From a virus: a stretch of DNA of 40,514 nt. Positions within the stretch are counted from its first letter, which is position 1; each line of letters starts with the position of its first letter. The stretch lies in IMG/VR virus record IMGVR_UViG_3300042731_001459, positions 1 through 40,514 of that record. One strand, written 5' to 3'. The notes under the pieces were generated by a model that saw only the letters and a program-made list of their open reading frames with translations, made no database searches and had not been told where the DNA came from. The position numbers were made by a program, and so were the translations under genes. This document shows, piece by piece, positions 1-40,514 of this stretch.

Positions 1-60
1 GGTGGGGCTTGTTATAGAGTTTGGCAACCGACTCCTTTTTACATACGAGGAGCAAAGTAA
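1..60 (+). CDS. C-terminal end of an unknown protein (partial)
   Basis: The first reading frame is open from the left edge to a TAA at 58-60, giving 19 residues that end in RGAK. The stop overlaps the ATG of the next gene as TAATG, the same coupling seen elsewhere in this window, which supports a real gene end. No domain can be recognised in so short a piece. Confidence 0.45.
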   Translation, partial: GGACYRVWQPTPFYIRGAK

Positions 61-161
61 TGAGTGATGATGAACATCCAACTCAAACTAATGTAGACAG
101 AATCTTAAAAGCTAGTCTTATTATAGCCTGTATTGTCTACATAGTAATTAGTGTAAGATAG
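60..161 (+). CDS. Small single-pass membrane protein, 33 aa
   Basis: A 33-residue ORF starts at ATG 60, behind a GAGGAG Shine-Dalgarno at 47-52. The N-terminal half is polar and acidic (MSDDEHPTQ). The C-terminal half is one hydrophobic segment (ASLIIACIVYIVISV) that would span the membrane. The TAG stop ends one base before tRNA-Cys. Function is unknown. The good ribosome site and coupling to the upstream stop are the main evidence. Confidence 0.6.
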   Translation: MSDDEHPTQTNVDRILKASLIIACIVYIVISVR

Positions 162-233
162 GGCTAGTAACCCGATTGGCTAGGGAGTTGTCTGCAAAAC
201 AACGTTTGGGGAGTTCGATTCTCCCACTAGCCT
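162..233 (+). tRNA. tRNA-Cys (GCA)
   Basis: The cloverleaf is complete. The acceptor GGCTAGT (162-168) pairs with ACTAGCC (226-232). The anticodon stem GTTGT/ACAAC encloses CTGCAAA with anticodon GCA at 194-196, and the T arm is GGGAG-TTCGATT-CTCCC. The discriminator is T233 and no CCA is encoded. The gene abuts the stop codon of the upstream small ORF. Confidence 0.93.
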
Positions 234-251
234 CACAATAGGACAGGAAAC

Positions 252-473
252 ATGATATATAATTTTCTATACAGATACTTTCACATTCATAAAACTGTTA
301 CAATGAGTACGAGACTTTATTTCAAAAAAGAGGGAACAGTTCTCAAAAGATTTTTTAGATTAGCTTTTGTACAGGAGCGGGAGTTCTGTACCGTTTGTGG
401 AAGGATGTTCCCTAGATATAGATTACTAATTTATGTAGAAGGGAAGAAGAATGAAACTCAAGAAGAGGATTAA
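252..473 (+). CDS. Hypothetical protein with one CxxC motif, 73 aa
   Basis: This 73-residue ORF is preceded by AGGAAAC. It is basic and aromatic at the N terminus and carries one CTVCG motif near residue 47, which might form half of a zinc site or a redox pair. An in-frame ATG at 303 is an alternative start. Its end overlaps the next gene by 23 bases in another frame. I do not recognise a family. Confidence 0.55.
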   Translation: MIYNFLYRYFHIHKTVTMSTRLYFKKEGTVLKRFFRLAFVQEREFCTVCGRMFPRYRLLIYVEGKKNETQEED

Positions 474-660
474 GCAACTTTTCTGTGACCATGTTTACAA
501 AGAATCCAAGATAGAACGTCTACCGGATACTAGAGTGTATGTGTGGGATGTGCCTACAGATAGGTGCAATGAGAATTATATCGTATGGAAGCTTTGCTTA
601 AAGTGTGGACACTCTGTTATAGAGAAGAAGAAAGTTCCCTACAGGGAAAGCTATTTTTAG
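451..660 (+). CDS. Small putative zinc-binding protein, 69 aa
   Basis: The ORF starts at ATG 451 behind GAAGGG and GAAGAAG purine runs. A CDH motif near residue 12 and CLKCG near residue 49 could supply four zinc ligands in a zinc-ribbon-like fold (inference). The N terminus is strongly basic (MKLKKRIKQ). The TAG stop (658-660) overlaps the first two bases of tRNA-Trp, so excising that tRNA would remove most of the stop codon. Molecular role unknown. Confidence 0.7.
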   Translation: MKLKKRIKQLFCDHVYKESKIERLPDTRVYVWDVPTDRCNENYIVWKLCLKCGHSVIEKKKVPYRESYF

Positions 661-730
661 GAGAGTAGTTCAATTAGGAGAACGGTGGTCTCCAAAACCA
701 TTGGTGTTGGTGCAAGTCCAGCCTCTCCTG
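659..730 (+). tRNA. tRNA-Trp (CCA)
   Basis: The acceptor AGGAGAG (659-665) pairs with CTCTCCT (723-729). The anticodon loop CTCCAAA carries anticodon CCA, with stem GTGGT/ACCAT including one wobble pair. The T arm is GTTGG-TGCAAGT-CCAGC. Discriminator is G730, followed by CCT rather than CCA. It overlaps the upstream stop codon by two bases. The 12-base sequence CTAGTGAAAGGA just downstream (732-743) recurs after tRNA-Tyr. Confidence 0.92.
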
Positions 731-750
731 CCTAGTGAAAGGATAGGAAT

Positions 751-969
751 ATGAGAAGAACTAAAAAAGTCACAGTTAAAACAGAGTTGAAAAAAGACGG
801 AATTGAGGTTACGCTCTATAAGGGAGATGTTTCAGACGAGGTTGTAATTCACAAACCTGATCAGTTTTATGCTGGTCAGATAGTCACTCTTAAACAAGCT
901 GAGATAGATACTCTGTTTAAGCTACTACAAGAGCTTCAAAAGGAGCGTAAAAATGCGTTGGAAGGTTGA
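751..969 (+). CDS. Hypothetical protein, 72 aa
   Basis: Starts at ATG 751 behind AAAGGATAGGAAT, a good Shine-Dalgarno region just after tRNA-Trp. The sequence is basic at the N terminus (MRRTKKVTVK). It looks like a small beta-rich domain followed by a charged helix (TLFKLLQELQKERK). No family recognised. The end overlaps the start of the next gene by 17 bases. Confidence 0.65.
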   Translation: MRRTKKVTVKTELKKDGIEVTLYKGDVSDEVVIHKPDQFYAGQIVTLKQAEIDTLFKLLQELQKERKNALEG

Positions 970-1258
970 ACCCGACCCTAAACCTCATGACTACAGAGTA
1001 GTAAAACGATTTGCTTTTCTACCAATAGAGGTAGATGATGAGGCACGCTGGTGGGAAACTGTTTATATACTACAGCAGTATTCCAAAACAATTATAAATA
1101 CTTATAACTGGTTTGATCGAAACTTCACCACAGAGGAAGAGTACAGAAAATATCTAAGATACAACAAGAAGTACAAACCCAGTTTCAAACTAAGACACCT
1201 GCGCCAATATACCAGTACAATCGAAAAAGAATTAGAGGAAAGGATTGACAATGAATAA
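953..1258 (+). CDS. Hypothetical protein, 101 aa
   Basis: Starts at ATG 953, with AGGAGCG about eight bases upstream inside the end of the previous gene. The product is rich in aromatic and charged residues (Trp, Tyr, Arg, Glu) and probably helical in its second half. No motif indicates a function. The TAA stop (1256-1258) lies inside the start region of the next gene, so translation is likely coupled. Confidence 0.65.
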   Translation: MRWKVEPDPKPHDYRVVKRFAFLPIEVDDEARWWETVYILQQYSKTIINTYNWFDRNFTTEEEYRKYLRYNKKYKPSFKLRHLRQYTSTIEKELEERIDNE

Positions 1259-1463
1259 ACCTGAAAACATTTTACTAGACCAACTAAAAGAATTGCTGAG
1301 TAGGTTAGAAGATAACGAGGATAAGGTAGAGCTTGTAGATATTAGCCTTACGGCATCAAAAGCACAACGGGTCGTTGGCTTTGAGATGGGAGTTCCATAT
1401 CCTCCTCCTTATTTGGAAACAACAATCTCTGTAACATTTGCAGATAAATCAAGTCACGACTGA
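1251..1463 (+). CDS. Hypothetical protein, 70 aa, 3' end shared with tRNA-Tyr
   Basis: The ATG at 1251 has a GAGGAAAGGA purine tract upstream and is preferred to a TTG at 1245. The product has a helical N terminus (LLDQLKELLSRLEDNEDK), then a beta-rich part with a Pro-rich turn (GVPYPPPY). The last eleven bases, including the TGA stop at 1461-1463, form the acceptor stem and D-arm start of tRNA-Tyr. No known domain. Confidence 0.65.
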   Translation: MNKPENILLDQLKELLSRLEDNEDKVELVDISLTASKAQRVVGFEMGVPYPPPYLETTISVTFADKSSHD

Positions 1464-1536
1464 GCAATGGCGAGCTCCCTTGGCTGTAAACCAAGCGTCT
1501 TAACTGGCTGTGTAGGTTCAACTCCTACTCGTGGCA
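1453..1536 (+). tRNA. tRNA-Tyr (GTA), class II
   Basis: The acceptor GTCACGA (1453-1459) pairs with TCGTGGC (1529-1535). The D stem is GAGC/GCTC. The anticodon stem CTTGG/CCAAG encloses CTGTAAA with GTA at 1486-1488. The long variable arm and T arm GTAGG-TTCAACT-CCTAC fit a class II tRNA. Discriminator is A1536 and no CCA is encoded. It overlaps the preceding coding sequence by 11 bases. Confidence 0.92.
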
Positions 1537-1555
1537 CTAGTGAAAGGACGGTGAG

Positions 1556-1837
1556 ATGATTAAGGTCAATATCGTTATAGTCGCTTCTGGAAAGTATAAG
1601 AACATAGTCGAATTTTCTACAACAGTTTATGAGTATCTGGATTCAAAAGGCTACTCAAGATTTAATGAGATGTGGGTAAGTTTTCCAAAAGATTCAGTTT
1701 TAGTCAGAAGTGAGTTTGTAGATTATTCCGGTGGGTACTCTAGCGGGTACGATGAAATTGTACAGACTATTAAGAAGTTGGCTAAAGATTTTGAAATCAG
1801 CTTACTAGAGCCAGAGAAGTACGGCTCGTTAGCTTAA
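1556..1837 (+). CDS. Hypothetical protein, 93 aa, 3' end shared with tRNA-Asp
   Basis: The ATG at 1556 follows GAAAGGACGGTGAG. The N terminus is hydrophobic (MIKVNIVIVASG) and looks like a buried beta strand rather than a membrane span. A Gly/Tyr-rich turn (YSGGYSSGY) lies near residue 60. No family recognised. The final 15 coding bases, stop included, form the acceptor stem and D-arm start of tRNA-Asp. Confidence 0.65.
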   Translation: MIKVNIVIVASGKYKNIVEFSTTVYEYLDSKGYSRFNEMWVSFPKDSVLVRSEFVDYSGGYSSGYDEIVQTIKKLAKDFEISLLEPEKYGSLA

Positions 1838-1893
1838 TGTAAAGCACTTGCCTGTCACGCAAGGGGATAAGGGTTCAAATCCCTTACGGGTCG
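1823..1893 (+). tRNA. tRNA-Asp (GTC)
   Basis: The acceptor GGCTCGT (1823-1829) pairs with ACGGGTC (1886-1892), allowing two G-U pairs. The anticodon stem CTTGC/GCAAG encloses CTGTCAC with GTC at 1854-1856. The T arm is AAGGG-TTCAAAT-CCCTT. Discriminator is G1893, followed by CCT. It overlaps the preceding coding sequence by 15 bases. Confidence 0.92.
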
Positions 1894-1927
1894 CCTATAC
1901 AATAACTAGTTTGAAAAGGAGTAAGAA

Positions 1928-2065
1928 GTGGAATTGGTCTTGGATTTTCTTTTGGTGTTGCTGACGTTTGTAGTATTTGAGTTAGCCCTGTTATTTACTT
2001 TTGTAGTAATACCGTTAGGGGCTTATATTGTAGCTGACAAGTTTGACTTGTTAGGAAAGGAGTAG
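1928..2065 (+). CDS. Small two-pass membrane protein, 45 aa, GTG start
   Basis: A 45-residue ORF starts at GTG 1928, with AAGGAG at 1916-1921 at ideal spacing. Nearly the whole protein is hydrophobic: a first segment (VLDFLLVLLTFVVF) and a second one (LALLFTFVVIPLGAYIV), then a polar tail DKFDLLGKE. Its stop is followed three bases later by the next start. Function unknown. Confidence 0.65.
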   Translation: MELVLDFLLVLLTFVVFELALLFTFVVIPLGAYIVADKFDLLGKE

Positions 2066-2068
2066 GAA

Positions 2069-2365
2069 ATGTTTGATGTAGGAGATATTAGAGTAGAGTT
2101 TGAGCATATTTCTGATTTTGATAAATATGCGAAGGAATTCGGTGACGCACTATCAAGAAGATTTTCTCATATTACTGAGTGCACAATTTTAGGGAGTGGT
2201 ATAACAATTGCTACAGGTAAATCTTACTGTATGCACGAAGATAATTTTGACCGCTACTTTGGACGCAAGCGGTCTTTAACTAGAGCCCTAGAAAATTCAG
2301 GATTTGATAAAGATACTCGTACAGAGATTTGGAACACTTACTGGAGTATAGTAAAATGCAGATAG
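2069..2365 (+). CDS. Hypothetical protein, 98 aa
   Basis: Starts at ATG 2069 behind AAAGGAGTAGGAA, a strong Shine-Dalgarno. It appears mixed alpha/beta with a basic segment (GRKRSLTR). No recognised domain. The last ten bases overlap the start of the next gene. Confidence 0.68.
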   Translation: MFDVGDIRVEFEHISDFDKYAKEFGDALSRRFSHITECTILGSGITIATGKSYCMHEDNFDRYFGRKRSLTRALENSGFDKDTRTEIWNTYWSIVKCR

Positions 2366-2562
2366 GTGATAGGATTGAGCCTAGTGGTGTCTATATTAAG
2401 AATAAAGAGTCTGGTAAACTGGTAAAATATTTACCAGAGTTTCTGACTTTTGGTGAGGTACACAGAGTTACCCATGTCAATCCCTTTACAATGTGGGGTA
2501 TCCTAATTAAGACAGACAGACACCAAGAGTGGATGAACGCTGGTTGGTTTGCCCCAATTTAA
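2356..2562 (+). CDS. Hypothetical protein, 68 aa
   Basis: The ATG at 2356 is preferred over an upstream TTG because CTGGAGTA lies just before it. The product looks like a small beta-barrel-type domain with alternating hydrophobic residues and a Trp/Phe-rich C terminus (AGWFAPI). No family recognised. It ends nine bases before tRNA-Arg. Confidence 0.62.
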   Translation: MQIGDRIEPSGVYIKNKESGKLVKYLPEFLTFGEVHRVTHVNPFTMWGILIKTDRHQEWMNAGWFAPI

Positions 2563-2570
2563 TAGAACGT

Positions 2571-2644
2571 GCTCCCATAGCTTAATGGATTAAAGCAACG
2601 GTCTTCTAAACCGTAGAGTCCTTGTTCGAGTCAAGGTGGGAGTG
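2571..2644 (+). tRNA. tRNA-Arg (TCT)
   Basis: The acceptor GCTCCCA (2571-2577) pairs with TGGGAGT (2637-2643). The anticodon stem ACGGT/ACCGT encloses CTTCTAA with TCT at 2605-2607. The T arm is CCTTG-TTCGAGT-CAAGG. Discriminator is G2644, followed by CCT. It reads AGA, by far the most used arginine codon in the phage genes here. Confidence 0.93.
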
Positions 2645-2669
2645 CCTAGAAACTACTATGGAGGTAGAA

Positions 2670-3308
2670 ATGAAAGAAAAGGTATATAATATCGTACTAG
2701 TTTTGGACGAAACGGGTTCAATGATTCCTCATAAGGATGTAACTTTGTCCTCTATTAATGAGTATATCGACTCATTAAAAGCCGATGAGAATAACTATAA
2801 CCTTAATCTAGTAACATTTAATAGTGGTACTGGAACTAAAGTCGTCTTTGAACATAGGGATATAAACTCTGTTTATTATGTTAAAGACAGTCAGTATACT
2901 CCAGACCATATGACTCCTTTGTATGACTCTATTGGGTGGAGTCTAAATAGGTATAGTGATTTAGAGAATGTAATTTTTGTGATTATGACTGATGGACAAG
3001 AGAATTATTCTAAGGAGTATACTCACGAAACCATTTTCAAACTCATTGAAGATAAAACAGAAGAGGGTTGGCAGTTTGTGTTTATGGGTGCTAATCAGGA
3101 TGCTTATGTAACTGGCTCACAATTAGGTTTACAACAAGGACAAACTCTTAGCTTCGATGCCCAAAATCCACAACGAGCTTATAATGCCCTATACTCTGGA
3201 ACAATAAGTTATACTGCCCAAGAGGGCAAACCGAGTTCAACTTTTTTTGAAGATGTAGATATTAGAGAAGATTCCCAAAGCACAAGTAAAAGCAAAACGA
3301 CAGGATAG
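2670..3308 (+). CDS. VWA (von Willebrand factor A) domain protein
   Basis: The 212-residue product starts at ATG 2670, five bases after GGAGG (2660-2664). It is a single VWA/Rossmann-like domain. The metal-ion site is visible as DETGS (residues 13-17, a DxTxS form of the usual DxSxS), a later threonine in HMTPLYD, and the aspartate in IMTDGQEN. The segment FVFMGANQDAY and the Ser/Thr-rich C-terminal tail resemble other phage VWA proteins. Such proteins bind partners through a Mg/Mn site, but their role in phage is not established. No AAA or chelatase partner is seen nearby. Confidence 0.85.
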   Translation: MKEKVYNIVLVLDETGSMIPHKDVTLSSINEYIDSLKADENNYNLNLVTFNSGTGTKVVFEHRDINSVYYVKDSQYTPDHMTPLYDSIGWSLNRYSDLENVIFVIMTDGQENYSKEYTHETIFKLIEDKTEEGWQFVFMGANQDAYVTGSQLGLQQGQTLSFDAQNPQRAYNALYSGTISYTAQEGKPSSTFFEDVDIREDSQSTSKSKTTG

Positions 3309-3312
3309 GGTA

Positions 3313-3546
3313 ATGGAATACGCCGACAAAGAAAAGTATTGGGATGTTCTAGATTCATATTTCCCCTGTGGGGGCTTTTTGGGTGTTTTGGAAAAAGCAG
3401 GAATTGATTGGACTTTGCTAGACAGGGAACTTATAGACGCTATAGCTGATGTTGAGCTTTCGGGTGCAAGTTATGGAAGAAGAATGGCAGAGGCTAGGTA
3501 TTTAGGAAAGATTCTTGCCTTGGAGAGGAAACTAAAAAGCAGGTAA
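3313..3546 (+). CDS. Hypothetical protein, 77 aa
   Basis: Starts at ATG 3313, four bases after the VWA stop, behind AGGATAGGG. It looks helical and contains a FPCGGFLGVL segment near residue 17. A link to the VWA protein is only suggested by adjacency. The TAA stop (3544-3546) lies inside the acceptor stem of tRNA-Gly, an eight-base overlap. Confidence 0.65.
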   Translation: MEYADKEKYWDVLDSYFPCGGFLGVLEKAGIDWTLLDRELIDAIADVELSGASYGRRMAEARYLGKILALERKLKSR

Positions 3547-3612
3547 GACCGTTCTGGATGATGGTGACTGGCTTCCAACCAGTTGAGGTGAGTTCGATTC
3601 TCACTACCTGCT
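3539..3612 (+). tRNA. tRNA-Gly (TCC)
   Basis: The acceptor GCAGGTA (3539-3545) pairs with TACCTGC (3605-3611). The anticodon stem ACTGG/CCAGT encloses CTTCCAA with TCC at 3574-3576. The T arm is GTGAG-TTCGATT-CTCAC. Discriminator is T3612, followed by CCT. It overlaps the upstream coding sequence by eight bases and reads GGA, a frequent codon here. Confidence 0.93.
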
Positions 3613-3626
3613 CCTAGGAGAGATTT

Positions 3627-3806
3627 ATGATAGATTGGCTAATAGTTACACTGTTGTTTTTGATTGTTATACCCTGTATAATAATTGTACAACAGATGAT
3701 TAAGAAGGACAGCTTTTGTCAAAGACATCCTATAGCTTATGGAACTCTCTTGACAATTTCTGTTTATGCTTTGGTTGCATTATATTTTATATACCCACCA
3801 AAGTAA
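3627..3806 (+). CDS. Small two-pass membrane protein, 59 aa
   Basis: Starts at ATG 3627 behind CTAGGAGAG, right after tRNA-Gly. Two hydrophobic stretches, about residues 4-21 (WLIVTLLFLIVIPCIIIV) and 39-56, flank a polar loop (QQMIKKDSFCQRHP). Function unknown; such small membrane proteins are common in early or accessory phage regions. Confidence 0.62.
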   Translation: MIDWLIVTLLFLIVIPCIIIVQQMIKKDSFCQRHPIAYGTLLTISVYALVALYFIYPPK

Positions 3807-3818
3807 AAGGAAGAACTT

Positions 3819-4076
3819 ATGTCTCCGTTTGGAAAGGATGAGGCACTAAGACGTTCTAAAGAAACTTTAGATTGTAGTATGTGTCATAGACGAACAGTTC
3901 ATATTGTTATGAACTATTATGATAGGGATACCTATGCTTGTACAGAGTGTGGAACTAGCTATACAATTTACTTTGAAGGTAAAGAAGCATCTGGTGGAAA
4001 GACTAGAGACAAGAAGAAACCTACACCCCCTCCTAAAAAGATGGGTAGACCTCGAAAGGAAGATGAAGAGGAATGA
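3819..4076 (+). CDS. Zinc-ribbon protein with AT-hook-like tail, 85 aa
   Basis: Starts at ATG 3819 behind AAAAGGAAG. Two CxxC pairs (CSMC near residue 19, CTEC near residue 41) with intervening strands form a classic zinc ribbon. The tail is Lys/Pro-rich with a GRPRK core that resembles an AT hook (minor-groove DNA binding), then acidic EDEEE. A DNA-binding or transcription-related role is plausible but inferred. It overlaps the next gene as ATGA. Confidence 0.75.
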   Translation: MSPFGKDEALRRSKETLDCSMCHRRTVHIVMNYYDRDTYACTECGTSYTIYFEGKEASGGKTRDKKKPTPPPKKMGRPRKEDEEE

Positions 4077-4255
4077 ACCCGTTGGTGTTGTTTCTTGTGG
4101 TACTGGTTGTTTCTGTTTTAGCTCTAAGTTTGCTAAATATGATTATCAACCTGTTTATAAATTATCCAGAAATGAGAAAACTGCTATTAGTAGCTCTAGT
4201 ATCAGTTCTGCTAATTTTAGTACTCTATATACCACAAATTATTAAAGTGAAATAA
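4073..4255 (+). CDS. Small two-pass membrane protein, 60 aa
   Basis: ATG 4073 overlaps the TGA of the zinc-ribbon gene (ATGA), so translation is coupled. Two long hydrophobic segments, about residues 4-28 and 36-55, are separated by NYPEMRK. Function unknown; the short charged C terminus and two spans would be compatible with a holin, but the position far from the lysis genes argues against it. Confidence 0.65.
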   Translation: MNPLVLFLVVLVVSVLALSLLNMIINLFINYPEMRKLLLVALVSVLLILVLYIPQIIKVK

Positions 4256-4270
4256 GAAAGGAGGTTTATA

Positions 4271-4459
4271 ATGCCTGTAAAAAGATGTACCAGAGGTGGT
4301 AAGTCTGGTTGGAAGTGGGGGGATACGGGAAAGTGTTATACAGGTAAGGGTGCTAAAGAAAAAGCTAAGAGACAGGGTAGAGCTATCCACGTAAACAAAT
4401 CAGCTAAAGCTTTACTGCGACTAAGAAGATTACAGAAAAGGATAAACAGTGCAAGTTAA
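4271..4459 (+). CDS. Small basic conserved phage-type protein, 62 aa
   Basis: Starts at ATG 4271 behind AAAGGAGGT, one of the strongest ribosome sites in the window, so it may be well expressed. Very basic, with two cysteines in RCTRGGKSGWKWGDTGKCYT and a Lys/Arg-rich helical tail. I recognise the pattern as one that recurs in small phage hypothetical proteins, but no function is known to me. A nucleic-acid-binding role is an inference from charge. Confidence 0.72.
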   Translation: MPVKRCTRGGKSGWKWGDTGKCYTGKGAKEKAKRQGRAIHVNKSAKALLRLRRLQKRINSAS

Positions 4460-4676
4460 AAGATTTGATGATCCAGATAAAGTAGATAGAGTTATCTTCA
4501 CTATAGAAACTTCTAACTATGAATTAGACAAGGCTTGGACATTTGCTGATAGTTTTCAGCGTATGCTTCTAGAGGAGATAAGGTCTCTTGGGGATGAGCT
4601 CAAGTTGTCCGACTTTTTTATGGGTATGCAGACTATCGCAGAAGTATTGGAAAGGGTAAAGAAAAGTGAGCTTTAG
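4449..4676 (+). CDS. Hypothetical protein, 75 aa, GTG start
   Basis: GTG 4449 follows AAAAGGATAAACA and overlaps the end of the previous gene by 11 bases. The product is an acidic, probably helical protein with several Phe and Leu residues. No domain recognised. Confidence 0.6.
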   Translation: MQVKRFDDPDKVDRVIFTIETSNYELDKAWTFADSFQRMLLEEIRSLGDELKLSDFFMGMQTIAEVLERVKKSEL

Positions 4677-4680
4677 ACAT

Positions 4681-4782
4681 ATGATGGAAAAGTACAGCAC
4701 CTATAAAGAGATGTACAAATCACTTCCTTGGTGGAAAAAAATTCTTGTACGTGTTAGATTTTTCTTTAGAAGTTTACAATAA
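4681..4782 (+). CDS. Possible 33-aa basic peptide
   Basis: ATG 4681 opens a 33-codon frame that fills the space between the previous gene and tRNA-Glu. The product is basic and amphipathic, with a SLPWWKK motif and a hydrophobic/Arg C-terminal half (LVRVRFFFR). The upstream GTGAG is a weak, distant ribosome site. Neat packing supports it; short length leaves doubt. Confidence 0.42.
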   Translation: MMEKYSTYKEMYKSLPWWKKILVRVRFFFRSLQ

Positions 4783-4785
4783 CGT

Positions 4786-4857
4786 GGGGCATTGGTCTAG
4801 TGGATATGATAGTAGACTTTCAATCTATTGACGAGAGTTCGATTCTCTCATGCCCTT
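4786..4857 (+). tRNA. tRNA-Glu (TTC)
   Basis: The acceptor GGGGCAT (4786-4792) pairs with ATGCCCT (4850-4856). The anticodon stem GTAGA/TCTAT encloses CTTTCAA with TTC at 4819-4821. The T arm is GAGAG-TTCGATT-CTCTC. Discriminator is T4857. It begins three bases after the upstream stop. Confidence 0.92.
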
Positions 4858-4862
4858 CTTAT

Positions 4863-4934
4863 GCTTCTTAAGCATAAAAAGTGATGCAGGGGTTTTGTAA
4901 ACCTCAGAACGGAGGGCGGTACTCCGAAGAAGCT
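4863..4934 (+). tRNA. Aberrant tRNA-Thr (TGT)-like gene
   Basis: Five bases after tRNA-Glu, all four stems form. Acceptor GCTTCTT (4863-4869) pairs with AAGAAGC (4927-4933), D stem GCAT with ATGC, anticodon stem GGGGT with ACCTC (one G-U), and T stem CGGAG with CTCCG. The anticodon would be TGT (4896-4898), reading ACA. However, the T loop is GGCGGTA instead of TTCRANY, the D loop AAAAAGTG has no GG pair, and position 8 is A. It may be a tRNA lacking the normal elbow, a decaying tRNA, or a tRNA mimic. Confidence 0.55.
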
Positions 4935-4945
4935 CTAATATAAAC

Positions 4946-5098
4946 ATGGCAGATAGAAGAAAGTGTCCAGAGTGTAAAGAATGTTTAGACTTATGCTTTT
5001 CCCCAAACGGGCAGAGACTTTATATCTGTTGGTTGTGTGGGAAATGGTATGAGCTTATTGTTAAGGAAGGATTAAAGGAGACAGATAAGAGATGTTAG
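4946..5098 (+). CDS. Small zinc-ribbon protein, 50 aa
   Basis: ATG 4946 opens a 50-codon frame with CPEC near residue 7 and CWLC near residue 28, the four-cysteine layout of a zinc ribbon, plus extra cysteines between. The ribosome site is poor (GAAGAAGC at a distance, inside the preceding tRNA-like gene). The end overlaps the next gene by seven bases. The conserved cysteine spacing is the main evidence. Confidence 0.6.
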   Translation: MADRRKCPECKECLDLCFSPNGQRLYICWLCGKWYELIVKEGLKETDKRC

Positions 5099-5229
5099 AA
5101 ACTATTAGTTTTGAACTAGCATTAGCATTGACTATTCTTGGTGGGGTTTGTCTAGTAGTAGGGATTGCTATAGCTTTTATTATTCCCGCTTGGATATGGA
5201 TACCGCCTTCGCAAGAGGAGGAAGAGTAA
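5092..5229 (+). CDS. Small membrane protein, 45 aa
   Basis: ATG 5092 lies inside the end of the previous gene, behind AAAGGAGACAGATAAG. One long hydrophobic span (about residues 9-32, ALTILGGVCLVVGIAIAFII), then a PAWIWIPP segment and an acidic EEEE tail. The stop overlaps the methyltransferase ATG as TAATG, so the two are translationally coupled. The acidic tail is encoded by the methyltransferase's AGGAGG ribosome site region. Confidence 0.62.
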   Translation: MLETISFELALALTILGGVCLVVGIAIAFIIPAWIWIPPSQEEEE

Positions 5230-5939
5230 TGGCTATTCTGTATAACGAAGACAACATGGTTGTAATGCAAGGCTTGGTTAAACTTGAAGAAAGGTTTGAT
5301 TTAATTTATGCAGATATGATGTACGACGACTTCAACTTTTCTTGGGTAGATTTGTGTAGGGAGCTTCTTAGGGATAGTGGAAGTATCTTTATACAGACAG
5401 ACTATAGAAGTGTAGCTGAACTTAAACTTTACTTGGATAGACTCTTTGGTAAGGAGAATTTCGTAAACTGGATAATCTGGAATTACGACTGGGGCGGGAG
5501 AAGCAGAAGACGGTTTGCTAGAAAGCACGATGACATTCTCTGGTACTCAAAGACAGAAGACTACAAATTTTATCCAGAACAGGTAGCGATACCTAAAGTT
5601 ATGGTATCCTCTGGAGTTATGAATCCATCTGGTAGGGAAACCAAAATTCCTACAGATGTTTGGACAGATATTGGAAACTTCCACACTATGTCTTCAGAAC
5701 GAGTAAAGGGAGAGAATGGTAGGAATATTCAATGGCAGAAACCTCTTAGACTTATAGACAGAATAGTTCTAGCAACTACTTTAAGGGGGGATATAATCTT
5801 AGACCCGTTTCTAGGTAGCGGTACAACAGCTATTTCGGCTATGAACCTAGGTAGGGAGTTTGTAGGTATCGAGTGGGATACAGAAGTATTTAGAATAGCA
5901 AAAGAACGTATAGAAAATAATCATTGGCATGTAGCATAA
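5229..5939 (+). CDS. DNA methyltransferase, beta-class (N4/N6 amino type)
   Basis: A 236-residue protein starts at ATG 5229 behind AGGAGGAAGAG; the longer upstream frame has no ribosome site. The catalytic region comes first (ADMMYDDF, residues 28-35) and the SAM-binding DPFLGSGTT (192-200) last, the permuted order of beta-class amino-methyltransferases. The usual DPPY or SPPY is replaced by DMMY. It probably methylates adenine or cytosine in phage DNA against host restriction. No restriction enzyme partner is seen. The last 15 bases, stop included, belong to tRNA-Asn. Confidence 0.85.
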   Translation: MAILYNEDNMVVMQGLVKLEERFDLIYADMMYDDFNFSWVDLCRELLRDSGSIFIQTDYRSVAELKLYLDRLFGKENFVNWIIWNYDWGGRSRRRFARKHDDILWYSKTEDYKFYPEQVAIPKVMVSSGVMNPSGRETKIPTDVWTDIGNFHTMSSERVKGENGRNIQWQKPLRLIDRIVLATTLRGDIILDPFLGSGTTAISAMNLGREFVGIEWDTEVFRIAKERIENNHWHVA

Positions 5940-5997
5940 TTGGTAATGCACTCGGCTGTTAACTGAGATTATGGTGGTTCGACTCCACCCGTGTCAG
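5925..5997 (+). tRNA. tRNA-Asn (GTT)
   Basis: The acceptor TGGCATG (5925-5931) pairs with CGTGTCA (5990-5996). The anticodon stem CTCGG/CTGAG encloses CTGTTAA with GTT at 5958-5960. The T arm is GGTGG-TTCGACT-CCACC. Discriminator is G5997, followed by CCT. It overlaps the methyltransferase gene end by 15 bases and is the last tRNA in the window. Confidence 0.92.
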
Positions 5998-6002
5998 CCT
6001 AC

Positions 6003-6040
6003 TTGGGCAGAACAGAAAAATTCTGCCCAAAAAATTTTAT
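6003..6040 (+). terminator. Hairpin closing the tRNA and small-gene region
   Basis: TTGGGCAGAA (6003-6012) pairs perfectly with TTCTGCCCAA (6021-6030) around an eight-base loop. It is followed by AAAATTTTATCTATTTTT, an imperfect U-rich stretch. The position, five bases after tRNA-Asn and before the packaging module, fits a rho-independent terminator or processing hairpin. A smaller stem TAGAGA/TCTCTA (6048-6064) follows in the leader of the next gene. Confidence 0.55.
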
Positions 6041-6080
6041 CTATTTTTAGAGAGCGGGTCTCTATCTTTAGGGAGTATAA

Positions 6081-6359
6081 ATGTATAGGGAATTTGTAAT
6101 ACCGGTTAGCAGAACAAAAATAAATAAGAAAACTCTTGAGAAGAAAAAACAAACTTGGTTTAAATGTCTCTACTGTTCCAGAGAGTATCTGGATGAGAAA
6201 AAAGCTAAAGAGTGTTTGGATAAGCATGACCTTATCCTCGTTCCAATAGCTAAGAATGATTTAGGGAGACTAAACCAATTTTTGTATTTAAAACAAGATG
6301 AACTTCTCACTGAATCCCTAGTCAGGATTCTACAGAAATACGCAAGGAAAGTAAAGTGA
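6081..6359 (+). CDS. Small zinc-finger protein, 92 aa
   Basis: ATG 6081 follows AGGGAGTATAA. A basic N terminus (KINKKTLEKKKQ) precedes a C2-CH type finger, CLYC around residue 34 with a second Cys and His in ECLDKHD near residue 50. It is the first gene after the hairpin and lies upstream of the terminase genes. A nucleic-acid-binding role is inferred from the finger and charge. Confidence 0.7.
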   Translation: MYREFVIPVSRTKINKKTLEKKKQTWFKCLYCSREYLDEKKAKECLDKHDLILVPIAKNDLGRLNQFLYLKQDELLTESLVRILQKYARKVK

Positions 6360-6556
6360 ATGATAAGATTTGTGTAGAGTGTCAGCTAAAGATAGAAGAT
6401 TCAGACTATCAGATGGTGGCACTAGAGTATCCATACACAAATCTCTTTTTTCATCGGGAATGTTTTGATAGGGTTTTAGATGAGGTTGGAGAGTGGTGTG
6501 GACTTGCTTTATATTTGGCAAGTATTTCAGAAAAGTGGTATAATAGAGGAGAATAG
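6356..6556 (+). CDS. Small zinc-binding protein, 66 aa, GTG start
   Basis: GTG 6356 overlaps the TGA of the previous gene (GTGA), with AAGGAAAG upstream. The ligands CVEC (near residue 6) and HREC (near residue 33) form a Cys2-His-Cys site resembling a half LIM or treble-clef finger. The rest is short and helical. Role unknown; the run of three zinc proteins before the terminase is notable. Confidence 0.68.
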   Translation: MNDKICVECQLKIEDSDYQMVALEYPYTNLFFHRECFDRVLDEVGEWCGLALYLASISEKWYNRGE

Positions 6557-6558
6557 AG

Positions 6559-6708
6559 TTGAAAAAAGAAGAAAAAACAGAGGAAAATCAAACGGAAACA
6601 GCAGAAAACAGAGGAAAAACCTGCCCAAACTGTCAGTCACCGGGAATAATAATTGCTGGAAGATGTGTAACTTGTGCTAGTTGTGGGTGGTCTGCTTGTA
6701 GCTTATAG
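6559..6708 (+). CDS. Zinc-ribbon protein with TTG start, 49 aa
   Basis: TTG 6559 is seven bases after a strong GAGGAG (6546-6551). The first 20 residues are highly charged (MKKEEKTEENQTE). The rest is a compact zinc ribbon: CPNC near residue 22, then CVTCASCGWSAC. This resembles the C-terminal zinc ribbons often seen in phage small proteins and anaerobic ribonucleotide reductases, without other parts of those enzymes. A longer overlapping frame on the same strand is treated as a shadow, because only this frame keeps the cysteine pattern. Confidence 0.7.
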   Translation: MKKEEKTEENQTETAENRGKTCPNCQSPGIIIAGRCVTCASCGWSACSL

Positions 6709-6716
6709 GAGAAGGT

Positions 6717-7418
6717 ATGGTAGATAAAGATAGAGACCCTAGAAGACTAAGAAATCTTGTACAGTACAGGGATTTGACAGACGAACAGTTTGATAAAGCT
6801 ATGGAAGCCTTAGAGCGAGACTGGCTTGATACTGAAACACAGCACCAATTAGATACATTTGATGACCGTGTTGCGGAAACTATGAAACAGTTTGAAGAAG
6901 ATTATGACCTATCCGATATGAAGTTCAATGATAGGGCTACACTTGAAGCATTATCCAGAGCTTACGTAACTCTACAGGATTTTGATACCCTCTTAACCAG
7001 ACTTAGAGCCAGTAACCTGAAAGAAGAATCTTATGTACTTACTGTTATTGACAAGCTAAGTAAGATAGCTTCTGATTATAGAAGAGATATTTCTAGAATG
7101 GAGGATGACCTCAAAATTTCTAGAAAGATTAGAAAATCTACAGGAGAGGAATCAGCTAGACAGGAACTACAGAGGCTAAAAGAGAAAGCCCTTAAATTTA
7201 AAAAACAGGTCATGAGTTATATCTACTGTCCTAAATGTACTATGCTTTTAGCTACAGTTTGGACATTATATCCAGAAGAGGATAATGAATTTCATTTCAA
7301 ATGTAAGAGACCTTTAGACGAAACTGGTAAGAACTTTTGTAATCATGAGTTTGTAATCACAACAAGCGAGCTTCTAGAAGCAGAAGGAACAAACCATCCA
7401 GAGGGATTGAAGTTTTAA
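6717..7418 (+). CDS. Putative terminase small subunit or packaging accessory protein
   Basis: ATG 6717 follows AGGAGAAGGT. The 233-residue protein is mostly charged helix, with a likely coiled coil around residues 105-170, and ends in a zinc-ribbon-like part (CPKC, then KCKRP and CNHEF). It sits directly before the large terminase with no gap. Small terminases are helical DNA-binding oligomers, so position and composition fit, but I see no clear helix-turn-helix and the zinc site is unusual. Assignment is by context. Confidence 0.55.
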   Translation: MVDKDRDPRRLRNLVQYRDLTDEQFDKAMEALERDWLDTETQHQLDTFDDRVAETMKQFEEDYDLSDMKFNDRATLEALSRAYVTLQDFDTLLTRLRASNLKEESYVLTVIDKLSKIASDYRRDISRMEDDLKISRKIRKSTGEESARQELQRLKEKALKFKKQVMSYIYCPKCTMLLATVWTLYPEEDNEFHFKCKRPLDETGKNFCNHEFVITTSELLEAEGTNHPEGLKF

Positions 7419-8969
7419 ATGATTGAGGAAAAACTTTCTCCTGATGACTTCGCCCTTTATGAGATTCTTCGACATCCCGTTCTATGTTGGGAATTCATAC
7501 AGAACGTAGATAGGTATGAACACGAAGAGGAGTTTTGGTTCACCTATTATCAGAAAGAATTTATCTGCGATTTCTCTGCTTATGTGTCTTTATGTTGTGG
7601 TCGGGCAGTAGGTAAGACAGAGGCACTAACTGCTATATTGATTTGGGTTCTTTTGAACAATATCTTTGATGAGTATATTGTATACTCTGTTCCAAACAAA
7701 GCACAATTAGAGCCTGTATGGGCTAGAATTACTAGACTCTTTAGAAGCAACTCCGTACTAAAGACTTTTGTCCTGTCCAAGAAGGGTATTAATAGTTCCA
7801 GCAATACAATAAACCTTCTTAATGGGGCTACCCTCTTGTGCAGAATCGCTGGCACTATGGGAGATGGAAGAAATGTAATTGGTCTCCACACCCCGTTTGA
7901 AATCGTAGACGAAGCCGGTTATTATCCTTGGGGGACATGGGTTGAACTACAGCCTACTTTAAATACTTGGACAGTTGGAATGAGGCTAATTGTATCAGGA
8001 GTTCCAACAGGACTTAGAGAGCAAAACGTACTTTATCGTGTGGATATGCAAGAAGAGTCCTACACTAAGCACCGTGTAGCCGCTCACCAAAATCCCCGTT
8101 ATACTGATGAGGATGAGAAGAGAAGTCTAAAAAATTACGGACAACCAGATAGCGATAACTATATTCACATGGTACTGGGTAGACACGGTAGACCTACGTT
8201 TGCTGTGTTTGATAGAGGCTTGATGGATATTAAGCAATATCCGGTTAGCAAGATAAAGCTAAATGGAATTAAACTAAGTGATGATCTTTCACAATATATT
8301 GAGCGTATTTCTTTACTCCCATCTGTAGAAAAGTCCTACACAGATGTTATTATGGGGATTGACCTAGGATATACAGACCCAACTGCTATTTTAGTTTTGA
8401 AACGAACTAGAGACGGACAGTTCAAGTTCCACGCAAAGATACAGTTGAACAAAGTACCTTATCCAATTCAGGCTCAAGTTATTGATTACCTAGATACAAA
8501 ATATAAACCAAGCTTGATTGGAATTGATGAAGGACATGCAGGTACAGCCGAAGTTCAGAAGCTACAAATGGAGCCTCGCTTTGCACATAAGAACTACAAA
8601 CAAAGACTAATCCCTGTAAAATTTAATGCCAGTGTGGTAATTGGTATGGATGAGGACGGAAAGGAAATTAAACAGAAGACTAGACCATACTCTATTTCTG
8701 TTCTACAGCAGTATTCAAACGAACATAAGATTGTTTATTCAACTACAGATTTAGAAATCGTAGCAGAACTAGAGAGAATGGTCTACATTAAACTTCCTTC
8801 GGGTAACAGAGTATATAGAACTCTAACTCCAAAGGGAGGAAAGGAAGGAGACGATCACTTTACTTCTGCTTTGTTGTGTGCTTCAATGGCGTGGTATCTA
8901 AACCACGACTCCGTATTTGCAGCACCTCAGCAGAAACTACTAATCTCAGCAGGATGGAATATAACATGA
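7419..8969 (+). CDS. terL: Terminase large subunit (ATPase/nuclease)
   Basis: The 516-residue protein packages DNA into the prohead and cuts it. ATPase motifs are visible: a variant Walker A GRAVGKT (residues 61-67) and Walker B EIVDEAG (161-167). The RNase H-like nuclease part has MGIDLGYTD (Asp315, Asp320), IGIDEGH (Asp370, Glu371) and GDDHF (Asp478, Asp479). Length is normal for the family. ATG 7419 abuts the stop of the preceding gene and the end overlaps the portal start as ATGA. Confidence 0.95.
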   Translation: MIEEKLSPDDFALYEILRHPVLCWEFIQNVDRYEHEEEFWFTYYQKEFICDFSAYVSLCCGRAVGKTEALTAILIWVLLNNIFDEYIVYSVPNKAQLEPVWARITRLFRSNSVLKTFVLSKKGINSSSNTINLLNGATLLCRIAGTMGDGRNVIGLHTPFEIVDEAGYYPWGTWVELQPTLNTWTVGMRLIVSGVPTGLREQNVLYRVDMQEESYTKHRVAAHQNPRYTDEDEKRSLKNYGQPDSDNYIHMVLGRHGRPTFAVFDRGLMDIKQYPVSKIKLNGIKLSDDLSQYIERISLLPSVEKSYTDVIMGIDLGYTDPTAILVLKRTRDGQFKFHAKIQLNKVPYPIQAQVIDYLDTKYKPSLIGIDEGHAGTAEVQKLQMEPRFAHKNYKQRLIPVKFNASVVIGMDEDGKEIKQKTRPYSISVLQQYSNEHKIVYSTTDLEIVAELERMVYIKLPSGNRVYRTLTPKGGKEGDDHFTSALLCASMAWYLNHDSVFAAPQQKLLISAGWNIT

Positions 8970-10504
8970 GCGAAATTGAAATAACCTCAAAGACTCCAGA
9001 AGAGTTTGAATCAGAAGGTGAGAATATTGTTGTATATAAGTCACTAGCTGGTATGGTAGCTGGTATTGCTAAATCTTCTGTAGATTTAGGATTAGGAAAT
9101 AATCCTTGGACGGCAGAAGATGTAGACAAGTTTGCTACAAAGAAAGTAACAAAAGAATATAGAAATGTAGTAAGAGCCTGTAGGTTCTTCTACAGACGAG
9201 ACCCGTTTGCCTCTGTTATTATTAACAAGATGGTAGACATAGCCATGTCCGAATTACAGCTAATTCAGGGAAACGTGCCTGATAACCAATTCAGGGTATA
9301 CGAATCCTTTTTAGATGAGCTACAAGACTTTTCTGAAGACTGTGCTTTAGAGTATCTAATCTCTGGTCTTTTGCTACCCGAAATAGAACTTGAAAGAAAA
9401 CCAAAACGTGAATTACAAAAGAGAGGAATTAAGGCTTATAGTTCCCTGTTCCTTCCTGAAAGTTTTTGGATTCGAGACCCCGCTACTATCATAATTAACT
9501 CCCCGCTACTTGGAAGTAAACCCTCGTACTATGTGGAAGTTCCAGATGAGCTTATCCACTTTATTACGCAGAAGGGTGTATACCCGGATGGTACAGAGGA
9601 CAAAGAACTTTACACCCAACTAGCAAGACTATATCCAGATTTTGTGGCACTAGTTGATAAAGGGGAAACAAGAATAAAACTTGAAGTTGATTTAGCTTTT
9701 AGACGCAGAGTACTTACAGATTCTCCATACCCAACTCCCTTCTTATATCCAGCTCTAGAGTCCTTGAGACACAAAAGAAATTTAAGACGGATGGATTATT
9801 CGCTGGCATCCAGGGTTATTACCGCTATTCAGATTGTACGTGTAGGTAATGATACCTACCCGCTAGTTTCTGAAGATGACCAGCAATTAGAAGTATTGAG
9901 AACACAGATGCGTTGGAAGGATTCCCAAAATAAAGAAATAGAAAGAATCTTCCAGCTATTCACAAACCACACAGTAGAAATTGAGTGGATATTACCAGAC
10001 GTATCAGCTCTACTAGATGAGGCTAAATACAAGAGTGTCAATGCAGACATTCTCAATTCCTTTGGCTTTCCAAAGATTTTGGTAACAGGTGAAACAGAAA
10101 GAAGCCAATCATCAGATGCTTCTATTGCTATGGTGTCACCCGAAAAAACTCTAGAAGGTGTAAGAAGGAAAGTAATTAGGGTTCTACGTAAGATTATCTT
10201 TGACGTAGCAGACCAGAATGGTTTTGCCAAAATACCAGAAATTAGATTCTCACCTATGAATCTACGGTCATTCTCAGAGTTCCTAGAAGGACTAATCTTA
10301 TTATACGAGACAGGAAACCTATCTAGAACAGACCTTGATAAAGCACTTGGCTTTGACTTCATGGAGCAAATTGAGAAGAGAGCCGATGAGATTTCTATTA
10401 TCGAGGAGCTTGGAATACCAGAATTTGCACCAGTACCGCACTCAAATTCTCCTAATTCGGAGGATGAAAACACTACTGAAACTAAAGAAAACGAGGAAAA
10501 ATAG
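8966..10504 (+). CDS. Portal protein
   Basis: ATG 8966 overlaps the terminase stop (ATGA) with AGGATGGAA upstream; an upstream extension to 8876 would be buried inside the terminase gene. The 512-residue length, position between terminase and protease/scaffold, a helix-rich middle and an acidic Asn/Glu-rich C-terminal tail (NTTETKENEEK) fit an HK97/SPP1-type portal, the twelve-fold DNA channel at the capsid vertex. No short diagnostic motif exists, so the call is by size and order. Confidence 0.85.
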   Translation: MSEIEITSKTPEEFESEGENIVVYKSLAGMVAGIAKSSVDLGLGNNPWTAEDVDKFATKKVTKEYRNVVRACRFFYRRDPFASVIINKMVDIAMSELQLIQGNVPDNQFRVYESFLDELQDFSEDCALEYLISGLLLPEIELERKPKRELQKRGIKAYSSLFLPESFWIRDPATIIINSPLLGSKPSYYVEVPDELIHFITQKGVYPDGTEDKELYTQLARLYPDFVALVDKGETRIKLEVDLAFRRRVLTDSPYPTPFLYPALESLRHKRNLRRMDYSLASRVITAIQIVRVGNDTYPLVSEDDQQLEVLRTQMRWKDSQNKEIERIFQLFTNHTVEIEWILPDVSALLDEAKYKSVNADILNSFGFPKILVTGETERSQSSDASIAMVSPEKTLEGVRRKVIRVLRKIIFDVADQNGFAKIPEIRFSPMNLRSFSEFLEGLILLYETGNLSRTDLDKALGFDFMEQIEKRADEISIIEELGIPEFAPVPHSNSPNSEDENTTETKENEEK

Positions 10505-10516
10505 GGAGTTTTTGCT

Positions 10517-11557
10517 ATGGATAAAGCTAAAAAGAGCAATTTTTTGACAACTGAGGTACAATTAATAGTAGAAGGTGAACTAGAGGACTTCTCTCTCGCT
10601 TCTAAAAACCTTAATCCTTTGCTCACTTATGTAAGATTTGTTCTTACAGACGACAAACCAAACTCTAATGGGGTACGAATTCCTCATGAGGAGTTTTCAA
10701 ATCTCATTAAGACTGGTTTATATATGCCATTAAAGATGGCAGTGGGAGAAATATCAGAAGGACATGAAGGCTCTATTCCTTTAGGGGTTATTACCCACCT
10801 AAGAGAACATAACAACACCATTCGTGGAGTTGCGGCTCTATGGAATAAGGAACGTCCTTCAGATGTAGCCTATATCAAAGAAAGATATGCCGAGGGTAAA
10901 CCTTTAGACTTATCTTGGGAAATAGGTTTTGAGGATTATGCAGAAGACGAAGAAGGAATCAAAAACCTTCAGGGTTGTATCCTTCGTGCTACAACTCTAG
11001 TGGGGATGCCAGCCTACGGGTCTGGTAGGACAAGTATCACTGACGTAGAATCGTCAGAGGACGACAAATCAAAGGAGGACACAATCGTGGACGAAAAAGA
11101 ACTAAAACGTCTTCAAGATGAGGTTGATCGTCTGCAAGCTGAAGTCGAAGAACTAAAGGAAAATCAGATTACGGAAGAACAAGCACAGAAGCTTGAAGAG
11201 TATCCTGAACTACTAGAGTTTAAGACTACGGTGGAAGCAGAAGCAGCTCGAATTGAGAAGCTTGAAGAAATCAAGGAGATGTTCACCGAAGCTGGAATCA
11301 ACAGAGATGATGAATACTTTGAAGATAATGAAGATAAGCTTCTAGCCTTAGAAGAGGCTGATACACTTGACTTCTTTATTTCTAATCTTGTGGCAAACGC
11401 AGGTGAAGAAGAAGATGAAGACGAAGATGAGGATGAGGAACATTCAACTATCAAAGTTCCAAATCTAAAGAACAACAAGAAAGAAGATGAAGAACTATCA
11501 ATCCCCGAACTAGGCAAAGCGTTACGTGAGGCTAGAGAGAAAGGGAAAGATAACTAA
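10517..11557 (+). CDS. Prohead protease-scaffold fusion protein
   Basis: A 346-residue protein in two parts. Residues 1-175 look like a capsid maturation protease domain with candidate catalytic His83 or His94 and Ser133 (in LDLSWEI). Residues 190-346 are a highly charged scaffold: a leucine-heptad coiled coil from about 193 to 213, then an acidic run (EEEDEDEDEDEE). Proteases fused to scaffolds guide capsid assembly and are then removed. An in-frame internal start at 11087 could make the scaffold alone. The catalytic residues are suggested, not proven. Confidence 0.75.
   Translation: MDKAKKSNFLTTEVQLIVEGELEDFSLASKNLNPLLTYVRFVLTDDKPNSNGVRIPHEEFSNLIKTGLYMPLKMAVGEISEGHEGSIPLGVITHLREHNNTIRGVAALWNKERPSDVAYIKERYAEGKPLDLSWEIGFEDYAEDEEGIKNLQGCILRATTLVGMPAYGSGRTSITDVESSEDDKSKEDTIVDEKELKRLQDEVDRLQAEVEELKENQITEEQAQKLEEYPELLEFKTTVEAEAARIEKLEEIKEMFTEAGINRDDEYFEDNEDKLLALEEADTLDFFISNLVANAGEEEDEDEDEDEEHSTIKVPNLKNNKKEDEELSIPELGKALREAREKGKDN
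11071..11078 (+). promoter_or_regulatory. Internal Shine-Dalgarno for nested scaffold
   Basis: AAAGGAGG lies inside the protease-scaffold gene, eight bases before an in-frame GTG (11087). It matches the 16S anti-Shine-Dalgarno over eight bases, as strong as any gene-start site here. Confidence 0.6.
11087..11557 (+). CDS. Nested scaffold protein (internal start)
   Basis: In-frame GTG at codon 191 of the fusion gene, behind AAAGGAGG at optimal spacing, would give a 156-residue product starting MDEKELKRLQDEV. It would consist of exactly the coiled coil and acidic scaffold without the protease. This parallels the known lambda C/Nu3 arrangement, where scaffold is made in excess from an internal start. 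The product is inferred. Confidence 0.6.
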   Translation: MDEKELKRLQDEVDRLQAEVEELKENQITEEQAQKLEEYPELLEFKTTVEAEAARIEKLEEIKEMFTEAGINRDDEYFEDNEDKLLALEEADTLDFFISNLVANAGEEEDEDEDEDEEHSTIKVPNLKNNKKEDEELSIPELGKALREAREKGKDN

Positions 11558-11574
11558 ACAAAGGAGACTAAACA

Positions 11575-12153
11575 ATGGGAGTAGAAATTAACAAGTTTTC
11601 TGACATTATTGGAACAGTTGCTACAGAAGACATTCCAGAAGGTCGTATGATTCTCCTGACTTCACACAGTCAATCTCATGACTTTGGTAGCAGAGCTGAT
11701 TTACCGGGAGTAAAACTTCCTGAGACCTCAGCCGAAGCTGCAAGAGCTCAATATGTTGCCGTGTTTGCTCAGGATAACAGAGGTCTTCCAATTTATCAGC
11801 CAACTCCTTCCTACACATATCAATTGCGTAGAGGTTGGGGTCAAGGTGTTGATAATGTTCCGATTACAGGAAGCACAATCTATCTAACACACCCTGGAAA
11901 CATGAAGGGTCAAACCATTCCTTCGGGAGAACTTTTGACTGCTCATGGTGGGGGCGTGTATACTGTGTTCTCAGGTGGATATATTTATGATGCCAACCTA
12001 GAGACCCCAGGAACATTCCTAGTTGCTGCTAACACTGCCGATGATGGTGTGGCACACAAAGGAAAACTAAAGTACTCTGCATCTGCGGGTATTGCTATTG
12101 TTGAACGATTTGTTGCAGGAGAGTATCTGCAATTCCGTACACTAGTACCGTAA
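11575..12153 (+). CDS. Putative capsid decoration protein
   Basis: A 192-residue protein behind AAAGGAGACTAAACA, directly before the major capsid gene. It is Gly/Thr/Ser-rich, beta-rich and without predicted membrane spans. It ends in a strand-like VERFVAGEYLQFRTLVP typical of small jelly-roll or beta-tulip head proteins. A gene in this place commonly encodes the head-stabilising protein (gpD-like role). Assignment is by position and composition. Confidence 0.65.
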   Translation: MGVEINKFSDIIGTVATEDIPEGRMILLTSHSQSHDFGSRADLPGVKLPETSAEAARAQYVAVFAQDNRGLPIYQPTPSYTYQLRRGWGQGVDNVPITGSTIYLTHPGNMKGQTIPSGELLTAHGGGVYTVFSGGYIYDANLETPGTFLVAANTADDGVAHKGKLKYSASAGIAIVERFVAGEYLQFRTLVP

Positions 12154-12179
12154 AGTAGAGTTTGGAGGAAAGAACTAAA

Positions 12180-13082
12180 ATGGATAAGTACAAAGAACAG
12201 GTAGCATCAGTTCTTCAGTCTGGAGATCGTGAAGCTCTTTCCGAGCTTATCGTAGAGTATGTTCAACCGAACCATATTACTACTGACTATATCGGAATGT
12301 TGCTTAACACTCGTAGCCTGAACCCAGGAGATGCACTTGTAAAAAAGGTTAGAAAGGGAATCGAAGTACATACGCTAGTTCCCGGTGCTGTGCACTTGGC
12401 AAACGAACTAACAATCAACGAGAGAATGAATTACATTCTTGACGGTGCAGACGTTAAAGTAACCTACAATGAGTGGGAAATGGAAAACGGAGACATCGGA
12501 ACTGTTGAGTCAATTCGTACCGAGATGCTAGCTAAGTTGCGTGACTACTACCTTAACAAGGTATTTACAGCACTTACAACTATTTGGACAGTGGGTAACA
12601 CACCAGATAACTATACAAGTGTTGGTGGAAGCGTAACTGCTACTGCTCTTGAAACAGCTATTGACAGAATTAATCAGACAACTTCAGGTGTAAAAGCCGT
12701 TGTAGGTGTACGTTCAGCTATGACACCTATTACTAAGTTTGGTGCTTTCTGGAATGATGGTGGTACACAATGGGCAGAAGTTCCATCACAAATCGAAGAG
12801 GTAATGAGAACAGGTATGCTTGGTAGATACTACGGAGCACCCCTAATTGCCTTAGACCAGATTTGGGATAATCCTGATGATTACAATTCCTTACTACCAA
12901 CTGATAAGATTCTTGTTATTGGTGAGAACGTAGGTGATTTTATTACTTACGGTGAAGTAAAGCAAAAACAATGGTCAGACATGAACCCAACTCCGCCTCA
13001 GTGGATGTTGGAAATCTACCAACAATTTGGTATGATAATTGACAATGCACAGGGCATTTACGTAATTGGTGGACTATCCTAA
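12180..13082 (+). CDS. Major capsid protein (HK97 fold)
   Basis: ATG 12180 follows TTGGAGGAAAG at good spacing; an in-frame TTG at 12162 has no ribosome site of its own. The 300-residue protein has the length, order and features of an HK97-fold capsid subunit: a helical N-terminal arm, an E-loop-like region (GIEVHTLVPG), a long spine helix region and beta-rich axial domain. It needs little or no cleavage beyond scaffold removal (inference). A GC-rich stem-loop follows, often seen after abundant transcripts. Confidence 0.82.
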   Translation: MDKYKEQVASVLQSGDREALSELIVEYVQPNHITTDYIGMLLNTRSLNPGDALVKKVRKGIEVHTLVPGAVHLANELTINERMNYILDGADVKVTYNEWEMENGDIGTVESIRTEMLAKLRDYYLNKVFTALTTIWTVGNTPDNYTSVGGSVTATALETAIDRINQTTSGVKAVVGVRSAMTPITKFGAFWNDGGTQWAEVPSQIEEVMRTGMLGRYYGAPLIALDQIWDNPDDYNSLLPTDKILVIGENVGDFITYGEVKQKQWSDMNPTPPQWMLEIYQQFGMIIDNAQGIYVIGGLS

Positions 13083-13105
13083 AGATAGTTCAAACTAAAG
13101 AAGGA

Positions 13106-13128
13106 GGGGGGAGGGAGAACCTCCCCCT
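13106..13128 (+). terminator. GC-rich stem-loop after the major capsid gene
   Basis: GGGGGAGG (13107-13114) pairs with CCTCCCCC (13120-13127) around a five-base GAGAA loop, with an extra G-T closing pair. It is followed by TACTTCGGATTTAATTT, only weakly U-rich. It could be a partial terminator that lowers downstream expression, or a 3' stabilising hairpin for the capsid message. Confidence 0.55.
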
Positions 13129-13161
13129 ACTTCGGATTTAATTTAGAAGGAGAGACAGGAA

Positions 13162-13677
13162 ATGAATAGAGATAAAATGGACTATAGTGTAGTCTCATTA
13201 ATGCAAGAGGATAATCCGATTGCAGTTTATCGGAAGGCTAAAGGGATTAATGGTGTGGTTGAAGTTAAAGTATATAACTCTTTAACAGACGAAATCGAGG
13301 ATGTACAGCTACGTGGTAATCCTAACGACTTGGATTGTGATACCTGTTTGGTAGAACTCTGGTCTGAAAAGGAACACGTATTTTTTAAGAGGGCTAATAA
13401 ATGGCATCTCAACGAGGGGTATATTATTCCTTGGGACAAAGGTAGACCAAAGCAAATTAAAAAGTCTGCCAACAATATGACAGATGACCAGCTAGCTGAG
13501 CTTGTGCGTAAGCCGTTCTTAGCTTTGAGAAACAAGGTTAATGAAATGACCACACCAGCCGCACTTATGAGAGTAATTGCTGCGGCTGAGGAAGCTGAAA
13601 AACCAGAGAAGACAATGCAATTCTTAAGAGAAAAGCTATCTTTACTACAGTATCCAAAAGAGCAAGAAGACGTATAG
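13162..13677 (+). CDS. Head-module protein of unknown function, 171 aa
   Basis: ATG 13162 follows GAAGGAGAGACAGG. The N-terminal half appears beta-rich with a DCDTC motif near residue 57. The C-terminal half is helical and charged (AAEEAEKPEK). It lies between the capsid and the first connector gene, where small head-completion or assembly proteins occur. No family recognised. Confidence 0.6.
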   Translation: MNRDKMDYSVVSLMQEDNPIAVYRKAKGINGVVEVKVYNSLTDEIEDVQLRGNPNDLDCDTCLVELWSEKEHVFFKRANKWHLNEGYIIPWDKGRPKQIKKSANNMTDDQLAELVRKPFLALRNKVNEMTTPAALMRVIAAAEEAEKPEKTMQFLREKLSLLQYPKEQEDV

Positions 13678-13685
13678 GATAGACA

Positions 13686-14198
13686 ATGACTGTTACTAGT
13701 ACAAATTTAGACTACCTACTTCCCTTTCTTAGACAAAGGATTGGAGATATTACCGTAGGGGAATATAGATATACAGATGAATGGTTGCAGACTGCTCTTG
13801 TGGCAGGAGTATGGGAATTAGAGGGACGCTGGTCTAGAAAATATTACATAGACGAGAATAACAATATCCAAAGAAATACAGCAGAGTGGGGATATGAAGT
13901 AGCTAGTCCCCCCATTCTACAGACACAGGATGCAACTGCGGTTATCTTACAGGCGGCTATCATTGTACTAGAAGGTTCGTTAGAAGATTATGCTTGGCAC
14001 TTGGGTAGTTGGAGAGATGCAGAAATTTCATACTCTAACATACAGTCTGGAAAAACAAGAGACAAGAATCTTGATAGATTTATGGAGCAACTAGACAAGT
14101 TACTGCCTTTACCAAAATCAAAGAAACTAAAGAGTTCTTTGAAGGGAAGTCTACCGGGGTACAAAGGAAACAAGCACGAATCAGAAATAGATTACTAA
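13686..14198 (+). CDS. Head-tail connector (adaptor) protein
   Basis: A 170-residue protein with a helical core: a first helix with LLPFLRQRIGD, a YTDEWLQTAL segment, and a later helix (ATAVILQAAIIVLEG). This is the layout of gp6/gp15-type adaptors that bind the portal. The C-terminal tail is basic and flexible. Position after the capsid gene agrees. Assignment rests on fold-like pattern and order. Confidence 0.68.
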   Translation: MTVTSTNLDYLLPFLRQRIGDITVGEYRYTDEWLQTALVAGVWELEGRWSRKYYIDENNNIQRNTAEWGYEVASPPILQTQDATAVILQAAIIVLEGSLEDYAWHLGSWRDAEISYSNIQSGKTRDKNLDRFMEQLDKLLPLPKSKKLKSSLKGSLPGYKGNKHESEIDY

Positions 14199-14210
14199 AA
14201 GGAGAGGAAT

Positions 14211-15446
14211 GTGAAAAAGATTTTATGGATAGGAGACGGAGTTACACCTACAGGCTTTGCTACGGTAAATCATAATATAATCAAATATTTACCAGAAGAG
14301 GAGTATGAGGTTCACCACATAGCGATTAACTACTTTGGAGACCCTCATTCATACAAGCATAAGATTTATCCAGCAAGCAACCCACAAAGTATGCGAGTGG
14401 GAGACCTTTACGGATATAATCGAATTGGGGAATTTGTAAACAAAGACATAGACATGATTTTTATTCTCAATGATATTTGGGTTATCACCCAGTATCTAGA
14501 GATTATCAAACAGCTCTTTGGAGAAAACATTCCTAAACTTGTTGTATACTTTCCTGTAGATGGAGCAGGTTACGATAGAGAGTGGTTCACAAATTTTGAC
14601 ATTGTAACCAAAGTCGTGGTCTATACGGAATTTGGAAAAGCGGTAGTACTGGACGCATATCCAGAACTGCAAGAAAAGCTAGAAGTAATTCCTCACGGAA
14701 ACGACACAAAAACCTTTTACCCTGTAGAGGATAAACTTAAACTACGAAAGGAAACTTTCGACAAAATTCCCGAACTTTGGGAAGAAGATGCCTTTATCGT
14801 ACTAAACGCAAATAGAAACCAGCCAAGAAAAAGAATAGATTTATCTCTTAGAGGCTTTGCTTTGTTTGCGGCTAAGAAACCAAAGAATGTACGATACTAT
14901 CATCACGCTGGATTGAAGGATGCAGGTTGGGATATTCTGAGCTTGGTAAAACAAATAGACAGGGACTTCTTTAAACTCGGACTGTTAGAGGATGGGGATA
15001 CCCTTTTACAAGACAGAATTATTGTAACCAATCTTGAGAAACAGGTACAAAAAGTACCTATCGAAAAGTTAAATGAAGTTTACAATCTTTGTAATGTGGG
15101 AATCAACACTTCGTTGGGAGAGGGTTGGGGATTAATATCTACGGAACATGCAGCAACAAGAGCTGCACAAGTAGTTCCAAATCATACAGCATGTGCTGAG
15201 CTTTTCCATGACTGCGGAATACTTGTAGATATAAGACAGACTGTAAATGACAAAGACACTCTACTAGCTAGAAGCTTTGTAGATATAGTTAGCCTAGCTA
15301 ACGGATTAGAAGCTCTCTACAAGGATAAAAAATTGAGAGAAGAGCTGGCTGAGAAAGCTTATAAAAAGTTTACATCTGACGCATACAATTGGAAAAACAT
15401 AGCTAAAACATGGAACAAAATTTTCAAGGATGTTCTATCAGAATAA
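14211..15446 (+). CDS. GT4-type glycosyltransferase
   Basis: GTG 14211 follows AAAGGAGAGGAAT. The 411-residue protein has a GT-B layout: N-terminal WIGDGVTPTGFATVNHN, a central VIPHGND (159-164), and the donor-site EX7E motif as EGWGLISTE (Glu304, Glu312). GT4 enzymes transfer a sugar from a nucleotide-sugar with retention. Located inside the morphogenesis operon and close to a sulfotransferase-like gene and a repeat fibre, it probably glycosylates a virion protein rather than phage DNA. The target is inferred. Confidence 0.88.
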   Translation: MKKILWIGDGVTPTGFATVNHNIIKYLPEEEYEVHHIAINYFGDPHSYKHKIYPASNPQSMRVGDLYGYNRIGEFVNKDIDMIFILNDIWVITQYLEIIKQLFGENIPKLVVYFPVDGAGYDREWFTNFDIVTKVVVYTEFGKAVVLDAYPELQEKLEVIPHGNDTKTFYPVEDKLKLRKETFDKIPELWEEDAFIVLNANRNQPRKRIDLSLRGFALFAAKKPKNVRYYHHAGLKDAGWDILSLVKQIDRDFFKLGLLEDGDTLLQDRIIVTNLEKQVQKVPIEKLNEVYNLCNVGINTSLGEGWGLISTEHAATRAAQVVPNHTACAELFHDCGILVDIRQTVNDKDTLLARSFVDIVSLANGLEALYKDKKLREELAEKAYKKFTSDAYNWKNIAKTWNKIFKDVLSE

Positions 15447-15464
15447 ACTAAGCAGGAGAAAACA

Positions 15465-16007
15465 ATGCTAAAGAGAGATAAAATGAGAATTACTGGAAAG
15501 GTTACTGCTATTGTTCGTGATAAAGATGGCAATATTAAAAGACATGCTCCGAATTGGTGGCAAAAACTTCTAGGTCTTCCCGGTAGCTTAATGATTTCTG
15601 TAAATCATAATATTGTTACCAATGAGGGAGATGCCCTTGTTGCTGACCTTCTTCAAGAAACTCCAGAAAGAACCAAAGTAGACAATGCTAATGGTGTTAT
15701 CGGAGTTGGTACTGGGTTTACTACAGAAGCTAAAACAGTAGATGCCCTTGTTACACAGACTGGTTCAGACGAGGCAATGGACGCAACTTACCCACAAACT
15801 AAGGGAGCTTGGGCAGCAGCCGATGATAATGTAATTGTTTACCGTTCAACTTTTGAAGCTGGAGACTTAAATGATACAGGTATTGACGAAGCCTTACTAG
15901 GTAATGGTACAGATACTATGGCTTATGCTCAAATTTCACCAGCCGTAGATGTAACTACCGCAGATACACTAGAAGTTACTTGGGAGATTACTTATCTAGG
16001 TTCGTAA
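15465..16007 (+). CDS. Putative virion structural protein, 180 aa
   Basis: ATG 15465 follows GCAGGAGAAAACA. A basic N terminus (MLKRDKMRITGKV) leads to a Gly/Ala/Thr-rich beta domain with VTNEGDALVADLL near residue 51 and VGTGFTTEAKTVDALV. This pattern resembles small phage structural proteins found near connectors or fibres. Placed between the two glycan enzymes, it is one candidate substrate. No enzymatic motif seen. Confidence 0.6.
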   Translation: MLKRDKMRITGKVTAIVRDKDGNIKRHAPNWWQKLLGLPGSLMISVNHNIVTNEGDALVADLLQETPERTKVDNANGVIGVGTGFTTEAKTVDALVTQTGSDEAMDATYPQTKGAWAAADDNVIVYRSTFEAGDLNDTGIDEALLGNGTDTMAYAQISPAVDVTTADTLEVTWEITYLGS

Positions 16008-16702
16008 TGATTACTACATTTCTCTACAATATGGGAAGAGTTGGTAGTAATTCCATAAACAGAGCCCTTTATGATAACGGGGTTAATACCCTTCATGCTC
16101 ATTGGCTCAGTGGGGAATTTCCAGAAGCCGAGTTTGCAACCACTAAAGAAAAGATTGTACGGCTTCTTCAAAAAGATGAAGCCCCACCACTAAAAATTAT
16201 AGTTCCAATTAGAGAACCAATGGCTAGAAATCTTTCAGCCTTTGTATTCAATTCTATAAAATATGGAATAAGTGGAAGACAGGAAACTCCAGAAGAACTT
16301 CAATCACTATTCATAGAAAGGTATAATATACACTTTCCTGATTTGTGGTTTGAACGGGAACTAATGAAGAACCTATCTTTTGACCCATTTAAGAAAAAGT
16401 TCAATTATCGAAAAGGGTATAAGTTTTATAGAGCTGGTAAACACAAACTAGTTATACTAAGGCTGGAAAACGCAGAAAGAGCTTTTCCTAAAATAGCTAA
16501 GAAGTTTCTTGGAATTAGAGGAGCTTCACTACCACACAAGAGTAATCTAGAAACCAAAAAGTATATTGGTGCTAAGTATAAGAAACTAAAAGAACTAACA
16601 TATCCAAAAGATTTTGTAGAGAGAGTCTACAATTTGAAGTATGTTAGTCACTTCTACACAGAGGAAGAGATAGAGGAACTTACGAAAAAATGGACAACGT
16701 AG
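16007..16702 (+). CDS. Sulfotransferase-like / capsule-type enzyme
   Basis: ATG 16007 overlaps the previous stop as TAATG; the longer frame upstream is internal to the previous gene. The 231-residue protein begins with MITTFLYNMGRVGSNSI, a glycine-rich loop like the 5'-phosphosulfate loop of sulfotransferases, and has PIREPMARNLSAF (67-79), typical of sulfotransferase-like capsular polysaccharide proteins. It would use PAPS to sulfate a glycan, but no PAPS synthesis gene is visible. Partnering with the glycosyltransferase is inferred. Confidence 0.72.
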   Translation: MITTFLYNMGRVGSNSINRALYDNGVNTLHAHWLSGEFPEAEFATTKEKIVRLLQKDEAPPLKIIVPIREPMARNLSAFVFNSIKYGISGRQETPEELQSLFIERYNIHFPDLWFERELMKNLSFDPFKKKFNYRKGYKFYRAGKHKLVILRLENAERAFPKIAKKFLGIRGASLPHKSNLETKKYIGAKYKKLKELTYPKDFVERVYNLKYVSHFYTEEEIEELTKKWTT

Positions 16703-17052
16703 CCTTTAAAGTTTACTATGAGAACGGTGAAACCTTTATAGGTAGACCAGAAGATGCTCCCTACCTTGGAGTAGCCCTTATTGTAGAGCTTGATGAAAAC
16801 CATAATAAAAGAATTGTTAGTGGTGGGGATTACTATATTTGGAATCCTGAAAGAATGTGCTGGATTTCCGGTGATGTGCGCTCTATGGAGTATTATAAAG
16901 AGGTACGAGGATGGAAAACACATATCTGTGGTGTAATGATGCACCAAGAAGACTACAACAACATGTGGAGAAAAGCAGATAAGGACGAAGACTTTCCAGA
17001 GCGTACAGCTTATTACCCTTGGGAAGAGAAACCTAAAGAACTAGATACATAG
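16690..17052 (+). CDS. Hypothetical protein, 120 aa
   Basis: ATG 16690 lies inside the last 13 bases of the sulfotransferase-like gene, behind GAGGAACTT. The product is acidic, rich in Trp and Tyr (WNPERMCW, YYPWEE), and probably a compact soluble domain. No known family. Coupling to the sulfotransferase-like gene suggests a related role, such as substrate binding, but nothing in the sequence shows it. Confidence 0.6.
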   Translation: MDNVAFKVYYENGETFIGRPEDAPYLGVALIVELDENHNKRIVSGGDYYIWNPERMCWISGDVRSMEYYKEVRGWKTHICGVMMHQEDYNNMWRKADKDEDFPERTAYYPWEEKPKELDT

Positions 17053-17061
17053 GAGTAGCCA

Positions 17062-19161
17062 ATGGCACAACCCGTCTATACACAAGCTGACTGTGCTTTT
17101 TATAATGACGGTACTGAGGCTGGAAGTACTCTTATTTCTGGTGGCAATATCATCGTAGGGAATACAGGTGCAGAGGATAAAGCCTTTGATACCACAATTC
17201 TCTTTAGAGCCCTTATTCAACTAACAGAGAAAACAGAATCTAATACTTTTGATTTACTTATACAAAAGAATAATACTGGCGGTTATGATACCAGAGCTAA
17301 CATTACAGGCATTACAGCCATTGATTCTGCCAACCTGACTAGAGGAGATGACACTACTCAGAGGCTAGGTTCTGGCACATTTGATGCCACTAATGCAGGT
17401 GTTGGAGATAATAGTACAACTGTTAGTGAATCATTTACCCTAAATCAAGAATGGGAAGTTTTATTTTCATTTGAAGTTGATGAAGCAGATGTAGTTGATG
17501 GTGATTTCTTTGACTTACGAGTATATCAAGATGACGGTTCTACAGCCTTAAATGCCTATTCGGAAACTCTAAGAGTCACTGTAGCTAAAGGTGGAGCTAG
17601 TCTTCAAAGAACTCTTTCAGACTCAGTAGGCATTACAGACACACTAATAACTTCTAGAGCGTTGGCTAGAACAAATACAGATACCGTAGGAATTACAGAC
17701 ACAATTTCAGCGGCAGTTGGTAAAATAGTAGCACTTGCCGATACTGTAGGCATTACAGACACAATTTCTACAGTTGTTGGAAAGGTAGTAGCTATTGTAG
17801 ATTCAGTAGGGATTACAGATGCTATTACCAATGCTAGAAACTTGGCTAAGACTATTTCTGACAACGTGGGAATCACGGATGCCCTATCTAACGCTAGAGC
17901 TTTGTACAGAACATTAACAGAGAATGTCGGCATTACGGATACCATTACTACAGCAAGGGGACTTTACAGAACAGTTACGGATTCAGTTGGAATTACAGAT
18001 ACAGTATCAAGAAGCTTAGTTCTTCTAGCGTCTATTTCTGATACTGTAGGAATTACAGACTCCGTTACAACTTCTATAACAAGAGCTCTACTGTTGCAAG
18101 ATTCTGTAGGAATTACAGATTCTTTGAGCACCGCTAGGATAATTGTTAAGTCTATTGCAGATTCAGTCGGCATTACTGATACAGTAAATACAGCCCGTAG
18201 TCTATATGTAACCTTCTCGGATACTGTTGGAATTACGGACAACCTTACAAGAAGTCTTGTTATTTTCGCAAGTATCACAGATTCGGTGGGAATTACAGAC
18301 AGTCTAACACGGTCTATTGCTAAAGCAATTACAGTACAAGATACTGTTGGAGTTACAGATTCCTTAACTACAGCAAGAGCAATTGTTAAGCTTATTTCTG
18401 ATAGTGTCGGCATTACAGACGCACTAACTACAGCAAGAAACCTTGTTGTCAGCTTTGCAGATTCAGTCGGTATAACAGATGCGATAGATGCTGTCAAAGG
18501 AGCATCTACAAAGTATGTCAATATATCTGACTCAGTAGGCATAACAGATAATCTATCTACGTCAAGGGAACTCAAAAGAACCTTCCTAGAAAGTATGGGT
18601 ATTACGGATGACTTAGCACTGGCTAGGGAAATCAAAAGAACTTTCTCTGAAAGTGTAGGGATTACCGATACACTAACAAGTGTAAAGAAGATAGCAATTT
18701 TACTTGCAGATACAGTAGGTATTGTGGATAACCTGTTTACAGCTCGTGCTGTAGCTGTGACTCTAGCGGAGAATATGGGCATTACAGATGACCTACAAAA
18801 CGCTAGAAAACTGTATAGAAGTATTTCAGATGTTGTAGATACTACAGATTTACTTGGAACTGCACGAAATATTGTCCTAATTCTTATAGATGCAGTTGGT
18901 ATAACCGACAATATTACCACGATTCGTGGTATAATAGTTAATATAGTGGATACTGTAAGCATTACAGATTCATTGACAAACCTTAGAGGAATTGTAATAA
19001 CAATTACAGACACAGTTGGAATCACCGATGTTCTGTCTACAGTAGTGACTGGAATTGGAAGAGCTATAAGAAGAGGAACACGAGCAATTTTCGGAAATCC
19101 TGATGGTTGGAGACCAACACTACAATCTCCAGACTATGATGATGATATTCCTAGGGAGTAA
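17062..19161 (+). CDS. Repeat fibre protein with 24 VGITD repeats
   Basis: A 699-residue protein starts at ATG 17062 behind AGGAGTAGCCA. Residues 1-185 form a beta-rich N-terminal domain (many Gly, Thr, Asn). About residues 187-669 consist of 24 copies of a near 20-residue unit, consensus D-[ST]-V-G-I-T-D-x-[LIV]-x-x-A-R. The tail is basic, then acidic (RAIRRGTRAIFG, then PDYDDDIPRE). It lies between head connectors and neck genes, so I infer a rod-like head or neck appendage. Its Ser/Thr content makes it a plausible target of the neighbouring glycan enzymes. Confidence 0.75.
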   Translation: MAQPVYTQADCAFYNDGTEAGSTLISGGNIIVGNTGAEDKAFDTTILFRALIQLTEKTESNTFDLLIQKNNTGGYDTRANITGITAIDSANLTRGDDTTQRLGSGTFDATNAGVGDNSTTVSESFTLNQEWEVLFSFEVDEADVVDGDFFDLRVYQDDGSTALNAYSETLRVTVAKGGASLQRTLSDSVGITDTLITSRALARTNTDTVGITDTISAAVGKIVALADTVGITDTISTVVGKVVAIVDSVGITDAITNARNLAKTISDNVGITDALSNARALYRTLTENVGITDTITTARGLYRTVTDSVGITDTVSRSLVLLASISDTVGITDSVTTSITRALLLQDSVGITDSLSTARIIVKSIADSVGITDTVNTARSLYVTFSDTVGITDNLTRSLVIFASITDSVGITDSLTRSIAKAITVQDTVGVTDSLTTARAIVKLISDSVGITDALTTARNLVVSFADSVGITDAIDAVKGASTKYVNISDSVGITDNLSTSRELKRTFLESMGITDDLALAREIKRTFSESVGITDTLTSVKKIAILLADTVGIVDNLFTARAVAVTLAENMGITDDLQNARKLYRSISDVVDTTDLLGTARNIVLILIDAVGITDNITTIRGIIVNIVDTVSITDSLTNLRGIVITITDTVGITDVLSTVVTGIGRAIRRGTRAIFGNPDGWRPTLQSPDYDDDIPRE
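17620..19068 (+). repeat. 24 tandem coding repeats of 60 bases
   Basis: Units start every 60 bases from 17620, each beginning with the Asp or Glu before [ST]VGITD. Unit 15 (from 18460) carries three extra codons. Units diverge in sequence, but GTAGG(A/C)ATTACAGA recurs. Units 7-10 (17980-18219) and 11-14 (18220-18459) match as two 240-base blocks in protein sequence, which shows growth by block duplication. Confidence 0.9.
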
Positions 19162-19164
19162 AGG

Positions 19165-19581
19165 ATGCTAACAAGAGTTATTGACGACATAAGAGGACAG
19201 ATTGGAAGGGATGTTACATTCTATGTAGCTACCCTATCTGGTTGTCAGATATGTACGTTAGACCCTGTAACTGATACTTCAACCGATTCACTTTGTTCTG
19301 GCTGTGATGGAAAATATTGGATACCAATATATAATGGAACTACAGTTACCGGACACATTACTTGGGGAAATGCAGACCTTTTGGATTGGAGAACAGGTGG
19401 ACAACTCTTTGAGGGAGACTGTAGAGTACAGGTAAAATATACTATAACCAATCTAGGTCTTGTAGACAGTGCGGAGTACTTGAAGGTAGATAATAAAACT
19501 TTAGAAATTAAATCAAAAATACTTAGAGGTGTTCCGTCTATAAATAGAATTTTATTAGATTGTATTGAAAAGGAGAAATGA
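19165..19581 (+). CDS. Putative head-closure (stopper) protein with CxxC zinc site
   Basis: ATG 19165 follows AGGGAGTAAAGG. The 138-residue product has CQIC near residue 27 and CSGC near residue 44, a probable structural zinc site, in a beta-rich domain with WGNADLLDW and a strand-like C terminus. The position after the adaptor and before the neck genes is where head-closure proteins sit. Zinc-containing variants exist among these proteins, but the identity is inferred. Confidence 0.55.
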   Translation: MLTRVIDDIRGQIGRDVTFYVATLSGCQICTLDPVTDTSTDSLCSGCDGKYWIPIYNGTTVTGHITWGNADLLDWRTGGQLFEGDCRVQVKYTITNLGLVDSAEYLKVDNKTLEIKSKILRGVPSINRILLDCIEKEK

Positions 19582-19583
19582 GG

Positions 19584-19829
19584 ATGGCAAAAGAAGAGAG
19601 AGGCGTTGTTGTAATAGAGGGATTCGATATACTAGATGTTATGAATCTAGTAGGAAAAAAGAAGAACAAGTTTGTAGCAATCGCATTACAGGAAGTAGAG
19701 GAATTAAAATTAGATGAGGAAACATTTAAATTGGTCAGAAAAATTTTCTTAGACCACTTTAGTGAGTTTACACGCTCAACAATGCGAGCACTACTGGGAG
19801 ATATAGAAGTACCGACATATCATGGCTAG
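19584..19829 (+). CDS. Hypothetical protein, 81 aa
   Basis: Two in-frame ATGs exist, 19578 and 19584. The second is chosen because AAGGAG lies eight bases before it and too close to the first. The product has basic patches (GKKKNKF) and a helical second half with LDEETFKLVRKIFLDHF. The end overlaps the next gene by eight bases. No family recognised; neck context. Confidence 0.58.
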   Translation: MAKEERGVVVIEGFDILDVMNLVGKKKNKFVAIALQEVEELKLDEETFKLVRKIFLDHFSEFTRSTMRALLGDIEVPTYHG

Positions 19830-20793
19830 CAATTTAACCTACAATCTCACATCCTGGGTAGAGAAATTAGAGCAAATAAGAAACGGAGTAATTCCTACAG
19901 CTATCTACAATGTAGTCTCTACTTCGATGAGAAGGTTTCAGGATATACTTTGGAATGAGATTGAGCTAGCAATAAAAACCAACCCTGAATTTGGGTACTC
20001 CCCTTTTAAAGAGGGACTAAAACTTGTTGCATATTCTCCAGAAACTATCAGTATTCAATCAAGCAAGCTGGAAGGTTTTGCTAGTGAGTTTGGAAGAAAC
20101 TATCCAGACGTTACCATAGACATGAATCGAGCAGGTGGAACTATCCACGATTATGCTCGTGCTGTAGAGGTAGTTAGAACTAAACTAGGTGCGGGAACTA
20201 CTACCATACCCAACCCCAAAACTGGTGAACCTATGGTAGTAAAAATGAGTAGAGCTCAGGCTTCCTACTATTGGAAAAACTTTATTTACAGACAAGCAAG
20301 AGAGGGACTAAAGCTATCCAGACCTAGAAAACCCGGACAGAGAGGAAGAACGCCAAGGCTGAATAAAGCTGGAGAAACTTACTATGAAAGTACAATTTCA
20401 GATCGTCTTCTTTCACAAGTTGGAGGAATGTTAGCCCCATACTGGGAAATACTGGATAAGGGAGTAGCGGGAGCTAGACCTTTAGATAAAGGAGGTTCAG
20501 CATACCCTGTAGCATCACCAACTAACTTTACAGGGAAAGCTAGAGCAAAGATACGTTCAGAGGCTACAAAACTTATAGAACGAGAAACTAACGAGCTTTT
20601 TAGAGAACTTGAGAGACAGGACTTTGGTGGAACTCAGGTACTAGACCAGATGTACAGAACACTGGCACTCTTTGAACAAAGTACAGAACCCTTTGTACCC
20701 GGAGATATACTTAAGACTATAGAGATTGGAGAAAGAAATTATAACCTATATATAACCAGTACAGGAAGACTAGGATTTGCATTAGGAAGATAA
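19822..20793 (+). CDS. Neck or minor head protein, 323 aa
   Basis: ATG 19822 lies in the end of the previous gene. The 323-residue product is rich in Arg and Lys, with a basic proline-containing stretch (KLSRPRKPGQRGRTP) near residue 165. Helical segments lie at both ends. It sits between head closure and tail completion genes, where HK97 gp10-like neck proteins occur, but it is about twice their usual length. I do not recognise a clear domain. Confidence 0.6.
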   Translation: MASNLTYNLTSWVEKLEQIRNGVIPTAIYNVVSTSMRRFQDILWNEIELAIKTNPEFGYSPFKEGLKLVAYSPETISIQSSKLEGFASEFGRNYPDVTIDMNRAGGTIHDYARAVEVVRTKLGAGTTTIPNPKTGEPMVVKMSRAQASYYWKNFIYRQAREGLKLSRPRKPGQRGRTPRLNKAGETYYESTISDRLLSQVGGMLAPYWEILDKGVAGARPLDKGGSAYPVASPTNFTGKARAKIRSEATKLIERETNELFRELERQDFGGTQVLDQMYRTLALFEQSTEPFVPGDILKTIEIGERNYNLYITSTGRLGFALGR

Positions 20794-20794
20794 C

Positions 20795-21256
20795 ATGACA
20801 TTTTTTTTAGAAAGAAAACAAGATTTGAGTGTGTACTACCTTATAAAAGATTTATTCGAGACCGATACTTTTATTACAGTGGTAGATGATTTTCCGGTAA
20901 CAGAGTTGGATATACCTACTATCTCGATAGAAAACTCTGCTTATTTTGTGGAATGGTATGAATTGGGAAATAGGAAAGGTGTTGACACACGGACTTGGTT
21001 TATCAACATATTTGCTGAAAACAAGTCCCAACGGGACGACTATGCTTATTTGATTAAGAATGAAGTCCAAAATGGTATACCCGTATATGACTACGAAGAG
21101 GGTTTCCCCCCTGACGTAAGTCCAACCCAACTCGGAAGTATGGGGATTCTAGAACTGAGAGTAGAGCCAATCAGAGTAGACCCCGATTCGGTAAGTACCC
21201 TATATTGGAGAACACAAATAACGGTAGTTGCAAGATATAACAAACCACTTGAATAA
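20795..21256 (+). CDS. Tail completion (neck) protein
   Basis: ATG 20795 begins one base after the previous stop. The 153-residue product has the pattern of tail terminator/completion proteins: an N-terminal helix (YYLIKDLFETD), ISIENSAY, a strand with WFINIFAENKSQRDDYAYLI, and a C-terminal strand (WRTQITVVARY). These proteins cap the tail tube and join it to the head. Its position directly before the tube gene agrees. Confidence 0.68.
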   Translation: MTFFLERKQDLSVYYLIKDLFETDTFITVVDDFPVTELDIPTISIENSAYFVEWYELGNRKGVDTRTWFINIFAENKSQRDDYAYLIKNEVQNGIPVYDYEEGFPPDVSPTQLGSMGILELRVEPIRVDPDSVSTLYWRTQITVVARYNKPLE

Positions 21257-21273
21257 AACAGGAGGAAAGCTAA

Positions 21274-22467
21274 ATGGCAAAGAGATTAGCTATTCCGTCT
21301 AAGGAAGTACAACTTAAAATCGTTGGTCCGACAGATAGCTTTCTAGCTAGCAGGGTTCAGAATGTGTCTATTAACACTGATGTTCCTTCTAATGACGTAG
21401 ACGAGTTAGGCAACTCTCTCCACGCCGGAGAATCAAAGGGTACGCCTAACATTACTGCCACATTTTCAGCTATGGATGTAGGTGTGAAGGTTTTCTCTGT
21501 ACTTACAGGGACAGACCCAACTGCCTATCCTGCTGGTGGTGTTGACATCTCAAGCTTAGGTGAAGCAGACCTTATTATTTATATTAAGAGTTCTACTGTT
21601 TCAGACTACGTAAAGAGTGCCCACGCTAGAAGACTACAGGTAAGAGACTTCACTTTCAGCTATACAGTTGATGGTGATTCAACCGAAGACTACTCACTGA
21701 TTGGTTCAGAAAAACGCTGGTTCAAGAATGATGTTGTTGTAGATAAGTTTACTACAGGAACAACTTCTTTCAACCTTGCCGACACCCCAATTCAACTAAA
21801 GAACGGAAATTACCTACTATCGGTAATTCTGGATGGAGAGTATCTAACGGAGGTTGCTGCTGGACCAAGTACAGGTGAATATAGTGTTTCTGGTACAACT
21901 CTAACAACTGGAGATTCCAGAACATCACAAGTTCTTGCTGTATACCACGCCAACCCCGCAGGAAACAACTGGTCAGACATCAGCGATTCAACAATGCCAG
22001 CCGCTATCCAAGGTAAAGATGTTGGCGTTACAATTGTTGCCGAGAGTATTCCAAGAGTACAATCAATTACTATTAATGGTAACTTGAATGTTGAGGAAGT
22101 TCGGGAAATGGGCAACCGTAGTATTGTGGGATACCAGAGCCAAGTTCCATCTGTTGAGGGAACAATTACTGTTCTTGATACAGACACAGAGCTTATTGAC
22201 CTTCTATTGAATGGTTCAATCAGCTCTGGAGATACAGAATTTGAAATTGGTCAGGGATGCACCGTATCAGGTGTGCCTCTAACAATTGAGCTTTATGATC
22301 CATGCGATACTACAGAGCCATATACAGTTGAGAAGACTGTTTATATTCCAGACATTACAGTTGTTGGAGATGCGTTTACATCTAATGTAAACAACAATGC
22401 CACACAAACATGGAACTGGAAGAGTGTTGATGCTCAATGTGTTGTATACAGTGGAGCTAAGGCATAA
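21274..22467 (+). CDS. Major tail tube protein, fused double domain
   Basis: ATG 21274 follows CAGGAGGAAAG. The 397-residue protein is unusually long for a siphovirus tube subunit. Two related segments are visible: RVQNVSINTD...VDELGN at residue 27 and RVQSITINGN...VREMGN near residue 260, each followed by a matching strand and a [LIV]xG end. This indicates two tube folds in one chain, as in T5 pb6, where trimers replace hexamers. The middle (about 125-245) looks like added beta domains. A stem-loop follows the gene. Confidence 0.78.
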   Translation: MAKRLAIPSKEVQLKIVGPTDSFLASRVQNVSINTDVPSNDVDELGNSLHAGESKGTPNITATFSAMDVGVKVFSVLTGTDPTAYPAGGVDISSLGEADLIIYIKSSTVSDYVKSAHARRLQVRDFTFSYTVDGDSTEDYSLIGSEKRWFKNDVVVDKFTTGTTSFNLADTPIQLKNGNYLLSVILDGEYLTEVAAGPSTGEYSVSGTTLTTGDSRTSQVLAVYHANPAGNNWSDISDSTMPAAIQGKDVGVTIVAESIPRVQSITINGNLNVEEVREMGNRSIVGYQSQVPSVEGTITVLDTDTELIDLLLNGSISSGDTEFEIGQGCTVSGVPLTIELYDPCDTTEPYTVEKTVYIPDITVVGDAFTSNVNNNATQTWNWKSVDAQCVVYSGAKA

Positions 22468-22515
22468 TAAACTGACTTAGACAGTAAAACATAAGCCATA
22501 AAGGACAGCAAGTAA

Positions 22516-22574
22516 GGGGCTACACATTCGTTTATTGTATTTTCTAAAATATTATTTAAGAATGTTGTAGCCCC
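22516..22574 (+). terminator. Long stem-loop after the tail tube gene
   Basis: GGGGCTACACATTC (22516-22529) pairs with GAATGTTGTAGCCCC (22560-22574), with one bulged base, around a 30-base A/T-rich loop. It is followed by CTTTAAATTTAAACC, which contains a 12-base palindrome. It lies in the 137-base gap between tube and chaperone genes, the largest non-coding gap in the late region. A partial terminator or mRNA-stabilising hairpin would explain high tube and lower downstream expression. Confidence 0.6.
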
Positions 22575-22604
22575 CTTTAAATTTAAACCATATAGGAGAG
22601 GAAA

Positions 22605-23342
22605 ATGTCACTAATAGATATTGAAAAGAATGATGTAGATATTTCTAAGCTTTTTGCTTACAAAAAAGAAATTACCTTACTTATCCCAGGTACATCCGAT
22701 GAGGTAACTTTTTATCAACGGGTTGTCGGGGATGAGGATAACAACAAAGCCAGAGTATACGCTCTAAGAGAAAGTGGAAAACTACGCTCAAAGCTAAATG
22801 ACAGAAAATGGGAAGACAGGGTTGCATATGTTCCTGATATTTCTAAAGTTTTGAAAGATGATTTGGTAGAGATTACTTTAGGTCTTATCATGCAAGACCT
22901 TTCTATGCAAGCATTAAACGAAACTACACTCAAAGAACCCAAGCAACCAAAGGGTGATGCTACCCTAGAAGAACAAGAAGAGTATCAAGAAGCAATAGAC
23001 AACTATAAGAAAGAGTTCAACGAAAAAGTAACAAAGACTTTGGGTGAAAAGGTAGAAGAAAAGAGAAAACTTTTCAGCAAGTTTACTAAAGATGAACTAG
23101 TAAAAATGTATGAAGGAGCTCTTATAGATCAACATTGTCAGGAAAGATTTGGACGAGCTTATCTAGAGCAAGCTACCTTTTATGGTACTTACGTAGATAA
23201 GGAATATACAACAAGAGCTTTCAAAACTTTTGAAGACTTCAAGAACGCCCCATCTAATTTGAAAGATGCCCTAACAAGAGCATATTCAGACATTCAACTT
23301 GGTGGGGTAGCCCTAAAAAAATTGCGAGGAGTAACGCCGTAG
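22605..23342 (+). CDS. Tail assembly chaperone, short form (gpG-like)
   Basis: ATG 22605 follows AGGAGAGGAAA. The 245-residue protein lies between tube and tape measure genes, is soluble and charged, and ends just after an A-run slip site in codons 238-239. These are hallmarks of the lambda G/GT type chaperone, which coats the tape measure during tail assembly and is absent from the virion. A highly charged middle (EKVEEKRKLF) and a C-terminal ALKKLRGVTP are visible. Confidence 0.82.
   Translation: MSLIDIEKNDVDISKLFAYKKEITLLIPGTSDEVTFYQRVVGDEDNNKARVYALRESGKLRSKLNDRKWEDRVAYVPDISKVLKDDLVEITLGLIMQDLSMQALNETTLKEPKQPKGDATLEEQEEYQEAIDNYKKEFNEKVTKTLGEKVEEKRKLFSKFTKDELVKMYEGALIDQHCQERFGRAYLEQATFYGTYVDKEYTTRAFKTFEDFKNAPSNLKDALTRAYSDIQLGGVALKKLRGVTP
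23315..23321 (+). promoter_or_regulatory. -1 ribosomal frameshift site A_AAA_AAA
   Basis: Seven A residues sit in register A_AAA_AAA within CTA AAA AAA TTG of the chaperone gene. Slipping by -1 at base 23321 enters the downstream frame, which is open to 23626. The register, position near the gene end, and gene order match the classical tail-chaperone frameshift. A GAGGAG a few bases downstream does not precede a fitting start. Confidence 0.8.
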
Positions 23343-23626
23343 CAAGCTTGTGGGCAATAAGTAAAGCGTTACTCATTCCAATGGATTTACACATACGAAA
23401 CATACATGACATCCCACACACGCTTTCGTATGTTATAAGAAAAAGACAACAAGTAGACAGCCTACAAGAATTACCATCAGAAAAGAGACCGCCTGACAAT
23501 ATCTTGTGGCACAATAATCCAGACTTACTGACTGATTGGTTAGATAAAGTCTTAGAACGGAAAGGAAAGAAAAAGGAGAAAGACGAATTTGTACTAGCTA
23601 TTCCAGAATATGAAATAGAAGGATAA
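23321..23626 (+). CDS. Tail assembly chaperone frameshift extension (T part)
   Basis: This frame, entered by -1 slippage, adds 101 residues to the first 239, giving a product of about 340 residues. It reads IARSNAVASLWAISK at the junction and ends with acidic EYEIEG. The frame also has weak starts (a TTG at 23348, and ATG 23381), but no good ribosome site, so fusion is preferred over independent translation. Helical in the middle, with basic KRKGKKKEK-like charge. Confidence 0.78.
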   Translation: MARSNAVASLWAISKALLIPMDLHIRNIHDIPHTLSYVIRKRQQVDSLQELPSEKRPPDNILWHNNPDLLTDWLDKVLERKGKKKEKDEFVLAIPEYEIEG

Positions 23627-23627
23627 C

Positions 23628-26600
23628 ATGGCAGTAGATTTTACCCAAATAATTGAACAACTTAGAGCATTAGTACAGGCTGCTGGAGCTTCAGAAGAGG
23701 TTACTACCCAACTTACTGAAGCCCTAAATAGGCTCTACGAGCTTATTGAAACTACTCCTCAAGCACAAGAGGAGTTTGATGCGCTTAATCAAGAGCTTAG
23801 AGCAACTACCGAGTTAATTAGCACCTTGCAAGTGGGTGGATTGTTTAGTAACACCCTTGCCGGAGAATTTAAGACTCAGTTAACTGCTATCAATAATGAG
23901 CTTGATAGGATGCAGGGAAAGACAACTCAAGGCATCGGTGCTGGTGCTTTAGCAGGTGGTCCGCCTACTGCGGGAGCTGCAAGTATCTCTAACTTGGAGT
24001 TTAAATCTACTGATTTTGAACCAGCTATTGAAACTCTAGAAAGATTAAAATACGCTTCTAGAGATGGCTTCACTCAAACCACTCAACTAAGAAGAAACTT
24101 AACTCTTCTAAAAAGCTCTATGGACGAGTTTGCAAAAAGTGGGGAGGGTCTGGATAATATCTTTAACCAATTAGACAGACTTGGAAAACTTTCCACAGAG
24201 CTTGCACAAATAAATGTACAGGTAGGAACATCTGCTGAACAAGCCTTCCCCGCAGACAAAATAGTAGCCTTTCATACTGCCTTAGAAACAATCAAAAACG
24301 ATTACCGTTTTCTTTTAAAACAACAAGCAGACCTAAAAACAGGTGGAACTGGAGATGTTCCTAGAGAGGGTGGTACTTACAGCGGGTTTGTTGGAACTAC
24401 CTCTAACATCACCTATGGTACGGTTGATTTTTCTCAATCTGAAGAAGCTGTAAAGTTTAGAGCTGTTGCTAAAGAAGTTCTCGACTCTGAGCAAAGACGG
24501 CTTGCTACTGAAAGAGCTATTGTTCAAGAGCAAGAGAAACAACTTGAAATCTATAGACAGCAAATGCAACAAGTTCGAGCTATTTCAGAACATGTCTTTA
24601 GAAGTTCCGGTGCAGCTCAAGAAGATTTGGGTGGATTTGTTGCTAAGGGTAATCCGTATCTAAATGCCGCAGAAACACAAGAAAGGATTAAGAGAGCTCT
24701 TGAATCCTATGGTCTAACTTTAGCCGATATTACCAGTGTAGAAAAAGATAGAGTTTCTGGAATTACCCGTATCAGTGCGGCAACTACTGACCTATCTGGA
24801 AGAACTGAAAATGTTACTTTATCCATAAGCAGACTAGGAAAAGTATCTACACAGACTGGTAGTGCGTTTAGAACGTTAACAGATCAAGTAGCTAGAAGCA
24901 TTTCACAGTTTGCCAAATTCATTGTTTCAGCTACACTTGTTTATGGTGTGCTAAATGCTATCTCTGAGCAGGGTAAAGTAGTTGTAGATAACCAAACAGA
25001 GCTAGCTAACATTGCCATCGTACTTGGACAAAACCAACAAACACTTGCTCAAGTTTACCAAGCTGCTGCTGATGCTGCTAATATCGCTTCTGAAAGTATC
25101 AACGGTGTTCTTGAAGGATACCAACAAGCTATTAGAGCAACTGGTAACGTAGCTGACGAAACAGAAAGAATGAGACAAGCGAACATCTTCCTAACGGAAT
25201 CTCTTGTTCTTTCTAAGTTATCTACACTAGACCAAGCAAAGTCTATGGACATCTTGGTTGCTGCCCTAAGACAATCCAATATTGAGATTGATGACGCTCG
25301 TGGACTTCTGGATAGATGGGTAGCTGTAACTAAGATTGCTAACGTAGACATGAGAACACTAGCTGAATCTTATGCTATTGTTGCTACAGTTGCTAAGTCT
25401 GCTGGTATTGAAATTGAAGAATCTAATAATGAACTTGTAGGACTGATTGCTGTTCTAGCGGAACAAACACAGCTTACACCTACTGAAACAGGTAACGCCT
25501 TACGTGCTGTTATTACTGGTCTAAATACTGATATAGCTATTCAACAGCTAAGAAACTTCGGTATTGCTGTAACCGATGTCAATGGAGAAATGAGAGACTT
25601 CTTTGACATTGCCACAGAAATTAACCTAGCGTGGCAACAGGGTCTAATCTCAGATGCACAGCTATCAAGAATTTCAAGAGCTATTGGTGGTGGTGTTCGT
25701 AGACAAGCACAAGTAGAAATTGTTCTAAAAGAGTTAGACAGGGCTTTCCAAATCAATGAACAATCTGCTAACCAGTATGGCTCTGCTCAAGACGCATTAG
25801 CTATTCAAACAGACACATTGGCAGATTCAGTTACAAGGTTGTCTAACGCTTTTCAAGAATTAGCACAATCCCTTGGAGTTGAGGGAGGTTTCCTAGACCT
25901 TGCTACTTCTATTGTAGAGGTACTTACGAATGTTATCAAAGCTGTAGATTCTGTTACAGAAAAGATTGGTGCTGCGAGTCTTGGAGCATTTGGAACAGGC
26001 TTAGTTGCTTTACTAGCCAGAGGACGGGATAGGCTTCCGTTTGAGGGCATAACAAGAGGAATAGATAGAGTCTTCCAAACAACACAGCCAGCACCATTTG
26101 GAGGAGCTCAAGTAACCGTACCTAGAACCGTATCTCCTGGATTTGTTGGAGGAAGACAGGGAGTTACTTATGGACAGTTTGCTGGAGGTACAGCTCTTGG
26201 GGCTCTTGGTATTGGTTTACCTGCGGCTACTAATATACTTAGAGGAGAACCTGAAAGAGCTCTAGGAGATGTTATAGGGGGATTAATTGGAGCAGGGCTT
26301 GGAACATTCACTGGAACTCCAACAGGTATAGCAATTGGAGCTACTATCGGGGCTTCTATAGGTGAAACCTTTGTATCCACTGTACTAGGACTAGAAGGAA
26401 GCATAGAGGAAGCATTTGCAACTGTTGTACAGAGAGCCTTCGATGAGGTAACTTTTGGAGAACCAGGAACTCCTGAAGTAGTAGAAGAAGCGACAGAAGG
26501 CAGAGTTCCAGAAGAGAGTGAAATTCTTGCTGCTATTGGTGGAGGAAGTGAGTTCTTTGGAGGACTTAGAAGATTCTTACTTGATCTTAATGTTCCCAAT

Positions 26601-28877
26601 GTTGAAAGAGTACGAGAGGGATTAGGATTAGAAGGAGAACCAGCAACACTTCCTGGTGAGTTTGGTGAGCTTTCCCAAGTAATCAATGTAGAAGATGAAT
26701 CTTCTGTACAAGCTCTCGAAATCTTGAGAAAACTTGATCCAGAAAAATTTAACGAGTTCTTTAGAAATCTTCCAGACTACGTTGGACTTACTCCTGAAGG
26801 TATTCCAGAAACACGTTATGCAGCTCGTGGTGAAGCAATTACAGAGGGACAAGCTGCTCAGATTGAGGTAATACAAGAAGACCTTTATGCTAACTTGTTT
26901 AACAGGTTGCTATCTGGAGAACTTTCTACAAGAGAGCAAACACTAAGAGAACAAGCGGTAACAGGTTTCCCATCATTCGTATCACAAACTTTCCCCGGTC
27001 TGGAAACAGAAGATGGGTTTATTCAACTTGGAGACCAGTTACTTACAACAAGCGAAGCTTTAGAAGCATTTGCTGATATTATCTTATATGCTAACAATGA
27101 GGAAATCAATTCTCTAAATGCTCGTTCAGCCGAAGTAAGAGACCTAACTAACGCTTTAGAAAATGCTGTTAGAGAGGGAGATAAAACTGCTGAAGAACTA
27201 GAAGATATGAGAGAAGCTCTTGATGTAGCAGAGGACGGATTGGCTGCTGTAGCTGAAGCTTCATATAAATCTGCACAAGCACTTCAATACGAAGTACCTG
27301 GGTTAGTACAGCTACCCGGAGAGTTTACACAAGCAGGTTTAGATGAGTTTATTAACAGATTACTTCCCGCTCAGGAAGCTCGTGAGGAAGCTCTATATGA
27401 GAATACTGCCGCTCTGGAGAAGTATCAAGAGTCCCTAGGAGAAATTGTTCTACAAGGTCCAGATAATCAGTATATAACTCTATCTGAGCTAACCGGTTAT
27501 ACAAGAGGATTTGGTACTGAGATTGTAAATGCAATCTTACAAGAGTTGTCTGGTGAAGAGGGATTCTTTACAGGTGGACAGCAAGTACAAAATCCAGGTT
27601 TCCTAACCTTACCATTTGCCTCAACAAGCCCAATTAGAGAACAGGTACTTGGAGAAGGGTATAATCAGTTCTTAGGATTCCTAGAAGAAAACCTAGGATA
27701 TACTGAACAGATTTCTACAAGTATTGGATTCTACGGGGATAAGCAGTTTGAACTAATTAAGAAAGATAATACCATTATTCAATTCCTGCTGTCACAAATC
27801 GAAGAAAATACACAGGATGTTGTAGACGGTATTTACAACTTACCTCAAGATGGTACATTTTTTGTTCCGTTTGAAGCTTATGCTTTTGGTGCTCAAAATC
27901 TAGGTAACGATGCTACAAGTATTCAATCCTTCTTAGACCAGTTAGGTTTGCTTGGACAACCAGTACAAGCAGAACAATCTCTAGGGGGAGTTCCGTTAGA
28001 AGAACAACGTACCTACGAAGGACGCAGAGAGCAGTTAGTTCTTCAAACACAGCCACAGGAAGTTTCTGTTGATTCCCCTGAAGTAAATGTAGAAGTTGAG
28101 GGACAGAGTGAAAGACTAAGCCTGAAAGAAGAATTTACTAATTTCTTGACAGAGCTGAGACAACTACTGACAGATGCTTTTCTAGCTGAACCGTTCCCCA
28201 CACAGCCACTACCAAGTGTCGAGATACCAGAACCTTTTGGCACTTCTCCGCTTCCCGAAAGACCAGACCAAGCTCCACTTCTACCTGCGGAAGAAACAAC
28301 ACAGTTAAGAATACTTCAACAATATGCTGAAGAATCTCCATTACAACTATCACCTCCGTTATTACAACCTTATGATTTTACTGCACCAGAACAGCCAATA
28401 CCAGATATTGTTGTAGAACAAGAACCAACTGTAATTCAGACTCTAAATCAAGAGCCAGTTCCAGTTGAAATACAGCAGGTTGGAGGGATGACGACAGCTC
28501 CCACTCTTGAAAGACAATATTCAACCTTTATAGAACAATTAGAAGGCATGTATGATTTTGACCCTCTTGAGGGATACCAATTTAGACCAGAGGAAAGAAT
28601 AGACCCACTGGACATTGCACAACTGTTTGACCAGCTTGAAAGAGATAGAGGAACATTAGATTTAGAACAACCCGTAATCAATTTAGAAGACTCAATCAAT
28701 GAAGCCCTACTACAAATTGGACAGGTTGAGCTTCCACCTGTAAGAGTGGTTGTAGATATTAATAGCTCGTTTGTAACCTTCTTGGATGGGGAAGTATTGA
28801 GTACTACCGTGAAACAATATCTAACAGAAGAGTTAGTGAGACAAGGTGGAACAGACACCGTTAGAGCTATACTATAG
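23628..28877 (+). CDS. Tail tape measure protein
   Basis: At 1749 residues this is the longest gene here. It has long helical N-terminal and middle parts, hydrophobic segments near residues 420-445 (SQFAKFIVSATLVYGVLNAI) and a Gly/Ala-rich zone near 845-915 (LGALGIGLP, IGGLIGAG), and a Pro/Glu-rich C-terminal third. This pattern and its position after the chaperone pair are typical. Tape measures set tail length and help DNA entry; 1749 residues implies about 0.26 micrometre (about 1.5 angstrom per residue). No lysozyme or peptidase motif is seen. Confidence 0.93.
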   Translation: MAVDFTQIIEQLRALVQAAGASEEVTTQLTEALNRLYELIETTPQAQEEFDALNQELRATTELISTLQVGGLFSNTLAGEFKTQLTAINNELDRMQGKTTQGIGAGALAGGPPTAGAASISNLEFKSTDFEPAIETLERLKYASRDGFTQTTQLRRNLTLLKSSMDEFAKSGEGLDNIFNQLDRLGKLSTELAQINVQVGTSAEQAFPADKIVAFHTALETIKNDYRFLLKQQADLKTGGTGDVPREGGTYSGFVGTTSNITYGTVDFSQSEEAVKFRAVAKEVLDSEQRRLATERAIVQEQEKQLEIYRQQMQQVRAISEHVFRSSGAAQEDLGGFVAKGNPYLNAAETQERIKRALESYGLTLADITSVEKDRVSGITRISAATTDLSGRTENVTLSISRLGKVSTQTGSAFRTLTDQVARSISQFAKFIVSATLVYGVLNAISEQGKVVVDNQTELANIAIVLGQNQQTLAQVYQAAADAANIASESINGVLEGYQQAIRATGNVADETERMRQANIFLTESLVLSKLSTLDQAKSMDILVAALRQSNIEIDDARGLLDRWVAVTKIANVDMRTLAESYAIVATVAKSAGIEIEESNNELVGLIAVLAEQTQLTPTETGNALRAVITGLNTDIAIQQLRNFGIAVTDVNGEMRDFFDIATEINLAWQQGLISDAQLSRISRAIGGGVRRQAQVEIVLKELDRAFQINEQSANQYGSAQDALAIQTDTLADSVTRLSNAFQELAQSLGVEGGFLDLATSIVEVLTNVIKAVDSVTEKIGAASLGAFGTGLVALLARGRDRLPFEGITRGIDRVFQTTQPAPFGGAQVTVPRTVSPGFVGGRQGVTYGQFAGGTALGALGIGLPAATNILRGEPERALGDVIGGLIGAGLGTFTGTPTGIAIGATIGASIGETFVSTVLGLEGSIEEAFATVVQRAFDEVTFGEPGTPEVVEEATEGRVPEESEILAAIGGGSEFFGGLRRFLLDLNVPNVERVREGLGLEGEPATLPGEFGELSQVINVEDESSVQALEILRKLDPEKFNEFFRNLPDYVGLTPEGIPETRYAARGEAITEGQAAQIEVIQEDLYANLFNRLLSGELSTREQTLREQAVTGFPSFVSQTFPGLETEDGFIQLGDQLLTTSEALEAFADIILYANNEEINSLNARSAEVRDLTNALENAVREGDKTAEELEDMREALDVAEDGLAAVAEASYKSAQALQYEVPGLVQLPGEFTQAGLDEFINRLLPAQEAREEALYENTAALEKYQESLGEIVLQGPDNQYITLSELTGYTRGFGTEIVNAILQELSGEEGFFTGGQQVQNPGFLTLPFASTSPIREQVLGEGYNQFLGFLEENLGYTEQISTSIGFYGDKQFELIKKDNTIIQFLLSQIEENTQDVVDGIYNLPQDGTFFVPFEAYAFGAQNLGNDATSIQSFLDQLGLLGQPVQAEQSLGGVPLEEQRTYEGRREQLVLQTQPQEVSVDSPEVNVEVEGQSERLSLKEEFTNFLTELRQLLTDAFLAEPFPTQPLPSVEIPEPFGTSPLPERPDQAPLLPAEETTQLRILQQYAEESPLQLSPPLLQPYDFTAPEQPIPDIVVEQEPTVIQTLNQEPVPVEIQQVGGMTTAPTLERQYSTFIEQLEGMYDFDPLEGYQFRPEERIDPLDIAQLFDQLERDRGTLDLEQPVINLEDSINEALLQIGQVELPPVRVVVDINSSFVTFLDGEVLSTTVKQYLTEELVRQGGTDTVRAIL

Positions 28878-28885
28878 GAGTAATA

Positions 28886-29254
28886 ATGGCTTGGACACTT
28901 AACAGTATTAGAATTTATGCAAATAAACATGATGCCAAACAATCTAAAGTAATTGCTAGATTGCAACCTCTAGACGGTTCTACTATTCTACACTCTTTGG
29001 GACACGATAATGAAATTGTCTCTTTAGGAGGATTGGTAGTAACTTCTGGAGATATGGATAGTCTAAAAGCTCTGGTAGATACAGAAGTTTCCTACGCTCT
29101 AGTTGGACCAGAAGGTGCATTGGGTAATTACTATATAAAGGACTTAGCTTATAATAGAACACCTATTGTAAATATCTGTATCTTTGACAGACCTGAAATT
29201 CCTAGTTCTGCCCCAGTCTATGATGTAAGCATGGAGCTTTACGTTGACAACTAA
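28886..29254 (+). CDS. Distal tail-type protein, 122 aa
   Basis: ATG 28886 follows AGGAGTAATA. A 122-residue beta-rich protein lies directly after the tape measure and before the hub genes, where distal tail (Dit-like) or tail tip linker proteins are found. Two strands end in PVYDVSMELYVDN. It is shorter than classical Dit proteins (about 250 residues). Its end overlaps the hub start. Confidence 0.6.
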   Translation: MAWTLNSIRIYANKHDAKQSKVIARLQPLDGSTILHSLGHDNEIVSLGGLVVTSGDMDSLKALVDTEVSYALVGPEGALGNYYIKDLAYNRTPIVNICIFDRPEIPSSAPVYDVSMELYVDN

Positions 29255-30206
29255 GAAACCTGAAGTAACTGTAACGGGAGTAACAAACCCTCTAACTGTA
29301 TCTGTAAACTCATCACATGGGAATCCTACCTCTGTAGCTATTATTACCTATGAGGGAAATTCCCTAAGTATTGGGGATGCGATTACAGTTACTATGGGCT
29401 ACCCCGGAAACACAGAGTTACTATTTACAGGTTACGTAAAAAGAATTGAACAATCCTATCCAGATGGAGTATATACTGCTACTGCTCATGACGTTTTAAT
29501 CAAGGCTATAGACTACTTTATCGCTGCCAGCAACCCTGAAAATCCTCTAACTTACTATCAGATTGATGCAGAGGACTTGATAGAAGATGTGTTATCACAG
29601 GCTGGAATTACTAACTATGTTGGAGATACCTCTAACTTTATTTATGCTTGGACAGTCGAAGCTGAAATAAACTTGGTGGGGGCATACGACTTCTGTAGCC
29701 AGTTGACTAACATGTTAGCTTGGCATTTGTATGCTAAACCTAATGGACAGGTAAGATTCCTAGATAGAAAGCCTTATGTTATGGGTGGGGACTCACCAGA
29801 GAAGACCGTTGCACACCCTTCTATCCTTTCAGTTACAGAGGGTACTTCATCTGATGAGCTACGTAACAGGGTAGTGGTTTATGGAGCAAATGGTATTTAT
29901 GCAGAAGCGTCAGCATCCAGCCCATATCTTCCTGCTGGTTTTTATCAAACTACTGTACTATCTACATACCTAATAGACAGGGTAGATGTGGCTCAAAGTG
30001 CTGCTGATTATAACTTAGCTAGATGGAACAGGCTTACAGAATCTTTGAATGTCTCTATAGAGGGAGACCCCGACCTTCTTGCTAGAGATGTGATTACCTT
30101 TACAGATACACAATTTTTAGGGGTAAATGACGATTACTACATATACAGTTCAGAACATAAGCTAGATGATTCTGGTTACATTTTGAACATGGAGTTAAGA
30201 AAGTAA
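29244..30206 (+). CDS. Tail hub protein (XkdQ/gp27-like), copy 1
   Basis: TTG 29244 has GGAG seven bases upstream and overlaps the previous gene by 11. The 320-residue protein shows hub features: VTMGYPGNTELLFTGYVKRI, a YTATAHDVL strand, the helical IDAEDLIEDVLSQAG, and ELRNRVVVYGANG near residue 206. These match the beta-domain hub family of contractile and siphovirus tails. It is paralogous to the next gene. It would form the base for the tail spike or fibre. Confidence 0.7.
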   Translation: MTTKKPEVTVTGVTNPLTVSVNSSHGNPTSVAIITYEGNSLSIGDAITVTMGYPGNTELLFTGYVKRIEQSYPDGVYTATAHDVLIKAIDYFIAASNPENPLTYYQIDAEDLIEDVLSQAGITNYVGDTSNFIYAWTVEAEINLVGAYDFCSQLTNMLAWHLYAKPNGQVRFLDRKPYVMGGDSPEKTVAHPSILSVTEGTSSDELRNRVVVYGANGIYAEASASSPYLPAGFYQTTVLSTYLIDRVDVAQSAADYNLARWNRLTESLNVSIEGDPDLLARDVITFTDTQFLGVNDDYYIYSSEHKLDDSGYILNMELRK

Positions 30207-33200
30207 ATGGGAACGGTAAACATCCAAATAGACCACGATGGTTACAATCTTTCTGGTTATGTTCTTTCTTATGAAAGAAGCAATGACCTGTGTTCGGGTG
30301 TCGGAACAATTACTGTAACAGTAGACAATGACACACCTAGAACATTCAATCAGGGAGATACAATTGAGCTATATGAGGATACGGTAAAGAAGGGAGAGTT
30401 TTATATTACACAAAAGTACGAAACCCCCGGAAGTGGAATAATCTTGGAATGTCAAGACGGCACAAGATGGATGGAGACTTACTTTATCTCTACAGTCTAC
30501 CAAACACAAGGACTAACCTCTAGATACTGGATTGGTTTTATTCTAGACTTGGCTGGAATCAGCTATAACTTTACTACTAGTGAACAGGGTTATGCTCTAA
30601 ATCCAAATGATTCGCTTGGACTAGAAAGTGCATATGAGGCTGTAATAAGATTATGTCAACAAAGTGGTTGGTACTTCTACTTTAGTGGTAGTGGTGTTTG
30701 TCAAATAGGTTCACTAGACGCTGGTTGGGGTAGCCCATCCGTTAACATTATAACCTCTAATGGAAAAGTGCTATCCGAGCTTATAGATAAAAATGACGAC
30801 TCACTTAGAAATAGAGTTGTTGTTTATGGTTCAGATGGAGTCAATGTAGAACTAAAAACTCTTACCCCTTGGAACAGAGGAGCAGGAGATTACAGAACAA
30901 CTGTATACGCCAATGGTTATATCAATGATTACTGGACAGCTACAGAAATTGCTAAAACTATTCTAGATGAGTATTCTAAAACAGTTTCAATAAAGGTATA
31001 TGAGCTAGCTGGTCACGTTAATGCCGATGTTGGAGATACGGCTTATTGTAATACTAAAGTATTCAAAGGTGTAGGAAGAATTAGCAGTATTGTATCTAAG
31101 ACAACTAAAGATGGATTTGTAACTGAGGTTACACTAGACAGAAGATGCCCACGATTGGTAGGATACTGGAGAATAGATGACGAGTATATCTATATAGGTA
31201 CTAATGGTTCGGGGGTATACAGAAAGACACTAGCAAGCAATACTTGGTCTGACTACAGTAGCGGTATTACAAACCTTTACATTCGTGACTTAAAAGTAAA
31301 GAATGGTTTCCTAGCTTGTACTTCAAAAGATTGGCAAGCCTATACTAGAGGTGTAGTAGATTCTGCTTGGACTCAAATCACCCCTTCGAGCTTTATTGTG
31401 GAGAGTGGGGGTTCATTCAGAGATGTCTATACAGACAATTTTAAAACTAGAGGTGTAGGTATTGATGAGAACCTTGGAACGGTACATGTAGGTTATTATA
31501 ACCCCCCCAGTGGTTCATGGGTAATGAGTACCACACCTAGTTCCCTAAATCCTCAAACATGGACAAAAATTATTGTAGATGGAGAAGAGGTAGAACTCTT
31601 AGACATAGACACAGATAATAAAAATCTTGTAGGAACAATAGTAGTATCAGGAGGTTCAACAGCCCCTAACAACGCCGTACAGGGAAGCAGTGGCGAAGAG
31701 CCTTACTATGCTTTTGATACAGTATCCAGAGGCTCACCTGAAGATGTAACAGCTACCTTGGTGTTCTCTGGTGTTTACTCTGAAGATAACTTTATACGTA
31801 ATAACAAGCTATGGTATCTCAAGTCTACATCTGAGGTTGCTTATTTTGATATGCAAACTCAAGAAGTTACAGTCATTGATATGGATGATACTAACTTTGA
31901 TGCAGCGATTCTTGGTGCTAAGAACTTATATGTAACTGAAGATGAAACAGAGATACACATTTTTGGATACTTTTCTTCTACAGCTTCAAGAGGGCACTTA
32001 GTTGGAGATTTAGTAACAAAAGATTACACGGTTATTAACTCCAGCGTACATGCAGGGTCTTCTGAACCTGCTATACAAAATGGAGAATGTGTAGCCTTTT
32101 ATCTAACTTCAGAGAGTGACCCGGATGATTGGTTAGATAATAGGGGTATGGTTGTGTACAATATGCTTACAGAGGCTACCTATACACAACAAGGACCAAA
32201 TCTATATGGAGGAACATACTCTAAAACAACCTATGATAATTATAACACTAGAACAGGTTTTGGATTTAACATATCTGAAAACGGGATTAGCGTAATACAT
32301 GGATTAAGTTTTGGGTTGGATGAGAATCCTGTAGGAATTGGTGGGTTTTTCGATATTGGTAAGTTTACTTATTCTGTTATAAACTTTGATATAACAACAG
32401 GTACATTTTCTCAAGAACTACGAATAGTATTAAATGAACCAATAAGGCAGACACCTGGACCGGTTTATGTTTCTCAAACATCGGGTTCTAAAACAACGGG
32501 ATATTCTTATTCTGGTGTTGGTTGTCATAACAGAATCTTTGATGGAGATGTAAAGTATATAGAACAAGCCCACTATGTAGAACACCCTACTAACACTATT
32601 TATAAGCAATCTTATAATGAATGGGATACAGATGGAGCAGGAGACCCTGTAGATTATCTTTATGATGGAATTAACACAGGAGAGACTTTTCCTCTAATAA
32701 CTAAAGGAACAATTCTATATACACTAAGAAGAGCACAAGACTCTATAGGTACTTACTACTGGTGGGGATACAATCTAACTTCCAGCATAGCAACAAATTT
32801 TAAGTATGAAGGTTATGCAGGGTATACTGGTCACTGTAAATTAATAGATGAAGCAGATAATTCCATCCTTATTTTGGATTTTGATGATTCCCTTATACCA
32901 AAAGGATATGATATTCAAACCGGAATACGAAAAAAAATCTATAGCGGTATTACTTATCACGGTAGAGATTTCTTACTTCTAAATGGTTATTTACTTTTTG
33001 TAGAATACAGCACAAGAGACTACTCTATGCTTTATGAGATAGAAACTCCACAAGGAGGAATCTCTGCAATCTCTAATGGGTTTGTAACCCTAAGTGGGGA
33101 CACCTTTGGAATTATGGGAACATTTGATACTGCCCCTTCAGGGGGTAACTGGATATACGTGGATGTTCCTAGAGAGTCGCCTATCTTATTCTTTGGAGGA

Positions 33201-33674
33201 AACCCTTCAGGGATGGTAGGGGAGTTCAAAATTGCTTATGGTAGTGGTTCAGGAAATGCTTTACAATCCATATCAAATACTGTATCAATACCTTCTGGTA
33301 TCGCTAATCTAGGGTTTTATAAAGATGCTCGCTTTGCTCAAGTAATTGGATTAGATTATAGTTCCCCAGTGAAATCTATTACAGAGACATCACAAGATTA
33401 CTATGAGTTCTTATTTACGGTAGCCTATTCTGGAATCTACTACAAGCCACTAGATTTATTAGACGGGGGATGGAAACAGTTTGACAGCTTTGATGGGTTA
33501 ACTCACGGATTAGAAACAACCAATTATGGGGTTGTTCCGTATTTCTTTGTGTCAACTAGTGGAGCTCCTTCTACATTTTGGCAAGAGGACGATGACTCAG
33601 TTATCTTTAATGAGAAGTCCACAGGATTGCCGAACTCAAATATAACAGTAATTAGAATAGACGATAAACTATAA
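30207..33674 (+). CDS. Tail hub protein, copy 2, with a long propeller-like extension
   Basis: A 1155-residue protein starts directly after copy 1. Residues 1-320 repeat the hub plan, including a SLRNRVVVYGSDG motif near residue 205 that aligns with copy 1. The rest (about 330-1155) is rich in Gly, Tyr, Trp and Thr with repeated strand-turn segments (IYIGTNGSGVYRKT, GVGIDENLGTVHVGYY) and looks like a beta-propeller or receptor-binding domain. It is the likeliest central tail tip component contacting the host. The propeller is inferred from pattern. Confidence 0.65.
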   Translation: MGTVNIQIDHDGYNLSGYVLSYERSNDLCSGVGTITVTVDNDTPRTFNQGDTIELYEDTVKKGEFYITQKYETPGSGIILECQDGTRWMETYFISTVYQTQGLTSRYWIGFILDLAGISYNFTTSEQGYALNPNDSLGLESAYEAVIRLCQQSGWYFYFSGSGVCQIGSLDAGWGSPSVNIITSNGKVLSELIDKNDDSLRNRVVVYGSDGVNVELKTLTPWNRGAGDYRTTVYANGYINDYWTATEIAKTILDEYSKTVSIKVYELAGHVNADVGDTAYCNTKVFKGVGRISSIVSKTTKDGFVTEVTLDRRCPRLVGYWRIDDEYIYIGTNGSGVYRKTLASNTWSDYSSGITNLYIRDLKVKNGFLACTSKDWQAYTRGVVDSAWTQITPSSFIVESGGSFRDVYTDNFKTRGVGIDENLGTVHVGYYNPPSGSWVMSTTPSSLNPQTWTKIIVDGEEVELLDIDTDNKNLVGTIVVSGGSTAPNNAVQGSSGEEPYYAFDTVSRGSPEDVTATLVFSGVYSEDNFIRNNKLWYLKSTSEVAYFDMQTQEVTVIDMDDTNFDAAILGAKNLYVTEDETEIHIFGYFSSTASRGHLVGDLVTKDYTVINSSVHAGSSEPAIQNGECVAFYLTSESDPDDWLDNRGMVVYNMLTEATYTQQGPNLYGGTYSKTTYDNYNTRTGFGFNISENGISVIHGLSFGLDENPVGIGGFFDIGKFTYSVINFDITTGTFSQELRIVLNEPIRQTPGPVYVSQTSGSKTTGYSYSGVGCHNRIFDGDVKYIEQAHYVEHPTNTIYKQSYNEWDTDGAGDPVDYLYDGINTGETFPLITKGTILYTLRRAQDSIGTYYWWGYNLTSSIATNFKYEGYAGYTGHCKLIDEADNSILILDFDDSLIPKGYDIQTGIRKKIYSGITYHGRDFLLLNGYLLFVEYSTRDYSMLYEIETPQGGISAISNGFVTLSGDTFGIMGTFDTAPSGGNWIYVDVPRESPILFFGGNPSGMVGEFKIAYGSGSGNALQSISNTVSIPSGIANLGFYKDARFAQVIGLDYSSPVKSITETSQDYYEFLFTVAYSGIYYKPLDLLDGGWKQFDSFDGLTHGLETTNYGVVPYFFVSTSGAPSTFWQEDDDSVIFNEKSTGLPNSNITVIRIDDKL

Positions 33675-33682
33675 GGAAAGAC

Positions 33683-35185
33683 ATGCCCGGATACTTTGAC
33701 CTAAATAGAGTAATAAACGATAGATTGGTAGACCTAAGACGGTACTTAGAAATGAGACCGCTTGTATTAGGCTCTGTTTCTGCGTCAGGTGGAGGAACAT
33801 CTGGTAGACCTACTAGCTTTGTCGGACAGCTTCCACAAACAAGAGTAAGTTACGATAAATCCGAATTAGCTACTCTAGCCACATCTGGAAGCCCGTCCCT
33901 ATTGGATAACTTGAATCACATTAGAGCTAGACTAGTAGCTTTAGAGGTAGCTAGTGGTACAAGTCCCGGTACATTTACTGTCAAAGAGGACAATGTAGTG
34001 GTAGCCTCTGGTATTACTATTTTAGATTTTCTTGGTAGTGCAGTTAGTGTAACCGAATCTCCAACAGGGGAAGCTAATGTAACTATTACGATAAGTGGTG
34101 GAGCTACTGCACTAGATGAGTTGACTGATGTAACCATTGTTGTGCCTGTATCTGGAGAAGTTTTAACTTATAATGGTTCACAGTGGGTAAATGCTTTACC
34201 GTCTGGTCTAGCACACAGTCCCGTAACAGTAGTAGATACACCTACACTAGATTTGACTATAGCTGGACAAGAACTACAAGGAAGAGTAATCTTTAGTGGG
34301 GTGAACCATAACCAGCTAAATAATACTCATAACCTGACTACAGATATTGACCACACACAGATTACTAATATTGGCACAAATACTCACGCACAGATTGATA
34401 CTCATATTGCTGATACTTCTATACACTTTGATGAACTTAACGAATTGAGTGACGTAGAAGTAACTGCGGTGGTATCAGGTAAGGTTCTAGGCTATCAGGG
34501 GTCTAAGTGGAGACCCGTTACCGTATCTGGTGGCGGAGGAGCTTCTGCCTTAGATGACCTGACAGATGTAGTTATTACAACTCCAGCTTCGGGAGAAGTA
34601 CTGGGATATAATGGAGTTAGTTGGATAAATACTACAGTCTCAGGAGTGGGTGGAGGAGGCTTTACGGCTGGAGATGTTCGCAAAGTTGTGCTATATGATG
34701 AAACCTTGTCTGTCGCTGGTAATTTCGATGTGTCCAGCATCAGCCAGGACTATGACCATCTAGAATTGATACTGAAAATTAGATCAACAGAAGCTAGTGT
34801 AGCCGGGGATTATTGCATGCTACATTTCAATAATGATACTACTCCTGGTAATTACCTGTATCAGTATCACTCATTTGCTGGAGGACAGGCTGGTGCGCAG
34901 GGAAATAATAGTATTCTATTCCGTTTTACAACCGCCGCTGATGCGGGTTCTAATTATTTCTACGCTTGCAGGGTTCTAATTGACAACTACACATCAAGTT
35001 ATTACAAAGTGGCATTAGGTAGGTCTGGTGGGCAAGCAGGGAGTCCAAGATCAGAAATATCACAAGTAACTTGGGAAAACACAGACGCAATTAACAGAAT
35101 TACGATTTCACCAGACGGGTATAGTACTGATAAATATGTAGCAGACAGCAGGTTGATTATATATGGTATCAAGGAGGTGAGTTAA
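33683..35185 (+). CDS. Tail fibre protein
   Basis: ATG 33683 follows AAGGAAAG. The 500-residue protein has an N-terminal helical part, three copies of an LxxLxDV...SG[EK]VLxYxGxxW unit (near residues 142, 249 and 288), Gly-rich linkers (SGGGGA, GVGGGGF), and a C-terminal domain of about 150 residues with many aromatic residues that resembles receptor-binding heads. The Thr/His/Asn-rich stretch near 205-245 (NHNQLNNTHNL) may coordinate metal, as in some fibres. Confidence 0.7.
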   Translation: MPGYFDLNRVINDRLVDLRRYLEMRPLVLGSVSASGGGTSGRPTSFVGQLPQTRVSYDKSELATLATSGSPSLLDNLNHIRARLVALEVASGTSPGTFTVKEDNVVVASGITILDFLGSAVSVTESPTGEANVTITISGGATALDELTDVTIVVPVSGEVLTYNGSQWVNALPSGLAHSPVTVVDTPTLDLTIAGQELQGRVIFSGVNHNQLNNTHNLTTDIDHTQITNIGTNTHAQIDTHIADTSIHFDELNELSDVEVTAVVSGKVLGYQGSKWRPVTVSGGGGASALDDLTDVVITTPASGEVLGYNGVSWINTTVSGVGGGGFTAGDVRKVVLYDETLSVAGNFDVSSISQDYDHLELILKIRSTEASVAGDYCMLHFNNDTTPGNYLYQYHSFAGGQAGAQGNNSILFRFTTAADAGSNYFYACRVLIDNYTSSYYKVALGRSGGQAGSPRSEISQVTWENTDAINRITISPDGYSTDKYVADSRLIIYGIKEVS

Positions 35186-35649
35186 TGGCAGTAGACTTTC
35201 CGAAAATGGATGAAGTTAGGATAGATCAACTTCGCAATGAGATTAACCAAGTAGCACAAGATCAGCTTGGAATCTTGTTTCCGACTAGGCGTATTCAATG
35301 GATACCAGAGGAAGGAGTAATTAGGTTTACTAATGCCTCTAGTGGAGTAGATGCTCAACTGGATGTTGAAGCACTAGCTACACAATATCAGGCACAAATA
35401 CAAACTCTAGTTGATAATCATGTCCCATCCTCAATATACTTTCCAAATGAGCTACGGGAAGAAAATATAAAAGATGTCCTACAGAGACTAACTATAAATG
35501 CTCTCAATGGGCTTTCCCCAACAGAGCAGTATAACCTAATTCAAAACCGTATAGATAATTGGAGTTCATTAGCTGATGCTAAAGAAGACTTAAGAGAATG
35601 GATACCGCTTGTAATATCAGCAATTTACTGGCTGGTTAAAAACGACTAA
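35185..35649 (+). CDS. Hypothetical protein, 154 aa, fibre region
   Basis: ATG 35185 overlaps the fibre stop as TAATG, behind AAGGAGGTGAG. The 154-residue product is soluble and appears helical, with a possible helix-loop near residues 85-140 and a C-terminal hydrophobic patch (WIPLVISAIYWLV). The location between fibre and holin-like genes suggests a tail tip or fibre partner. No family recognised. Confidence 0.6.
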   Translation: MAVDFPKMDEVRIDQLRNEINQVAQDQLGILFPTRRIQWIPEEGVIRFTNASSGVDAQLDVEALATQYQAQIQTLVDNHVPSSIYFPNELREENIKDVLQRLTINALNGLSPTEQYNLIQNRIDNWSSLADAKEDLREWIPLVISAIYWLVKND

Positions 35650-35691
35650 ACATTGGAGCTTACTTTTGATATGATTAATGAGGACAAAGAG

Positions 35692-36057
35692 ATGTGCATA
35701 GACAAAGAGGAGTATATCCTCCTAATGAATAAAATGGATGAATTTTCTAAACAGCAAACAGAGTTTGGAAAACAACAGGAACAAAATACTAAAGAAATAT
35801 CCCAATTGGGGGAACAAGTAAACGGTATGGACAAAAAAGTATCAACTACTGCTTTGTTTGTTTCTGGTAATGGTGAGCCTGAGAAGGGAATTAATTTTAG
35901 ACTATCTTTCCTAGAAAGGGGTTTCTTAGAGCATATTGCTTTCCATAAGAATGTAGAAGGTGGAGTGATAGATATGCTTAAACCTCTTGGTGGAAAACTT
36001 TTAGAGTGGATAGTCCTGGGTGGAATCTTTTATGGTATTTCCGCTCTAACACAATAG
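35692..36057 (+). CDS. Holin-like or XhlA-type membrane protein
   Basis: ATG 35692 has GAGGA seven bases upstream and is preferred; ATG 35671 and TTG 35653 are less supported alternatives. The 121-residue product has an N-terminal helical coiled-coil region (about residues 5-45), then a soluble middle and a C-terminal hydrophobic span (LLEWIVLGGIFYGISAL). A coiled-coil plus single C-terminal span recalls XhlA-type lysis accessory proteins. It is a candidate holin or partner, near the endolysin. Confidence 0.55.
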   Translation: MCIDKEEYILLMNKMDEFSKQQTEFGKQQEQNTKEISQLGEQVNGMDKKVSTTALFVSGNGEPEKGINFRLSFLERGFLEHIAFHKNVEGGVIDMLKPLGGKLLEWIVLGGIFYGISALTQ

Positions 36058-36072
36058 TAAAGGAGAAGAAAA

Positions 36073-36372
36073 ATGACTACACAATTTGAGAAAGAGGGAA
36101 GAACTCCCATACTTACAGAGGCATTTAACGACTTAGAGGTATATGATTTTACCTTGATTTCTGGACAACTCAGCAATCAGGCTGGAAACAGGTTTGTACT
36201 TTTAGCTCATCCAGACAACGCTAATAACGTGATGCTAGGTACACTAAATAATATTACCTTTCCTCTAGCTGCTGGAGTTGGAATAAGTCTAGAAATCGAA
36301 AACCTAAATCAAGTGTATGCTTATGTACAATCTGGTGATAAGCTTAATGTAATGATTCTAAAAGAGGTATAA
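36073..36372 (+). CDS. Hypothetical protein, 99 aa
   Basis: ATG 36073 follows AAAGGAGAAGAA. The 99-residue product is beta-rich without spans or cysteines, with pattern FVLLAHPDNANNVMLGTL and GISLEIENLNQVYAYV, compatible with a small beta-sandwich structural protein. Its neighbours are a holin-like gene and a lectin-like gene. A virion accessory role is inferred. Confidence 0.6.
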   Translation: MTTQFEKEGRTPILTEAFNDLEVYDFTLISGQLSNQAGNRFVLLAHPDNANNVMLGTLNNITFPLAAGVGISLEIENLNQVYAYVQSGDKLNVMILKEV

Positions 36373-36373
36373 T

Positions 36374-37882
36374 ATGAGTTTTTTAAGAACACTTCCTAAA
36401 GTTCTTGGGTATAGTGGCTTACTAATCTCTAATTTAGTTTCGTTTATTCTAGCCCTAATTCCGGGGTTTGGTTCTGATTATGATGCAGAAGATGACGATA
36501 CTCCAGCAGGAGGAGATGTAGACAACTGGCATCCGGGATATGGAAACGGACCAGCCTTTACCCCTCCGGGTCAGAATAAGCCCAAGAAAGGTATAGGAGG
36601 AGCAAACAATGAGGATTTTATAATCTTCGATGGGATTGATGACCTCCTTCAAGCAGACTATATATTACAACAACCCTATACACTCTTTATCGCAATAGAG
36701 ATTGTGACTACCGCAGACGGTGAAATTATTCTAGATGGTGGAGATGCAGGAATTGGGACTATATACAATGATGGAGGTTACTGGGCATTAGACTCTGGTA
36801 CACCGTTAGTTAGTACCATAGATGTTCTTCCAGGGTTTTATATTATAAAAGCAACCTTTGATGGAGCTAACTCAGAACTGGTAGTAAACAGAAGCACCCC
36901 TCTAATTGGGGATACAGGCTCAAGTACAGAACCGGGTGGAATTACTATTGGTGGTGGTGCTGGTGATACAAACCACTCTGAAGTAAACTATTATGAGATA
37001 GTTGTATTTGAGGATTCTGTCAATACTGCTAATACCTCTACTGTGTTTGAATATTTAGAAGATGAATACTTAGGAGAAATAGAAGGTTGGTCTCCAAGAC
37101 AGATGAACGCCAGTACCCTACACTTGTGGGTACAGGTAGACGATTCCGATGCCAACCAACTAAATACAAATGCTGGTAGCCCTGCTGTAGAGGATGCTGA
37201 CCCAATCGGTTACATGACTTCCTCTTATCCAGCACCAGCAAATATGTATGCACTTGATTACAGGTTTGAGGTGGAAAAAGGGGCACTTATACTTGGTCAC
37301 TGGTCTGCTACCGCACAAAGCTCTAGAAGCTATATGAGACACGATAAGAGTGGCGATTGGTTACTTAATGGAAATAAGACCTTTCTGACAATTGTAATGG
37401 GTAATTTTGTGGGTAACATTGATAATACAGAAAACGGAGCAGTGGTCAGAATAGCTGGTTCTAGTGCTAACCCGTATGGACTATACATACATAGAAATGA
37501 TGCTAATGGAGGATACTGTTGGAGACTGTATAAGAATAGTGACGAGATATATGATTCTTCATATAGTGCTATAGATACGCTGCTTCCAACAAATCCAACT
37601 ATTCTTACCTATGTACTGGATGCCTCCTCTGTAAGTAACCCAACTCCTACTGAGTTGTATGTAAATGGACAACAGGTAATAGATGTCTCAATGGATTCCA
37701 TTTACAGCTTAGAGGGGACAAGTGTGGAGTTTCAATGGGGTAGACACCAAGTTGGAAGTATTTCTGACGGAGACCAAACATTTGGAGCTGCTTATGAATT
37801 CATGCACTACAAAGAAGGGGATACATACAGAACACTAATTGAGCAGTACTTGGCAACTAAGTATGGGGTAAGTCTAAGTTAA
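36374..37882 (+). CDS. Lectin-like (LamG/concanavalin) adhesin with N-terminal hydrophobic segment
   Basis: A 502-residue protein starts at ATG 36374 behind AAGAGGTAT. Residues 10-32 are hydrophobic (VLGYSGLLISNLVSFILALI), then a Gly/Pro-rich acidic linker. Two concanavalin-like domains follow: about 75-235 (FIIFDGIDD ... FEYLEDEYLG) and about 240-502 (WSPRQMNAS ... YLATKYGVSLS), each ending in a similar Y-L-x-x-[EK]-Y pattern. Such domains bind glycans. The N-terminal segment could be a membrane or hydrophobic anchor. A host-binding role is inferred. Confidence 0.65.
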   Translation: MSFLRTLPKVLGYSGLLISNLVSFILALIPGFGSDYDAEDDDTPAGGDVDNWHPGYGNGPAFTPPGQNKPKKGIGGANNEDFIIFDGIDDLLQADYILQQPYTLFIAIEIVTTADGEIILDGGDAGIGTIYNDGGYWALDSGTPLVSTIDVLPGFYIIKATFDGANSELVVNRSTPLIGDTGSSTEPGGITIGGGAGDTNHSEVNYYEIVVFEDSVNTANTSTVFEYLEDEYLGEIEGWSPRQMNASTLHLWVQVDDSDANQLNTNAGSPAVEDADPIGYMTSSYPAPANMYALDYRFEVEKGALILGHWSATAQSSRSYMRHDKSGDWLLNGNKTFLTIVMGNFVGNIDNTENGAVVRIAGSSANPYGLYIHRNDANGGYCWRLYKNSDEIYDSSYSAIDTLLPTNPTILTYVLDASSVSNPTPTELYVNGQQVIDVSMDSIYSLEGTSVEFQWGRHQVGSISDGDQTFGAAYEFMHYKEGDTYRTLIEQYLATKYGVSLS

Positions 37883-37883
37883 G

Positions 37884-38237
37884 GTGAGTGATGCTAAAAA
37901 CACTAAGCGACATATTGATATACTTATTCAATTCACCTCTGTCCTTCTTTTCGGACTCTGTGTGGCACTGGGTTGTATCAGCCTGTTTGGGTTGGTTGGT
38001 ATTTCGCCGGATGTTGACCACATCATTTGCGCTCTTATATTTCCTAGAACGTGGAATCCAGAAGAAGGTCAATTCGGTTGTCGTCTTGCTCATGGTCTTA
38101 TCCTGCCTATTAGTAGCTTTATCGGCGGTATGGGCATCACATTATGGCTTGGATTATGGCTACGATACGCCTTTAGACCCCCCGCTGAAGATAAGACCCC
38201 CACAAACATAAGGAGAAAAAATGGTAAAAATTATTGA
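37884..38237 (+). CDS. Membrane protein with SPDVDH motif (frame A), possible holin
   Basis: GTG 37884 opens a 117-codon frame with three hydrophobic stretches (VLLFGLCVALGCISLFGLVG, GLILPISSFIGGMGITLWLG and others), a SPDVDH motif near residue 42 and LAHG near residue 69. DxDH and a later His resemble membrane-bound metal-dependent hydrolase-like proteins. By hand count about three-fifths of codons begin with a purine, better than the competing frame. It overlaps the endolysin start by 17 bases. The start lacks a good ribosome site. Confidence 0.55.
   Translation: MSDAKNTKRHIDILIQFTSVLLFGLCVALGCISLFGLVGISPDVDHIICALIFPRTWNPEEGQFGCRLAHGLILPISSFIGGMGITLWLGLWLRYAFRPPAEDKTPTNIRRKNGKNY
37891..38211 (+). 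CDS. Alternative overlapping membrane ORF (frame B)
   Basis: ATG 37891 has AAGGTG at good spacing and ends (38211) just before the endolysin ribosome site, a neat fit. It encodes 106 residues with hydrophobic segments (WHWVVSACLGWLVF, SVVVLLMVLSCLLVALSAVW). Only about two-fifths of its codons begin with a purine, so it may be a shadow of frame A, or both may be expressed as overlapping genes. Confidence 0.35.
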   Translation: MLKTLSDILIYLFNSPLSFFSDSVWHWVVSACLGWLVFRRMLTTSFALLYFLERGIQKKVNSVVVLLMVLSCLLVALSAVWASHYGLDYGYDTPLDPPLKIRPPQT

Positions 38238-39588
38238 CACCTCACATCACAAAGGATACATTGATTGGCAACAAGTTAAAAACTACGGTATAGAGGGAGT
38301 TATTCAAAAGTGTTCCGATGGTTGGTTTATGCCTGATGATATGAACAAGGCTTCATACACTCAGCACATAGACCCATCTTTCAGACTCTATTGGAAATCT
38401 CTAGAAGATATGTTCTCTTGGAGAGGTGCGTATCATTTTCTAAGGGTAGATGATGAACTTGCTATAGAGAATGAGAGACCTACCAGCTTAGAGCAAGTAG
38501 ATGTCTTTTATGAGGCTATGGTAGAAGAGGGACTCAACTACGATGACTACGTAATTTTAGATATAGAAGAACCCCCAAGTAACATCAGTTACCTATCTCC
38601 AAGTACAATAGCTGACAGAGTTACCGCAGTAATTCAAAAGACTACCGAGCTATTCAAAAGAAAACCCATCCTGTATACAGGGGCTTGGTGGTGGGATTAT
38701 TACAAAGATTACTTTGACCACAGCTTTGTGCAAGACCAGTTATTTTGGATGTCACATTACTGGGCGATTGACCACTCAACAAATGAGTTTCTAAACCAAT
38801 CACCAAAGTACTACATAAGGGAAGAGAGACTTTTCCCACATGCTTGGTTGGACGATTTGAATGATAGAATAGCTTATTGTAGAGTACCAGTAATACGAAG
38901 AAGTACAGGAGAGGAAATCTCCGCTATCAATAAGAATAAGGCTGTAATGTGGCAGTATTCTTCAAGTGGTAACATTCCGGGTATCCATGATGGAAAAGGA
39001 TGGGTAGATATAAGTATAGCAATCAGACCAGAAGAAACTTGGACTGAGGCTAGAGCAGAAGAACCAGAACCACCAACAGGAGGAGAAATGGGAGTATTAG
39101 AAGATATTAGAGCAGAGCTAGAAAAACACACAACACTGCTAGAAGAAATAAGCGGTAAGCTGGAAGGGGGCGGTGGAACAGACCCCGGTAATGGGGGAGG
39201 TACACCAGAACCAACTACAGTTGGAGTACGGGTAGATAGAGGTGGAAAACAAGTTTACACCTTCTGTGTCGGTGCTTATAACGCAAAGAACAAGCTGGAA
39301 CTTGAAGACGGTATTGTGGTACTTGCGAGAGACCCAAGAGGTTTCCCCGTATTCGTTATCTACCCCTCAAATACTTCAGAAGTGGGGGAAAGAGTATTCG
39401 TAGAATCAATGAGTGTTGTACAGGTCTATCCTGAAGCGGTGCTAGGAGACGGTGGGTGGAAAGCCTACAGAATAGATAAGTCTCAACTAGTTCCAAAAAC
39501 AGGTAGTGCCTCTATCCCTACAGTAGATGGGGATGGAAATGAGATTGAATTGTTTATTAGAGAAGACTTTGTAGTGGAGTTTGTATAA
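38221..39588 (+). CDS. GH25 muramidase endolysin
   Basis: ATG 38221 follows AAGGAGAAAAA. Residues 1-285 are a glycoside hydrolase 25 (lysozyme) domain: DTSHHKGYIDW at 6-16, and ILDIEE (Asp114, Glu116 the likely catalytic pair), WMSHYW and VMWQYSS. Residues 293-315 form a coiled coil (ILE/LEU heptads in DIRAELEKHTTLLEEISGKL), a Gly/Pro linker follows, and 345-455 is a beta-rich C-terminal domain of unknown type, likely wall binding. It cuts peptidoglycan to release progeny. An internal start at 39088 may yield the C-terminal part alone. Confidence 0.88.
   Translation: MVKIIDTSHHKGYIDWQQVKNYGIEGVIQKCSDGWFMPDDMNKASYTQHIDPSFRLYWKSLEDMFSWRGAYHFLRVDDELAIENERPTSLEQVDVFYEAMVEEGLNYDDYVILDIEEPPSNISYLSPSTIADRVTAVIQKTTELFKRKPILYTGAWWWDYYKDYFDHSFVQDQLFWMSHYWAIDHSTNEFLNQSPKYYIREERLFPHAWLDDLNDRIAYCRVPVIRRSTGEEISAINKNKAVMWQYSSSGNIPGIHDGKGWVDISIAIRPEETWTEARAEEPEPPTGGEMGVLEDIRAELEKHTTLLEEISGKLEGGGGTDPGNGGGTPEPTTVGVRVDRGGKQVYTFCVGAYNAKNKLELEDGIVVLARDPRGFPVFVIYPSNTSEVGERVFVESMSVVQVYPEAVLGDGGWKAYRIDKSQLVPKTGSASIPTVDGDGNEIELFIREDFVVEFV
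39078..39085 (+). promoter_or_regulatory. Candidate internal Shine-Dalgarno in the endolysin gene
   Basis: AGGAGGAG lies just before in-frame ATG 39088. Spacing from AGGAGG is about four bases, slightly short. The same bases code for Gly-Gly-Glu in a linker, so the match could be chance. Confidence 0.42.
39088..39588 (+). CDS. Possible nested C-terminal endolysin subunit
   Basis: In-frame ATG at codon 290, behind AGGAGGAG, would start a 166-residue product at the junction between catalytic domain and coiled coil (MGVLEDIRAELEKH). It would hold only the coiled coil, linker and C-terminal domain. Known endolysins such as Lys170 use an internal start to make extra binding subunits that assemble with the full protein. 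Here it is inferred. Confidence 0.42.
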   Translation: MGVLEDIRAELEKHTTLLEEISGKLEGGGGTDPGNGGGTPEPTTVGVRVDRGGKQVYTFCVGAYNAKNKLELEDGIVVLARDPRGFPVFVIYPSNTSEVGERVFVESMSVVQVYPEAVLGDGGWKAYRIDKSQLVPKTGSASIPTVDGDGNEIELFIREDFVVEFV

Positions 39589-40433
39589 TGAAAAAAGCAT
39601 TGATAGTTGGTATCAACGATTATCCACAAAGTACAAATGATTTGCAGGGCTGTGTCAATGACGCATATGACTGGGCACAGGTCTTAGGAAGTAAGTTTGG
39701 CTTTGAGTATGAGTTCCTTCTGGATTCGGAAGCGACCAAAGAAGCAATTCTATCCAGACTACATGCTCTTATTTCTGAAGCTACAACAGGGGATGTAGTA
39801 GTCTTTACTTATTCTGGACATGGTACACAAGTCCTAGACCAAGGGACAGATGAACCAGATAGCTATGATGAAGCCCTTTACGTATATGATGGTTTGTTGC
39901 TAGATGATGAACTGAGAGCAGTATTCGATAGACTTCATCCAGATGCAACCGCCTATGCAGTGATTGATTCCTGCTTTAGCGGTACAGCTACTCGTGCTAT
40001 TGTAAACGGCAAACCACGCTATGTAGAATTACAAAAGATTCCTTGGGGAGCGTCACCGAGTAAACGCTTCATGCAAGAAGAGGATATGGTAGAGTTACTA
40101 CTAAGTGGTAGTGCTGAAGATGAGTATGCTTATGATGCGCTGATTAACGAGAGGTATAATGGGGCAATGAGTTACTACGCCACAAGGATTCTCAACCTGA
40201 ATACAGAGATAACTTGGGAGAACTTTTACGCAAAGCTTAGAGAAAACCTACCAAGTCCAAACTTACCGCAAACTCCTCAACTAGAGGGGCGTGAAGAAGT
40301 AAAGAAGAGGAAAGCACTTACAGGCAAACAAGCTCCAGTTGTAGAACTACCCTCTAAGTTAGGGTACTATATACTGGGAGGTGTGGGAATCCTGTTGTTA
40401 ATTCTCTTTGTGTATGGGCTATTCATAGCGTAG
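39588..40433 (+). CDS. Caspase-like (metacaspase, C14) protease with C-terminal membrane anchor
   Basis: ATG 39588 overlaps the endolysin stop as TAATG, with GGAG upstream. The 281-residue protein has the caspase-hemoglobinase layout: ALIVGINDYP and LQGCVNDAYDW at the N terminus, TYSGHGTQ with catalytic His78, a DEPDSYDEALYVYDG segment and LLDDEL, then AVIDSCFSGT with Cys129. Both dyad residues are intact. The C terminus ends in one hydrophobic span (about 259-281, GYYILGGVGILLLILFVYG), so it would be tail-anchored with the protease in the cytoplasm. Target and role are unknown. Confidence 0.88.
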   Translation: MKKALIVGINDYPQSTNDLQGCVNDAYDWAQVLGSKFGFEYEFLLDSEATKEAILSRLHALISEATTGDVVVFTYSGHGTQVLDQGTDEPDSYDEALYVYDGLLLDDELRAVFDRLHPDATAYAVIDSCFSGTATRAIVNGKPRYVELQKIPWGASPSKRFMQEEDMVELLLSGSAEDEYAYDALINERYNGAMSYYATRILNLNTEITWENFYAKLRENLPSPNLPQTPQLEGREEVKKRKALTGKQAPVVELPSKLGYYILGGVGILLLILFVYGLFIA

Positions 40434-40460
40434 AAGCACGAGATTCAATTTAAACGCATA

Positions 40461-40490
40461 GAGGTACGTAATCATAAGGAGAGGTACGCA
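40461..40490 (+). repeat. Short direct repeat GAGGTACG before the last gene
   Basis: GAGGTACG occurs at 40461-40468 and 40481-40488, 20 bases apart, in the 59-base gap after the caspase gene. The second copy overlaps the AAGGAGAGG ribosome site of the next gene. It could be a small operator or chance repetition. Confidence 0.35.
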
Positions 40491-40492
40491 AA

Positions 40493-40514
40493 ATGGCTAA
40501 AAAGGTACAAATAA
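40493..40514 (+). CDS. Start of the next gene (partial)
   Basis: ATG 40493 follows AAGGAGAGGTACGCAA and opens MAKKVQI before the right edge. The strong ribosome site and Lys-rich start support a real gene. Nothing else can be said. Confidence 0.5.

Follow-up and report, generated by a model that had tools for sequence, protein, structure and literature searches.

In mycobacteriophages, phage-encoded glycosyltransferases (GTs) glycosylate capsid and tail-tube proteins (Freeman et al. 2023, Cell Host Microbe, as cited in passages of PMC12619734 and PMC11256854), and those citing passages mention no sulfotransferase. In these phages, as seen in Maravista, the GT genes are close to the 3' genome end. 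Sulfotransferase genes also occur in phage genomes, where their function remains unclear (PMC10580990). A literature search for NKWYS and sulfotransferase together found no paper, a full-text search for a sulfated phage virion gave nothing relevant among its matches, and the decoration by phages of their own particles with sulfate seems to have had no prior test in the literature. Like the mycobacteriophages, the phage described here encodes its own GT, whose target is predicted from the genes alone; unlike them, it carries the GT gene inside the head-to-tail operon and has a sulfotransferase gene close by.

The window, by which we mean the whole 40,514 nt of viral DNA that was analysed (IMG/VR record IMGVR_UViG_3300042731_001459), comes from an uncultured tailed phage, and its lineage is one of uncultured siphophages. 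Our subject is the stretch 14,211-19,161, where five open reading frames, for a GT, a virion-like protein, a protein with a PAPS loop, a protein of no assigned family and a repeat rod, are contiguous as a preliminary description had reported (Table 1). Its placement of them inside the structural operon also holds, since portal and MCP-like genes lie 5' of the five genes and tape measure and tail genes lie 3' of them. It had further put them between connector genes, which synteny supports for the two outer neighbours and profiles do not: a profile search with the upstream neighbour gave no family match, and no profile confirmed a connector identity for the downstream one. Promoter and terminator scans gave counts at or below the shuffled expectation.

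Table 1. Features of the GT and fibre region of the window
Feature	Coordinates	Strand	Basis
Upstream neighbour of GT, conserved; connector by synteny only	13686-14198	+	synteny
GT4-type retaining glycosyltransferase, GTG start, lineage core gene	14211-15446	+	profiles, PDB match, EX7E, synteny
Virion protein resembling fibre adaptors, 180 aa; opens the fibre cassette	15465-16007	+	AlphaFold fold matches, homolog pairing
NKWYS-family (PF10364) sulfotransferase-fold protein, 231 aa	16007-16702	+	profile, motif residues, AlphaFold model
120-aa protein, no family assigned	16690-17052	+	overlaps sulfotransferase gene end
Fibre rod, 699 aa: N-terminal domain, 24 repeats of ~20 residues, basic C-terminus	17062-19161	+	repeat count, homologs
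Repeat array, VGITD motif, 60-nt period	17616-19030	+	direct-repeat families, motif positions
Downstream neighbour of GT, conserved; connector by synteny only	19165-19581	+	synteny

The first of the five genes does encode a GT4 enzyme with an EX7E motif (EGWGLISTE), as first described: it matches the glycosyltransferase family phrog_2170 (E 1.8e-40) and PDB 3oy2 (E 6.7e-14), and it scores slightly below the PF00534 cut-off (E 8e-6, 25.9 bits against 26.4; 28.4 bits with neighbouring pieces). The 3oy2 protein, Chlorella virus B736L, is the closest solved relative, aligns over nearly the full length and is likewise viral, although it belongs to an algal virus and to another genome setting. The window GT is also 30 to 37% identical, over the full length, to GTs of Synechococcus phages S-CBS4 and S-EIV1 and Tetrasphaera phage TJE1; that of S-CBS4 is also in the head region, after the portal gene, whereas those of S-EIV1 and TJE1 lie outside the virion block, and, unlike in the window, the annotation of these three phages shows no sulfotransferase adjoining the GT. 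A single-sequence scan of viral contigs with the GT gave no matches. Of the dereplicated relatives whose sequence covers this site, all 22 have the GT flanked by homologs of both outer neighbours, whether or not the genes for adaptor and rod (below) are present, and in relatives that lack those genes here the homolog of the downstream neighbour follows the GT after 26 to 71 nt. Most relatives have the GT without adaptor, sulfotransferase or rod beside it. The GT gene is a core late gene of the lineage, and given its constant position among the virion genes, the most likely role of its product is to glycosylate some virion protein as particles are assembled. Glycosylation of DNA by viral GTs is known, too (Pyle et al. 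2024, as cited in a passage of PMC12619734), and the enzyme might act on hypermodified bases of the phage DNA instead of on protein; this is highly improbable in our view, as the gene is late and within the virion operon, and no thymidylate synthase-family gene (PF00303, the one base-modification family searched) was found in 22 incomplete lineage records of up to 96 kb. DNA glucosylation was set aside on that PF00303 search.

The 180-aa product of the second gene (AlphaFold pLDDT 82) has as its best fold matches phage tail, baseplate-arm, neck and fibre-adaptor proteins, as follows: HFTV1 tail protein (9h4p; Z 9.3, 2.8 Å, 131 residues), Listeria phage A511 gp105 (6hhk; Z 8.3, 3.8 Å, 118), the phi812 arm segment (9fko; Z 8.1, 3.6 Å, 117) and the GP4 fibre-tail adaptor (8jou; Z 6.4, 3.2 Å, 105), all at only 4 to 21% identity. 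No homolog by sequence was found among the isolates of the phage collection; viral contigs yielded 25, and the repeat rod follows in nearly all of those that reach far enough (16 of the 17 loci in which at least 5 kb of sequence lies beyond the adaptor gene). The rod itself, originally noted as Ser/Thr-rich with 24 repeats, has 24 VGITD-like units spaced 20 residues apart except for a single step of 23, and is 26% Ser/Thr; homologs of 449 to 1553 aa follow the adaptor gene both in relatives of this phage and in phages unrelated to it. Adaptor and rod stand at five places in related phages, occur in unrelated ones too, and are also found with neither GT nor sulfotransferase adjoining. In one locus (L113) a 30% homolog of the 120-aa protein lies between the two; a profile search with the window's own 120-aa protein gave no family match. 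On fold and pairing, the adaptor and rod genes are an exchangeable, mobile fibre cassette with a predicted site of attachment on the particle, and the suggestion that the 180- and 699-residue proteins are appendage proteins is thereby supported.

Is the protein encoded between these fibre genes a sulfotransferase? Its likely start is the ATG at 16007, which overlaps the stop of the adaptor gene as TAATG; a TTG at 15980 is not favoured. The profile search that had been proposed for it places it in the NKWYS family (PF10364, E 1.3e-19, 71 bits against a cut-off of 25.1), and, together with the motif residues and an AlphaFold model (pLDDT 91), agrees with the initial reading of a PAPS-loop protein as sulfotransferase-like. 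Sulfotransfer_1, _2 and _3 match 6, 4 and 3 of the 23 family members, respectively. Run against the PDB, the family profile picks up a heparan 3-O-sulfotransferase (E 0.0018), with the match falling on the 3'-PB stretch; the single protein sequence gave chance matches only, and Foldseek of the model against the PDB gave nothing under E 0.001. In a VIA structure comparison with the PDB, all of the best 50 matches listed are sulfotransferases (Z 7.8 to 9.8, 157 to 183 residues, 3.5 to 4.2 Å), led by Teg12 (Z 9.8, 3.7 Å, 171 aligned) and NDST1 (Z 9.7, 3.6 Å, 178 aligned), so that glycan and glycopeptide sulfotransferases are among the best, with cytosolic SULTs tied. The protein shares with NDST1, heparan 3-OST and Teg12/StaL the fold, the 5'-PSB loop (YNMGRVGSNS in the window protein, with its K/R and S/T) and the 3'-PB motif (here R69 and S77, eight residues apart), although it is only 10 to 14% identical to them and shorter, and its acceptor is putative. 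The PAPS-site residues are kept in the 23 family members: K/R11, S/T (S14) and R69 in all and S77 in 22. A histidine, H32, follows the strand at 28-31, is present in 18 of the 23, and may be the catalytic base, by likeness to SULT His108. We find the best reading to be a PAPS-dependent sulfotransferase, its activity predicted from the fold and the PAPS-binding motifs. An APS kinase match is absent from the window, so the PAPS must be supplied by the host; among relatives, only two (G014 and G042) have APS kinase-like matches above cut-off.

Relatives of the sulfotransferase were found in viral contigs by an alignment-based scan (a single-sequence scan gave no matches); none was found in annotated phages with either the window protein or that of locus L073 as query. 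One of them, in locus L081, keeps the order GT-adaptor-sulfotransferase at a synonymous divergence (pS) of 0.60 to 0.84 in all genes, with dN well below dS. The family is scattered and its activity putative, and the protein might be inactive, or act on a small molecule, with its place in the cassette an accident; we give this a slim chance, in view of the conserved PAPS-site residues and of L081, where the gene has been kept at the same place at saturated dS, with a dN/dS of about 0.15 on 49 codons. Sulfotransferase genes are present in 4 of the 9 cassette-bearing lineage members and in 0 of the 14 others (Fisher p 0.014, a value that ignores relatedness and incomplete contigs).

The preliminary description had taken the five genes for one virion-modification module. 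Synteny in the relatives led us to reject this: the GT is core and stands without the rest in most of them, and adaptor with rod, and the sulfotransferase, are each found apart. Co-occurrence thus upholds the adaptor-rod pairing and, through L081, the GT-adaptor-sulfotransferase order, and does not uphold the five-gene unit. The sulfotransferase gene is an insert in the fibre cassette.

Further glycan and sulfotransferase genes of related phages share the late operon. Glycan clusters precede TerL in four loci (L023, L037, L042 and L075) and lie in the connector region in a fifth (L034); in L037 and L075 a sulfotransferase gene is before TerL, far from the fibre genes, and the pre-terminase cluster of one relative encodes NeuB, a CMP-sugar synthetase and two sulfotransferases. 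In unrelated phages (L070 to L074) an NKWYS-family sulfotransferase gene adjoins that for MCP, directly after it. Searches with PF00534 and PF00535 gave no match in five sulfotransferase-bearing loci (L070, L073, L076, L077 and L078), and since the family occurs in phages without a recognisable GT, a phage-made sugar is not required. The sulfotransferase might then work independently of the GT, sulfating Tyr, Ser or Thr side chains in the fibre protein while the GT serves another substrate, for example capsid or tail tube. This agrees with the many relatives that have the GT without the sulfotransferase and with the Ser/Thr content of the rod, but the glycan and glycopeptide enzymes among the best structural neighbours (despite the tie with SULTs) and the family's presence in glycan clusters of related phages speak against it, and we judge this separate action of the two enzymes unlikely.

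The NKWYS family, to which the protein belongs above the curated cut-off, is named as a putative capsular polysaccharide synthesis protein, and its cellular members lie in exopolysaccharide clusters (one such cluster, on a Thalassovita plasmid, includes gmd, a GDP-fucose synthase gene and GT genes), whereas the window member lies between phage fibre genes. Both enzymes could accordingly act on capsule or LPS in the envelope of the host, for instance to keep competing phages or released progeny from adsorbing, and modification of the host surface by phages is well-known practice. We hold this, too, to be improbable: the genes are in the virion operon, the sulfotransferase gene overlaps that of the fibre adaptor, the adjoining genes show no membrane anchor or flippase, and a tyrosine integrase (PF00589) is absent from 22 lineage records. 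Lysogenic conversion was rejected on the last result.

The positions of the genes suggest instead that the enzymes modify the virion. For the sulfotransferase the link rests on the fold of the adaptor, the TAATG coupling, the order kept in L081, the association with the cassette and the MCP neighbours in L070-L074. The account that we favour, and to which as a whole we give about an even chance, is that the core GT would add a sugar to a virion protein as particles assemble, and that the sulfotransferase, inserted into the exchangeable cassette and translated directly after the adaptor, would use host PAPS to place sulfate, most likely on the fibre, where the acceptor could be the GT-added sugar or the fibre protein itself. 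The particle surface would become negative, which may alter adsorption or give protection. A joint pathway in which the two enzymes make one sulfated sugar is possible; the fuller proposal, that they build a sulfated glycan on a fibre or other virion protein and that the relatives encoding NeuB, CMP-sugar synthetase and a pair of sulfotransferases produce a more elaborate coat, sulfated and possibly sialic acid-like, we regard as doubtful. A sulfotransferase gene that stands between two fibre parts and overlaps the gene for the adaptor, in a lineage whose virion operon always includes a GT, gives the enzyme a named candidate substrate. If phages do sulfate their own particles, ideas on adsorption, stability and evasion would change, and virion diversity would gain a chemical layer that sequence alone hides.

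Relatives of the MCP in genome contigs are confined to two MAGs, one carrying the label Brevinema andersonii and the other Ca. Bathyarchaeota; the labels disagree and may reflect mis-binning. The phage encodes a GH25 endolysin, which points to a host with peptidoglycan.

The preliminary description had taken five genes of the window, from a glycosyltransferase (GT) to a repeat protein, as one module that builds a sulfated glycan on the virion. All five are present, in the same direction and with short gaps or overlaps between them, but co-occurrence across related phages showed that they are not one module, as follows: With the terminase as bait, 52 lineage contigs were collected, and the 22 dereplicated members spanning window genes 13686 to 19165 (named by their starts) were compared for synteny. 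The GT lies between the homologs of these two genes in all 22, and in 16 of them a gap of 26 to 71 nt, free of other genes, separates it from the 19165 homolog. The genes for the 180- and 699-residue proteins, on the other hand, follow the GT in the window, L113 and L115 (and in L081 and L109, both cut by the contig end), precede it in L118, L119 and L120, lie between 13162 and 13686 in L121, after 6717 in L116 and after the tail fibre in L110/L111, and also occur in phages otherwise dissimilar to the lineage (L114, L117, L123, L124, L128 and L132). Thus, the GT is a core gene and the pair is mobile.

Profile searches assigned no function to the 180- and 699-residue proteins. In the VIA comparison, an AlphaFold model of the former (pLDDT 82) has phage tail and neck proteins as its first 12 matches, namely the HFTV1 tail protein (Z 9.3, 2.8 Å, 131 aligned residues, 21% identity), A511 gp105, phi812 baseplate and arm proteins, the GP4 fibre-tail adaptor, and the neck proteins of Sf14 and Bas63; its matches among viral models include tail-fibre and tail-collar fibre proteins. 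The 699-residue protein (26% Ser/Thr) does contain 24 repeats, VGITD-like units with a period of 20 residues and one step of 23. A scan found relatives of the 180-residue protein at 25 loci, and a VGITD-type repeat protein follows by 0.01 to 6 kb in 15 of the 17 with at least 5 kb downstream (16 if the weaker L121 homolog is included); its position is taken in L125 to L127 by a protein of 507 to 577 residues that lacks the repeats. Given these fold matches and the repeat protein that follows, the two genes make up a fibre cassette of a predicted adaptor and a rod.

Features and their positions in the window and in compared viral contigs (L-numbers)
Contig	Positions	Feature	Remark
Window	2622-3308	VWA-like protein, early part	phrog_7371, E 3e-46; PF00092 just below cut-off
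Window	14211-15446	GT	
Window	15465-16007	Adaptor, 180 aa	
Window	16007-16702	NKWYS (PF10364) protein	
Window	16690-17052	120-aa ORF	
Window	17062-19161	Rod, 699 aa	
Window	39588-40433	Caspase-like protein	Match to PF00656 (E 1.8e-24); next gene after GH25 endolysin, end of late operon
L012	8572-10008	GT2 before terminase	Apparent intein-like (Hint) insertion (ETPVLT...WVKLEDLNIGDEL)
L034	6281-10259	Island in capsid-to-connector operon	Three GT2 genes, a methyltransferase and a CxxCxxCC protein
L050	14708-16464	HNH-type ORF	After major capsid protein (MCP) gene
L075	627-8687	Glycan gene cluster	Directly before terminase
L114	8502-8993	Small cysteine-rich protein	Between adaptor and rod; CxxCxxCC-like by eye; no Pfam match
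L128	8832-9164	Small cysteine-rich protein	As L114

The profile search proposed for the PAPS-loop protein matched Pfam NKWYS (E 1.3e-19), as do 23 of 23 viral relatives in the alignment, some of which additionally match Sulfotransfer_1, _2 or _3; a PDB profile search found heparan sulfate 3-O-sulfotransferase (E 0.0018) through the 3'-PB segment. Its AlphaFold model (mean pLDDT 91, pTM 0.89) gave weak Foldseek matches to the PDB, none below 0.001, and on VIA re-alignment the 50 best matches listed were all sulfotransferases: Teg12 (Z 9.8, 3.7 Å, 171 aligned) and NDST1 (Z 9.7, 3.6 Å, 178 aligned), with StaL, 3-OST and cytosolic SULTs practically level, no more than about 1 to 2 Z apart. K/R11, R69 and S77 are conserved in 22 to 23 of the 23 relatives, and position 32 is histidine in 18. 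The protein therefore has a sulfotransferase fold and PAPS-site motifs, and it probably has sulfotransferase activity; the fold is compatible with a sugar or a protein acceptor and does not discriminate between them.

This gene lies between adaptor and rod in the window and in L081 (cut by the contig end) only; a methyltransferase occupies the slot in L116. Synonymous differences between the window and L081 approach saturation for each gene (pS 0.60 to 0.84), so the GT-adaptor-sulfotransferase order has outlasted saturation. Protein identities are 82% for the adaptor, 78% for the sulfotransferase (49 codons available in L081), 60% for the GT, 58% for the portal and 75% for the MCP. Of the 9 cassette-bearing members 4 carry NKWYS genes, against none of the 14 others (Fisher p 0.014, kinship and incomplete contigs being ignored); cassette-free L023 has a sulfotransferase of another type.

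The GT matches phrog_2170 (E 1.8e-40) and the solved chlorella-virus GT B736L (3oy2, E 6.7e-14), and its claimed EX7E motif reads EGWGLISTE. In L070 to L074 the sulfotransferase directly follows the MCP, and records L070, L073, L076, L077 and L078 contain no PF00534/PF00535 match, so its presence is independent of a phage GT. The viral contigs L076 and L077 (102 and 75 kb) each carry three NKWYS genes, one of them with an extra N-terminal domain. The proposed joint GT and sulfotransferase pathway is less likely than not.

In many relatives a glycan gene cluster lies between the 6717 homolog and the terminase, which abut in the window. In L075 it comprises a nucleotidyltransferase, CTP_transf_3, RraA-like, NeuB (E 1.6e-53), two MptE-like, FkbM methyltransferase, Sulfotransfer_1 (E 3e-17) and NKWYS genes; in L037, two GT2, a nucleotidyltransferase, MptE-like and NKWYS; in L042, an epimerase and methyltransferases; and in L023, methyltransferases, Sulfotransfer_1 and an aminotransferase-like protein. 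The sulfotransferase gene is just before the terminase in L036/L037/L038 and L075. In L034, three GT2 genes and a methyltransferase lie between 13162 and the site where 13686 would be expected. Action of the enzymes on the host surface keeps weight as an explanation, because cellular NKWYS genes are located in polysaccharide clusters.

Most likely, the GT would act during assembly to glycosylate a virion protein; the sulfotransferase would be translated together with the adaptor and sulfate the fibre, on sugar or protein, with host PAPS. In this picture the fold, the motifs, the gene order, the conservation and the mobility are established, and the activity, the acceptor, the timing and the role are inferred. 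Reading of the DNA places the likely start of the sulfotransferase gene at ATG 16007, in a TAATG overlap with the adaptor stop; past the coding end of the adaptor gene, the sulfotransferase gene has no separate Shine-Dalgarno sequence, and its 3' end overlaps the 120-aa ORF. Virion glycosylation by phages is already known (Freeman et al. 2023, as cited in PMC12619734 and PMC11256854), as are phage sulfotransferase genes of unclear function (PMC10580990); a search of literature that covers a minority of subscription journals found no description of phage virions carrying sulfate. Finally, the C-terminal residues of the L050 HNH-type ORF are nearly the MCP's own (GIYVLDNVTT), as if a homing endonuclease had brought along a duplicate of the 3' end of the capsid gene.

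Follow-up and report, generated by a model that had tools for sequence, protein, structure and literature searches.

The window analysed here, a virus record of 40,514 bp, encodes terminase, portal and tape-measure genes, which identify it as a tailed phage. Towards its end, the following features lie on the same strand:

37884..38237, + strand: candidate holin, a small multi-span membrane ORF of 117 aa with a GTG start, recognised by its hydrophobic spans only
38221..39588, + strand: GH25 endolysin of 455 aa (PF01183, E=1e-18; matches to PHROG endolysin families, category lysis)
39576..39590, + strand: Shine-Dalgarno-like GGAG (39576-39579) and TAATG stop/start overlap (39586-39590), read from the sequence
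39588..40433, + strand: membrane-anchored metacaspase-like protease, Peptidase C14, 281 aa, ATG start (PF00656, fold and sequence matches)
39819..39821, + strand: codon of the catalytic His78, motif YSGHG, invariant in alignments A1 and A6
39972..39974, + strand: codon of the catalytic Cys129, motif DSCFSG, invariant in alignments A1 and A6
40353..40427, + strand: predicted C-terminal transmembrane helix (tail anchor), residues 256-280 (hydrophobicity, model and basic linker)

The stop codon of the endolysin gene and the start codon of the caspase gene share one base, the A of TAATG (GTATAATGAAA), and the coupling of the two genes claimed in the original prediction can thus be read directly from this overlap, with the PF01183 match upstream. 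By the criterion of an adjacent or overlapping endolysin gene in the same direction, the GH25 gene marks the region as a phage lysis cassette. A long linker follows the catalytic domain of the GH25 protein, which had no match in deposited phages; in the search of 50 records, GH25 was matched by this protein alone. The candidate holin ORF terminates within the start of the endolysin gene and gave no Pfam or PHROG match, and since it is overlapped in another frame by a second ORF (37888-38211), the holin gene call is unsure. The gene 3′ of the caspase gene runs off the record end. Elsewhere in the window, glycosyltransferase-like and sulfotransferase-like ORFs, judged by eye, lie among the structural genes (14211-15446 and 15980-16702). 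Long proteins made of short repeats occur on several caspase-bearing phage contigs (window 17062-19161, repeat DSVGITD; L004:12013-14145; L002:2-898), and in L002 and L004 they are close to the caspase.

We found that the 281-aa product matches the Pfam family PF00656 (Peptidase_C14) well above the cut-off (E=1.8e-24, 87.2 bits, cut-off 21.4), with residues 2-234 covering profile positions 2-225 of 233; this nearly full-length domain confirms the predicted membership of the caspase family. In a sequence search of the PDB, its nearest matches were GSU0716 (3bij), Yca1 and plant metacaspase 4. An AlphaFold2 model built with 30 relatives reached a mean pLDDT of 85.5 and a pTM of 0.80, the loops within residues 132-159 being weak, and a Foldseek search with this model gave GSU0716 (3bij) as the best PDB match (E 2.9e-16), followed by plant metacaspases (E about 1e-14 to 1e-12), which rank above MALT1 and the caspases. 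Structure prediction, one of the checks that had been suggested, therefore returned a metacaspase fold. A p10-like region is also present, as residues 170-234 align with residues 275-338 of Yca1, and the strands and helices of the model run on to residue 239. In cyanobacterial usage, an orthocaspase is a protein without the p10-like subdomain (PMC7475262), and we rejected this label for the window caspase because the region is there.

The His78/Cys129 dyad is intact, as had been claimed, with both residues invariant in alignments A1 and A6, and the Cys motif is kept in 60 of the 61 long viral caspases. The S1 site of TbMCA2 is formed by Asp95 and Asp211 (PMC4357240), to which Asp25 (motif GCVND) and Asp127 (motif DSC) of the window caspase, both invariant, correspond when mapped by motif, so that cleavage after Arg or Lys would be expected. 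With the four-Asp Ca2+ site of TbMCA2 (173, 189, 190 and 220) as the reference for a mapping by motif spacing, Asp94, Asp106 and Asp107 are kept and the fourth position is Arg136; the site being incomplete, we do not class the window caspase as a Ca2+-dependent metacaspase. A Ca2+ influx through the holin was considered as a trigger and rejected, given Arg136 at the fourth site Asp and the Ca2+-independence of the cyanobacterial MaOC1. Overall, the protein resembles type I metacaspases and other C14B homologs (Yca1, TbMCA2, GSU0716/3bij) in its catalytic dyad, S1 acids, p20 and p10-like regions and fold, whereas it lacks their N-terminal prodomain, carries Arg136 in the Ca2+ site, and has a C-terminal transmembrane anchor and a phage lysis setting.

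A single hydrophobic span covers residues 262-280 (mean Kyte-Doolittle 2.73), and the model has residues 256-280 as one helix, in agreement with the single C-terminal transmembrane span described originally. As the linker before this helix is basic (seven K/R against four D/E) and a hydrophobic N-terminus is absent, the catalytic domain is likely cytosolic. C-terminal spans were also found in L007, in the cellular sequences L056-L059 and in a separate huge-phage clade. A tail-anchored phage caspase in a lysis cluster had been called unusual; the anchor itself stands, but it is not peculiar to phages, being shared by L056-L059. These four, from KSB1, Calditrichota, unclassified bacterium and Bacteroidota contigs, are the closest sequences found (52-56% identity to the window caspase) and have the same length and C-terminal span, while, in contrast to the phage, an endolysin is absent from the neighbouring genes read. 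Some cyanobacterial metacaspases bear a C-terminal transmembrane helix (PMC3501461), and such cyanobacterial and other bacterial metacaspases or orthocaspases would, like the window caspase, combine a membrane tail with a C14 domain predicted to be cytosolic.

Membrane association may take other forms among the phage proteins. The L170 caspase has a lipoprotein-like N-terminus and the L016 caspase an N-terminal membrane span; on the latter viral contig (L016:1366-5165), a Lon protease, the caspase and a GH24 lysozyme are consecutive. Our impression from inspection is that several others have a short N-terminal stretch of aromatic or amphipathic character, MCKFLSNLF being an example. Sequence inspection revealed no clear membrane anchor in the L006, L047 and L171 caspases, and the L006 protein (L006:10001-10966, from a contractile-tail phage) ends, by eye, in a short SAP-like domain with no membrane span.

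The original prediction held that few such proteases are known in phages. This is right for deposited phage records, two of 50,697 having a caspase homolog (LR745208 and, partial, MT835687), but viral contigs hold more: at least 63 non-redundant caspase loci were recovered from IMG/VR by pattern scans, a minimum that depends on the patterns used. Terminase matches in 27 of 50 records support many caspase-bearing contigs as tailed phages; some may instead be prophages or misbinned, since the L018 caspase is the same as that of L118, a contig assigned to a bacterial genome. All named BFVD matches at E<1e-3 belong to giant eukaryotic viruses, whose caspases and metacaspases are likewise virus-borne and alike in their C14 fold, but with eukaryotic hosts and a separate context. 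In a synteny check against the first 135 loci, one methyltransferase-like ORF of the window matched besides the caspase, and the window terminase matched one distant record; with synteny so scant, a close relative of the window phage was not found. In the open-licence literature, we found no prior report of phage caspases, of metacaspases paired with endolysins or of jumbo-phage caspases, and a jumbo-phage survey does not mention caspases (PMC7824862).

We then looked at the genes around the phage caspases. Nine directly adjoin an endolysin, all nine on the same strand and five with overlapping genes, and their endolysins fall into six unrelated families: GH25, GH24/PF00959, PF11860, Amidase_2, M15 and NlpC/P60. 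By Pfam, these are GH25 in the window, PF11860 in L006, PF00959 in L016 and L136, PF01510 in L138 and L167, PF13539 in L047 and NLPC_P60 with PG_binding_1 in L171, and the endolysin of L140 was assigned by a PHROG endolysin family match (the loci L035, L033 and L021 were fetched again as L136, L138 and L171, respectively). Candidate endolysins were first noticed beside many caspases on reading the neighbouring genes and then tested by profile. When matches above the cut-off to eight hydrolase families were counted in 50 whole records, eight of the 21 peptidoglycan-hydrolase matches adjoined the caspase, against 0.7-1.1 expected (P 4e-8 to 1.5e-6), five of the eight families having been picked after the neighbours had been seen. 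In a strict test, with the window, a single lineage duplicate and all records shorter than 20 kb removed, four adjacent hydrolases remained against 0.4-0.5 expected (P 6e-4 to 1.5e-3). Small membrane ORFs are likewise more frequent within two genes of the caspase (31/173) than in the comparison set (39/639, P=5e-6); holins called by eye near several caspases had no family support. Among the matches listed for 25 families, there was no peptidoglycan hydrolase either among random distant genes of the same loci or among the direct neighbours of cellular caspases.

It could be argued that the pairing arose by chance placement or is an artefact of post hoc family choice, given that the majority of the 63 phage caspases have no recognised endolysin as direct neighbour, that the families were partly chosen post hoc and that the contigs are fragmentary. 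Both sets of P values speak against this explanation, as do the scattered lineages and the exchanged endolysin described below, and we regard it as highly improbable. The survey for caspases beside lysozymes that had been proposed thus uncovered a recurrent pairing with non-homologous endolysins in scattered caspase lineages, and the link to lysis is stronger than could be known from the window.

In a caspase tree of 126 sequences, made by a quick method, the nine endolysin-adjacent caspases require eight label changes, at least five of them forced by well-supported branches; these caspases are scattered over the tree and belong to more than one lineage, the placement of the window caspase not being strongly supported. 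The related cassettes L138:9534-11758 and L140:319-2402 have the caspase, a lipoprotein and a small membrane ORF in common, with identities of 90% for the caspase and of 89% and 79% for the two genes after it. The endolysin 5′ of the caspase is an amidase in L138 and of M15 type in L140, with no detectable similarity, a clear case of endolysin exchange. Related phage caspases are under purifying selection, with dN/dS of 0.09-0.14 for three pairs (0.09 for L138/L140). The retention of the caspase while the hydrolase is swapped fits a gene that belongs functionally to the lysis module.

The same observations bear on a possible role in processing, in which the caspase would cut the endolysin or holin encoded next to it, as in a protease-effector gene pair. 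In favour of this, overlapping genes are made together and the GH25 protein has its long linker past the catalytic domain. However, the endolysins beside phage caspases are not homologous to one another, and their number includes short single-domain proteins (147-148 aa in L138 and L047), so that a common substrate site is not evident; the endolysin as common substrate is disfavoured for this reason, and we consider processing of either neighbour very unlikely. Four bacterial proteins are metacaspase-Amidase_2 fusions (PMC3501461); these are cellular, whereas in the phages the two activities are encoded by separate neighbouring genes, with varying endolysins.

A gene linked to an endolysin need not act in lysis, and accessory genes that serve other purposes can also reside in lysis regions. 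Such genes are familiar there, and C14 proteases are known from anti-phage defence. The caspase could be a moron-type gene beside the lysis genes, encoding an abortive-infection or superinfection-exclusion protease through which a phage kills its host cell or shuts out a competing phage, and in line with this the PADLOC 'caspase' model matches residues 4-133 of the window caspase (E=5e-16) and most phage caspases map away from any recognised endolysin. Against it stand the recurrence of the endolysin linkage across scattered lineages and the persistence of the caspase with the lipoprotein and small membrane ORF despite endolysin exchange. Furthermore, no sensor, gasdermin or other partner was seen in the ORFs read beside the window caspase, the next gene being incomplete. 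On balance, an exclusion function is unlikely, although it deserves serious consideration. Bacterial gasdermin systems offer a likeness, in that a C14-type protease is tied to cell death, but a gasdermin or sensor partner was not found beside the phage gene and no gasdermin is among the 25 families listed for the neighbours of phage caspases; with no such partner seen up to the truncated next gene, we did not adopt a gasdermin-type system. On the viral contig L055 (9621-9992), a more distant caspase probably adjoins a ThsB-type TIR protein, judging by a single TIR match in the neighbour scan, and some phage contigs may therefore hold caspases in defence settings.

Patchily distributed phage peptidases are thought to target host proteins (PMC7824862), and the caspase might similarly serve host takeover or counter-defence by cleaving proteins of the host or of its defences, with no specific part in lysis and a position of secondary importance. 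A second tail-anchored phage caspase clade (L030, L032, L034, L041, L045 and L159, several on contigs >100 kb), whose members share a conserved gene neighbourhood encoding ClpX-like, YkuD-like (weak), Hsp20 and ClpS proteins, would suit this explanation; we speculate that a caspase cut in this clade could yield N-terminal degrons for ClpS. Neither the enrichment of endolysins nor the gene overlap is predicted by a takeover function, which we judge to be rather improbable for the window caspase.

Among the roles proposed for the protein, lysis-associated action is favoured. The best-supported reading, which we put forward tentatively and with somewhat more doubt than confidence, is a late, membrane-tethered, Arg/Lys-type protease serving lysis or the final killing of the host. 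We infer that this C14B type I metacaspase-like cysteine protease would be produced late, alongside the lysis proteins, and that its tail would tether it to the host inner membrane on the cytoplasmic side. There, it would most likely cut membrane-located host or phage proteins after Arg or Lys during the holin/endolysin step, and this cleavage could contribute to cell killing or to the timing and completion of lysis.

It is possible, though doubtful, that several unrelated phage groups independently added a caspase, often membrane-targeted, to the lysis cassette, as an executioner-like proteolytic step alongside holin, endolysin and spanin. Peptidase C14 is a known protein family, while the recurrent lysis-cassette position of phage caspases appears to be new. 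If the lysis reading is right, caspase-type proteolysis would be a tool of phages in late infection, besides its part in the killing of infected bacteria by the host, and the caspase may add an extra step to lysis. The endolysin-caspase pairs, with their six endolysin families, form a testable set, and the finding bears on the origin of viral and bacterial caspases as well as on the function of bacterial metacaspases.
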